DNA of 45,873 nt from Candidatus Gastranaerophilales bacterium (lineage in GTDB: Bacteria > Cyanobacteriota > Vampirovibrionia > Gastranaerophilales > Gastranaerophilaceae), in contig CALUYB010000013.1 in assembly GCA_944324905.1 (NCBI GenBank), positions 1 to 45,873 on the forward strand, in the 5' to 3' direction. Positions within the stretch are counted from its first letter, which is position 1; each line of letters opens with the position of its first letter. The position numbers and the translations under genes are program-made. Shown here piece after piece: positions 1 through 45,873 of the stretch. The notes under the pieces were generated by a model. It was not told the origin of the DNA. It did no database searches and saw only the letters and a program-made list of their open reading frames with translations.

Positions 1-800
1 TAATATTTTTTATAAATTTCTTTTATGTCGTTTAATTCAAAATCTTTATTTGGTTTTAGGTAAACACTTGCTAAAATTCCCCTGTTCATAGGTATTAAGT
101 GTGGTGTAAAGTTTACAAGTACATTCTGTTTTGAAATATCGCCAAGTATTTGCTCAATTTCTGGAGTATGTCTGTGAGAGGCAACTTTATAGGGTTTAAT
201 TGTTTCGTTACATTCACAAAAGAGTGTGTCAATGTTTAGTCCTCTGCCTGCACCTGTCACACCTGATTTTGCATCAATTATTATTTCATCAGAACTAACT
301 ACACCCTCTTTTAAAAGCGGCGCAACAGCAAGAATAGAGGCAGTTGCGTAGCAGCCCGGGTTTGCAACAAGTCTTGCGTTTTTAATTTTTTCAAAATTCC
401 ACTCCGGCAAACCATATACAGCTTCATTTAAAAGATTTTGCCCAAAATGTTCGGTTTTATACCATTTTTCGTAGGTTTCTTTATTGTTTAATCTAAAATC
501 CGCCCCTAAGTCTATTACTTTTGTATTGTTTAATATTTCCTTATTGATTTTTGCACTTGCTATTCCATGAGGCAGTGCAAGGAAAATAACATCCGCTTTT
601 TTGGAAATTTCTTCAATATTTTCTTTTTCAAGTTCAATGTCTAAAATCCCTTTAAAATTTTTGTAAATATCGCAAAATTGTTGCCCACTATAGCTTTTGC
701 TCACCAAAGATACAATTTCAACACTTTTGTGATGCGCAAGTATTGCTGCAAGAACTGCGCCTGAATAACCTGTTGCTCCTATTATTGCTGCTTTTATCAT
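1..800 (-). CDS. argC: N-acetyl-gamma-glutamyl-phosphate reductase, 3' end outside the window
   Basis: This enzyme reduces N-acetyl-glutamyl-5-phosphate to N-acetylglutamate semialdehyde with NADPH, the third step of arginine synthesis in the cytoplasm. Reading the minus strand from the ATG at 800-798 gives about 266 codons running off the window edge. The start carries the NAD(P)-binding GATGYSG motif. The catalytic-cysteine segment NPGCYAT and the family pattern HRHTPEIEQ with FTPHLIPMNRG follow in order. A ribosome-binding site (AAAGG) lies about 7 nt before the start. The gene is preceded by an arginine-rich leader peptide and an intrinsic terminator, so it is probably controlled by attenuation. 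Identity is secure; only the C-terminus is missing. Confidence 0.95.
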   Translation of the reverse strand, partial: MIKAAIIGATGYSGAVLAAILAHHKSVEIVSLVSKSYSGQQFCDIYKNFKGILDIELEKENIEEISKKADVIFLALPHGIASAKINKEILNNTKVIDLGADFRLNNKETYEKWYKTEHFGQNLLNEAVYGLPEWNFEKIKNARLVANPGCYATASILAVAPLLKEGVVSSDEIIIDAKSGVTGAGRGLNIDTLFCECNETIKPYKVASHRHTPEIEQILGDISKQNVLVNFTPHLIPMNRGILASVYLKPNKDFELNDIKEIYKKY

Positions 801-816
801 TTTTTGCCTTTCTACT

Positions 817-858
817 AAAAAAGCCTCCCTTTTTGGATAACCACATAAGGGAGGCTTA
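817..858 (-). terminator. Attenuator-type intrinsic terminator in the argC leader
   Basis: On the minus strand a perfect 10-11 bp GC-rich stem (arms at 848-857 and 821-830) is followed at once by six U residues (822-817). It sits between the leader peptide and the argC start, so it would stop transcription before argC. A competing pairing of 895-889 (AGGUUUA) with 858-852 (UAAGCCU), 7 bp with one G-U pair, would destroy the terminator stem and could act as antiterminator. The hairpin is seen directly; the switch is inferred. Confidence 0.8.
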
Positions 859-893
859 AAAAATTTATTTTACAACTTCATACAAAAATAAAC

Positions 894-956
894 CTAATAA
901 GACTCCAGTCTTATTAAGCGTCGGCGGATAAATCTAACTTGTTGAAGTTTTTTCAT
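894..956 (-). CDS. Arginine-rich leader peptide of argC (20 aa)
   Basis: A 20-codon ORF on the minus strand begins MKKLQQVRFI, continues RRRLIRLESY and ends in TAG. Five of the 20 residues are arginine, three of them consecutive (codons CGC CGA CGC at 926-918). AGGA lies about 7 nt before the ATG, a plausible ribosome-binding site. A 10-bp inverted repeat (895-904 with 907-916) covers its last codons and stop, and an intrinsic terminator follows at 817-858, just before argC. This is the layout of a ribosome-mediated attenuator: stalling at arginine codons when charged tRNA-Arg is scarce would favour read-through. The peptide is too short for database support, but composition and position agree well. 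Confidence 0.75.
   Translation of the reverse strand: MKKLQQVRFIRRRLIRLESY
895..916 (-). promoter_or_regulatory. Hairpin over the stop codon of the arginine leader peptide
   Basis: A perfect 10-bp inverted repeat with a 2-nt centre lies over codons 14-21 of the leader peptide. A ribosome stalled at the arginine codons would block its 5' arm. It may serve as the pause or protector hairpin of an attenuator. The symmetry could alternatively be an operator for an arginine repressor, but I see no clear ARG-box consensus. Confidence 0.5.
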
Positions 957-1070
957 TTTATTTCCTATTTTCTTTTGATTAATTACAACATTTTTTTTAA
1001 AAGTTGTCAAGAATAAATTGTTTAATTTACACGAATTATTTTCAAATTTTGTTATGATAAAATATTTACC

Positions 1071-1559
1071 ATGGAATATATAATTGGCAATTGTTACAGC
1101 GATTTTATAAACCTGCGCGAAGGACAGACTTTTTCTTTTGACGGAGAAAAAGCACAAGTTGTAATACTCAGAAAAAATTTAGATGAAGATTTAATAAAAA
1201 TTATCGAAAAAAATGAAATATTTTTCCAAATATTTTTAAGAGAAGAAATTATTTTCATATTGGTAAAAATTGATAATTTAAAATGGATTGATATGCCTTT
1301 TGTTTCAAAATCGCTAAATTATCCGTTAGTACCTGATAACACAGGTTACGAATGCGAAATTTTGCTTGCAAACTCAATGAGCGGAAAACTTCATGTAAAA
1401 AGAATGGAAAATTTTTCAATTGGCCTTTCAAAAGCTTTATTTTGGGCAACATATAAACAGATTAAAAATCCAATAAAAGATATCCAAAGAAAAATTAACA
1501 AAGTGCATGCCTGTTTTTCATCAGAGGAAATGGCAAGATTATCGTTAGGAAAACACTAG
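1071..1559 (+). CDS. Hypothetical protein (162 aa)
   Basis: I do not recognise this family. The protein is soluble-looking, with an N-terminal part rich in beta-prone segments (REGQTFSFDGEKAQVVIL, FFQIFLREEIIFILVKI) and a C-terminal half with a basic helical segment (KQIKNPIKDIQRKINK). There is no signal peptide or membrane helix. No convincing Shine-Dalgarno sequence precedes the ATG; a TAAAAT hexamer ends 7 nt before it, so the mRNA may have a very short leader. The gene stands alone, divergent from argC and convergent with the CDF transporter, whose stop lies 2 nt away. Length and clean frame support a real gene. Confidence 0.7.
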   Translation: MEYIIGNCYSDFINLREGQTFSFDGEKAQVVILRKNLDEDLIKIIEKNEIFFQIFLREEIIFILVKIDNLKWIDMPFVSKSLNYPLVPDNTGYECEILLANSMSGKLHVKRMENFSIGLSKALFWATYKQIKNPIKDIQRKINKVHACFSSEEMARLSLGKH

Positions 1560-1561
1560 AA

Positions 1562-2203
1562 TTACTTATTTTTTACATCAAGCAAAATAATTGATGTTGA
1601 TTTTATTAGATTATAGGCCCAGATGCAAATTAAAATTCCGCCAATTATGCCTACAAGCGGGTCAAGAAAAACTAAACCGAAAAATTTACCTGCTAGCAGT
1701 GCAAAAATTGCAAAAAATGACGTCAGAGCATCAGCCAGAATATGCATATAAGCAGCCAAAAAATTGTAATCTTTATGCTCGTGATTATGGTGATGAGATT
1801 TTACGCCCATTATTAGAATACTTAAAAGATTAACAACAAGACCAATTACAGCAACAATTATTGCATCGTTAAAATGAATTTCATACGGATTAAAAAAGCG
1901 AGCAACTGATTCAAATAAAATCCAAATACCTGTAATGCCCAGTAAAATAGAGCTTGCAAACCCTGCAAGTGTTCCTATTTTATCGACATTTATTTCATAT
2001 TTTTCACTTTTAGATAATTTTGCAGACAAAATATAAGCAAAAAATGTTATTGATAAAGCAAAAGCATGTGTTCCCATGTGCCACCCGTCAGCAGTAAGTG
2101 CCATTGAGCGGGTTACAATACCAAAAAATATCTCAAAAACCATAGTAACAAGTGTTAAGATTATCACAAGCAAAGTTTTGTTTTTTGCTTCATTATTTGA
2201 CAT
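1562..2203 (-). CDS. Cation diffusion facilitator metal transporter, short form without C-terminal domain
   Basis: This is an inner-membrane metal/proton antiporter of the CDF family. About six hydrophobic segments are visible. The metal-site acids and histidines are in TM2 (LTADGWHMGTH) and TM5 (HILADALTS), and a His-rich loop (HHHNHEH) lies between TM4 and TM5. The DGWHMGTH motif resembles the DmeF-type cobalt/nickel branch, but substrate cannot be fixed from sequence alone. It ends right after TM6, so the usual cytoplasmic domain of about 90 residues is absent. I place the start at 2203 because GAGG lies 6-7 nt upstream; the ATG at 2215 has no such site and would overlap the preceding gene. 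Confidence 0.85.
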   Translation of the reverse strand: MSNNEAKNKTLLVIILTLVTMVFEIFFGIVTRSMALTADGWHMGTHAFALSITFFAYILSAKLSKSEKYEINVDKIGTLAGFASSILLGITGIWILFESVARFFNPYEIHFNDAIIVAVIGLVVNLLSILIMGVKSHHHNHEHKDYNFLAAYMHILADALTSFFAIFALLAGKFFGLVFLDPLVGIIGGILICIWAYNLIKSTSIILLDVKNK

Positions 2204-2204
2204 T

Positions 2205-2795
2205 TTAAACCTCATTTTTAAAATACTTCATTTTATCTTCTTCGTTAATTTCTCTTATAACTCTGCAAGGCGAGCCATAAGCAAGGGTATTTGAAGGAAT
2301 ATCTTTGGTAATAACACTACCTGCGCCTATTACAACATTATCACCTATTGTAACATTGGGTAGAACAATTGTATTTGCACCGAACCAAACGTTGTTTCCG
2401 ACATATATAGGATAGGCGTATTCAATCCATTTATTTCTTTTCTCAACATCTAAAGGATGTCCTGCAGTATAAAATCCACAATTTGGAGCAATTAAAACAT
2501 TATCTCCAAATTTAATTTTTGTACAGTCAAGCATTACGCAGTTGTGGTTAATATAGAAATTATTCCCTGCTTCGATGTTATAACCGTAATCACACCAAAA
2601 ATCGGATTCAATATTAAAAGTTTCACCAATTTTACCAAAGAGTTTTTTTATAATTTTTTGTCGCTTTTTTACATCAGAAGGCTTTGTATGGTTATATTTA
2701 AAGCACAAATCCTTTGCGCGCAAGCGTTCTTTATAAAGTGAAACATCGGTTGCGTCGTATAAATAGCCATTTATCATTTTATCTTTATTATTCAT
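2205..2795 (-). CDS. Sugar O-acetyltransferase, maltose/galactoside acetyltransferase (Maa/LacA/NodL) family
   Basis: This cytoplasmic enzyme moves acetyl groups from acetyl-CoA to sugar hydroxyls. The 196-residue protein opens with the Maa N-terminal domain (KMINGYLYDATD) and continues as a left-handed beta-helix of hexapeptide repeats. The family's active-site region is present (NFYINHNCVMLDCTKIKFGD, then TAGHPLD) and the C-terminal coils include VWFGANTIVLPNVTIGDN. I reject the more upstream ATG at 2909: its extension is hydrophobic, non-homologous and covers the divergent promoter. The start at 2795 has no Shine-Dalgarno site, but a TATACT -10 box lies exactly 6 nt upstream, suggesting a leaderless mRNA. 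The CDF gene follows directly. Confidence 0.9.
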   Translation of the reverse strand: MNNKDKMINGYLYDATDVSLYKERLRAKDLCFKYNHTKPSDVKKRQKIIKKLFGKIGETFNIESDFWCDYGYNIEAGNNFYINHNCVMLDCTKIKFGDNVLIAPNCGFYTAGHPLDVEKRNKWIEYAYPIYVGNNVWFGANTIVLPNVTIGDNVVIGAGSVITKDIPSNTLAYGSPCRVIREINEEDKMKYFKNEV

Positions 2796-2801
2796 AAGCA
2801 A

Positions 2802-2807
2802 AGTATA
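2802..2807 (-). promoter_or_regulatory. -10 box of the acetyltransferase gene, leaderless geometry
   Basis: The minus strand reads TATACT and then 6 nt to the ATG at 2795, so transcription would begin at or beside the A of the start codon. The -35 region is poor (TGGTGG at 17-nt spacing). Confidence 0.45.
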
Positions 2808-2846
2808 ACAAATTTTCCAAAAAACCACCATATTAAAGCTGGGCAA

Positions 2847-2875
2847 TTGACAATTTAAATGACAAAAAATATACT
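2847..2875 (+). promoter_or_regulatory. Strong sigma-70-type promoter for the nitroreductase
   Basis: TTGACA at 2847-2852, a 17-nt spacer and TATACT at 2870-2875 are near-consensus. The spacing to the GAGGTG ribosome-binding site and the ATG at 2896 is normal. Confidence 0.8.
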
Positions 2876-2895
2876 TGAAAAAAACGAGGTGTATA

Positions 2896-3762
2896 ATGAA
2901 AAAAATCATAATAGATAAAGAAAAATGTACTCATTGCGGGCTTTGCATTAGTGATTGCGTTTCAGGCTGTATAAGTTTTAACGATGAAAATATTCCAAAA
3001 ATGGATGATGAGAAAAGATGTATTTCTTGTCAGCATTGCCTTGCCATTTGCCCGACAGGCGCACTTTCTTTTTGTGATAAAAATCCGCAAGATTCTCAAA
3101 TTGTTGACTACAATGATATTTTAGGACTTATAAAATCAAGAAAAAGTGTAAGACAATATAAAGATGAAGAAATTTCCACTGAAATAATGGAAAAATTAAA
3201 ACAAATGCTGCCTTACATTCCAACAGGTTGCAACTCTCACAGTTTGCACTTTTCAATTGTCGAGAAAAAATCGGCAATGGATGTTATAAGAAATAAAGTT
3301 AACGATTTAATTATAAAAACGATGTCATATAAGGCACTTTCGCCAATTATGAATAAATTTTCAAGATACAAAGACGCATTTTTAAACGGCGAAGATGTAA
3401 TATTTAGAGGCGCACCGCATATGGTGGTTGTCTCATCCCCGCTTAGCGCACCATGTGCCAATGTTGACCCTATAATTGCCCTTAGCTATTTTGAACTCTA
3501 CGCTCAGCACTTAGGGATAGGTACTTGCTGGTGCGGTTTTGCGCAAGCTTGTTTAAAATTTTTCCCTGAAATCTGTGAAATGCTTGAAATACCATCAGGC
3601 TATAAACCTGTCTATGTAATGCTTTTTGGTACACCGAAAGTTAAATACCAAAGGACAGCTCAACCTGAGGCGTATTCAATTTCTGAAATTAAAGAAATTC
3701 ATAAAAAAGACTCTTGTATTTTTTGCAAAATAAAAAGGTTTATTACAAATTTTTTAAGATAG
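2896..3762 (+). CDS. Ferredoxin-nitroreductase fusion protein
   Basis: The N-terminal 60 residues hold two [4Fe-4S] ferredoxin motifs (CTHCGLCISDC, CISCQHCLAICP). The rest is a nitroreductase-type FMN domain starting near SRKSVRQYKDEEIS and including the segment GIGTCWCGFAQ. Such proteins pass electrons from iron-sulfur centres to FMN and reduce nitro compounds, quinones or flavins in anaerobes; the physiological substrate is unknown. GAGGTG about 6 nt before the ATG at 2896 fixes the start, discarding seven residues of a longer frame. It has its own strong promoter and ends at a perfect hairpin (3789-3815), so it is a single-gene unit. Confidence 0.9.
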   Translation: MKKIIIDKEKCTHCGLCISDCVSGCISFNDENIPKMDDEKRCISCQHCLAICPTGALSFCDKNPQDSQIVDYNDILGLIKSRKSVRQYKDEEISTEIMEKLKQMLPYIPTGCNSHSLHFSIVEKKSAMDVIRNKVNDLIIKTMSYKALSPIMNKFSRYKDAFLNGEDVIFRGAPHMVVVSSPLSAPCANVDPIIALSYFELYAQHLGIGTCWCGFAQACLKFFPEICEMLEIPSGYKPVYVMLFGTPKVKYQRTAQPEAYSISEIKEIHKKDSCIFCKIKRFITNFLR

Positions 3763-3788
3763 CATAACAACTTTAAAAACTTATAAAT

Positions 3789-3818
3789 AATATTGACATT
3801 TTCCATGTCAATATTTTG
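3789..3818 (+). terminator. Intrinsic terminator after the nitroreductase gene
   Basis: A perfect 11-bp stem (3789-3799 with 3805-3815) has a 5-nt loop and a short T run. The stem is AT-rich. The rest of the gap to 3939 shows no further structure. Confidence 0.6.
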
Positions 3819-3939
3819 GTATTCCATTTACACAAATATAAAAATATCTGCTAATTGCTTTAAATTATATACAAATAATTAAAGTTAAGGTCAATAGCAT
3901 TAATATTCAATTTCATAGAAAATAGTCTTGAGGTTATTA

Positions 3940-4260
3940 ATGTCAAACTTAAAAAAGCTTTTAGGGACAAGGATAAGAGAACTCAGAAGAAAAAGAGGTC
4001 TTACTCAAGAGAAATTGGCGGAGTTAGCAGAAATTAGCGCACCAAGTATTAGTAAAATTGAAAGCGGAATTTATCATCCGTCAGAAGAAAATATAGAAAG
4101 AATAGCAAAAATACTGGATGTAGAAATTTACGAACTATATAAGTTTGATAAAACAAGTAATGCTGAAATAACAAAAGACAAAATAAATTCATTAATAAAT
4201 AAGGCAAATAATGAACAATTAAAACTCATACTAAAAATTGTTACGGATATAATAAATTGA
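3940..4260 (+). CDS. XRE-family helix-turn-helix transcriptional regulator
   Basis: A 106-residue DNA-binding protein. Residues about 8-64 form a Cro/C1-type HTH domain (IRELRRKRGLTQEKLAELAEISAPSISKIESG...). A short helical tail of about 40 residues may serve for dimerisation. ATG at 3940 is chosen because GAGG lies about 8 nt upstream; the TTG at 3928 overlaps that site. Its stop codon overlaps the TTG start of the next gene (TTGA at 4257-4260), so regulator and aminotransferase are probably translationally coupled. It may control polysaccharide island 1, which begins here. Confidence 0.9.
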   Translation: MSNLKKLLGTRIRELRRKRGLTQEKLAELAEISAPSISKIESGIYHPSEENIERIAKILDVEIYELYKFDKTSNAEITKDKINSLINKANNEQLKLILKIVTDIIN

Positions 4261-5396
4261 AAACAACACAGGGAAAAATCAAAGAAAAAATATATGTTAC
4301 GAGTCCACTTTTGCCGGAGTTAGAGGATGTCTGCGGTGAAATAAAGGATATTTTTGCTTCAAAATGGCTCACAAACATGGGGCAAAAGCACAAGGAGCTT
4401 GAAGAAAAATTAAAAGATGAGTTAAAAGTTAAAAACTTGTCTTTATTTAACAATGGTACTATAGCACTTTTAACAGCAATAAAAGCACTAAATTTACCGG
4501 AAGGCAGCGAAGTTATAACAACCCCTTTTACTTTTGCAGCTACTCCGCATTCAATTGTCTGGAATGGACTTAAGCCTGTTTTTTGCGACATAGAACCAAA
4601 TACAATGACTCTTGATGCGCAAAAAATTGAAGAATTAATTACACCAAAAACAAGTGCGATTTTAGGCGTCCACGTATACGGTTTTCCTTGTGACGTTGAG
4701 ACTATTCAAAAAATTGCAGATAAGTATAATTTAAAAGTTATATATGACGCTGCGCACGCTTTCTCAACAGAAATTAACGGCAGGGGCATAGGTACATTTG
4801 GCGATATTTCAGCGTTTTCTTTTCACGCTACAAAACTTTTTAACACAATAGAAGGCGGAGCTTTAAGCTATAATGACAGCTCGCTTGAAAGAAAAGTTTA
4901 TAACCTTAGAAACTTTGGCATAAGAAATGAAGAAGTAGTTGAAGAAGTTGGCATTAATGGTAAAATGAATGAACTGCAAGCAGCTTTTGGTTTATTGAAT
5001 TTAAAAATATACAGAAAAGAACAAGAAAAAAGAAAGAAATTAAAAGAATTTTATGATGGCGAGCTAAGCAAAATACAAGGCATAAGAATTCCAAAAATGC
5101 CTCAAAACGTTAAAAATTCTTATCAATATTACCCAATTATAATAGAGGATGATTACCCTATATCAAGAAATGAAATTTACGACAGTTTCAAAGAAGAAAA
5201 TATTTTCACAAGAAAGTATTTTTATCCGGCTTGTTCTGATTATGATTGCTATAAAAACGACTTGGCTGTCAAACTTGCTCATTTACCTGTAACAAATGAC
5301 TTAAAAAACAAAGTTTTATGCTTGCCGTATTACGGCAGCTTAAAAAAAGAAACAGCAGAGTATATTGTATCGAGACTGCAAAACAAAATGAATTAA
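4257..5396 (+). CDS. DegT/DnrJ/EryC1/StrS-family sugar aminotransferase
   Basis: A PLP-dependent enzyme that aminates nucleotide-linked keto-sugars for surface glycans. The N-terminus (KIYVTSPLLPELEDV, then LTNMGQKHKELEEKL) matches the start of dTDP-4-keto-6-deoxyhexose transaminases. FNNGTIALLTAIKAL, the PLP aspartate region YDAAHAFSTE, and the Schiff-base lysine in SFHATKLFNTIEGGA follow. It is 379 residues, the normal length. The start is TTG, overlapping the regulator's stop; no in-frame ATG fits the family. The closest functional class appears to be a 4-aminotransferase, but substrate is not decided. The 3' end overlaps the convergent GT92 gene by 4 nt. Confidence 0.9.
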   Translation: MKTTQGKIKEKIYVTSPLLPELEDVCGEIKDIFASKWLTNMGQKHKELEEKLKDELKVKNLSLFNNGTIALLTAIKALNLPEGSEVITTPFTFAATPHSIVWNGLKPVFCDIEPNTMTLDAQKIEELITPKTSAILGVHVYGFPCDVETIQKIADKYNLKVIYDAAHAFSTEINGRGIGTFGDISAFSFHATKLFNTIEGGALSYNDSSLERKVYNLRNFGIRNEEVVEEVGINGKMNELQAAFGLLNLKIYRKEQEKRKKLKEFYDGELSKIQGIRIPKMPQNVKNSYQYYPIIIEDDYPISRNEIYDSFKEENIFTRKYFYPACSDYDCYKNDLAVKLAHLPVTNDLKNKVLCLPYYGSLKKETAEYIVSRLQNKMN

Positions 5397-6334
5397 TCTT
5401 TTAATCTTTCTTTTAATTTTGAAAGGTACTTTTGAATTGTTAAATCTTCCTCTGTTTCTCCACAGAAATTCAGAAAACTTTGCAAAACTGGGCGCTTAAC
5501 AGGCATATTGGCATAGTTTCTGTTACACCTTTTTAGATATTCTTCTTCAGATTTTGTATAGTAGTGGTTAAGACGGATTTTTGACATTACTTCCAAATAA
5601 TTACAAACAATCCCATAAGTGTTTGCTGGCACTTCTAATAAATTTGGATAAACAGCAAGCTTGTTGCCTTTGTAATTAGCGTAATGAGCAGTGTGTATTT
5701 CAGATACTTCTTGAGGTTTAAAAATTGATTTAATTTGAGCTGATAAAATAACGCCATATTCTTTTGAAATTTTCGTATAAGCTTCAATGACGGGAACATT
5801 TGGTTTTGTTTTATAACCGTTCGAATCAAACACTTGTTGATTTATTACAACACCAGGATATTTTTCATAGTCTTTTAAAAATTCCTTTATATCATCTTTT
5901 TCAACAGGCAAAATAAATTCATCTAAATCAATAATTGCCATCCAATAGGTTTGCTTTTTGTATTTATAAATTGCATCTCTATAGGCAACATATTGCTTAC
6001 CCTCGCCATCCAATTTATGATAAACAACAATTCCTTTATCAATATAAGGCTGCAAAATTTCAAGAGGATTATCTGTTGAATCATTATCATACAAATAAAA
6101 TCTTTCTACACCCGCCAAAAGATGATACTCTAACCATTCTTTTAAATATGGTGCTTCATCTTTGAAAATCGAGCACACTGATAGATAAACAGGCTTGTTG
6201 GGATAATAGACATCATCACATAGAATAGGTGCTCCAAATTTAAATTTTCTTTTAAAAGATATTCTTATTTTTTCATTCAAAAACTTAACACAATACCTTA
6301 TAAAAACGGGACTATACTCTTTTACTAATATCAT
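5393..6334 (-). CDS. Glycosyltransferase family 92 (DUF23-like)
   Basis: A 313-residue GT-A-fold transferase of the GT92 type. It carries SIFKDEAPYLKEWLEYH, the YLYDNDSTDN segment, and the metal-binding IIDLDEFILP motif. Bacterial members sit in polysaccharide loci and are thought to add sugars, often galactose, to glycans. Acceptor and donor are unknown here. AGGA about 9 nt before the ATG supports the start. It is the only minus-strand gene in island 1, convergent with the aminotransferase. Confidence 0.85.
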   Translation of the reverse strand: MILVKEYSPVFIRYCVKFLNEKIRISFKRKFKFGAPILCDDVYYPNKPVYLSVCSIFKDEAPYLKEWLEYHLLAGVERFYLYDNDSTDNPLEILQPYIDKGIVVYHKLDGEGKQYVAYRDAIYKYKKQTYWMAIIDLDEFILPVEKDDIKEFLKDYEKYPGVVINQQVFDSNGYKTKPNVPVIEAYTKISKEYGVILSAQIKSIFKPQEVSEIHTAHYANYKGNKLAVYPNLLEVPANTYGIVCNYLEVMSKIRLNHYYTKSEEEYLKRCNRNYANMPVKRPVLQSFLNFCGETEEDLTIQKYLSKLKERLKD

Positions 6335-6453
6335 ATATCAATCCTTGCAAAAACAATCTCGTTATTGTAATATATAAAAAACTTGTTAACGAGTCAAGAA
6401 TGTTGAGCAGAGTGACAAATTTTTACATAATGCAATTCCTGAAAGAGAAATTT

Positions 6454-6525
6454 AATGAATATTATTAAAAAAATACTGAACAAATTTAAAAAAGAATATT
6501 GCTCTTATGCAAAGAAAATGACATA
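6454..6525 (+). CDS. Possible 23-residue basic peptide
   Basis: A short ORF (MNIIKKILNKFKK then EYCSYAKKMT) with a purine-rich AGAGAA about 6 nt upstream. It is lysine-rich and amphipathic-looking. It lies in the 230-nt gap before the WbqC gene and may be a degraded gene start or chance. No homologue is recognised. Confidence 0.2.
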
Positions 6526-6566
6526 AAATGCAATGTAAGCTCTTTTATACCAGAGGAGATTTTAAA

Positions 6567-7262
6567 TTGAAAATAGCTATTATGCAACCTTATTTTTTTC
6601 CATATATCGGATACTGGCAATTAATTAATGCAGTAGATGAATTTGTTATATATGACAACATTCAGTACACTAAAAAGGGCTGGATAAATAGAAACCGATT
6701 TTTATTAAATGGCAAGGACAAAATTTTTTCCATTCCTTTAAAAAAGGATTCCGATTACAAAAATGTTATTGAAAGAAACATATCGCCAACTTTTGACAAA
6801 AAAGGCCTTATTTCAAAATTTCAAAATGCATATTTCAAGGCACCTTTTAAAAAAGAAATTACACCTCTTTTAGAGAAAATTATTTATTATGAAAACGATA
6901 ATCTTTTTGAATATGTCTACAATTCTGTTTTAGAAATTTGTAATTACCTTGAAATAAAAACCAATATCATTGTTTCATCAAAAATTAATATTGACCATTC
7001 GCTAAAATCAAAAGATAAAGTCATTGCTATTGTAAAAGCTCTAAATGGTAGCAAATACATAAACCCAATTGGCGGAGTTGAATTATATGACAAAAAAGAA
7101 TTTGAGAACAACAATATAAGTCTGGAATTTTTGAGAGCAAACGAAATTAAATATAATCAAAATACCTCAAACTTTATTCCAAATCTTTCCATTGTAGACT
7201 TGCTAATGTATAATGACTTAAAGAAAGTTCAAGATTATCTAAAGGATTACACTTTAATATGA
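6567..7262 (+). CDS. WbqC-like family protein
   Basis: WbqC-family proteins occur in O-antigen and other surface-glycan loci; their chemistry is not well defined. The 231-residue protein begins KIAIMQPYFFPYIGYWQLIN, the family signature, followed by VIYDNIQYTKKGWINRNR. The start is TTG at 6567: GAGGAG is 8 nt upstream and the family alignment begins exactly there. A more upstream ATG at 6528 adds 13 unrelated residues that cover that ribosome site. The next gene overlaps by 4 nt (ATGA), so the two are coupled. Confidence 0.9.
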   Translation: MKIAIMQPYFFPYIGYWQLINAVDEFVIYDNIQYTKKGWINRNRFLLNGKDKIFSIPLKKDSDYKNVIERNISPTFDKKGLISKFQNAYFKAPFKKEITPLLEKIIYYENDNLFEYVYNSVLEICNYLEIKTNIIVSSKINIDHSLKSKDKVIAIVKALNGSKYINPIGGVELYDKKEFENNNISLEFLRANEIKYNQNTSNFIPNLSIVDLLMYNDLKKVQDYLKDYTLI

Positions 7263-7687
7263 ATGTCTTGTATAAACAAAATTGCTCAACCTTAACAGAG
7301 ATAAGTAAGCACTTTAATCTTTGTGATAATATATTTCTAGAAAACTTAAAAAAAAGGGTTATTCTAAAACAATATATTGAAAAAATATATTATAAATCAC
7401 AAAGACTTGAAGCATGGCATAAGAATAATTTAGTAGGCTTATTAGCTGTTTATGTTGACAAAAATAAGGCGTATATTACCAATATTAGTGTTATACCAGA
7501 GCTAAACAATCAAGGCATAGGTTCTAGTCTTTTAACTTTTCTTATAAATAAATATCCAGAAATCCAAACAATATCACTAGAAGTAAATAAAAACAACAAA
7601 AAAGCTATTAATTTTTACAAAAAACATCACTTTAAGCAAATATCTGACAACGAGAATACTTTATTATGGAGGCTTGATAAGAAATAA
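7259..7687 (+). CDS. GNAT-family N-acetyltransferase
   Basis: A 142-residue acetyltransferase. Acetyl-CoA-binding motif A is visible (ISVIPELNNQGIGSSLLTFLI), with the C-terminal NNKKAINFYKKHHFKQ motif B. It lies between WbqC and two glycosidase-like genes with overlapping ends. A likely role is N-acylation of an amino sugar, perhaps the product of the DegT aminotransferase upstream; this is inference from context. Confidence 0.85.
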   Translation: MNVLYKQNCSTLTEISKHFNLCDNIFLENLKKRVILKQYIEKIYYKSQRLEAWHKNNLVGLLAVYVDKNKAYITNISVIPELNNQGIGSSLLTFLINKYPEIQTISLEVNKNNKKAINFYKKHHFKQISDNENTLLWRLDKK

Positions 7688-8661
7688 TGTTTTCTTGGAA
7701 AAAACTTGGCTTAATATTTAACCCTTTAGATTATAAAAACAACTCTTGGATACAGGAATTTTCGCAAACACCAAATACACTGGAGTTTGATAACTTTATA
7801 AGAATTTACTTTACAACCAGAATGAACAAGGATGAAAACGGTCGTTTAAAAAGCTTGATAGCATATGCAGATTATGACAAAAACAATCTTTTTCAACCAA
7901 TAAATATTTCTTCAAAACCAGTATTAGAATTGGGCGACAGGGGTCATTTTGACGAATTCGGAACATATTTATTTGCACCGTTAAGAATAGACGAAAATAA
8001 AATATATTCATATTACGTTGGCATGACTGCTACTGAATCGGTTCCTATAAACTCATCAATAGGTCTAGCTATAAGCCATGACAACGGCAACAGCTTTAAA
8101 AAAATCGGTGTCGGCCCCGTTTTGTCACACTCTCTTTACGAACCTTTTCTGGTCAGTAGCCATAAGATAAGAAGGTATAACAACTTATTCTATTTGTTTT
8201 ATATTGCCGGTTATAAATGGGCAACTAAAAATAATATTTCCGAACCAGTTTATAAAATTAGACTTGCAACATCAAAAGACGGGATAAATTGGAATAAACT
8301 TAACAGAAATATTATACCTGACAAAATAGGTGAATTAGAAGCACAAGCTTGCCCAGATATATTTTATAAAAATGGCAAATATCACATGTTTTTTTGCTAT
8401 AGAGGTGCTTTTGATTACAGGCACAATAAAAAAAATTCATACAGAATAGGATATGCCTATTCACATAATTTACTCGATTGGGAACGTAATGACAAATTAG
8501 CAGGGATAGATATTTCCCCAGAAGATAATGCTTTTGATAACGAAATGGTTGCATATCCCCATGTATTTGAATTAAATAATAATATTTATATGTTGTATGT
8601 TGGAAACGAAGTCGGAAGATTTGGCATAGGTCTAGCTGTTTTGAATGGAGATTTGAATTAA
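7687..8661 (+). CDS. Glycosidase-like five-bladed beta-propeller protein (GH43/GH32/GH130-type fold), copy 1
   Basis: A 324-residue protein built of repeated propeller strands: FIRIYFTTR, SSIGLAISHDNGNSF, YKIRLATSKDGINW and YRIGYAYSHNLLDW. These alternate a Tyr/Phe-rich strand with a D/N-G-x-x-W/F turn, as in GH43-like proteins. There is no signal peptide, so it acts in the cytoplasm. Such genes in glycan loci are annotated as glycosylases, but transfer or phosphorolysis is also possible. It overlaps both neighbours by 1 nt and is paralogous to the next gene. Confidence 0.7.
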   Translation: MFSWKKLGLIFNPLDYKNNSWIQEFSQTPNTLEFDNFIRIYFTTRMNKDENGRLKSLIAYADYDKNNLFQPINISSKPVLELGDRGHFDEFGTYLFAPLRIDENKIYSYYVGMTATESVPINSSIGLAISHDNGNSFKKIGVGPVLSHSLYEPFLVSSHKIRRYNNLFYLFYIAGYKWATKNNISEPVYKIRLATSKDGINWNKLNRNIIPDKIGELEAQACPDIFYKNGKYHMFFCYRGAFDYRHNKKNSYRIGYAYSHNLLDWERNDKLAGIDISPEDNAFDNEMVAYPHVFELNNNIYMLYVGNEVGRFGIGLAVLNGDLN

Positions 8662-9617
8662 TGAAATGGGAAAAATTAGGACAAATTTTTAACTTTTATG
8701 AATCACCTTTTGCAAAAAGATTCGTAAGCCATGCTCAATCCCCTCAGGCTATAGAATTTAACGATTTTATCAGAGTGTTTTTTAGCACAAGAATTTTAGA
8801 CATTAAGAACAAGTTCATAAGCATTCCTCAATATGTTGATTTTTCAAAAGATTTTAAATCCATTATAAACTATTCAACACAAGAAATTATAACAAAGGGA
8901 GAATTAGGATGTTTTGATGAACATGGAATATTTCCATTTAGTCCAACATTTATAGACGGTAAATTATATGCATATACAAGCGGGTGGACTAGAAGAGTGT
9001 CTGTAGATGTAGACTCGGGTATTGGATTGGCCCAAAGTCTTGATGGTGGCTATACATTCACAAGATTAGGACAAGGCCCAGTTTTGACAGCGAGTATTTA
9101 TGAACCGTTTTTGGTAATAGACGCTTTTGTTAGAAAATTTGAAAACAAATATTATATGTTCTACATTTGCGGGGAAAGATGGATTAAAAATAACAATAAT
9201 TTTCCTGAACGAGTTTATAAAATAACATATGCCGTTTCTGACAACGGTGTAGATTGGCAAAAATCTAACAAAAAAATTATATCCAATAAAATTGATGAGA
9301 ACGAATGTCAGGCGCTACCAACTGTAATAAAAATAGACAATTGTTATCATATGTATTTTTGTTATAGAAATATGTTAGATTTTAGAAACAACAAATCTAG
9401 AGGTTACAGAATCGGATATGCGTATTCGTATGATTTAATTAATTGGGTCAGGGACGACGCAAAATGCGGAATTGATTTATCACAGGAAGGCTGGGATAGC
9501 GAAATGATGTGTTACCCTAATTTATTTAAAATGGGTGAAAATATATTTTTATTGTATAATGGAAATGAATTTGGCAAAAATGGTTTTGGCCTCGCCAAGC
9601 TGATATGTGATAAATAG
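8661..9617 (+). CDS. Glycosidase-like five-bladed beta-propeller protein, copy 2
   Basis: The 318-residue paralogue of the preceding gene. The N-termini align directly (WEKLGQIFN with WKKLGLIFN; FIRVFFSTR with FIRIYFTTR), as do the later DSGIGLAQSLDGGYTF, YKITYAVSDNGVDW and YRIGYAYSYDLINW blocks. Conserved acids include the CFDEHGIF and GWDSEMMCYPN segments, counterparts of HFDEFGTY and FDNEMVAYPH in copy 1. No signal peptide is seen. The stop/start overlap (TAATG) implies co-translation. Duplication followed by specialisation for two linkages or a heteromeric complex are both possible. Confidence 0.7.
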   Translation: MKWEKLGQIFNFYESPFAKRFVSHAQSPQAIEFNDFIRVFFSTRILDIKNKFISIPQYVDFSKDFKSIINYSTQEIITKGELGCFDEHGIFPFSPTFIDGKLYAYTSGWTRRVSVDVDSGIGLAQSLDGGYTFTRLGQGPVLTASIYEPFLVIDAFVRKFENKYYMFYICGERWIKNNNNFPERVYKITYAVSDNGVDWQKSNKKIISNKIDENECQALPTVIKIDNCYHMYFCYRNMLDFRNNKSRGYRIGYAYSYDLINWVRDDAKCGIDLSQEGWDSEMMCYPNLFKMGENIFLLYNGNEFGKNGFGLAKLICDK

Positions 9618-9628
9618 AAAGGTGAAAA

Positions 9629-10363
9629 ATGAGAAATTTTAATGAAGAGATAAAAGACATCGAAGAACGAAATTATGCCTATAATTTTGATTTAGATATA
9701 ATGCATGCCTACTATATGAAATCAATGCTACCTTTCTTTAAAAAAGATGATGTATTGGAGCTTGGCTCATACAAGGGATTTTTTACTAAAAGATTAGAGC
9801 CTATTTTTAAAAATATTACGTGTATTGAAGCATCAAATATTGCAATTGCAGAGGCAAAAAAAATATTAAGAGATGATATAAAAATAATACATTCATCTTT
9901 TGAAGATGCCACATTAAATTCTAAATTTAACAATATTATAATGACTCACGTTTTAGAACACGTCAAAAATCCTGTTAACGTCTTAAAAAAAATAAATAAC
10001 GAATGGCTAGCGGACGATGGACTATTTTTTATAATTTGTCCCAATGCGAATGCCCCATCCAGACAAATAGCTGTAAACATGGGTATAATATCACATAATT
10101 CTGCAGTGACAGAAGGTGAAAAGAAACATGGTCATCAAATCACGTACGCATTTGATACTCTTGAGCGAGATGTAAAACAGGCAGGACTAAATGTTATTTA
10201 CAAATCGGGCATTTTTTTTAAAGCCCTTGCCAATTACCAGTGGGATAAATTACTGAAAACAGACATAATATCAAAAGAATATTTAGATGGATGTTATAGC
10301 TTAGGATTAAAATATCCCGATCTATGTTCTAGTATATTTTTAGTATGTAAAAAAGATTTTTAA
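9629..10363 (+). CDS. Class I SAM-dependent methyltransferase
   Basis: A 244-residue cytoplasmic methyltransferase. SAM-binding motif I is VLELGSYKGFFTKRL, and the post-I acidic residue is in ITCIEASN. The motif IIMTHVLEHVKNPVNVLKK is typical of the Methyltransf_11/23 group seen in polysaccharide loci. A likely target is a sugar hydroxyl or amino group. AAAGGTG lies before the ATG. It follows the glycosidase-like pair by 11 nt in the same operon. Confidence 0.85.
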   Translation: MRNFNEEIKDIEERNYAYNFDLDIMHAYYMKSMLPFFKKDDVLELGSYKGFFTKRLEPIFKNITCIEASNIAIAEAKKILRDDIKIIHSSFEDATLNSKFNNIIMTHVLEHVKNPVNVLKKINNEWLADDGLFFIICPNANAPSRQIAVNMGIISHNSAVTEGEKKHGHQITYAFDTLERDVKQAGLNVIYKSGIFFKALANYQWDKLLKTDIISKEYLDGCYSLGLKYPDLCSSIFLVCKKDF

Positions 10364-10379
10364 GGCTTTAGGATAAAAA

Positions 10380-11405
10380 ATGATAAAAGTAAGCATTAGC
10401 TGTGCGACATACAATCATAAAGATTTTATTAGAAAATGCCTTGAAGGGTTTGTCATGCAAAAGACAAATTTTGAATTTGAGGTTTTAATTCACGATGATG
10501 CATCGACAGATGGTACAACTGAAATAATTAAAGAATATGAAAAAAAATATCCGCATATTATAAAACCAATATACCAAACAGAAAATCAATTATCACAAAA
10601 AAAGACTGTTACAGAAAGATTTAATCTACCTAGGGCACAAGGCAAATACTTTGCTTTTTGTGAAGGTGACGATTATTGGACAGATGAAAACAAACTTCAA
10701 ACCCAAGTTGATTTTTTAGATAATAACCCTGACTTTTCGGGTTGTTTTCATAAGAGTTTAAGAAAAAACATAATAACCGGAGAAGATATTTGCTTTAAGC
10801 CATCCGTTGAAGAATTAAATGGAAAAGATGTTTTTACAATACATGAAACACTTAGTGCCTATTTTATCGAAACATGCTCTGCTATGTATAGGTGGGATAT
10901 CTATAAAGAAGAATTACTAAATTTATACCCGAAAGATATTACCAACATGGATTCTTATTATATTTATTTCTTCTCACTAAAAGGAAAAATTAAGTATATT
11001 GATAAATTAATGTCTGTTAAAACAATTAACAACTCAGGAATTTGGAACTCTCTAAAACAATCTCCAGATGAAAGAAATGTTAAATATTGGCTTGAGATAA
11101 TAAATTTCCCAATAGAGGTAAGAAAACTTTTAGACAAGTTCAACTGTTCACTGCCTTATGAAACACCGCAGCAAGCAATGAAGCGAGTTCTAGACTCTGC
11201 CATAAATCTTAAAAGATACGACATAGTTGAAAAAGCAGTACAAAGATTTCCTGAAGTTTTCAAAACTTTAATAACGCCTATAGATAAAAGTGCCGAGGTA
11301 AACTATTATAGGTGCAAATTTAAAAAATACAAGAAAAGAAATATTGCATTGATAATAATATCTACACTTTTAGCACTTTTATCAATTGCGCTATTTTTAA
11401 CCTAA
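10380..11405 (+). CDS. Family 2 glycosyltransferase with C-terminal membrane anchor
   Basis: A 341-residue GT-A transferase. Nucleotide-sugar binding residues lie in SCATYNHKDFIRKCLEGF and VLIHDDASTDGTTEI, and the metal motif is in CEGDDYWTDENKL. The last 20 residues are one hydrophobic helix (IALIIISTLLALLSIALF), which would hold the enzyme on the inner membrane. It resembles the GT2 at 25488 in its first 100 residues. It is the last gene of island 1, ending inside the hcp 3' end (9-nt convergent overlap). Confidence 0.9.
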   Translation: MIKVSISCATYNHKDFIRKCLEGFVMQKTNFEFEVLIHDDASTDGTTEIIKEYEKKYPHIIKPIYQTENQLSQKKTVTERFNLPRAQGKYFAFCEGDDYWTDENKLQTQVDFLDNNPDFSGCFHKSLRKNIITGEDICFKPSVEELNGKDVFTIHETLSAYFIETCSAMYRWDIYKEELLNLYPKDITNMDSYYIYFFSLKGKIKYIDKLMSVKTINNSGIWNSLKQSPDERNVKYWLEIINFPIEVRKLLDKFNCSLPYETPQQAMKRVLDSAINLKRYDIVEKAVQRFPEVFKTLITPIDKSAEVNYYRCKFKKYKKRNIALIIISTLLALLSIALFLT

Positions 11406-12932
11406 GATATCCCTCAAGTCATTTTCAGGAGTTGTAATAGGTTTTATTTTAAACTTATCGACCAATATTTTAAGCACATGTGGAGATACAAAAGCCGGCA
11501 ACGTCGGGCCTAATCTTATATTTTCAACCCCTAAATACAAAAGTGTTAATAAAATACAAACCGCTTTTTGCTCATACCAAGACAAAATAAAATGTAGTGG
11601 CAAATCATTAACGGAACAATCAAATGCGCGCGCAAGCTCAAGAGCAACTTTAATTGCCGAATAAGCATCGTTACACTGTCCCATATCCAAAAGTCGCTCT
11701 ATTCCATTAATTTCACCAAGGTAAATATCATTAAATCTAAATTTGCCGCACGCCAAAGTCAAGACAAGCGAATCCTTTGGAGTTAGCTTTACAAAATCAG
11801 TGTAGTAGTTTCTGCCCACTTTTGCACCGTCGCAACCACCAACCAAGAAAATATTTTTTATGTCGCCACTTTTTACGGACTCTATAATCTTGTCAGCAAC
11901 CGACAAAACAGTATTATGCCCATAACCTACAGTTAAAATATCTCCTCCGTTGATACCCGTCATCTTTTTATCTTCTCTATATCCGCCAAGCTCAAGTGCT
12001 TTATTTATAACGGGCAAAAAGTCTTTATTGTCATCAATATGCACTGTATCAGGATAGGCAACAACAGATGTTGTGAATATTCTATCTTTATAACTTTCTT
12101 TTGGGGGCATAATGCAATTTGTTGTAAATAAAATTGCCCCCGGAACATTATCAAATTCATTTTGCTGATTTTGCCAAGCAGTTCCAAAGTTTCCCTTTAA
12201 ATGAGAATATTTATTTAGCTCAGGATACGCATGCGCGGGCAACATTTCCCCATGGGTATAAATATTTACTCCTTTATCCTTTGTTTGCTCTAAGAGTAAT
12301 TTTAAATCCCTTAAATCATGTCCTGTAACAATTATAAAAGGCCCTTTTTCAATATTTGTTGTAACTTTTTTAGGCTGTGGATTACCATAAGTTTGAGTAT
12401 TAGCCCTATCCAAAAGCTCCATGCAAATTAAATTTATCTCGCCTGTTTTCATCACAAGAGAAAGCAAATGCTCTGTTGAGATGTTTTTTGAAATAGTGCG
12501 CAAAGCCTCATAAAAGAAACTGTCAACATCTTTATCTTTATACCCTAAAACCCTTGCATGGTGAGCATAAGCAGCAATTCCTTTAAGACCAAATAATACC
12601 AAAGATTTTAAACTTCTTAAATCCTCATCACAGTCCCATATTGCTTTTATGTTGAATTTGAAATTGCAATCGATATGTTTTTCTACATTTTTTATAAACT
12701 CTTTTATTGATTTATTATCAAAATTCACATTTGTAATTGTAATAAAAAGCCCGTCTATTAAAATTTGTGTTATTTCATCATTTTCATTTGAACAGTTGGC
12801 TAACTCAATTAATTTGCTTGTTAGCTTATCCTGAAGATTAGAGGTATCAGAAGTTTTACCGCATACACCTTTAATTGTGCAACCCTTACCTTGAGAGGTT
12901 TGCTCACATTGAAAACAAAACATATTATCCAT
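11397..12932 (-). CDS. hcp: Hybrid cluster protein (hydroxylamine reductase)
   Basis: This iron-sulfur-oxygen protein reduces hydroxylamine in vitro and is linked to NO/nitrosative-stress defence in anaerobes. The N-terminal cluster motif is visible (CFQCEQTSQGKGC, then IKGVCGK). Hybrid-cluster ligand segments include GHDLRDLK, EMLPAHAYPEL, TTNCIMPP, LVGGCDGAKVGRNYY, TLACGKFRF and GQCNDAYSA. It is 511 residues, near the usual length. AGGAGA lies about 6 nt before the ATG at 12932. No partner reductase gene (hcr) is adjacent. I see no clear HcpR/FNR-type operator upstream. Confidence 0.95.
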   Translation of the reverse strand: MDNMFCFQCEQTSQGKGCTIKGVCGKTSDTSNLQDKLTSKLIELANCSNENDEITQILIDGLFITITNVNFDNKSIKEFIKNVEKHIDCNFKFNIKAIWDCDEDLRSLKSLVLFGLKGIAAYAHHARVLGYKDKDVDSFFYEALRTISKNISTEHLLSLVMKTGEINLICMELLDRANTQTYGNPQPKKVTTNIEKGPFIIVTGHDLRDLKLLLEQTKDKGVNIYTHGEMLPAHAYPELNKYSHLKGNFGTAWQNQQNEFDNVPGAILFTTNCIMPPKESYKDRIFTTSVVAYPDTVHIDDNKDFLPVINKALELGGYREDKKMTGINGGDILTVGYGHNTVLSVADKIIESVKSGDIKNIFLVGGCDGAKVGRNYYTDFVKLTPKDSLVLTLACGKFRFNDIYLGEINGIERLLDMGQCNDAYSAIKVALELARAFDCSVNDLPLHFILSWYEQKAVCILLTLLYLGVENIRLGPTLPAFVSPHVLKILVDKFKIKPITTPENDLRDILG

Positions 12933-13049
12933 AAATTTCTCCTAATATTAGTTAAATCTATGCTAATTGAAGGCAATAATAAAAAACATATCGAAGCGGC
13001 TAATGTTTCAGGTTATACTTAAGAATTTTATTTGCAAATGCAAAAATAA

Positions 13050-13122
13050 ATGGTTCGATTATTATGTACGAATTGGTGTAAAAGAACACATGGTTTGATT
13101 TCTTGTTACAGATGGTTTGATT
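13050..13122 (+). repeat. Three short direct repeats ATGGTTYGATT
   Basis: The 11-mer occurs at 13050-13060, 13090-13100 and 13112-13122 (C in the first copy, T in the others). They lie in the 538-nt gap 12933-13470, which has no convincing gene. A neighbouring 14-mer (13057-13070) recurs at 15180-15193. Possibly a decayed element; function unknown. Confidence 0.4.
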
Positions 13123-13211
13123 ATTTTGGGCAACATAAATTTAAAATATTAAATAAATGAACAAATTTTTCTCAATTCTTTTTGTCACTTTTTTAAAATT
13201 TGTTTGTAGTC

Positions 13212-13390
13212 TGTAGGTTGGGCATACTTGCCCGACAACACTAAATATTAGTCGTCGGAGACTGTTTGATATTGTATTCTTAAACTGGCTTAAACCGGAC
13301 TTTATTAGGACATAAAATTACAAAATCAAAGAAAAGTCCACCTCCGATTAATAGCCCCTATTACCGTTGGGCAAGTATGCCCAACCTACA
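13212..13390. repeat. Inverted-repeat element, MITE- or REP-like (about 180 bp)
   Basis: A 22-bp sequence at 13212-13233 is repeated exactly in inverted orientation at 13369-13390. Each arm contains its own small palindrome (GGGCA/TGCCC). Partial symmetry extends inward (13248-13262 against 13337-13356). There is no ORF inside. The arms are visibly more GC-rich than the surrounding AT-rich DNA. This fits a small non-autonomous mobile or REP-type element, or a strong cruciform. Confidence 0.65.
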
Positions 13391-13470
13391 AGCTAATTGG
13401 TGCTATTCTCATAATAATTTCCTCGGTTACGTTATTTGCTTATATAAACCTCTTGAAAATTATTTTTTGC

Positions 13471-15102
13471 CTAAAAATGTTTTTTTAGGGTAATTTTCTC
13501 TACTTTCTCGCCGCCTTTGATAATAATTGTATTATCGGGCAATTTGTACATTATATAAATCCCATGTCTTGGCTTTTTTAGGTTTTTATTAGTCCTTTTA
13601 AAACTTTTATCTTTTGGGTTGTATATAAGTATATCATTGGCAGCACCCCTGTAGTTGCCCTTTACGGGTTGCACGTAATTACCGCCTGCAATCATAATTC
13701 TGTCATCATTGAGGACAATAAAATCAAAATTAGTCCTTTTGTAGCCTTTTCTATTTTTATAGTTGTATTCAATTTCTTCAAAAGTTTTATTTAGCGGGTC
13801 AAAAATTACTAAATACGGCGTTGGAAAAATTCCCCCATGTATTGCGCCAATGCCATCTTCTCTTTTGTAGTTGGATTTTTCGCATAAAATAACAACTCTG
13901 CCATCAGGCATTTTTGCTAATTTTGTGTTGTTAACATAGTTATGTATATCAAAATTAAGCGGAATTTTTTCAAATTTATTTGTTTTTATATTGTAAATTT
14001 CAGCTGTATTGTCAGGATGATTTGTGTCATACATTCCGCCAAAAACAAAGACATCTCCGCTATCGAGCAATATTGCGTCAGCAGTATTTCTTTTGTAATT
14101 TAAATCTGGCCCCCAACTAACTTTATTTTTTTCGGGGTTGTAAATTAGAGTTTTATCTTGATTGTCTAACATACCCCCGATAATCATAACTCTGCCATCA
14201 TTTAATTCAATCATAGGGGAGTTGGTGCTATATACAAGTGGAATATTGAGAACCGATACAATCCTTTTTTCATCTTTTGAATATAGTTTTAAATAAGTTT
14301 TAGTTTCTGAATATTTTTGATTTTGCACTGGTCCCTCATTTTGCATTATTAAAACATTTCCATTTGTAAGGGAAAGTGCTTTTGTTTTGTATCTTTTGTC
14401 ACTTTTTTCGTGAAATATTAGATAATTGTCAATCTGGTCACCATTTTTTATGTCATATATCAAAAGTTTATTATGATCTATAAAACAGGTTTTACCATTT
14501 TTCAAGTTTCTATCTATGTATCTATATGGCAGAGTCATTTCTTGTAGAGATATTTTAATTCTTACAGATTTTAATTCATTAAAGGTATTTAAAATTAAGA
14601 AAATAATTAGCACAAATATTGCTAAATACAATGGAAAATTTTTTGTTCTAAATATTTGCAGCTTTTCTGATAAAAATTTTAAATTAAACAGTTTGTAACT
14701 TAAAAGATTTATTAAATAGTAGGCAAAAAATGCACAGAGTGAAAGAATTGCAATATTAATTACAGATACTATCATTATCGGTATAAATTGCAAAATAAAA
14801 TCCACAAGAACAAAATCTGATTTTGCAGTGCTTATAATGCAATTTATAACAAAATATAGCATGATAAAATTTGAGACATTAAGAGCAAAATTTAAAGATT
14901 TTTTAAAACCAAATTTTTCATTAAAATTGAGCGCTGCAAGTAAAGCAATTAGCGATGCTGCCGTGGCAATTAAAATGCACCTGTCGCTTAGTTCAATTAA
15001 GTTGATAAAAACCATTGGTAAAACGCAAATAAAAGCTGACCATGATGGTTTTTTAATAATGTATGAATAATACTTGTAAATATAATCTATATTTTTTGCC
15101 AT
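13471..15102 (-). CDS. Membrane protein with C-terminal kelch/galactose-oxidase-like propeller
   Basis: A 543-residue protein. Residues about 20-180 hold five to six hydrophobic helices (for example FICVLPMVFINLIEL, IPIMIVSVINIAILSLCAFF, LAIFVLIIFLILNTF). Residues about 200-540 are repeated kelch-type blades: LNDGRVMIIGGM, LDSGDVFVFGGMYD, MPDGRVVILCEKS, LNDDRIMIAGGNYV and LPDNTIIIKGGEK. No enzyme residues can be assigned, so a binding or sensor role for the propeller domain is a guess. The promoter (TTGCCA-N17-TATAAT) ends 6 nt before the ATG with no ribosome site, implying a leaderless mRNA. Confidence 0.75.
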   Translation of the reverse strand: MAKNIDYIYKYYSYIIKKPSWSAFICVLPMVFINLIELSDRCILIATAASLIALLAALNFNEKFGFKKSLNFALNVSNFIMLYFVINCIISTAKSDFVLVDFILQFIPIMIVSVINIAILSLCAFFAYYLINLLSYKLFNLKFLSEKLQIFRTKNFPLYLAIFVLIIFLILNTFNELKSVRIKISLQEMTLPYRYIDRNLKNGKTCFIDHNKLLIYDIKNGDQIDNYLIFHEKSDKRYKTKALSLTNGNVLIMQNEGPVQNQKYSETKTYLKLYSKDEKRIVSVLNIPLVYSTNSPMIELNDGRVMIIGGMLDNQDKTLIYNPEKNKVSWGPDLNYKRNTADAILLDSGDVFVFGGMYDTNHPDNTAEIYNIKTNKFEKIPLNFDIHNYVNNTKLAKMPDGRVVILCEKSNYKREDGIGAIHGGIFPTPYLVIFDPLNKTFEEIEYNYKNRKGYKRTNFDFIVLNDDRIMIAGGNYVQPVKGNYRGAANDILIYNPKDKSFKRTNKNLKKPRHGIYIMYKLPDNTIIIKGGEKVEKITLKKHF

Positions 15103-15108
15103 TTTTAG

Positions 15109-15137
15109 ATTATAGCAGTTTGTTAAATGCGTGGCAA
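15109..15137 (-). promoter_or_regulatory. Sigma-70-type promoter of the kelch gene, leaderless geometry
   Basis: On the minus strand TTGCCA (15137-15132), a 17-nt spacer and a perfect TATAAT (15114-15109) are followed by only 6 nt before the ATG at 15102. Transcription would start at the start codon. Confidence 0.7.
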
Positions 15138-15239
15138 ATTGAAAAAGTTATTAATGAGTGTAAAGAAACACGCAGGCTTGATTATTATGTACGCTTAGTA
15201 GGTATGTTAAGTGAAATCCAACAAATAAATCACAAAAAT

Positions 15240-15263
15240 AAAAAAGAGCCTAAAAGGCTCTTT
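15240..15263 (-). terminator. Intrinsic terminator after tRNA-Ser
   Basis: On the minus strand AGAGCC and GGCTCT flank a 5-nt loop and are followed by a T run, just beyond the tRNA 3' end. The 110 nt between this and the kelch gene start hold only that gene's promoter. Confidence 0.8.
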
Positions 15264-15267
15264 AGAA

Positions 15268-15358
15268 TGGAGGAGAAGGTGGGATTCGAACCCACGGTAC
15301 GCTCGTCACGTACGACGGTTTTCAAGACCGCTCCGATAAACCGCTCCGGCACTTCTCC
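15268..15358 (-). tRNA. tRNA-Ser (UGA anticodon)
   Basis: The minus strand folds as a class II tRNA. The acceptor is GGAGAAG with CTTCTCC, the anticodon loop is CTTGAAA (UGA), and a long variable arm and the GGTTCGAATCC T-arm follow. The 3' side reads T then CCA, so CCA seems encoded; the U at the discriminator position is unusual for serine, so the CCA may be chance. Confidence 0.93.
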
Positions 15359-15398
15359 GATAAATCTATAATATCAAAAAATATTTCTTTGTAAAGTA

Positions 15399-15854
15399 CT
15401 ATTTGGCAGTTGTTCCTGACATGTTTAATTTTTTAACAACTTTGTCTGTAATATCCACGCCGCCAAAGTACATTACGCGATAATCAATAACTGTGTTGAT
15501 TTTATTTTCTATAGCAACTGCCTTGATTGCATTTTCAATTGCTGTGTCAATTTCCATTTCTTTTTTCTCTTTGAATTTAGCGTAAGCTTCTTGTTTTGCA
15601 GCAAAAGTTTTAGCTGTTGCTTCTTCAAAATTTTTCTTTTGGATAGGAGATTCTATTTTTTTAAATTCTTTTTCTTTATCAAGCAAATATCTTTGTAATT
15701 CGCTTGCTTTGTCGTCTATTTCGCTATTTGCAGTTTTTGCTTTTGAATAATTTTCTAAAATTTTTCTGTAGTTTACCATGCCAATAGTATCACAGAATGC
15801 AGGTGTTGCAAGCCCTAAAACAAGTGCTGTTGCAAGGATTTTTTTAAATTTCAT
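15399..15854 (-). CDS. OmpH/Skp-family periplasmic chaperone
   Basis: A 151-residue exported protein. The first 21 residues are a signal peptide (KFKKILATALVLGLATPAFC, cut near A-F-C-D). The mature part starts with the family's TIGMVNYRKIL segment. A long charged coiled coil (about 40-110) and a return segment ending VVDITDKVV-like follow. Skp-type chaperones hold unfolded outer-membrane proteins in the periplasm, so this gene argues for an outer membrane. GGAGGA lies 5 nt before the ATG; a good promoter is upstream at 15880-15908. Confidence 0.85.
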   Translation of the reverse strand: MKFKKILATALVLGLATPAFCDTIGMVNYRKILENYSKAKTANSEIDDKASELQRYLLDKEKEFKKIESPIQKKNFEEATAKTFAAKQEAYAKFKEKKEMEIDTAIENAIKAVAIENKINTVIDYRVMYFGGVDITDKVVKKLNMSGTTAK

Positions 15855-15879
15855 AAAATTCCTCCATATCTATGCTAGA

Positions 15880-15908
15880 ATTATAACAAACCAATTTAAA
15901 TTAGTAAA
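15880..15908 (-). promoter_or_regulatory. Promoter of the OmpH/Skp-like gene
   Basis: On the minus strand TTTACT (15908-15903), a 17-nt spacer and TATAAT (15885-15880) precede a 25-nt leader containing GGAGGA. Confidence 0.7.
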
Positions 15909-15925
15909 GTAAAGGGAAAATTCAA

Positions 15926-16843
15926 GTGTTAATAGGGGAAAATCTTCACATTATCTCTAAAAAAACAAAAGAGGCTATCTCTAATCGTGATTGCGATTAT
16001 GTATTAAATAATGTAAAAATGCAATTAGCCAATAATATTAAAACGATCGATTTAAATATCGGGCCTGCAAAAGGTGCTCTGCAAGGTTCTCTAAAATGGC
16101 TCATTGAGCTTTTGAGCGGAAGTTTTGATATTAATTTTTCCCTTGATACTACTAATATAGAGGAGATGAAGGAGGGTTTTAGTTGCCTTAAAAACCCACA
16201 AAACGCTTTTTTAAACTCGTCATCTGCTGATGATGAAAAACTTGCATTAACTACTGAGATTGTTTCGCAATATGGCGCAAATTTAATTGCGCTTACAATG
16301 AATGCGCAATTGGGAATCCCAAAAACACCAGAAGAAAGACTGGAGCTTGCCTTTAACATTGTTGAAAAAACAACATCGGCAAATATTGATAATTCAAAAG
16401 TTTGGATTGACCCTTTAATTTTGCCTATTTGTGTTGCGCAAGAACAGGCTATAGTTTCGCTTGATACAATTAGGATGATTAAAGAAAGCTTTGACCCTGA
16501 GGTTAAGACACTTGTAGGGCTTTCAAACATTTCAAATGGTTGCCCCAACGAGCTAAGGGCTGATATTAATAGAGTATTTCTTGCTCTAGCTCTTGGCTGT
16601 GGTTTGGATGGTGCAATAATTGATGCTTTTGACACAAAAACAATTGAGGTTTACAATATTATAAAGGCGCAAAAGGCAAATGGTAAAGTTGATGCTTTGT
16701 ATTTAAAATTATATGAAACAATGCAAAACTTTGGGGATGTTTCCGATATTGAATATGATAAGGACGATAAAGAACAGCATAAAATAATTAGATGCGCGCA
16801 AATCATCTTAAACAAAGAGATATATTCACATAGTTTTATATAA
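15926..16843 (+). CDS. Pterin-binding methyltransferase (methyltetrahydrofolate:corrinoid type, AcsE/MetH-like)
   Basis: A 305-residue TIM-barrel protein of the DHPS-like pterin-binding family. Folate-site segments include MLIGENLHIISKKT, TIDLNIGPAKG, FSLDTTNIEEM, LIALTMNAQLG and VGLSNISNGCP. The closest functional class is methyltetrahydrofolate:corrinoid protein methyltransferase, or the folate domain of a split methionine synthase. No corrinoid protein or activase is adjacent, so the acceptor is unknown. The start is GTG at 15926 with GGGA about 8 nt upstream. It starts a cluster with the two acyltransferases. Confidence 0.75.
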   Translation: MLIGENLHIISKKTKEAISNRDCDYVLNNVKMQLANNIKTIDLNIGPAKGALQGSLKWLIELLSGSFDINFSLDTTNIEEMKEGFSCLKNPQNAFLNSSSADDEKLALTTEIVSQYGANLIALTMNAQLGIPKTPEERLELAFNIVEKTTSANIDNSKVWIDPLILPICVAQEQAIVSLDTIRMIKESFDPEVKTLVGLSNISNGCPNELRADINRVFLALALGCGLDGAIIDAFDTKTIEVYNIIKAQKANGKVDALYLKLYETMQNFGDVSDIEYDKDDKEQHKIIRCAQIILNKEIYSHSFI

Positions 16844-16855
16844 GGCAAATGGGAA

Positions 16856-17500
16856 ATGGCAAAAAAATATACAAAACGAGAGCCAAAAGAATTTAATAAA
16901 ATTAGTGGCATATTACAATGGATTACTTGCCGCCTGGTATACGGTACATATTATAGAATTGCTTGTGGGCTAAAAATTACAGGTAAGGAAAATGTGCCTA
17001 AAGATAAATTTTTTATTGTTGCATCTAATCATGTTAGCGCAATAGATCCCTTTCTTGTCATCGACGCTATTGGCAGACATACTGCTTATATGGCAAAACA
17101 AGAGCTTTTTGAAAAACCGCTTGCGAGATTTTTCCTTATTATGTTAGGTGCATTTGCTGTAAACAGAGAAAAACTTGGTGTTTCAACAATTAAAACGGCT
17201 CTTGGTATTAAGCAAACAAATTGGGTTCTAGGGTTATTTCCTCAAGGTACCAGAGAAATTAACGGGAATATGGATAATGTTTCAAGAGGTTTTGCTGGTT
17301 TGGCCAAAACTCTCAAGTGCGACATTTTACCAGTAGGCATTGTTGGTGCAATCAAGAAAGAGAGAAAACCCTTTGAAAGTCATATACAGATTAACATTGG
17401 CAAACCTATTCCATATATGGAAGACACCCACGAGATGATTAACATCTGGAAGGAAAAAATAGCGCAGTTAACCGCAGGAGAAACTAATGGAAAAGATTAA
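16856..17500 (+). CDS. plsC: 1-acyl-sn-glycerol-3-phosphate acyltransferase, PlsC family, copy 1
   Basis: A membrane-associated phospholipid acyltransferase of 214 residues. The catalytic HX4D motif is in SNHVSAIDPF, motif II is AFAVNREKLGVSTIK, and motif III is FPQGTREIN. It converts lysophosphatidic acid to phosphatidic acid in the usual family role. Motif III has Q where FPEGTR is typical. It overlaps copy 2 by 14 nt. Which copy is the main lysophosphatidate enzyme cannot be told. Confidence 0.85.
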   Translation: MAKKYTKREPKEFNKISGILQWITCRLVYGTYYRIACGLKITGKENVPKDKFFIVASNHVSAIDPFLVIDAIGRHTAYMAKQELFEKPLARFFLIMLGAFAVNREKLGVSTIKTALGIKQTNWVLGLFPQGTREINGNMDNVSRGFAGLAKTLKCDILPVGIVGAIKKERKPFESHIQINIGKPIPYMEDTHEMINIWKEKIAQLTAGETNGKD

Positions 17501-18146
17501 CCACGCAAGAAAGTTTGCAAAAGATTTTAATATTTTAACAAGATTATACCAGTATTATGCGCTGTATATATTGTATATACCGCTTTTCAGCCTGTTTTAC
17601 AAATTCAAATGCACGAGAAACAAAAATCTCGAAAAGAAACCTTATATTTTTGCGGCAAATCATATTTCATATTGTGATCCGTTTTTAATGAATATGGTTA
17701 CAGCAAGACCGCTTGCCTACATGGCAAAAAAAGAACTTTATGAAGTAAAAGGTGGCTTTGGTAAATGGGTTGCAACTAACATTTCGCGCCTTGGAGCTTT
17801 TTCTGTTAATCGCGAAAAACTTGAAGTGTCGACCATTAAAACTTGCATTGATGTCTTTAAGGCTAATTTTAATTTATGTATATTCCCTCAAGGTGGAATA
17901 AGAAAAAACAAAAAAATAGATGAAGTTAACAAGGGTTTTGCTGTCATTGCTAAACTTGTTAAGGCAGATATTGTTCCTGTTGGGCTTACAGGCCTTGAAA
18001 CATACAATTGGAATATTTTTAAACGCCCTCAGGTTAACTTAAAAATCGGTACTCCAATTTCTTATGAACTGCCAAACGAGGAAATAATCAGGCAATGGAA
18101 AATTCAAACTGCACAGTTAACAGGATATGAACTTGTTGAAGATTAG
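17487..18146 (+). CDS. PlsC-family acyltransferase, copy 2
   Basis: A 219-residue paralogue with HX4D in ANHISYCDPF, AFSVNREKLEVSTIK, and motif III FPQGGIRKN, again with Q for E and lacking the usual T-R order. An N-terminal hydrophobic stretch (YYALYILYIPLFSLFYKF) would contact the membrane. Its start overlaps copy 1, so they are co-translated. It may use a different acyl donor or lysolipid acceptor; this is inference. Confidence 0.8.
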   Translation: MEKINHARKFAKDFNILTRLYQYYALYILYIPLFSLFYKFKCTRNKNLEKKPYIFAANHISYCDPFLMNMVTARPLAYMAKKELYEVKGGFGKWVATNISRLGAFSVNREKLEVSTIKTCIDVFKANFNLCIFPQGGIRKNKKIDEVNKGFAVIAKLVKADIVPVGLTGLETYNWNIFKRPQVNLKIGTPISYELPNEEIIRQWKIQTAQLTGYELVED

Positions 18147-18213
18147 CTGGCAAAAAAAATTTTTCAGGGTTTTTAAATGTAATGTATAATATAGTTTATT
18201 AGCCGAATCATAT

Positions 18214-19641
18214 ATGACAAGTATTTTAGAAAAACCCCTTATAAACGGTTTATCACACATTAAAAACCCCACTAAGACGTTGCCGACGTTTATAATTGAA
18301 GCATGCTGCACTGCAGGCAGAACTCATCAAAGTTACAAAAGAGGTGGCGAAGACGAAGCTAAAGAAAGATTTAGGGAAGAAGTCACTTGTGGCGCTTTTT
18401 GGCTTTGGGGTGTAAAAGGTCTTAATAAGATTGGTGATTTCATTGGTAAAAAACTATTTAAACTTGAAAATCTTGACATTGATGTAGGCAAAGACGCACT
18501 GCGCGATCCTTTTGCAAATATTGACCCTAAAATAAAAAACAAAACAGCTATTTTTAAATTTGGAAAAATAATTTCAAGTGTTATTTTAGCTACAGGGCTT
18601 TTAGGTTTTGTTGTACCCAAAATTAACCATGCCATTACTGATAGGACTTTAAAAAATAAAAAGCAAAAACCGCAAAATGCCATGAGTATGGATAATTTTA
18701 TACAAAGTACAAAAAAACCTGATAATTCAAAATATGAACCGAGTTTTAAAGGTAGCGAGGCTTTTATTAATAAATTAATGACAGCATCTCATAAGCTTGA
18801 AAACGATAATACTTGGCGTCTAATTTCGACAGATACAGGTATGGTGGCGGGCAGAGTGTATAATTCGCGCCATCCTGCAGAAAAATTTGAATATTTATTT
18901 AGAGATGTAAGCTCAATTTTATTTTACAACTTTACCACAGGGGCAACTGTTGTCGCGCTAAATAAAGCTTTTAGAACCACTAATGTACATCCTAAAGCAA
19001 TTGATGAAATTTGTGAGTTTTTAAAAGCTAATAAATTTACAAAAGAGCAACTCTCAACAGTAGTTAATCCTCAAATTAGCGAGCATTTTAAAAACGTTAA
19101 TTTTAGCGAAAATGGCACAATAACATTAAAATCTTTGGTAAATCACCTTGAAAATTTGGGCCTTGGTCGGGAAATTATTGATAAGGCTACAAAAATGAGC
19201 GAACTGCAGCCAGAGCTTAGAGGAGAGAGGATACTCTCAAAAGCTCAAGTTCAAGATGTCTTTTCAAATAGTGTAACTTCCAATCCTGAATTCCTAAAAA
19301 ATGTTATAAATAAAGCAACCTATGGTAGAGCAACAGATAGCAAAAAATTTGTTGAAGCTCAAACTTGTCAAGCAATTAGAGAAAGCATTGACAGCTTTGT
19401 TAAAGAAATCATAAAAAAAGCAGGCAATGGTGATGTAACACAAGACTTACTTAAAAAAGTTAAAAGAAATGCAATTTTAAGAACTGCATTATTTCAGGTG
19501 GCAGGACTTGCATTTAGTGCATTTGGTCTTGCAATTTTAATACCTAAAACACAAATTTTCTTAAGTCAAAAAATCTTTGGTAAAAAATCATTTGAAGATA
19601 TTGCAAACGGAAACAAAAAAGACGGCAATGCGCCGTCTTAA
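18214..19641 (+). CDS. Hypothetical membrane-associated protein (475 aa)
   Basis: I do not recognise this family. Hydrophobic helices occur near residues 108-128 (ISSVILATGLLGFVVP), around 225-242 (ILFYNFTTGATVVAL) and near the C-terminus (ALFQVAGLAFSAFGLAILIP). The stretches between are soluble, including a helical, charged region at about 260-430. No signal peptide is seen. A TATAAT lies about 24 nt before the ATG and no ribosome site is apparent. The final codons (KKDGNAPS) are written by one arm and loop of a terminator hairpin. Confidence 0.65.
   Translation: MTSILEKPLINGLSHIKNPTKTLPTFIIEACCTAGRTHQSYKRGGEDEAKERFREEVTCGAFWLWGVKGLNKIGDFIGKKLFKLENLDIDVGKDALRDPFANIDPKIKNKTAIFKFGKIISSVILATGLLGFVVPKINHAITDRTLKNKKQKPQNAMSMDNFIQSTKKPDNSKYEPSFKGSEAFINKLMTASHKLENDNTWRLISTDTGMVAGRVYNSRHPAEKFEYLFRDVSSILFYNFTTGATVVALNKAFRTTNVHPKAIDEICEFLKANKFTKEQLSTVVNPQISEHFKNVNFSENGTITLKSLVNHLENLGLGREIIDKATKMSELQPELRGERILSKAQVQDVFSNSVTSNPEFLKNVINKATYGRATDSKKFVEAQTCQAIRESIDSFVKEIIKKAGNGDVTQDLLKKVKRNAILRTALFQVAGLAFSAFGLAILIPKTQIFLSQKIFGKKSFEDIANGNKKDGNAPS
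19612..19639 (-). terminator. Terminator for the DUF378 gene, overlapping the end of the opposite gene
   Basis: An 8-bp stem (19619-19626 with 19632-19639) with a 5-nt loop is followed on the minus strand by a T run. On the plus strand the same hairpin has only a poor T tract, so it mainly serves the minus-strand gene. Confidence 0.7.
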
Positions 19642-19651
19642 TTGGGTTAAA

Positions 19652-19879
19652 CTACATTCTTGATTTTTTAACGTAGTGAGCAATAACCATAAATACTGAA
19701 GCTATTGCAGACAAGCCTACAAGCATGTAAACTATTCTTGCAATTAGTGTGCCTTCGCCAAATAAAAAGCTCACAAGGTTAAAATCAAAAGCTCCTACAA
19801 GCCCCCAGTTTAGACCGCCTACTACAAGTAATACATAAGCAATTGTTCCAAGAACGGAAATACATCCACATTCAAACAT
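19652..19879 (-). CDS. DUF378 family small membrane protein
   Basis: A 75-residue inner-membrane protein with two helices (ISVLGTIAYVLLVVGGLNWG and IARIVYMLVGLSAIASVFMV) joined by the family signature GLVGAFDFNLVSFLFGEG. The function of DUF378 proteins is unknown. AGGA lies about 11 nt before the ATG. It is transcribed alone and ends at the terminator shared with the convergent gene. Confidence 0.9.
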   Translation of the reverse strand: MFECGCISVLGTIAYVLLVVGGLNWGLVGAFDFNLVSFLFGEGTLIARIVYMLVGLSAIASVFMVIAHYVKKSRM

Positions 19880-20041
19880 AATCTTATTATCCTTATTTTA
19901 TCTACGTTTTAATTATTGCCTTTTAAAAAAAATCCTAAATACCATTAAGGACAATTTTTTAGGTTAATAAAAATTTAGCCTGCAAGGGAATAATAAATTT
20001 TTTAAAAACTAAATAAAATTTTCCATAATTACGGGGGATTT

Positions 20042-20857
20042 ATGGTTAAAAAATCAAAAATCTTTATAACGATTTTTAGTCTAATATTTTTCTGCAATCA
20101 AATTGCATTTTGTGACGTCATTACAGGTCAAGTCAACCAAAATGAAACTTTAAAAAGGAAAAATAAAGTTGTTGACAGTTATACACAAAAACCTGTGACA
20201 GGCGCTGCTATAAGTATTCCAAGTATAGGCTACAGGACAACAAGCGGTTCTGACGGGACTTTTGAACTAAATACACAAATTAATCAAACTGCAATATTGT
20301 CTGTTCAAAAAGACGGCTACAGACCCTTTTCACTTACTATTGACGATAATATTGCCTCTAAACCTTTGAAATTAGGCATTGAAAAAAGCAAAATGGGCGA
20401 TGTAACAATAGAGAGCGATGTTTGCCATTTAGGTGATGATGTTTACTCGGAAACCTCTGCTAATTCAAGCGAGTTCAAGGGCAAGTCTGTCGGGTCTTAT
20501 TATTCTAAAAAATTTAGCACAAAAATTTTGCGTCCAAACGAGGAGGCTGTAATTGTCATAGGTTCGGTAATCGGTCTTGATACTAAAATGGCAAAAGAAT
20601 TGGGGCAAAATCAAATTGCTTATGTTTACTCCAGTCCTGCGGAGGTATTTTTTAACGGCAATAAAGTGGGTGAGTTGAATATTAACGGTGATAATCAGGA
20701 AATTCTCATACCAAGACAGTTGGTAAGGGAAAATAACGAACTGACAATAAAAACAGGCAGAAATCTTTTTCAACATGCTTATATTGATTACGATGACATT
20801 GAAATCGCTGGTGTAAGGTTTGAAATTAAGGATAAAAATTCTTTTGCGTATAAATAA
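20042..20857 (+). CDS. Secreted protein with carboxypeptidase-regulatory-like domain
   Basis: A 271-residue exported protein. The signal peptide is residues 1-24 (KIFITIFSLIFFCNQIAFC). Residues about 40-110 form a transthyretin-like fold domain (VVDSYTQKPVTGAAISIPSIGYRTTSGSDGTF written in pieces across the domain; KDGYRPFSLTI closes it). The C-terminal part resembles a beta-sandwich with EVFFNGNKVGELNI and ending AYIDYDDIEIAGVRFEI, possibly carbohydrate-binding. GGGGGA lies just before the ATG. A role at the cell surface is likely; no partner is indicated by neighbours. Confidence 0.75.
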   Translation: MVKKSKIFITIFSLIFFCNQIAFCDVITGQVNQNETLKRKNKVVDSYTQKPVTGAAISIPSIGYRTTSGSDGTFELNTQINQTAILSVQKDGYRPFSLTIDDNIASKPLKLGIEKSKMGDVTIESDVCHLGDDVYSETSANSSEFKGKSVGSYYSKKFSTKILRPNEEAVIVIGSVIGLDTKMAKELGQNQIAYVYSSPAEVFFNGNKVGELNINGDNQEILIPRQLVRENNELTIKTGRNLFQHAYIDYDDIEIAGVRFEIKDKNSFAYK

Positions 20858-20880
20858 TTTTGTTTTTTTGGAATTAATAG

Positions 20881-20886
20881 TATAAT
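20881..20886 (+). promoter_or_regulatory. -10 box of hisC, leaderless geometry
   Basis: A perfect TATAAT ends 6 nt before the ATG at 20893, with no Shine-Dalgarno site. The -35 region is a T-rich stretch without a clear TTGACA. Confidence 0.5.
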
Positions 20887-20892
20887 TTTTGT

Positions 20893-22629
20893 ATGATTAA
20901 ACCAAAAAAAGCCGTTGAAAATATTCAACCATATGACACTCCAAAGTATGCACACCTTTGCAATTTAAAACTAGATTCTAATGAAAACCCTTACGGTGCG
21001 TCAAAAGAGGTTTTATATGCTCTAAAGGAGCTTAATAACGCACAAATTTCAAGATACCCGCACTATGGTGAACTTATTGACAAGCTTGCACAGAAATTTA
21101 CTTTAAATGATAGGCAAATTTTGGCTACAAATGGAGCAGATGAGGCACTAAGCGTTATTATTGGGACTTATTTAGATAATGATGACGAGCTTTTATGTTT
21201 TAAACCTACATTTTCAATGCCAAAAATATATACAATGTGTTCAAATGGTAATTTTAAATCTGTTGATTACTATACAAAATGGGTTTTTGATGCTGATAAA
21301 TTAATTGATGGTGTTAGTGAAAAAACAAAAATAATATACGTTACAAGCCCAAATAATCCAACAGGAGAATGTGCAGCGCTTAGTGACATTGAAAAAATAC
21401 TGCAAAAATTTCCCTCTGTCGCTTTAATTCTTGATGTTACATACATTAATTTTGCGCACAATGCCCCTGATTATTACTCCCTTGTTAAAAAATACGATAA
21501 TTTATTTATTGTAAAATCTTTTTCTAAGGACTTTGGGCTTGCAGGGTTAAGGTTAGGAGTAATTTTAAGTCAAGAACAAAATATTATGCAGTGCAAAAAA
21601 GTAATTTCCCCCTACTCTGTAAATGCTGCTGCGATTTGTGCGGGTATGGCAGCACTGAATGATATTGAATATGAAAAATTTATAAAAGAACAAATAAAAA
21701 TTTCTCGTGAAACATTAATGCAAGGGCTTATAGAGCTTGGCTTTAAGCCCTACAAGAGTGAGGCAAATTTTGTGCTTTGCGATTTTGGCAATTATTGCGA
21801 TTTTGTGTATTGGAAACTGAAATCCTCAGGGATTCTTGTAAGGAATTTTAAAAACTCGGAAATTTTAAAGAATTGTTTAAGAATAACAACGCCGCGTGTA
21901 GAGGATTTGAGTAAGATTTTTGACGCTTTACAAAAAAAAGATATGCTTGTTTTTGACCTTGACGGTGTTGTCTTTGATGTTTCAAATTCATACAGGCTGG
22001 CTATTAAGGAGACTTTTAAACATTTTTCCTCAAAAGAAATTTCTGATAAGGAGATTCAAGAAGCAAAAGAGTTGGGCGGACTTAATTGTGACTGGGATTT
22101 GACAAAATATTTGTTAAGTAAACATGGATTTGAAATTGAACTTAATGAAGTAATTAAAGTTTTTCAAGATATGTTTTTTAACCCTGATAAAGAAGGTTCA
22201 AAGGGTATTATAGATAACGAAGAACTTGTCATTCAACCACAAATTTTTGAAAAATTGTCAAAATATTATGATTTTTCTGTCTTTACAGGAAGACCAAAGG
22301 ATGAAGCTGTTTATTCACTTGAAAAATTTGGTATTTTAAAATATTTCTGTAAAATAATTTCTCAGGATGATTTAGAAAAAGACAAGAGAAAACCGCATCC
22401 TGAAGGCTTAAACAGGATTAAAAGAGAGACAATTTACAATAATATATACTATTTTGGCGATACTATTGATGATATTTATTCCGGTGTTGCAAGCACAACT
22501 TGTGTTTATGGAGTGACAAATAAAAACTCTAAAAATGCTCAAATATTTTTAGATGCAGGCGCCGCTGATGTTATAGAAGACATTTCAAAGTTAGATGAAT
22601 TTTTAAAGGGAAAAATTTTATGCAAATAA
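20893..22629 (+). CDS. hisC: Histidinol-phosphate aminotransferase fused to a HAD-family phosphatase domain
   Basis: A 578-residue two-domain enzyme. Residues 1-350 are HisC: LKLDSNENPYGAS, ATNGADEALSVII, YVTSPNNPTGE, and the PLP lysine in IVKSFSKDFGLAGLRLG. Residues about 352-578 are a HAD phosphatase: nucleophile motif I MLVFDLDGVVFD, motif II threonine in FSVFTGRPKDEA, a motif III lysine near KDKRKPHPEG, and motif IV acids in YFGDTIDDIYSG. HisC makes histidinol phosphate, and the next step is its dephosphorylation, so the HAD part is a candidate histidinol-phosphatase. hisB follows with a 10-nt overlap. Leaderless start is likely. Confidence 0.93.
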   Translation: MIKPKKAVENIQPYDTPKYAHLCNLKLDSNENPYGASKEVLYALKELNNAQISRYPHYGELIDKLAQKFTLNDRQILATNGADEALSVIIGTYLDNDDELLCFKPTFSMPKIYTMCSNGNFKSVDYYTKWVFDADKLIDGVSEKTKIIYVTSPNNPTGECAALSDIEKILQKFPSVALILDVTYINFAHNAPDYYSLVKKYDNLFIVKSFSKDFGLAGLRLGVILSQEQNIMQCKKVISPYSVNAAAICAGMAALNDIEYEKFIKEQIKISRETLMQGLIELGFKPYKSEANFVLCDFGNYCDFVYWKLKSSGILVRNFKNSEILKNCLRITTPRVEDLSKIFDALQKKDMLVFDLDGVVFDVSNSYRLAIKETFKHFSSKEISDKEIQEAKELGGLNCDWDLTKYLLSKHGFEIELNEVIKVFQDMFFNPDKEGSKGIIDNEELVIQPQIFEKLSKYYDFSVFTGRPKDEAVYSLEKFGILKYFCKIISQDDLEKDKRKPHPEGLNRIKRETIYNNIYYFGDTIDDIYSGVASTTCVYGVTNKNSKNAQIFLDAGAADVIEDISKLDEFLKGKILCK

Positions 22630-23204
22630 TTGAAAAATCAAGAAATACTAATGAAACACAAGTGTCTGTAACCATTAACCCGCGTGGTTGCGGTTCTTAT
22701 GAAATTTCTACGCCTGTTAAATTTTTTAATCATATGTTGGAACTTTTTTCGGCACATTCTATGTTTGATTTAAAAATAAATGCAAATTCTCTGGATAATG
22801 ACCCGCATCACCTTGTTGAAGATGTTGCAATTACACTTGGACAGGCATTTTGTGAAGCACTTGGTGATAAGCGTGGTATAAAAAGGTACGCAAGCATAAT
22901 ATTGCCTATGGATGAAGCACTTATAATGTGTGCTGTTGATATTTCAGGCAGGCCTTATTGCAAATGTGATATACAAATAAAAGAAGAAAAAACTTCTGAT
23001 TTTGAAACAGTTTTGCTTGCTCATTTTTTCAACAGTTTTGCTCAAAACGCAGGTATGACCTTGCATATTAAAATGCTGGATGGCGTTGACCCTCATCATA
23101 TAATTGAATGCGCCTTTAAATCGGTTGCAAGAGCATTAAAAACAGCCGTTTCAATTGATGTAACTAATCCTGATATTATACCCTCTACGAAAGGTGTAAT
23201 TTAA
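22620..23204 (+). CDS. hisB: Imidazoleglycerol-phosphate dehydratase
   Basis: This cytoplasmic enzyme removes water from imidazoleglycerol phosphate, giving imidazoleacetol phosphate, the substrate of HisC. The 194-residue monofunctional form has the two manganese-binding histidine motifs, DPHHLVEDVAITLGQAF and DPHHIIECAFKSVARAL. The first metal-site histidine is in FFNHMLELFSAHS. It lacks the phosphatase domain found in the E. coli bifunctional HisB; here a phosphatase domain is on the upstream HisC instead. The two genes overlap by 10 nt. Confidence 0.96.
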   Translation: MQIIEKSRNTNETQVSVTINPRGCGSYEISTPVKFFNHMLELFSAHSMFDLKINANSLDNDPHHLVEDVAITLGQAFCEALGDKRGIKRYASIILPMDEALIMCAVDISGRPYCKCDIQIKEEKTSDFETVLLAHFFNSFAQNAGMTLHIKMLDGVDPHHIIECAFKSVARALKTAVSIDVTNPDIIPSTKGVI

Positions 23205-23272
23205 CTGAGCGCAGCATATAAAACTTTAATTCTTTTATTTGTTTACATAAATGACAAAAATGTTATTTGTGC

Positions 23273-23278
23273 TATACT
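23273..23278 (+). promoter_or_regulatory. Possible promoter of island 2
   Basis: TATACT with an imperfect -35 (ATGACA at 23251-23256, 16-nt spacing) lies in the 126-nt gap between hisB and the oxoisomerase gene. Confidence 0.35.
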
Positions 23279-23330
23279 TTTTTATAATTGGTGCTTTATT
23301 TGGAATAGCTAATGCTGCATGGTGAATTGA

Positions 23331-23732
23331 ATGAATTACAAATTAATAGACTTAAAAGTATTTGGAGATGAAAGAGGAAAACTCGTATCTCTTGAAGGTA
23401 ATAAAAATATCCCTTTTGATATTAAGCGCGTTTATTACATTTTTGATACAGTGCCTGATCAAGAGCGCGGAAAGCATGCACACAAGGAGCTTGAGCAAAT
23501 AATTGTCGCTATGGATGGTGCATGCCAGTTTGTTTTAGATGATGGCAAAAACAGGGAAGAAGTTTGGTTAAATCGTCCTGATGTCGGTTTGTATATTGGT
23601 AAAAATATGTGGCGCGAGATGAGGCATTTTTCTTACGGTTGCAAATTAATGGTTTTGGCAAGTAAACATTACGATGAGAAAGAATATATAAGGGATTACA
23701 ACGAGTTTTTAGAAAGTTTACAAAGTAAATAA
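23331..23732 (+). CDS. dTDP-4-keto-6-deoxyglucose 3,4-ketoisomerase (FdtA/QdtA, WxcM-like cupin)
   Basis: A 133-residue cupin that moves the keto group of dTDP-4-keto-6-deoxyglucose from C4 to C3. Family motifs are [24 protein letters not shown], the active-site segment [12 protein letters not shown], and [18 protein letters not shown]. FdtA and QdtA differ in the C4 configuration of the product and I cannot separate them by eye. It overlaps the acetyltransferase gene by 1 nt (TAATG). With the downstream acetyltransferase and aminotransferase it completes a dTDP-Fuc3NAc or dTDP-Qui3NAc route, given dTDP-4-keto-6-deoxyglucose. Confidence 0.9.
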
Positions 23733-24163
23733 TGATACATGAATTATCTGACGTCAAAAGCAAAAATGTAGGCGAGGGAACAAATATTTGGCAGTATTGC
23801 GTTGTTTTGCCCAATGCTGTCATTGGCAAAAATTGTAATATATGCTCACATTGTTTTATTGAAAATGATGTAAAAATCGGGAACGACGTTACAATAAAAA
23901 ATGGCGTGTATTTGTATGATGGCATAACAATTGAGGATGGTGTATTTGTTGGACCTAATGCCACATTTTGCAATGATAGATATCCAAAATCAAAAAATAA
24001 AAATTTTAAACTTGAACCGATTTTAATCAAAAAAGGTGCAAGTATTGGCGCAAATGTTACGTTACTTCCCGGGGTTACAATTGGCGAAAACGCCCTTGTT
24101 GCTGCAGGGGCTGTTGTAGCAAAAGATGTTGCTGATAATTGTATTTACAAGGGTGGCAAATGA
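23732..24163 (+). CDS. dTDP-3-amino-3,6-dideoxyhexose N-acetyltransferase-type hexapeptide protein
   Basis: A 143-residue left-handed beta-helix acyltransferase of the FdtC/QdtC/WbbJ type. Hexapeptide coils run from [21 protein letters not shown] through [15 protein letters not shown] to [19 protein letters not shown] (quoted in parts). The FCNDRYP segment is typical of this sugar-N-acetyltransferase group. It would acetylate the 3-amino group made by the aminotransferase at 27866. It is co-translated with the ketoisomerase. Confidence 0.87.
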
Positions 24164-24185
24164 TTTTTTATAAGGATGCTTTAAA

Positions 24186-25484
24186 ATGAAAATAACCGTT
24201 ATAGGAACAGGATATGTTGGTTTAGTCGCCGGTGCGTGCCTTGCTGATATGGGTAATGAAGTTATTTGTATTGATAATGACATCAATAAAATTAACCAGT
24301 TAAAAAATGGCGTGATACCAATATACGAGCCGGGGCTTGAGGAGCTTGTAAAAGCAAATTCAAAGGAAGGGCGTTTATCTTTTTCTTCTGATTTAGATAA
24401 TGCCGTTAAAATCTCGCAAGTATGTTTCATTGCCGTTGGCACTCCTCAGGGTGAGGATGGTTCTGCTGATTTAAAATATGTATTTGATGTTGCAAAATCA
24501 ATAGCAAGGGCAATGAATGGGTATAAAGTAATAGTAAATAAATCAACCGTTCCTGTAGGTACGGCTCAAAAAGTTGAACAAATAGTTAAAGAAAATACAA
24601 ATCATCCTTTTGATGTTGTTTCAAATCCCGAGTTTTTAAAACAAGGTAACGCGGTAGATGATTTTTTACATCCTGATAGAGTTATAATCGGTTCAAATTC
24701 TGATAAAGCAACGCAAATTATGCAGGATATTTACGCGCCGTTTTTTAGAACGGGAAATAGAGTAATTGTTATGGATGTAAAATCATCTGAGATGACAAAA
24801 TATGCCTCTAACTCCTTTCTTGCAACAAAAATATCCTTTATGAACGAAATTGCAAATCTATGCGAAAAAGTTGGTGCTGACGCTCAAATGGTGCGCATTG
24901 GTATGTCGACTGATTCCAGAATCGGGAATAAATTTTTATTCCCCGGGCTTGGTTATGGCGGCAGTTGTTTCCCAAAAGATGTAAAAGCGCTGGTTAAGAC
25001 AGGTATGGAAAATAATTGCGAGATGAAAATTGTAGCGGCTGCTGATGAAGTCAATAAAAAGCAAAGAGAAATTTTTGTTAATAAAATTCTTAAAAGATTT
25101 AACGCTAATTTACAAGGGAAAACAATTGGTATATGGGGGCTTGCATTTAAACCTAAAACAAATGATATGCGCGAAGCTCCGGCTATTACCATTATAAATA
25201 AACTACTGGAATACGGTGCTAAAATCCAAGCTTTTGACCCAAAGGCAATTGAAAGTGCAAAATTTCATTTTGGGGATAAAATCACATATTGCGATACAGC
25301 ATATGATGCCTTAAAAAATGCTGATTGCATGGTGCTTTTAACAGAGTGGAACGAATTTCGTCGTCCTGATTTTGAAAGAATTAAAGAACTTTTAAAATCA
25401 CCAATTATTTTTGACGGTAGAAACCAGTATGATGAAAACAGGCTTAAACAAAAAGGCTTTGAGTATTATCAGATAGGAAAGTAA
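24186..25484 (+). CDS. ugd: UDP-glucose 6-dehydrogenase
   Basis: This enzyme oxidises UDP-glucose twice with NAD+ to UDP-glucuronate for polysaccharides. The 432-residue protein has the N-terminal Rossmann motif ITVIGTGYVGLVAGACLADMG, the NKSTVPVGT segment, the substrate lysine/asparagine region SSEMTKYASNSFLATKISF and the catalytic cysteine in YGGSCFPKDVKAL. GLAFKPKTNDMREAP marks the C-terminal domain. UDP-mannose/ManNAc dehydrogenases are related, but the motif set fits Ugd best. It lies in island 2, 23 nt after the acetyltransferase gene. Confidence 0.92.
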   Translation: MKITVIGTGYVGLVAGACLADMGNEVICIDNDINKINQLKNGVIPIYEPGLEELVKANSKEGRLSFSSDLDNAVKISQVCFIAVGTPQGEDGSADLKYVFDVAKSIARAMNGYKVIVNKSTVPVGTAQKVEQIVKENTNHPFDVVSNPEFLKQGNAVDDFLHPDRVIIGSNSDKATQIMQDIYAPFFRTGNRVIVMDVKSSEMTKYASNSFLATKISFMNEIANLCEKVGADAQMVRIGMSTDSRIGNKFLFPGLGYGGSCFPKDVKALVKTGMENNCEMKIVAAADEVNKKQREIFVNKILKRFNANLQGKTIGIWGLAFKPKTNDMREAPAITIINKLLEYGAKIQAFDPKAIESAKFHFGDKITYCDTAYDALKNADCMVLLTEWNEFRRPDFERIKELLKSPIIFDGRNQYDENRLKQKGFEYYQIGK

Positions 25485-25487
25485 TTT

Positions 25488-26486
25488 ATGACTTATGATT
25501 TAACTATTATTATGCCCAGTTACAATATGGGTGAATATATATCTGAAGCGCTAGATTCTATTTTTATGCAAAAAACAAGCTATAGTTATCAAATTATTGT
25601 TGCTGACGATTGTTCAAATGATAATACCATTGAAATTGTTAAAAATTACCAATCAAAATATCCCAATAAAATTACGCTTTTAACATCTGAAACAAATCAA
25701 AAACTCTACAGAAATGTTCTAAGGGCTTATGCGATTACAAAAACCCCTTATTTTTGCGTACTTGACCCAGATGATTACTATCTAAGCGATAATTTTTTGC
25801 AAAAAGCACTGGATTTTTTAAATCATAATGAAGATTATACAATTTATATGTCCAATGTTTATAAAAAAATGCTCGATGGTGCAACGGAGCCTTATTTGGA
25901 ACAAAAAGATATAAATTTTGATTTTGAAGATTACATTAATGGGCGTACCATTTTTTCTCAAACGTCAGGCTGCGTGTATAGAAATGTTGTTTTTAAAGAC
26001 GGTGTGCCTGATAAGTTGCTTAATCCGCCCGAAAAAAGTTGGGAGACATCTTTTAGGGGTGATACTTTTAGAAATGTATTACACATTTTTTATGGCAAAG
26101 CTCATGTTTCAAAAGATTGTGATACGGTATATAGAATCACTGATAAGGGAATTTGGCAAAATATGCGTCAGATTAAACGAGATGTCTTAAACACATTTAT
26201 TTTTAGAGATTTATTTACATACTTTGATGAGAAGTATTTAAAATTATTTACATATTCTCTTGGGTTTTTTAATAAAGCGTGTGGCGAGTTTTTCGATGAA
26301 ATAGATAAAATTGAAGATGATAATCAGCGTTTAAAAATTTTAAAAGATATGTCTATTTTAAAAAAATATTTTAATTCAAAAAGTGATTTATTAAAAAATA
26401 ACGTTGAGCCTATTAAGAAGAAAAAGCCTTTATTGTTATTATTTAAAAGGTTTTTAAATAAAATTTTTAAACTTAATAAGTCGTAG
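25488..26486 (+). CDS. Family 2 glycosyltransferase
   Basis: A 332-residue GT-A enzyme. Donor-binding residues lie in IIMPSYNMGEYISEALDSIF and IIVADDCSNDNTIEIVK, and the DxD-type motif is CVLDPDDYYLSD. The first 110 residues resemble those of the GT2 at 10380, so the two islands may share a common pool of enzymes. A basic, hydrophobic C-terminus (KKKPLLLLFKRFLNKIFKL) would associate with the membrane. Sugar and linkage are unknown. It is 4 nt downstream of ugd. Confidence 0.9.
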   Translation: MTYDLTIIMPSYNMGEYISEALDSIFMQKTSYSYQIIVADDCSNDNTIEIVKNYQSKYPNKITLLTSETNQKLYRNVLRAYAITKTPYFCVLDPDDYYLSDNFLQKALDFLNHNEDYTIYMSNVYKKMLDGATEPYLEQKDINFDFEDYINGRTIFSQTSGCVYRNVVFKDGVPDKLLNPPEKSWETSFRGDTFRNVLHIFYGKAHVSKDCDTVYRITDKGIWQNMRQIKRDVLNTFIFRDLFTYFDEKYLKLFTYSLGFFNKACGEFFDEIDKIEDDNQRLKILKDMSILKKYFNSKSDLLKNNVEPIKKKKPLLLLFKRFLNKIFKLNKS

Positions 26487-26535
26487 ATTTTATTATTTTA
26501 TAGTATAATCAACTTATTTTAGAACGGATTTTTTG

Positions 26536-27873
26536 ATGGCAAAGATTTTAATTTTATATCATTTTGAATCAATAACAAAAAGCAAGAGGAATTTGTTAAT
26601 AAATTACTATGAATCTTTATCTTCTGAGTTAGTCAAGTGTGGTAACGAGGTTTTACTTTTGAACACTTTAAGTGTAAAACATTTGTCTTATGGTACATGT
26701 TTTAGTAAGCATATTGAGGAGTATCTCACAGACGAAGTTAAAAAATTTTCACCGGATTTGATTTTAACTTTTAATAATCAAATTACAGATAATATTATTA
26801 AAATAACTAACTGCCCGATTTGCTGTGTGGAAGCTGATACTGCTGCGTATTTTCAAAATAAAGAATTTATTTTACAAAACTCACAGCGATATTTTTTAAT
26901 TAATTTCTACGATAATCTTTATCTTGATGAATATGTAAAATTAGGTTTTGATAAAAATAAAATCTTTACCCTAAATCAAGCTACAAGCATAAAAATGGAA
27001 GATTTAGAAAAACTAAATAATATTTCATTTATAGGAACAAATTTCTGTTCGCTTCCTCCCGGGTATAATTTTTCGAACCTTGATAAGAATGAGTTTATAA
27101 AGTGTTTGCAAGAGTTTAATAAAAATAATTATGAAAATTACAGCAACTTTGAAAGCTGTTGTAACAATGTTACAGGTAATTTATTGCAGTCTTATAGCAT
27201 GATTGATAATCGTGTACATGTGCTAAATGCAATTTGGGATTTGGGTTTAAAACTTTATGGAGCAAGATGGGATAAATTATCAAATGAAAATCTGATTTTA
27301 AAGTTTTTATTTGATGAAACGCCCAAATATACTCTTAAAGATAATCAAGATGTATATAATTCCTCTGTTGTTAATTTGTCCATTTCTCACCCTCAGTGCA
27401 AGGGTTTCGCTTTCCCCTGGAGATGTTACGACATAATGGCATCAAGCGGTATATTAATTTCAAGTTATTCTGAAAACCTTAAAAATAAAACAAAAGATTA
27501 CGTAAAAATTCCTATGTTTAATTCACCGCAAGAGGCAAGAGAATTGTGTAAATATGCTTTAGCTAATCCAAATTATGTTAAAGATATTACAAGTGCGTCA
27601 AACGAGTTTATTGAAAAAGAAGGTCGCTGGATTAATAATTTCAAAATAATGGAAGAAAAATTAAACATAAAACTGCTAAATAATAGACCCAATGATAAAG
27701 GTTATGATATATTAGTAGTACCTTATGAAGTAAGAAATAAAACACGCAAGAAAAGCCATATAGACATGGCGCTTAAATTCTTATTAAGTGAATTGCCTGT
27801 AATTAATGCTTTATATCCTAAGCAAAAAAGAAAAAAGATTTACGAGAGAATTGGGACATTACAAGATGATTAA
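26536..27873 (+). CDS. GT-B-fold glycosyltransferase, CgeB/group 1-like
   Basis: A 445-residue protein. The N-terminal half has an alternating strand/helix Rossmann-like pattern ([37 protein letters not shown]). The C-terminal half carries the donor-binding pattern [19 protein letters not shown] followed by [18 protein letters not shown], as in CgeB-type transferases. The product is probably part of the island 2 polysaccharide. ATG at 26536 is used; a TATAAT is about 25 nt upstream, so an internal promoter is possible. It overlaps the aminotransferase gene by 8 nt. Confidence 0.75.
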
Positions 27874-28972
27874 TTTTTTGGACTTAAAAAAAATAAACAA
27901 TCGATTTCGCGATGAAATAGACTCACGAATAGCAAAAATCCTTGATAAAGGCTGGTATTTGCAAGGAGAAGAAAACGAAATATTCTCTAAAAACTTTGCA
28001 GACTTTTGCGGTACTAAATACGCTCTAGGTGTTGCAAACGGACTTGACGCCCTTAATTTAATAATAAAAGCAAGCGGTTTTGGTGTTGGTGATGAAATAA
28101 TAGTTCCAGCTAATACGTACATTGCAACAATTCTTGCAATATCTCAAAACGGCTGTACCCCTGTCCTTGTTGAGCCTGATATTAATACATATAATATTAA
28201 TCCTGATTTAATTGAAGAAAAAATTACCAAAAAAACAAAAGCCATTATGGTTGTACACCTATACGGTCAAGCAGTACAAATGCAAAAAATATGGGATTTA
28301 GCTAAAAAATATAATCTAAAGGTTTTTGAAGATTCGGCTCAAGCCCATGGCGCAATTTATCAAAATAAAAGAGTGGGAAACCTTTCTGACGCAAGCGCAT
28401 TTTCATTCTACCCTGGTAAAAACTTGGGCTGCATGGGCGATGGCGGCGCAATAACAACAAATGATGAAGAACTCTTTCAAAAGGTAAAAGCTATTGCAAA
28501 CTATGGGTCAGATAGAAAATATCACCATATTTACAAAGGTGTAAACTCCCGTCTTGATGAGATTCAAGCCGCTATTTTGGATGTTAAGTTAAAACATCTT
28601 GATAGTGATAACCAAAAACGTAGAGAAATAGCAAAATATTATATTGAAAACATTAAAAACGAAAAAATCATTTTGCCGTTAAGTCATTCTGAACTAGTTT
28701 CAGAATCTCTAAAATATGCCCATGTTTGGCATGTTTTTACGGTTAGAACTAAAAATAGAGATGAGTTTCAAGAGTATTTAAAAAACAATGGCATTCAAAC
28801 AATTATTCACTACCCCACTCCACCGCATAAACAAGGGGCATATAAAGAGTGGAATAATTTAAGTTATCCAATAACAGAGGAAATCCACAATACCATAATC
28901 AGTCTGCCTATTTCGCCTGTTATGGAGCAGGATGAGGTAAATAAAGTGGTAGAGGTTGTAAATGCCTACTGA
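27866..28972 (+). CDS. dTDP-3-amino-3,6-dideoxyhexose transaminase (FdtB/QdtB-like), DegT family
   Basis: A PLP enzyme of 368 residues. It begins [18 protein letters not shown], as FdtB/QdtB do, with [13 protein letters not shown]-like text next. The active-site region is [11 protein letters not shown] and the Schiff-base lysine lies in [17 protein letters not shown]. It should aminate C3 of the keto-sugar made by the ketoisomerase at 23331. The ATG at 27866 lies inside the end of the preceding gene (GATGATTAA), so I discard a longer frame from 27806. It overlaps the next glycosyltransferase by 11 nt. Confidence 0.9.
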
Positions 28973-29924
28973 TAAACCACTTATTTCGGTTTTAATGCCG
29001 GCTTATAACCACCAAAACTATGTGCAAGACGCTATTAAATCGATTATTAATCAGACTTATCAAAATATTGAATTAATTGTAGTTGATGACGGTTCAAAAG
29101 ATGACACTTTAAATAAAATTATTGAGTTAAAGGGTGAGTGTGAAAAAAGATTTACAAATTTCTCTTTTGAAACTCAACAAAACAAAGGTACTTGCGAAAC
29201 GCTTAACAAACTAATCTCAAAAGCAAAAGGCGATTATGTTTACATTGTTGCCTCTGATGATTTAGTAAAACCCTATGCAATTGAGTGTCAAGCTGAATTT
29301 TTAAACAGTAATCCTCAATATGGTTTAGTCGTTGGTGACAATGAAATAATTGACTCAAACGGAAAAAAATGTTATTGGGATGAAAAAAGAAACAATGTGT
29401 ATAGCAAAAATGAGGCAAAATTCCTAACTTTTGCAGATTATTTAAAAAATGGCTGTAGTTTCTTTAATGATAAGAACTTTGGTAGTTATGAATCTTTGCA
29501 AATTGGAAATTACATACCAAACGGTTATTTAATAAGAAAATCAATTCTTGATAAAGTTGAGCCTTTTAGCAAAGAAGCCCCGCTTGAAGATTATTTTTTA
29601 ATGTTGCAATTATCAAAATATGCAAAATTCAAATTTCTAAATAAAGTTTTATTTTCTTACCGCTGGCATGGTGCAAATACAATTACCAATATTGAAAAGA
29701 TTGAAAAATATACAAATATGGTAAAGCAATATGAAAAAGAAATATTGTCTAAATTGGATTTTAAAAATACTTTGCCTGATGTCGAGAGGGTTGTAAAATA
29801 CGGTTTTTGCTATAAAAGTTTTGGTGTACCGCATTTGTTTGAAATTAAAAAGTATTTAAAAGACGGTAAGAAAACAAGAATTGTAAATATCTTTAATTAT
29901 CGGGTTCACACTTATACTTTGTAG
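28962..29924 (+). CDS. Family 2 glycosyltransferase
   Basis: A 320-residue GT-A transferase. Donor motifs are [20 protein letters not shown] and [16 protein letters not shown], and the metal motif region is [14 protein letters not shown]. The acceptor part ends with [12 protein letters not shown]. Its place directly after the dTDP-sugar transaminase, with overlap, suggests it may transfer the 3-acetamido sugar; this is inference. It closes island 2. Confidence 0.9.
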
Positions 29925-29931
29925 TTGAAAT

Positions 29932-30441
29932 ATGTTTTATTCGTTTTTTGTATCAAAAATTGGCGTGTTATTTATTGCTTCAAACGATGAATTTGTTACA
30001 AATATATGTTTTGTCAACCAAATTAGCTTGTTTTTAGGGGAGAATTTATCGCATTATAAAAACTTTGAAAGCTTACCTATCTTGCAAGCAAAAAAATGGC
30101 TCAATGACTATTTTTTAGGTAAAAAACCGCAAATTTCAAATTTGCCCATACAGCCAAAAGGAACTGAGTTTCAAAAAACGATATGGTTGCAAGCAACTAA
30201 AATCCCCTACGGAGCAACCTTGACGTATGGCGAAATGGCAAAAAATGTTGCAAAATCAATGAATAGAAAAGTTATTTCGGCTCAAGCAGTAGGTACGGCA
30301 TTATCTAAAAACCCTATATTGATTGTTATTCCTTGTCATAGAGTAATTGGCGCAAAAAATAATTTATCAGGCTATAGCGCAGGTTTGAATATAAAATATC
30401 AGCTCTTAAACCTTGAACAGTGTGACAAAATTTCTATGTAA
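29932..30441 (+). CDS. ogt: Methylated-DNA-[protein]-cysteine S-methyltransferase
   Basis: A 169-residue suicide DNA-repair protein that takes methyl groups from O6-methylguanine. The acceptor cysteine is in the canonical VIPCHRVIG motif near residue 138, preceded by IPYGATLTYGEMAK and AVGTALSKNP. The N-terminal ribonuclease-like domain is short. No ribosome site precedes the ATG; TATACT lies 13 nt upstream within the previous gene's end. The position after island 2 has no obvious functional link. Confidence 0.93.
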   Translation: MFYSFFVSKIGVLFIASNDEFVTNICFVNQISLFLGENLSHYKNFESLPILQAKKWLNDYFLGKKPQISNLPIQPKGTEFQKTIWLQATKIPYGATLTYGEMAKNVAKSMNRKVISAQAVGTALSKNPILIVIPCHRVIGAKNNLSGYSAGLNIKYQLLNLEQCDKISM

Positions 30442-30515
30442 ATAATTGTTAATAAATAGCAATTATATACGATTTATTTACTTTATTAATACATCAAGAG
30501 AGAGTTATCCCCAAA

Positions 30516-32639
30516 ATGGAAAAAGTAGGCGCAAATTTTGATGTATTAAATAACAACAGCTTAAATACTCAAGCTGCTCAAAATTCTGATACTACAGATG
30601 AGCAGTTAATATTTGAGCAAGATGATTCCAATTCTAAAAATTTGGACGATTTGGAATTGCAATTTGAGGCTGCTCAAGACGAGCAAGGCTTTTTGGGGAA
30701 ACTTTGGAATGGTTTTAAAAATCTTACCGGGCTAGGATTAAGCTCTAATGATGTTCAAGATAAGCTTGAACAATACGAAAACGGCGAAATTACCTATGAT
30801 GAAGCTGCAAGTGTAATTGAAGAATATAAAACAAAGCAAGATGGCGCAGTGGATTTGATTGCAAATACTGCAACAGGTCTTGCTGTCGCAGGCGTTAGCG
30901 TTGCGACAGGTGGTACGGGCGCTATTTTAATAGGTCTTGGAGTCGGCGCAGGAGCTAAAGCAGGCTTAAAAACCGTAGACAGGGCAACAAATGACATCGA
31001 AGGCGATGCTCTTGATTCTAAAGAAATTCTAAAAGATGGTATAACAGGTGCTGTTGACGGTGTTACAAGTGCCCTAACTGCCGGTATGGTATCAGTTCCA
31101 ACTGCAGGCGCAACAGTTATGAATACTGCAAAACAAGGACTAGTGCAAGGGGCAAAAGCAGGAGCAATAACAGGTGCTGCTACCGGAGCAACTCAATACA
31201 CTACAGATTGCGCATTTGATGATGACAAGGAATTTGCATTGAGCGGTCTTTTGGCATCGACTGCTCAAAATACTGTTACTGGCGGTATTTTTGGTGGTGT
31301 TACAGGCGGTATTGGCGGTGCAATTTCGCAAAATAATTTTAATAACACTGTAACCATCACTCATAACAATGAACTTCAAAAAGAAATTGATAACGCTTTT
31401 CAAGCAAAAAGATATCTTGATAACTTTAATGAAAAAAATAAAGAAATTGCAATAACTTCTGCTCAAGAGTATTCAAGCATATTAAATAAGCTGGAAGGGC
31501 ACAGTGCAAGTGCGCAAGATTTAACGGCAAAATTTGATTCACAAATAGATGAAGCCAGTGAGCATATTTATAGTGCGTTTAAGGGTAATAAAACAATTGA
31601 TTCCATAAGTGCAAGACCAAAGGGGCAAAATTCAGTTTTTTCAAAACTTGCAAAAAAAGAAATTAATGGCAGTGCAAATTTAACTACAATGGATAATTGC
31701 TATGATGCTATTGGCGATGCATTGGGGCTAAGAATTCAGATGAATAGCCTTGATAGTGACACTTCATCAAAAATTGTAGAAAAAATGTTAAAGAAAAATA
31801 ATATCAACGCGACTTTTGATGATTTTGTAAAATATGTGAGCGGCGAAGAATTACAAAATAAAGAAATCGAAAATGCTCTTTCAAATGTTAGTAAGGATAT
31901 TATCGACTCTCTGAAACAAAAACAATCTCAAGGGGTTGTAGACCAACTGGTAAAGGGAATTAAAAAAGGTAAGGTTAATATAACTGAAATTAATAACTAT
32001 GGCTCAGAATTGACATCTTATTTTACTGATGCACAGGTTCAACAAATTGCTGATGCTTACAACTATGCCATTTCAAAGGGTATATTTGAAAACGACAGTG
32101 CTTTTAAAATTCTAAACGATAATCCTGTTTTAGATATAAATGATACTGATGTTACAGATGGAATAGGCAATATTACTTCAAAGTCCAATAGTGATACAAA
32201 AATAAAGGTAAAACAAAAAACAAAAGGTGCTCAAAAAGAATCAGGCTATGCAAGTACGCAAGCAAATACAAAGCACAAGCTAAAAGATGGCACGATAGCA
32301 AACGGTGAATTGCAAATCAGAGGTACAAAAGTAAATGAATTTGCTGAAGTTGAGCATATTCCATATGATATAAGATCTGGAAAAATATACAAGGATGACC
32401 CTAAATATGCAGATATATATGATTTGATTACAAAAATGGAAGATGTTGACTATGATAGTTACAATAAATATCTCAGCGATGTTTATAAAACTTTGAGATT
32501 GCAAGAATTGGGGCTTTTGCCTGATAGTGCGATAATGCCTAATATTAAAAATTATATGAGCAATTCAAATTTAAATGATGAAGCATTGAAAATGATTGAT
32601 ATGAACGGATTAATCGAGATTGCAAAAAAAGGTCATTAA
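30516..32639 (+). CDS. RelA/SpoT-domain protein with Gly/Ala-rich hydrophobic N-terminal region (707 aa)
   Basis: Residues 1-100 are acidic and low-complexity. Residues about 110-280 are Gly/Ala-rich hydrophobic helices (TATGLAVAGVSVATGGTGAI, then IFGGVTGGIGGAIS), like the membrane-inserting parts of secreted toxins. Residues about 365-620 read as a split (p)ppGpp synthetase fold. RPKGQNSVFSKLAKKE matches the RPK/S-x-Y-x-K motif, GDALGLRI the metal aspartate motif, GYAST the GYxS motif (its following His is Gln) and GELQIRG the metal glutamate motif. AEVEHIPYD closes it. The gap between the Asp and Tyr motifs is about 175 residues, much longer than usual. A secreted or polymorphic toxin-like role is inferred, not shown. 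Confidence 0.65.
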   Translation: MEKVGANFDVLNNNSLNTQAAQNSDTTDEQLIFEQDDSNSKNLDDLELQFEAAQDEQGFLGKLWNGFKNLTGLGLSSNDVQDKLEQYENGEITYDEAASVIEEYKTKQDGAVDLIANTATGLAVAGVSVATGGTGAILIGLGVGAGAKAGLKTVDRATNDIEGDALDSKEILKDGITGAVDGVTSALTAGMVSVPTAGATVMNTAKQGLVQGAKAGAITGAATGATQYTTDCAFDDDKEFALSGLLASTAQNTVTGGIFGGVTGGIGGAISQNNFNNTVTITHNNELQKEIDNAFQAKRYLDNFNEKNKEIAITSAQEYSSILNKLEGHSASAQDLTAKFDSQIDEASEHIYSAFKGNKTIDSISARPKGQNSVFSKLAKKEINGSANLTTMDNCYDAIGDALGLRIQMNSLDSDTSSKIVEKMLKKNNINATFDDFVKYVSGEELQNKEIENALSNVSKDIIDSLKQKQSQGVVDQLVKGIKKGKVNITEINNYGSELTSYFTDAQVQQIADAYNYAISKGIFENDSAFKILNDNPVLDINDTDVTDGIGNITSKSNSDTKIKVKQKTKGAQKESGYASTQANTKHKLKDGTIANGELQIRGTKVNEFAEVEHIPYDIRSGKIYKDDPKYADIYDLITKMEDVDYDSYNKYLSDVYKTLRLQELGLLPDSAIMPNIKNYMSNSNLNDEALKMIDMNGLIEIAKKGH

Positions 32640-32665
32640 TATTTATATGATATAATGAGGGGACT

Positions 32666-33103
32666 ATGAAACTTACAAATGATTTTAACAATTACAATAC
32701 AAATTTTAACGGCGCAAATAATGACAGTAACAATACTGCCGAAAATCAAGATAAAATGGAAAATCTTATGAATAGACTTTGCGAAGTCTTATCTGAAAGA
32801 ACTGAAAACGAAGTCCCTGAAAATGGAAAATTTGCTCCAATTTCTGTATCTTTTAGCATTCCTCAAACAAATAATAAAGCTAAAGCTATTGTTGAATATG
32901 ACGCACTTGCGCCAAAAAATTTGAGAAGACTCTCTATTGCTTCTCATCATGTAAACAGTGACAGACTTATTTCAACTTATGTTTTAAGGGGAACAAAACA
33001 GGAAATAATTGATTATCTTAATAATCCTCAAAATCAAAAAAAGCTGGTTAAGCTTGCAAATGAACTTTCAGATAGTGTTGATGAATATTATGACAATTTG
33101 TAA
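32666..33103 (+). CDS. Hypothetical protein (145 aa) next to the RelA/SpoT-domain gene
   Basis: I do not recognise a family. Residues 1-40 are Asn-rich and disordered (NDFNNYNTNFNGANNDSN). Residues about 55-145 look like a small alpha/beta domain (FAPISVSFSIPQTN, AKAIVEYDALAPKNLRRL, helical end VKLANELSDSVDEYYDNL). It begins 26 nt after the RelA/SpoT-domain gene with a good GAGGGG ribosome site, and a TATAAT lies just before that site. A role as partner or immunity protein is possible from position only. Confidence 0.6.
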   Translation: MKLTNDFNNYNTNFNGANNDSNNTAENQDKMENLMNRLCEVLSERTENEVPENGKFAPISVSFSIPQTNNKAKAIVEYDALAPKNLRRLSIASHHVNSDRLISTYVLRGTKQEIIDYLNNPQNQKKLVKLANELSDSVDEYYDNL

Positions 33104-33112
33104 AAAATAAAC

Positions 33113-33185
33113 TGGGCCTGGTGGGACTCGAACCCACGACCAAAAGATTAAGAGTCTCCTGCGCTACCAACTGCGCTACAAGCCC
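33113..33185 (-). tRNA. tRNA-Lys (CUU anticodon)
   Basis: The minus strand folds into a full cloverleaf: acceptor GGGCTTG with CAGGCCC, D-loop AGTTGGTAGC, anticodon loop CTCTTAA (CUU), T-arm GGGTTCGAGTCC and discriminator A. CCA is not encoded. A TATACT lies 9-10 nt upstream. Confidence 0.95.
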
Positions 33186-33289
33186 ATAAGTTAAGTATAG
33201 CACTAAAACATTTTTTTTGAAACATTTATTTTACTTGTGATTTGCCTTTCTGTGTATTACAATTGCCATATTACACAGGGAGTTAATAA

Positions 33290-34081
33290 ATGGCTACAAT
33301 TTCAGTTGTTATAAATACGCTAAATGCTCAAAGGCTTTTAGACGATGTTTTAGAGAGTGTAAAAGAGGCTGATGAGATTATAATTTGCGACATGCACTCA
33401 GAAGATGACACTATAGAAATTGCAAAAAGGCACAAGTGCAAGATTTTTTATCATGAAAGAACAGGGATTGTTGAGCTTGCGCGCAATTGGGCAATGGAGC
33501 AGGCAACAGGCGATTGGATTTTAGTCCTTGATGCGGATGAAATTGTAACACCTGAGCTTTGGCAATATTTAAAAAATTATGCCGAGCATCCTAAGAAAAA
33601 TCGCTACGCGTGCTATCTTCCCCGCGAAACTTACCTTTTGGGTAAACATGTCCACTCCTGGCGACAATCGGGCATAAAAAGATTTTGGAAAAGAGGAAAT
33701 TGCTACTATACAAATGAAATCCATAAAATGCCTATAACGCGCGAGGGTAAAGACTTTTGGATAAACAAAAACGGCAAATTAAAAGATGTTGCACTTATCC
33801 ATTATCATATACCATCTCTTAATCATTTTGGTGTAAGACTCAATAATTACACTGATTTTGAGTTAAAAAGATTTCAAATGAAAAACAAAAAATTCAAGCT
33901 TTCTAAGCTTATTTTGCGTCCGCCTTATGAATTTTTTAAGCTCTATGTTATGAAGGGTGGCTTTAAAGATGGTATCCACGGGTTTATTTTCGCCGTAATT
34001 ATGGCGTATTATAAGTTTTTGCAGTGGGCAAAATTGTACGAGTATGAATTTGTGCAAAAGAATAGAGATTTAAAATATTAA
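33290..34081 (+). CDS. Family 2 glycosyltransferase, WaaE/KdtX-like (LPS core type)
   Basis: A 263-residue enzyme with SVVINTLNAQRLLDDVLESV, EIIICDMHSEDDTIEIAK, and the metal motif ILVLDADEIVTPEL. The later LIHYHIPSLNHF segment and the length are like WaaE-type beta-1,4-glucosyltransferases of the LPS inner core. A lipid A/core role is inferred. GGGAG lies about 8 nt before the ATG. It is followed after 9 nt by the YhcH-like gene. Confidence 0.85.
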   Translation: MATISVVINTLNAQRLLDDVLESVKEADEIIICDMHSEDDTIEIAKRHKCKIFYHERTGIVELARNWAMEQATGDWILVLDADEIVTPELWQYLKNYAEHPKKNRYACYLPRETYLLGKHVHSWRQSGIKRFWKRGNCYYTNEIHKMPITREGKDFWINKNGKLKDVALIHYHIPSLNHFGVRLNNYTDFELKRFQMKNKKFKLSKLILRPPYEFFKLYVMKGGFKDGIHGFIFAVIMAYYKFLQWAKLYEYEFVQKNRDLKY

Positions 34082-34090
34082 GAGGTTAAA

Positions 34091-34558
34091 ATGATTTTTG
34101 ATAATATGGAAAACGCGCATTTGTATTACAATTTGGGCGATAAAATTAAAAAAGGTTTTGAATTTATTTTAAATAATGACCTAAAATCCATGCCCTGTGG
34201 CAGGCATGATATTGCAGATGGCATATATGCAAATGTTCAAGAGCTCGAAACAAAATTACCTCATATGGCTAAATTTGAGGCGCACAGGGATTATATTGAT
34301 ATTCAATATGTAATTTCAGGTAATGAAAGAATGGATTTTTCTTTAATTGACAATTTTTTAGAGGATATTCCATACGACAGCGAAAAAGATGTTGAGTTTT
34401 TAAAATTAAAAGAAGATGCACTTTGTCCTAATGTCATAAACGTTCGCGAGGGCGATTTTGCTATATTTTTCCCGCAAGACGTGCATGCGCCAATGTTAAG
34501 CTGTAACGATGGTTGCGAAAAAATTAAAAAAGTTATTGTAAAAATTAAAGCAAATTAA
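34091..34558 (+). CDS. YhcH/YjgK/YiaL (EbgC/NanQ-like) family protein
   Basis: A 155-residue beta-sandwich, cupin-like protein. Family marks include GRHDIADGIYANVQELETK, FEAHRDYIDIQYVISG and the metal-binding FAIFFPQDVHAPML. Members include the E. coli sialic-acid anomerase NanQ and the beta-galactosidase subunit EbgC, so sugar anomerisation or binding is likely. AGAGGT lies about 5 nt before the ATG. Its 3' end overlaps the convergent helicase gene by 14 nt. Confidence 0.88.
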   Translation: MIFDNMENAHLYYNLGDKIKKGFEFILNNDLKSMPCGRHDIADGIYANVQELETKLPHMAKFEAHRDYIDIQYVISGNERMDFSLIDNFLEDIPYDSEKDVEFLKLKEDALCPNVINVREGDFAIFFPQDVHAPMLSCNDGCEKIKKVIVKIKAN

Positions 34559-37500
34559 GCTCGCACATATCTTTAAAATTGCAATATTCACAAGCCTTTT
34601 TATTAAAAGTTGGCTCAAAGTTTTGCTTTTCAATATTCGAATAAACTTCTTTAATTTTATTTTCAATGATACTATTATCTTCTTCGCTCATTTCGCAAGT
34701 ATAATTGCTGTCGCACTGTTCAACAAATACAAGTTGTGTGGCACTTACCTTTTTGTCAAATTTTTTCTCAACAAGATATTTATAAAACCTTAATTGATTT
34801 AAATATCTTTCATAAGCTCCACCTTCTTTGATATTGTATTTGTTTTTTGCGCTTCCTGTTTTAAAGTCTTTTATTAAAAATGTGCCGTCCTCAAGAAGTT
34901 CTATGCGGTCTATTTTTCCGTTAATCGGGATTTGTGTACCTACTTTTGTTTCGATGTTAAATTCTGTGCTAAATATTTTATCAATTTGAGTTAAGATAAG
35001 CTGATTGTAAAAAATTCTCAGGTTTTCTTCCCCTTTTTGCAAGTAATTTTTCCTTGCGCTTCTGTCTGAAAAAGGCACTTTTGTCAGCAGGTTTTTAAAA
35101 TTAGAAATAAATTTTTCAACGTCTTCGTATTTTCCCTCAATCTTTGCATTTTTTGAAAAATTTTCTATAGTTTTATGCACAACATTTCCATAGTTTAAAA
35201 TGTCATTAACACCATTTAATGACCCTAATCTTAAAACGTAAGAGTACAAAAATTGCCTTGGGCAATCAAGATATGTATTCATCATACTTGCACTTAAGCT
35301 TAATGTTTCAAAAGATGAACGTATGAAATTTTGAAAATCATCCCTAAAATTGTGCTCATATCTTACTGTCTTGATAAGCTCAGCTACATAGTTTTCTTTG
35401 GTGTAGGGTATTTCTGTTTTTTCAAGGTATTCGGGCTTAATTTCGGATATGAATTTTGTCATTCGCCTTTCTTTAGCACCTATTGTTTTTGGGAAACTCA
35501 AGTATAGTTTATGTTTTGCTCTTGTTATTCCAACAAAAAGCACTTTTACATTTTCAGAAATTTTGAGAGCTTTTTTTGTTTCGTCATCTATTACCTTTTT
35601 AATAGGCACTTTTGGTGTAATGTTATCCTGAGAAAACCTTTCCCATTTATACTCATCAAGTGTTGGTATAAAAACGTAAGAAAATTCGCGACCTTTGGAT
35701 GAATGGATTGTAACCAGTTGAACTGCGTTTTTGTCTATTGGTGATTTTTCGGTCAAAATCGCCGTTCCGTTTTCAAGTGCGTCATCAAGATAATTTGTAA
35801 AATCTTCCAAAGTTGCCCTTTTTTGTGAGTTATAAAAGTCATGTGCTTCTTGCGTCAGCTTTTTAAGTGCGGCAATATTTTCTTCGATATTCAGCGGACA
35901 ATTTATAAAATAGTTTAAAATGCCAGTTTTATTAATGGTTTCAAGTACAAGCTGGTAGATATTTAACGAGCTTTTTGCTCCTGATAAGTATTCAAAATCA
36001 TCAATAAACTTTTTAATTTTAGCCTCGTCTTGCCAGTTTTTATCTTTCATATCGTAGATATCTGAAATAAAATCGCGATTTTTGTGCAAATATGATTCAG
36101 CTAAAATATCGTTGTAATCATTTATGTTTATGCAAAAAGGCTCAGACAAAAGCAATGGGAAGATTTTATCCGCATTTAAAGCTGGATTTACAAGCATTTT
36201 CAAGTAAAAAAATGTAATAATTGACGACTTTATTGAAAAAATACTTTTACCTTCTTTTAGCTCGTATGGTATATTTCGACCTTTCAAAATCTCGCAAAAC
36301 TCGTCCAATTCACCGTTTGACTTGGTTAAAATTGCAATTTCGTTTAATTTGGGGCAATCATTTTTTATAATGTTTTCGATTTCATCTGCTATTGCATTGT
36401 ATTCTTGGTTTATATCCTGATAAATTTTTAATGTTGGTTTTGTATTTTTTTCAAATAAACTTGCATTTTTTGCGCTTAAATGTTTGTTAACATTATATTC
36501 TTTAAATTCGGGATTATTTTCAAGTCTGTTTGGGTCTTGTATTGCAACCTGTTCACTTAAATCCAGAATTGATTGAGTGGAGCGCATGTTCTCATCAAGA
36601 CAAATTACTTTTGTATCAGGGTATTTTTTTAAAAATTGCTCAATGTTATCAATTTGCGCGCCCTGAAAACCGTATATAATTTGATCATCATCCCCTACAA
36701 CAAAAATGTTTTTTTTGTTGTTTGCATCAACCAAATTAAACACAATTGCGTTTTGCGCTTTGTTTGTGTCCTGATACTCATCGACCAAAAAGTAGTCATA
36801 ACTGTTTGCAATTTTATCCAAAAAGTTTGCAGATTCTTTGAATTTATTTAAAACAAGAATAATCATATCGTTAAAATCGATAAGGTTATTCTCTCTCATT
36901 TTTTTATTGTAAAGCTCGTAAAAATCATATGTTTCGCGCGCTTGGTTTATTCTTTTTTCAAGTTCACTTTTGTAATTTTCGTCTTTTTTTAAAACTTTTT
37001 TGCCCTGTGTTATGCACTCTTTTATTTTTTCATTTATATCATCCAGCCCTTTACCCCACTGTGGGTGGTTTTCAAGGTTATAGAAATATTCTTCTTTTGT
37101 AAGTAAATTTTTCTTTATTTCATTAATTCTGTTTAAAATTGTGCCTGCATGGAAAAATTTATCACCTGAGGAGGTTTTAAAGTGTTTTGTATCAAGCTCG
37201 TCAATGCACAAGCGCATTAGATTTCTTTTTGCCGTATCGTTTATTATTTGTGCGCTTGAATATTCTTCAAAGTATTCTTCGTTGTTTTGAATTATTTCCC
37301 AACAAAAACTGTGATAGGTGTAAACATTTACAAGAGAGCCCTTTTGACCAACTTTAGAAATCAACCTGTTTTTCATTTCATTTGCTGCAGCATCTGAGAA
37401 TGTTAAGCAAAGAATTTTTGAAGGTTCAACACCTTTTTCCAGCATGCCTTTAATGCGCTCAATCACTGTAAAGGTTTTGCCTGTGCCCGGGCCTGCTAAA

Positions 37501-37580
37501 ACCATAATTGAACCATCAATTGTATCTATGCACTCTTGCTGTTTTTTGTTTGGCAATATTTTTGCGCTGTTAAGTGACAT
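34545..37580 (-). CDS. UvrD/PcrA-type ATP-dependent helicase with C-terminal RecB-like nuclease
   Basis: A 1011-residue SF1 DNA helicase-nuclease for repair or recombination. Walker A is LAGPGTGKT near residue 30, motif II is FLVDEYQDTN, motif III is VVGDDDQIIYGFQGA, motif V is VTIHSSKGREF and motif VI is VGITRAKHKL. The last 250 residues are a PD-(D/E)XK nuclease (SMMNTYLDCPRQFLYSYVL, GKIDRIELL, LIKDFKTG). Cysteines at YLDCPRQF and in ACEYCNFKDMCEL fit a [4Fe-4S] cluster of the AddB type. Start 37580 is chosen because AGAGGGTG lies upstream; longer frames enter the terminator. Confidence 0.93.
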   Translation of the reverse strand: MSLNSAKILPNKKQQECIDTIDGSIMVLAGPGTGKTFTVIERIKGMLEKGVEPSKILCLTFSDAAANEMKNRLISKVGQKGSLVNVYTYHSFCWEIIQNNEEYFEEYSSAQIINDTAKRNLMRLCIDELDTKHFKTSSGDKFFHAGTILNRINEIKKNLLTKEEYFYNLENHPQWGKGLDDINEKIKECITQGKKVLKKDENYKSELEKRINQARETYDFYELYNKKMRENNLIDFNDMIILVLNKFKESANFLDKIANSYDYFLVDEYQDTNKAQNAIVFNLVDANNKKNIFVVGDDDQIIYGFQGAQIDNIEQFLKKYPDTKVICLDENMRSTQSILDLSEQVAIQDPNRLENNPEFKEYNVNKHLSAKNASLFEKNTKPTLKIYQDINQEYNAIADEIENIIKNDCPKLNEIAILTKSNGELDEFCEILKGRNIPYELKEGKSIFSIKSSIITFFYLKMLVNPALNADKIFPLLLSEPFCININDYNDILAESYLHKNRDFISDIYDMKDKNWQDEAKIKKFIDDFEYLSGAKSSLNIYQLVLETINKTGILNYFINCPLNIEENIAALKKLTQEAHDFYNSQKRATLEDFTNYLDDALENGTAILTEKSPIDKNAVQLVTIHSSKGREFSYVFIPTLDEYKWERFSQDNITPKVPIKKVIDDETKKALKISENVKVLFVGITRAKHKLYLSFPKTIGAKERRMTKFISEIKPEYLEKTEIPYTKENYVAELIKTVRYEHNFRDDFQNFIRSSFETLSLSASMMNTYLDCPRQFLYSYVLRLGSLNGVNDILNYGNVVHKTIENFSKNAKIEGKYEDVEKFISNFKNLLTKVPFSDRSARKNYLQKGEENLRIFYNQLILTQIDKIFSTEFNIETKVGTQIPINGKIDRIELLEDGTFLIKDFKTGSAKNKYNIKEGGAYERYLNQLRFYKYLVEKKFDKKVSATQLVFVEQCDSNYTCEMSEEDNSIIENKIKEVYSNIEKQNFEPTFNKKACEYCNFKDMCELNLL

Positions 37581-37601
37581 ATTACACCCTCTTTTCATGT
37601 T

Positions 37602-37631
37602 AAAAAGACCTGCCATTTAGCAGGTCTTTTT
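37602..37631 (-). terminator. Intrinsic terminator between tRNA-Gly and the helicase gene
   Basis: A strong stem of about 11 bp (AAAAGACCTGC with GCAGGTCTTTT, 6-nt loop) lies just after the tRNA-Gly 3' end and before the helicase ribosome site, separating the two units. Confidence 0.85.
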
Positions 37632-37635
37632 AATT

Positions 37636-37707
37636 AGCGGGAGACGAGGCTCGAACTCGCGACATCTTCCTTGGCAAGGAAGCATTCTACCACTGAATTA
37701 CTCCCGC
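37636..37707 (-). tRNA. tRNA-Gly (GCC anticodon)
   Basis: The minus strand folds into a cloverleaf: acceptor GCGGGAG with CTCCCGC, D-arm with TTCAGTGGTAGAA, anticodon loop TTGCCAA (GCC), T-arm GAGTTCGAGCCTC and discriminator T. CCA is not encoded. An intrinsic terminator follows. Confidence 0.95.
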
Positions 37708-37772
37708 AAACAACGATAGAATTATAATACATGTTCAAAAAAATATTTCAAGTATTTTTTTGTATTTTAGAA

Positions 37773-38333
37773 CTACTTTGCTTCAACCTGTTCTGCCACA
37801 GGGGTTTGAGTCGGTTGCTCAATTTCTTCTTTTTTTGTTTCTTCTGTAACAGGTTGAGTAACTTGAGTATCTGCTGTTGTTTGAGTTTGTTCAGCTTGTG
37901 CCTCTTGAGCTGCAGGTTCCGCAACTGTTGTTGCAGTCATGCCTTCTTGAGAATCTTTTGATTTAAAGTTAAGAGCAATAATTCCTGCGGATGACGCTAT
38001 TGCAATAAGCGCTCCAAGCCATTTTAGGGGTGTATTTTGTTTTTTAATAACATTTTTTGCACCCTCTGCTGCTTTTTTTGCACCTTCTTCTGCGCCTTTT
38101 TTAGCTGTATCTATTGTTTTTTTACTTACTCTTGCACCGAGCATGGTCATTAGTGTGCCCGCAATACTACCTCCTGCAAGTGCTGTATTTACTTTTGCTT
38201 TTGTATTATTGTCAGACTTTTCAAAAGAATCTTTAAATTCTATCGCTTTGGTTTTTGCTTTTTGAAAAATATTTTGTTGATTTGCTACTGGTGTTGCCGT
38301 ACTTACTGATTGTAAATTAATACCTTGTGTCAT
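37773..38333 (-). CDS. Hypothetical single-pass membrane protein (186 aa)
   Basis: I do not recognise this family. Residues 1-100 are polar and helical with Ala/Lys repeats (TAKKGAEEGAKKAAEGAKNV). One transmembrane helix lies at about 108-124 (LGALIAIASSAGIIALNF). The C-terminal 60 residues are a Gln/Thr/Glu-rich tail (AAQEAQAEQTQTT) that is probably disordered. AGGAG lies about 8 nt before the ATG at 38333. The lack of a signal peptide means topology is uncertain. It is divergent from pfp. Confidence 0.7.
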   Translation of the reverse strand: MTQGINLQSVSTATPVANQQNIFQKAKTKAIEFKDSFEKSDNNTKAKVNTALAGGSIAGTLMTMLGARVSKKTIDTAKKGAEEGAKKAAEGAKNVIKKQNTPLKWLGALIAIASSAGIIALNFKSKDSQEGMTATTVAEPAAQEAQAEQTQTTADTQVTQPVTEETKKEEIEQPTQTPVAEQVEAK

Positions 38334-38425
38334 TTATCAACTCCTATTGTTATTTATATATAATCTTAAGTGCTGTAAATATTTTTTTTACATAGTTTGG
38401 AATATTTTTTTACATTTCTTAATTT

Positions 38426-38454
38426 TTGCTTGTTTAATATATTTGTAATAAAAT
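38426..38454 (+). promoter_or_regulatory. Likely promoter of pfp
   Basis: TTGCTT (38426-38431), a 17-nt spacer and TAAAAT (38449-38454) precede a short leader with AAGGAGAA before the ATG at 38491. Confidence 0.5.
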
Positions 38455-38490
38455 ATTATTCAGCATTGGAGCTTAATAAGGAGAAAATAT

Positions 38491-40173
38491 ATGCGCGAAT
38501 GTTCACCATTGCACAAAGAAAGACTTAACTATAAACCAAAATTAGCAGGAATTCTTGCTGATGGTATAAAAAACGTAAAAATTTCTTTTGGACAAAATAC
38601 AACTGCAGTAAAAGACGCAGAGGAAATTCAAAAACTTTTTAAAGATGTTTATGGTCAACCGCTTGTAAGCTTTGATAAAACTGGCGATGCACTAAACTTT
38701 GAACAAAAAAATGTCGGAGTTATTTTATCAGGCGGACAAGCCCCCGGCGGACACAATGTTATAGCAGGTCTTTATGATGCACTTAAAGCTGCTAACCCCA
38801 ATAACGTTTTATACGGATTTTTAGGCGGTCCTTCAGGTATTATTGATAATAAATATGTAAAATTTGATGACGAATTTATTAATAAATACAGAAATACCGG
38901 CGGTTTTGACATAATTGGTTCAGGTAGAACAAAACTTGAAACAGAAGAACAATTTGAAAAAACTCTGCAAAATTGCAAGGCACTTGATATTAACGCAATT
39001 GTTATAATCGGCGGTGATGACTCAAATACAAATGCTTGCATGCTAGCTCAATGGTTAAAGGCAAAAGGTGCAAATATACAGGTAATAGGCTGCCCCAAAA
39101 CAATTGACGGCGACTTGAAAAACGACCAAATTGAAATTTCTTTCGGTTTTGATACTGCTACAAAAACATACGCAGAACTTATCGGAAACATTCAAAGAGA
39201 TGCTAACTCTGCTAAAAAATACTGGCACTTTATAAAGTTAATGGGTCGTAGTGCAACTCATGTTGGCTTAGAAGTAGCATTACAGGTTCAACCAAATATC
39301 ACTCTTATTTCTGAAGAAGTTGAAGCTAAAAAACAATCTCTTGAAAGCATTGTTGATTACATTACAGACATCGTAGTTAAACGTTCTGAAATGGGTAAAA
39401 ATTTTGGTGTTGCTTTAATTCCTGAAGGTCTTATTGAGTTTATCCCTGAAATGAAGACTATGATTTCAAACCTTAACGACCTTCTTGCAGTTCTTGAAAA
39501 AGATGAAAATTTTGTAAATGCACAAAATAGTGAAAAATACAAAGTTATAGAATCTAGATTAGACGCTCAAAACGCTAAAGTGTTTAATTCTCTACCAGAT
39601 ATGATTAAAGCTCAATTGTTGATGGACAGAGACCCTCATGGTAATGTTCAAGTTTCAAAAATTGAAACCGAAAAACTCTTAATTGAAATGGTTCGTGCAA
39701 GGTTAAAAGCGCTTAAGGCTCAAGGAAAATATGACGGAAAATTCTCCGACCAGGCACATTTCTTTGGTTATGAAGGAAGATGCGCAATGCCTTCAAACTT
39801 TGATGCTGACTATTGCTATTCATTGGGCTATAACGCTTTTGCACTTATTCAAGCAGGTTTAACAGGTTATTTATCATCTGTTAAAAACCTAACCGCTCCT
39901 GCAACAGAATGGAAAGCAGGCGGTGTGCCATTAACTATGATGATGAATATGGAAAAACGTCATGGGGTTATGAAACCTGTTATTCAAAAAGCCCTTGTTG
40001 ACTTAAATGGTCCAGTATTTAAGGCATTTGAGCAAAGAAGAGAAAAATGGGCGCTTAATGATTGTTATGTATTCCCCGGCGCTATTCAATACTTTGGACC
40101 TTGTGAAGTATGCGATGTAACAACACTTACTTTACAGTTAGAACAACAAAAAGTGCCTGTGGCACAAAATTAA
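38491..40173 (+). CDS. pfp: Pyrophosphate-dependent 6-phosphofructokinase
   Basis: Catalyses reversible phosphorylation of fructose 6-phosphate with pyrophosphate in glycolysis. The 560-residue protein is the long type: it begins [16 protein letters not shown], as in plant-like PPi-PFKs. The binding motif is [16 protein letters not shown]. The PPi-specificity residues are in [15 protein letters not shown] and [29 protein letters not shown] and the [15 protein letters not shown] segment follow. AAGGAGAA gives the start, and a strong terminator closes the single-gene unit. Confidence 0.96.
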
Positions 40174-40182
40174 AATACTACC

Positions 40183-40212
40183 GGCGCATGTCTAACTCAC
40201 ATGCGCCTTTTT
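40183..40212 (+). terminator. Intrinsic terminator after pfp
   Basis: A 9-bp GC-rich stem (40183-40191 with 40199-40207), a 7-nt loop and five T residues. Confidence 0.9.
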
Positions 40213-40233
40213 ACACATAGAAAAGGAATTAAA

Positions 40234-41331
40234 ATGTTAAAAGCAGGAATTGTAGGACTCCCAAACGTTGGTAAATCAACCTTATTTAACGCACTTACAC
40301 TGTCAAAAAATGCACAAAGTGCTAATTACCCGTTTTGCACAATTGAACCCAATGTGGGAGTGGTAACTGTTCCTGATGAAAGACTCTATAAGCTGCAACC
40401 GCTGGTAAAAACAGATACAGTAATACCAACGGCAATAGAATTTGTAGATATTGCAGGGCTTGTAAAAGGCGCAAGTAAAGGCGAAGGACTGGGAAACCAA
40501 TTTTTGCATAATATTAGAGAAGTTGATGCAATTATTCAAGTTGTAAGATGTTTTGATGATGAAAACACAATCCACGTGAACGGTAAGATTGACCCTATTG
40601 ATGACATTGAAACAATTAATACCGAGCTTGCGCTTGCCGATATTACAACTCTTGAAAATCGTCTAAAACGTATAGCAAAGCAAGTAAAAGGCGGCGATAA
40701 AGAAGCGGTCCTCGAAAATTCAATTATAGAAAGGCTTATGCCCTATCTTGAACAGGGTAAATTTATTAATACAAAAGAGCTGTTTAACGAAGAAGAACAA
40801 AAAGCACTGCATCATTTTCATCTGCTTATGACAAAACCAATGATATACTGTGCAAATGTTGCCGAAAGCGACTTGGCAAGCGGCAACGAGTATGTTGAGC
40901 GTGTCAAAAAATACGCAAAAGAAAACGGTGCTGATGTTGTAATGATTTGCGCAGGAATTGAATCAGAACTTGTTGAGTTAGGTGAAGAAGAATCTAAAAA
41001 TTACTTAAAAGAATTAGGTGCAGACTCCTCCGGTATTGAAAAAATGATTAAGTGCGTGTATGACCTTTTGGGGCTTAGAACATACATCACAGCAGGAGAA
41101 AAAGAAGTCCGTGCATGGACGATTACAAAAGGCATGAAAGCTCCGCAGGCAGCAGGCGTTATTCATACTGATTTTGAAAAAGGTTTTATTAAGGCAGAAG
41201 TTGTTTCTTATGATGATTTTATTGCAGCAGGCTCGTGGGCTGCAGCAAGGGAAAAGGGTGTTGCGCGTCTAGAGGGTAAAGACTACGTTGTGCAAGATGG
41301 CGACATAATGCTCTTTAGGTTTGCAAATTAA
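40234..41331 (+). CDS. ychF: Ribosome-binding ATPase YchF/OLA1
   Basis: A P-loop protein of the Obg-related family that binds ribosomes and prefers ATP; it takes part in stress responses. It is 365 residues. Walker A is GLPNVGKSTLFN, G3 is VDIAGLVKGASKGEGLGNQF, the altered G4 is in YCANVAESD, and the TGS-like end is AGVIHTDFEKGFIKAEV with VQDGDIMLFRFAN. AAGGAA lies about 6 nt before the ATG at 40234, so I reject an upstream frame start at 40201 that lies in the pfp terminator. Confidence 0.96.
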   Translation: MLKAGIVGLPNVGKSTLFNALTLSKNAQSANYPFCTIEPNVGVVTVPDERLYKLQPLVKTDTVIPTAIEFVDIAGLVKGASKGEGLGNQFLHNIREVDAIIQVVRCFDDENTIHVNGKIDPIDDIETINTELALADITTLENRLKRIAKQVKGGDKEAVLENSIIERLMPYLEQGKFINTKELFNEEEQKALHHFHLLMTKPMIYCANVAESDLASGNEYVERVKKYAKENGADVVMICAGIESELVELGEEESKNYLKELGADSSGIEKMIKCVYDLLGLRTYITAGEKEVRAWTITKGMKAPQAAGVIHTDFEKGFIKAEVVSYDDFIAAGSWAAAREKGVARLEGKDYVVQDGDIMLFRFAN

Positions 41332-41394
41332 TTTTTGACAAAATAAATTTTAAGTGGTAAAACTTCTTGTGTAAGCTTAGGAAGGTTGGTCTAT

Positions 41395-41754
41395 ATGAAA
41401 GTAGAAAAAATCGCCACAATGGCTTTGAATTTTTCGCATGCAGAATTTGAAAATGATATTGAAACCAGCAATACTAGGGATGTTATTAAAGATGACACCA
41501 GAATTGATGAAAAAATGGATGAAACAATGAGGTATTTAAACAACCTTTCTGATGAGAAAAAATGTGATATTGAGGTAAAACTGGATTATAATTCAAGCAC
41601 TAATAAAGGTGATATTATTGGGGAAATTCATGATAATGAAGGCAAAAAAAATGACAAAGAAGTTAGAGTTCAAATTGACGCCAGCAATGATAATAGCGTT
41701 GTAAATAGAATTGATATGTTTAAAAATCACTGCAGCTCAATTATAAGACACTAG
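41395..41754 (+). CDS. Hypothetical small acidic protein (119 aa)
   Basis: I do not recognise this family. It is charged and soluble, with a helical N-terminus (KVEKIATMALNFSHAEFEND) and a beta-type centre (KKCDIEVKLDYNSS, DIIGEIHDNEG, KEVRVQIDAS). ATG at 41395 is preceded by AGGAAGG at 9 nt, better than the TTG at 41386. It overlaps the convergent next gene by 4 nt. Confidence 0.6.
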   Translation: MKVEKIATMALNFSHAEFENDIETSNTRDVIKDDTRIDEKMDETMRYLNNLSDEKKCDIEVKLDYNSSTNKGDIIGEIHDNEGKKNDKEVRVQIDASNDNSVVNRIDMFKNHCSSIIRH

Positions 41755-42206
41755 CCTGCAATGTATTCAATATATCTTTCTAACGCCTTGTAGCCATCGT
41801 AAAATTCACCGACAGCCGTTGAATAATTGCTTGCGCGAAGGTATTTCAGCTCTTTTATTCTTATTTCAAAAATTTCGTCAGCGTAAGCCTTTGCGTATGC
41901 ATCACCTGAATTTGACCATATTTTTAGCTGTTCAAGTTGATGATTAATTTGAGAAATAGTTGAGTTTTCAAGGACATCAAAGCCGTATTTTTTCAAAATA
42001 GAAAGCTCGTAGTTGCTAATCCTTGAATGAACCGCGCTAAAACCAAATATTCTTTTAATTACCATATAATTACCGGCTAATTGCCTGTGTTTTTGGGGTA
42101 TTTGACCGCGTGCAATTAGGGATGACATGCTTAAGTTGTCATACCTGCTGTATGAATTTCTCTCTAAATCCCCTTTATTTACTTTTTTTGAAAATTTTTG
42201 AAACAC
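41751..42206 (-). CDS. Hypothetical protein (about 151 aa, start uncertain)
   Basis: I do not recognise this family. It is basic and helical, with the segments GQIPQKHRQLAGNYMVIKRI, NYELSILKKYGFDVLE and EFYDGYKALERYIEYI. No membrane helix or signal peptide is seen. The frame is open up to an ATG at 42257, but that start has no ribosome site and the extension contains a TATAAT-like box and GGGAG. I therefore prefer the GTG at 42206. The gene stands between two plus-strand units. Confidence 0.6.
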   Translation of the reverse strand: MFQKFSKKVNKGDLERNSYSRYDNLSMSSLIARGQIPQKHRQLAGNYMVIKRIFGFSAVHSRISNYELSILKKYGFDVLENSTISQINHQLEQLKIWSNSGDAYAKAYADEIFEIRIKELKYLRASNYSTAVGEFYDGYKALERYIEYIAG

Positions 42207-42278
42207 TTTTTCTATTCCATCTCTCCCTTTTAAGATTATAAAATAAAAATAGAGCATGGCAAAATTGTTACGTATGAT

Positions 42279-42307
42279 TTTACAAAAAGCTTTAAATATG
42301 CTTTAAT
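42279..42307 (+). promoter_or_regulatory. Likely promoter of ndk-tgt
   Basis: TTTACA (42279-42284), a 17-nt spacer and TTTAAT (42302-42307) lie before a GAGGAT ribosome site and the ndk ATG. Confidence 0.5.
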
Positions 42308-42341
42308 TATTGTGTAACAGTAGTTATTTAGAGGATGAACC

Positions 42342-42794
42342 ATGGAAAGAACATTTATCGCAATTAAACCCGATGGAGTAAAAAGAGGTTTTATTGGTAA
42401 GATTTTACAAAGATTTGAGGATAAATCGTATAAAATTGTTGCACTGAAAATGCTAAATGTCACCATGGAACAAGCAAAAAAACACTACGCTGAGCATGAA
42501 GGCAAGCCTTTTTACCCTTCATTAATTGAATATATTACATCAGGCCCCGTTGTTGCAATGGTTTTAGAGGGAGAAAATGTAGTTGCCGGTACTCGTCACA
42601 TTATGGGTAAAACAAATCCTGATGAGGCTGATGTGGGTACTATAAGGGGCGATTTTGCACAGGTTAAAGAATATAATATTGTACATGGTTCAGATTCTGC
42701 TGAATCGGCAAAGCGCGAAATTGCTATTTATTTCAACGAGAATGAACTCTGCGAAAACTATAAAACAATGCTTGAAATAGTTATGGGTCAGTAA
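42342..42794 (+). CDS. ndk: Nucleoside diphosphate kinase
   Basis: Transfers the gamma-phosphate from ATP to other NDPs through a phosphohistidine. The 150-residue protein begins ERTFIAIKPDGVKRGFIGKI and has the catalytic histidine in NIVHGSDSAESAKREI. The Kpn loop and GTIRGDFA segments are intact. It is of full length. tgt starts directly after its stop codon, so the two are one transcript. Confidence 0.97.
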   Translation: MERTFIAIKPDGVKRGFIGKILQRFEDKSYKIVALKMLNVTMEQAKKHYAEHEGKPFYPSLIEYITSGPVVAMVLEGENVVAGTRHIMGKTNPDEADVGTIRGDFAQVKEYNIVHGSDSAESAKREIAIYFNENELCENYKTMLEIVMGQ

Positions 42795-44287
<1,493 letters not shown>

Positions 44288-44373
44288 ATTATTAGGATAA
44301 ATTATTTTTATACAAATGTAAATATTTATTCATTCTAATACCCGTAAAATACTAAGATTTCTTAATATATTTG

Positions 44374-44402
44374 TTGACTTTAGGTTTTGTTTGTTGTGAA
44401 AT
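44374..44402 (+). promoter_or_regulatory. Possible promoter of the rpsL-rpsG unit
   Basis: TTGACT (44374-44379), a 17-nt spacer and TGAAAT (44397-44402) lie before the AAGGGG ribosome site of rpsL. The -10 match is 4 of 6. Confidence 0.4.
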
Positions 44403-44436
44403 ATATGTTACATATACATAATAACAAGGGGAAACT

Positions 44437-44811
44437 ATGCCAACCATTAATCAATTAGTTAAAAATGAAAGAAAGAAAATTATAGACAAAACTAAGTCTC
44501 CGGCGCTTACAAACTGCCCTCAAAGACGTGGTGTTTGCACAAGGGTTTATACTACAACCCCTAAAAAACCAAACTCTGCTCTAAGAAAAGTTGCTCGTGT
44601 AAGACTTACTAACGGTTTTGAAGTTACTACTTATATTCCGGGAATCGGACATAACCTACAAGAACACTCTGTTGTGCTGATCAGAGGCGGTAGGGTTAAA
44701 GATCTTCCCGGTGTTAGATACCACATTATCCGAGGAACGTTGGATACTGCGGGAGTTGCAAACAGAACACAAAGCAGATCTAAATACGGCGCAAAAAGAG
44801 CTAAAAAATAA
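44437..44811 (+). CDS. rpsL: Small ribosomal subunit protein uS12
   Basis: A decoding-centre ribosomal protein. The 124-residue protein begins [14 protein letters not shown] and has the conserved [37 protein letters not shown] and [12 protein letters not shown] segments. Lys43 and Lys88-region residues (KKPNSA, RVKDLPG) are of the streptomycin-sensitive type. AAGGGG lies before the ATG. rpsG follows after 18 nt, as in the str operon. Confidence 0.98.
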
Positions 44812-44829
44812 GAAAGGTTAAACAAATAA

Positions 44830-45300
44830 ATGTCAAGACGTTCTAAACCGGCAAGAAGAATACCATCGCCGGATCCAGTATATAATAGTGTAGATATTGC
44901 AAAATTCATTAATCGTTTAATGAAGAAAGGTAAAAAATCAATCGCACAAAAGATTTTTTACTCTACAATGAGTAAAGTTGAAGAAAAAACCAAAACAGAA
45001 CCAATGGAAGTATTTAAAAAGGCACTTACAAACGTTACTCCATTGATTGAAGTTAAAGCAAGACGTATTGGTGGTTCAACTTATCAAGTTCCTATTGAAG
45101 TTAAGACAGATAGAGGTCAGGCTTTAGGTTCTTGCTGGATTATTGAAGCAGCAAGAAAAAGAGGTGGTAAATCAATGGTCGAAAAATTAACAAACGAGAT
45201 TGTTGATGCTTCAAATGGAACTGGAGCTGCTTGTAAAAAACGTGAAGATACTCACAAAATGGCTGAAGCTAACAAGGCATTTGCACATTATAGATACTAA
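44830..45300 (+). CDS. rpsG: Small ribosomal subunit protein uS7
   Basis: A primary 16S rRNA-binding protein of the 30S head. The 156-residue protein has SRRSKPARRIPSPDPVYNS, FINRLMKKGKKSIAQKIFY, the VTPLIEVKARRIGGSTYQVP signature and the C-terminal KREDTHKMAEANKAFAHYRY. In most bacteria fusA and tuf follow; here a strong terminator follows, so the str operon is split after rpsG. Confidence 0.98.
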   Translation: MSRRSKPARRIPSPDPVYNSVDIAKFINRLMKKGKKSIAQKIFYSTMSKVEEKTKTEPMEVFKKALTNVTPLIEVKARRIGGSTYQVPIEVKTDRGQALGSCWIIEAARKRGGKSMVEKLTNEIVDASNGTGAACKKREDTHKMAEANKAFAHYRY

Positions 45301-45308
45301 TTTTTTTA

Positions 45309-45336
45309 AAAAGCGCACCTTTTGGTGCGCTTTTTT
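45309..45336 (+). terminator. Intrinsic terminator after rpsG
   Basis: Stem AAGCGCACC with GGTGCGCTT, a 4-nt loop and a run of T residues. It ends the rpsL-rpsG unit. Confidence 0.92.
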
Positions 45337-45341
45337 AGTTA

Positions 45342-45649
45342 GAAAATTAAATAATAATTTCGGGCTGTAGCGCACCCGAGCAAAGCGAATTTTAGTGCGA
45401 CAGCACTTAATGAGCAAAGCGAGGGCATAGGTGTGTGAAGTCCGAAGACAGCGAAGCGGTGAGCTTCGGTGGCAAGGACGTAAACCGTACCACCCGAGCA
45501 AAGCGAATTTTAGTGCGACAGCACTTAATGAGCAAAGCGAGGGCATAGGTGTGTGAAGTCCGAAGACAGCGAAGCGGTGAGCTTCGGTGGCAAGGACGTA
45601 AACCGTACCACAATTGAAAATTAAATAATAATTTCGGGCTGTAGCGCAC
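45342..45649 (+). repeat. 34-bp direct repeat carrying the 5' end of tRNA-Pro
   Basis: The same 34 bp occur at 45342-45375 and 45616-45649. Each ends with CGGGCTGTAGCGCA, the first 14 nt of the tRNA-Pro gene at 45727, and starts with an AT-rich stretch resembling the DNA before the real tRNA. They bracket the 118-bp repeats. Confidence 0.8.
45373..45608 (+). repeat. Two tandem copies of a 118-bp unit
   Basis: Positions 45373-45490 and 45491-45608 appear identical, and a third copy begins for 3 nt. Within each unit GAGCAAAGCGA occurs twice (for example 45378-45388 and 45412-45422), and a small hairpin (GAAGC with GCTTC) lies near its end. The unit is visibly more GC-rich than the neighbours. 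No convincing gene is present; frames across it are open only because of the repetition. The 420 nt from 45304 to 45726 hold only these repeats. Confidence 0.85.
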
Positions 45650-45726
45650 GTTTTGTGCTTTGCACAAAACAAAAAGGTTCAAAAAACCAAGCTGCGCCCT
45701 GAATGATTGAAAACCAAATACTATGT

Positions 45727-45803
45727 CGGGCTGTAGCGCAGCTTGGTAGCGCACCACCTTGGGGTGGTGGGGGTCGCAGGTTCAAATCCTGTCAGTCCGA
45801 CCA
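45727..45803 (+). tRNA. tRNA-Pro (UGG anticodon)
   Basis: A full cloverleaf: acceptor CGGGCTG with CAGTCCG, D-arm with AGCTTGGTAGC, anticodon loop CTTGGGG (UGG), T-arm CAGGTTCAAATCCTG, discriminator A and encoded CCA. An intrinsic terminator follows. Confidence 0.96.
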
Positions 45804-45807
45804 TTTA

Positions 45808-45833
45808 TTTCCTCCACACAAGGAGGATTTTTT
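45808..45833 (+). terminator. Intrinsic terminator after tRNA-Pro
   Basis: TCCTCC with GGAGGA around a short loop, then six T residues. Confidence 0.8.
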
Positions 45834-45836
45834 ATT

Positions 45837-45850
45837 GACAGGATTTGAAC
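45837..45850 (-). repeat. Inverted copy of the tRNA-Pro T-arm
   Basis: These 14 nt are the exact reverse complement of 45780-45793, inside the T-arm of tRNA-Pro. The match stops there, so this is not a second tRNA gene within the window. Confidence 0.5.
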
Positions 45851-45873
45851 AAATGCAAAGCCTTGCTTTACTC

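What the first reader, a model, noticed from the sequence alone, without database searches (positions are those of the whole stretch)
30516..32639. RelA/SpoT-type synthetase domain fused to a Gly/Ala-rich membrane-insertion-like region
Seen: motifs RPK..S.F..K, GDALGLRI, GYAST and GELQIRG in the right order within residues 365-620, with an insert of about 175 residues between the metal Asp and the GYxS motif and Gln in place of the usual His. The N-terminal 110-280 is a glycine-zipper-like hydrophobic region. Known: toxic small alarmone synthetases and secreted RelA-fold effectors make (p)ppGpp or (p)ppApp. Inference: this could be a delivered or self-acting nucleotide pyrophosphokinase toxin, or a membrane-bound alarmone synthetase of a new architecture.
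Basis: partly seen in the sequence, partly recalled or inferred. Interest (0 to 1): 0.75.

Follow-up and report, generated by a model that had tools for sequence, protein, structure and literature searches.

The report
Alarmone-synthetase effector with downstream partner gene
A gut bacterium of the order Gastranaerophilales carries a probable toxin gene whose end part is a real RelA-type nucleotide pyrophosphokinase, whose front part is a swappable membrane-like module also found on other effector enzymes, and which is always followed by a small partner gene, probably its antidote.

Summary
Residues 340-707 of the 707-aa protein are a RelA/SpoT synthetase domain. As a domain it scores 27.1 bits against PF04607 (cut-off 27), and 22 of 32 relatives match. 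A family profile finds six (p)ppGpp synthetases as its top PDB hits. An AlphaFold2 model (pLDDT 89) aligns best to SAS1/SAS2 (Z 11). The ATP-site, metal and acceptor-site motifs are conserved in 32 relatives, with Gln (not His) in the GYxSxQ loop.

New facts:
(1) A ~145-aa gene follows directly in every relative with intact flanks. It tracks the catalytic domain, not the N-terminus.
(2) The Gly-rich N-terminal module is shared by proteins with other C-terminal enzymes (ADP-ribosyltransferase exoenzyme, PRTase-CE, ABC1 kinase).
(3) The domain occurs on proteins of 420 to over 3,000 aa, and only in Gastranaerophilales among the cyanobacterial genomes sampled.
(4) Within the genus only two sampled genomes carry the pair at this tRNA-Lys site.

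Best reading: the catalytic end of a polymorphic effector/toxin with a cognate immunity protein. RelA-type polymorphic and exported toxins are already described (PMC3482391, PMC12691689). The N-module, partner family, insert and host lineage appear new. Activity, substrate, target and delivery route are untested.

The parts
30516..32639 (+). Effector gene, 707 aa: N-terminal module plus C-terminal RelA/SpoT synthetase domain
   Evidence: full-length relatives in L003-L012
30516..30635 (+). Residues 1-40, acidic polar N-terminus, fast evolving (52% identity, omega 0.54 against G166)
30636..31355 (+). Residues 41-280, shared N-module with Gly/Ala-rich hydrophobic part (111-280)
31356..31532 (+). 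Residues 281-339, linker
31533..32636 (+). Residues 340-707, RelA/SpoT synthetase domain
31614..31646 (+). ATP-site motif R367-K369-S373-K377
   Evidence: invariant in 32 relatives; spacing as K66-S70-K74-R77 of FaRel2 (PMC11782079)
31713..31736 (+). GDALGLRI with metal-site Asp D401
   Evidence: D401 invariant
31980..32003 (+). ITEINNYG block inside the insert, conserved only in this family
32241..32261 (+). SGYASTQ acceptor loop, Tyr578 and Gln582 in place of His
32304..32324 (+). GELQIRG, catalytic Glu598
32352..32369 (+). EHIPYD, family-specific extension of the SAS 'N-x5-EH' motif
32666..33103 (+). Partner gene, 145 aa, 26 bp behind the effector with GAGGGG before its ATG; probable immunity protein/antitoxin
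33112..33186 (-). tRNA-Lys(CTT) bordering the variable site

Best explanation
The gene encodes a polymorphic effector/toxin of Gastranaerophilales. The shared N-terminal module (residues ~40-280) serves trafficking or membrane placement. The C-terminal domain (340-707) is a RelA/SpoT-type pyrophosphokinase that moves pyrophosphate from ATP to the 3'-OH of a nucleotide, most likely GTP/GDP, and so stops growth of the cell in which it is active. The 145-aa protein encoded directly downstream binds the catalytic domain and keeps the producer safe. Shown here: family and fold, conserved active-site residues, purifying selection, modular N-terminus, obligate partner gene. Inferred: catalysis, substrate, toxicity, neutralisation by the partner, delivery to another cell.
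For: PF04607 match at cut-off and in 22/32 relatives. A bridging relative, L064, scores 30.3 bits and aligns at E 1e-24. PDB profile hits are all SAS enzymes. The AlphaFold2 model has pLDDT 89, pTM 0.88, with Foldseek best 6fgj 6.5e-4 and VIA Z 11.3 to SAS1, 9.1 CapRel, 7.5 Tas1. Catalytic motifs are invariant. dN/dS is 0.11 over the domain. The partner lies behind all 32 relatives and behind seven giant or divergent ones plus L064. The partner tree tracks the catalytic domain, not the N-module (partial r 0.55 against 0.11). N-module proteins without the domain lack the partner but carry ADPrib_exo_Tox, PRTase-CE or ABC1 domains. Within the genus only G000 and G166 have the pair at this tRNA-Lys site. 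RelA/SpoT-like polymorphic toxins with immunity genes are known (PMC3482391, PMC12691689, PMC12226406).
Against: No activity, toxicity or binding data. No known immunity or antitoxin fold was recognised in the partner. No secretion signal or dedicated machine was linked to the N-module. The order also has a small relative without a partner next to the same 2-oxoacid oxidoreductase genes in two genomes (L119, L065), so not every member of the superfamily need be a toxin. The tree correlation is partly shared ancestry.
Confidence: 0.6

Rival explanations
1. A self-acting toxin-antitoxin or phage-defence pair (toxSAS type, like FaRel2/ATfaRel2 or CapRel): the enzyme stays in the producer, held at the membrane by the N-module, and is released from the 145-aa antitoxin by a trigger.
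For: Two-gene operon with a tight junction; obligate partner; domain resembles CapRel (Z 9.1) and less FaRel2 (Z 4.8); patchy presence at a tRNA site.
Against: The N-module is shared with proteins carrying an ADP-ribosyltransferase exoenzyme domain and other enzymes without this partner, and the domain sits on proteins of up to 3,309 aa or more, which fits effectors better than toxin-antitoxin toxins. No PADLOC hit of note.
Confidence: 0.2
2. A host-directed or prey-directed effector exported by a type III-like apparatus, with the 145-aa protein as its chaperone.
For: Own genome has a complete flagellar export set plus a second divergent FlhA/FliP/FliQ/FliR/FliF set that misses flagellar cut-offs for FlhA and FliF; sister N-module proteins carry host-effector-like domains; no VirB4.
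Against: The partner follows the catalytic domain and not the N-terminus, while type III chaperones usually bind near the N-terminus (general knowledge); its median pI is 7.8, not acidic. The second FlhA set may be only a second flagellum-type system. No link between apparatus and effector was tested.
Confidence: 0.12
3. A housekeeping membrane-associated alarmone synthetase controlled by the small partner.
For: Most high-quality genomes of the order (203/306) hold at least one match to the domain profile, and a small relative lies next to the same 2-oxoacid oxidoreductase genes in G000 and G039 (loci L119 and L065). Own genome has a separate long RelA/SpoT.
Against: This locus is not syntenic within its genus; other genomes carry other genes at the site. 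N-terminal architectures are many and unrelated.
Confidence: 0.06
4. A catalytically dead RelA-like domain used as a binding module.
For: His of the GYxSxH loop is Gln in nearly all members; long insert.
Against: All metal and phosphate residues are invariant in 32 divergent relatives. The loop position is Asn in proven MuF pppApp synthetases (GxN, PMC12226406).
Confidence: 0.05

Closest known systems
Small alarmone synthetases SAS1/RelQ (YjbM) and SAS2/RelP (YwaC)
   Same: Closest solved folds (Z ~11, ~165 aligned residues) and closest PDB sequences; same R-x-K-x3-S-x3-K, D, GY-x-S and E-x-Q-I-R motifs, N-x5-EH
   Different: Fused to a large N-module; 176 residues between metal Asp and GYxS; Gln for His; obligate partner gene; no sign of housekeeping synteny at this locus
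Exported alarmone synthetases, Tas1/Apk1, MuF-Apk2, AaEAS (PMC12691689, PMC12226406, PMC3482391)
   Same: RelA-type domain at the C-terminus of a delivered polymorphic protein, with an immunity gene downstream in the T6SS, T7SS and MuF cases
   Different: None of the published N-domains (signal peptide, WXG/LXG, XopAD, MuF, DUF4157, Rhs/PAAR) was identified here; fold similarity to Tas1 is lower (Z 7.5); acceptor loop SxQ, not GxN, and QIR, not YH, so guanosine-like by those signatures
toxSAS toxin-antitoxin enzymes FaRel2 and CapRel (PMC11782079, PMC9712102)
   Same: Two-gene toxin plus small neutraliser in FaRel2; identical spacing of ATP-site K/S/K/basic residues; CapRel fold Z 9.1
   Different: Partner has no recognised antitoxin fold; large modular N-terminus; no tRNA-binding evidence
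XopAD-type plant-pathogen type III effectors
   Same: RelA/SpoT-like domains within very large effector proteins (PMC3482391)
   Different: Known only from the papers; no sequence comparison was made; XopAD carries SKWP repeats and usually two RelA domains

Membership tests
RelA/SpoT synthetase (PF04607) domain family | Profile match at or above the curated cut-off | tested here: met
   27.1 bits against 27 for the isolated domain, 22/32 relatives match, best 1.9e-9; L064 30.3 bits. Full-length scan alone did not list it.
RelA/SpoT synthetase (PF04607) domain family | Synthetase fold | tested here: met
   AlphaFold2 pLDDT 89; top Foldseek and VIA rows are SAS enzymes, Z 11.3, rmsd 3.5, 168 aligned.
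RelA/SpoT synthetase (PF04607) domain family | Catalytic Arg/Lys/Ser/Lys, Asp, Tyr, Glu-x-Gln | tested here: met
   Invariant in 32 relatives; by alignment, no coordinate superposition of side chains was made.
RelA/SpoT synthetase (PF04607) domain family | His in the GYxSxH acceptor loop | tested here: not met
   Gln in the query and at least 90% of relatives. The position also varies in proven enzymes (GxN, PMC12226406), so it is common but not defining; the membership claim rests on the profile and fold.
RelA/SpoT synthetase (PF04607) domain family | Pyrophosphokinase activity | not testable with these tools
   Needs enzyme assay.
Polymorphic toxin system | Shared N-terminal module joined to different C-terminal enzyme domains | tested here: met
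   N-module with PF03496, PRTase-CE and ABC1 above cut-off, other tails without a family.
Polymorphic toxin system | Immunity gene directly downstream, specific to the toxin domain | tested here: inconclusive
   Gene is there and tracks the domain; neutralisation not testable here.
Polymorphic toxin system | Known trafficking domain or secretion route | tested here: inconclusive
   No Pfam, NCBIfam or PHROG family for residues 41-280; a second type III-like export set exists but no link was shown.
Exported alarmone synthetase (EAS) | Recognised export signal or domain | tested here: inconclusive
   No WXG/LXG, MuF, DUF4157 or PAAR match in the Pfam scan; signal peptide not run with a dedicated tool, N-terminus is acidic and polar.
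toxSAS toxin-antitoxin | Partner is a known antitoxin fold (pZFD, Panacea, Tis1-like) | tested here: inconclusive
   No sequence or fold match; best VIA row PURA Z 6.9, within the noise range.

The most novel reading that the evidence does not exclude
Gastranaerophilales, gut relatives of cyanobacteria, run an undescribed polymorphic effector repertoire built on this Gly-rich N-module (RelA synthetase, ADP-ribosyltransferase, PRTase-CE, kinase), sent out by a second type III-like export apparatus. The RelA member attacks competitors or host cells through alarmones, and its partner is a new class of synthetase inhibitor.
Probability: 0.15. Interest if true: 0.85.

Novelty: new variant of a known kind. 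Interest (0 to 1): 0.6.

Why it matters
It extends RelA-type toxin/effector enzymes to a common, uncultured gut lineage with a two-domain, two-gene design not covered by the N-domains of the published exported-synthetase survey. It offers a marker, the N-module, for finding the lineage's other effectors. It also offers a small, widely conserved partner that may inhibit (p)ppGpp-type synthetases by a new fold. Both are directly testable in laboratory E. coli.

Tried and rejected
The full-length Pfam scan missed the domain; scanning the domain alone and its relatives resolved this. Phage and plasmid origin: no tblastn match in phage or plasmid records, none in viral contigs; the viral structure library gave only weak rows (best a phage RelA/SpoT protein, E 1.4e-3). 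Defence system: no useful PADLOC hit. Partner family: no Pfam, NCBIfam, PHROG or PDB match of note, and fold rows (PURA, Whirly, LptE) are in the noise range. A common N-terminal F-x-G motif as an export signal: not enriched in N-termini of 139 sampled proteins, dropped. A C-terminal YY motif in the partner as an analogue of the ATfaRel2 YXXY plug: present in 20/32 but absent in divergent members, kept only as a weak idea. Horizontal transfer from dS: mixed values, so only presence/absence is used. Literature on Gastranaerophilales with alarmones: no paper found.

Full report
What is there. The window is contig C13 of a 1.66 Mb genome. ORF 30516-32639 encodes 707 aa. A second ORF, 32666-33103, 145 aa, starts 26 bp behind it with GAGGGG before the ATG. 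A tRNA-Lys lies directly after, on the other strand.

The RelA reading is right. A full-length Pfam scan and a PDB phmmer search gave nothing. A protein search of the order's genomes found many relatives; 32 C-terminal domains align with invariant R, K, S, K, D, G-Y, E-x-Q-x-R and E-H positions. The domain alone reaches the PF04607 cut-off, and 22 of 32 relatives match. The intermediate L064 is above the cut-off and aligns to the query at E 1e-24. A profile of the family against PDB returns six GTP pyrophosphokinase sequences first, E 9e-6 to 2e-4. The AlphaFold2 model built from family sequences only has pLDDT 89 and pTM 0.88. Foldseek and VIA-align put SAS1, SAS2, a Streptomyces exported synthetase, CapRel and Tas1 on top. 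Z 7.5 for Tas1 alone would be in the noise range; Z about 11 for SAS1/SAS2 stands above it.

Active site. K369, S373, K377, K380 have the spacing of K66, S70, K74, R77 that hold ATP in FaRel2, and D401 corresponds to its catalytic D90 (PMC11782079). Tyr578 corresponds to the base-coordinating Tyr128 there. The acceptor loop is GYxSxQ. In the MuF pppApp synthetases this site is GxN against SxH in guanosine enzymes, and the next motif is YH against IR (PMC12226406). The query has SxQ and IR, so the signatures lean to guanosine, but converting those motifs did not switch specificity in that paper, so this is a weak inference. The 176-residue spacing contains helices and a family-specific ITE(I/L)NNYG strand, function unknown.

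The partner. A homologue follows the effector gene in all 32 relatives (L026 truncated and weaker) and behind L108, L109, L113-L117 and L064. It is predicted as one long helix, four strands and two helices (pLDDT 86), without a convincing PDB match. Pairwise distances of partner and catalytic domain correlate (r 0.76, 0 of 5,000 permutations reach it; shared ancestry contributes). In 22 loci the partial correlation is 0.55 with the catalytic domain and 0.11 with the N-module. This is what an immunity protein or antitoxin should show, and not what a chaperone of the N-terminus should show.

The N-terminal module. Residues 41-280 recur as stand-alone ~290-aa proteins and at the front of others in these genomes; none of the sampled loci without the RelA domain has the partner. 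Their tails include ADPrib_exo_Tox (49.1 bits against a cut-off of 23.4), PRTase-CE (35.3 against 27) and an ABC1 kinase (54.4 against 22.9); a DSP-phosphatase match is below cut-off. In reverse, the RelA domain sits on other N-termini, from ~420 aa to open frames of more than 3,000 aa, sometimes internal. Two-way shuffling with a constant partner is the pattern of polymorphic effectors.

Distribution and locus. The profile hits 245 of 383 genomes of the order. In a 292-genome sample of the phylum all 87 hits are in the window's own family. Within the genus the glycosyltransferase gene to the right of the tRNA-Lys is conserved at 87-98%, but only G000 and G166 carry effector and partner beside the tRNA. 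Others carry leuS, a phage-like block with a partial tRNA copy, or unrelated genes, and G340 and G390 carry ~54% identical effectors elsewhere. The catalytic domain is under purifying selection (omega 0.11); residues 1-40 evolve fast (omega 0.54).

Delivery. The genome lacks a VirB4 match. It has a full flagellar export set on C9 that passes flagellar models. It also has a second FlhA (C4, below the FlhA and SctV cut-offs) with FliF-like and other basal genes, and a second FliP/FliQ/FliR set with a FliN/SctQ-like protein on C1 (FliQ and the second FliR named by eye). Whether this exports the effectors is unknown.

Comparison with the literature. RelA/SpoT-like polymorphic toxins in T7SS, MuF and XopAD contexts were predicted in 2012 (PMC3482391), and exported alarmone synthetases with several secretion domains are now shown (PMC12691689). 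This find is of that kind. Its N-module, partner family, insert and lineage were not among the domains those papers list. Their supplementary sequence sets were not searched, so absence there is not proven.

Uncertainty. Fold and family: about 0.95. Catalytic competence: about 0.8. Toxin-immunity pair: about 0.65. Delivered to another cell rather than self-acting: about 0.5. No experiment was run.

Noticed in passing
G000 C9 (L169 9336-14402), C4 (L171 12351-18981), C1 (L174 1017-5006): Two sets of flagellar/type III export genes in one 1.66 Mb genome; the second FlhA and FliF fall below both flagellar and injectisome cut-offs.
   Followed up: partly
L173 11907-13352 (G000 C1): A 481-aa protein that carries only the cytoplasmic part of FlhA (profile positions 318-678) without the membrane part.
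   Followed up: no
L133 1697-4372: 891-aa protein with the same N-module and an ADP-ribosyltransferase exoenzyme domain (PF03496, 5.5e-13), with no small same-strand gene directly behind it.
   Followed up: partly
L119 2155-3336 and L065 2490-3554: Small RelA-like proteins (about 350-390 aa) in two genera, next to the same 2-oxoacid oxidoreductase genes and without the partner; L065 scores above the PF04607 cut-off and both keep His in the loop.
   Followed up: partly
L072 6063-7178 (G000 C5): Protein with annexin-like G-x-GTDE repeats directly behind another N-module protein; a similar neighbour seems present in L122-L125. Judged by eye only.
   Followed up: no
L108 and L118: Giant proteins that hold both the RelA-like domain and an HD domain further on (PF01966 25.8 bits against 22 in L118; by eye in L108), possibly synthetase and hydrolase in one chain.
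   Followed up: no
L156 5146-9670 (G243 C17): Phage-like genes (terminase-like, amidase-like, by eye) and a 57-base partial tRNA-Lys copy at the site that holds the effector in G000.
   Followed up: no
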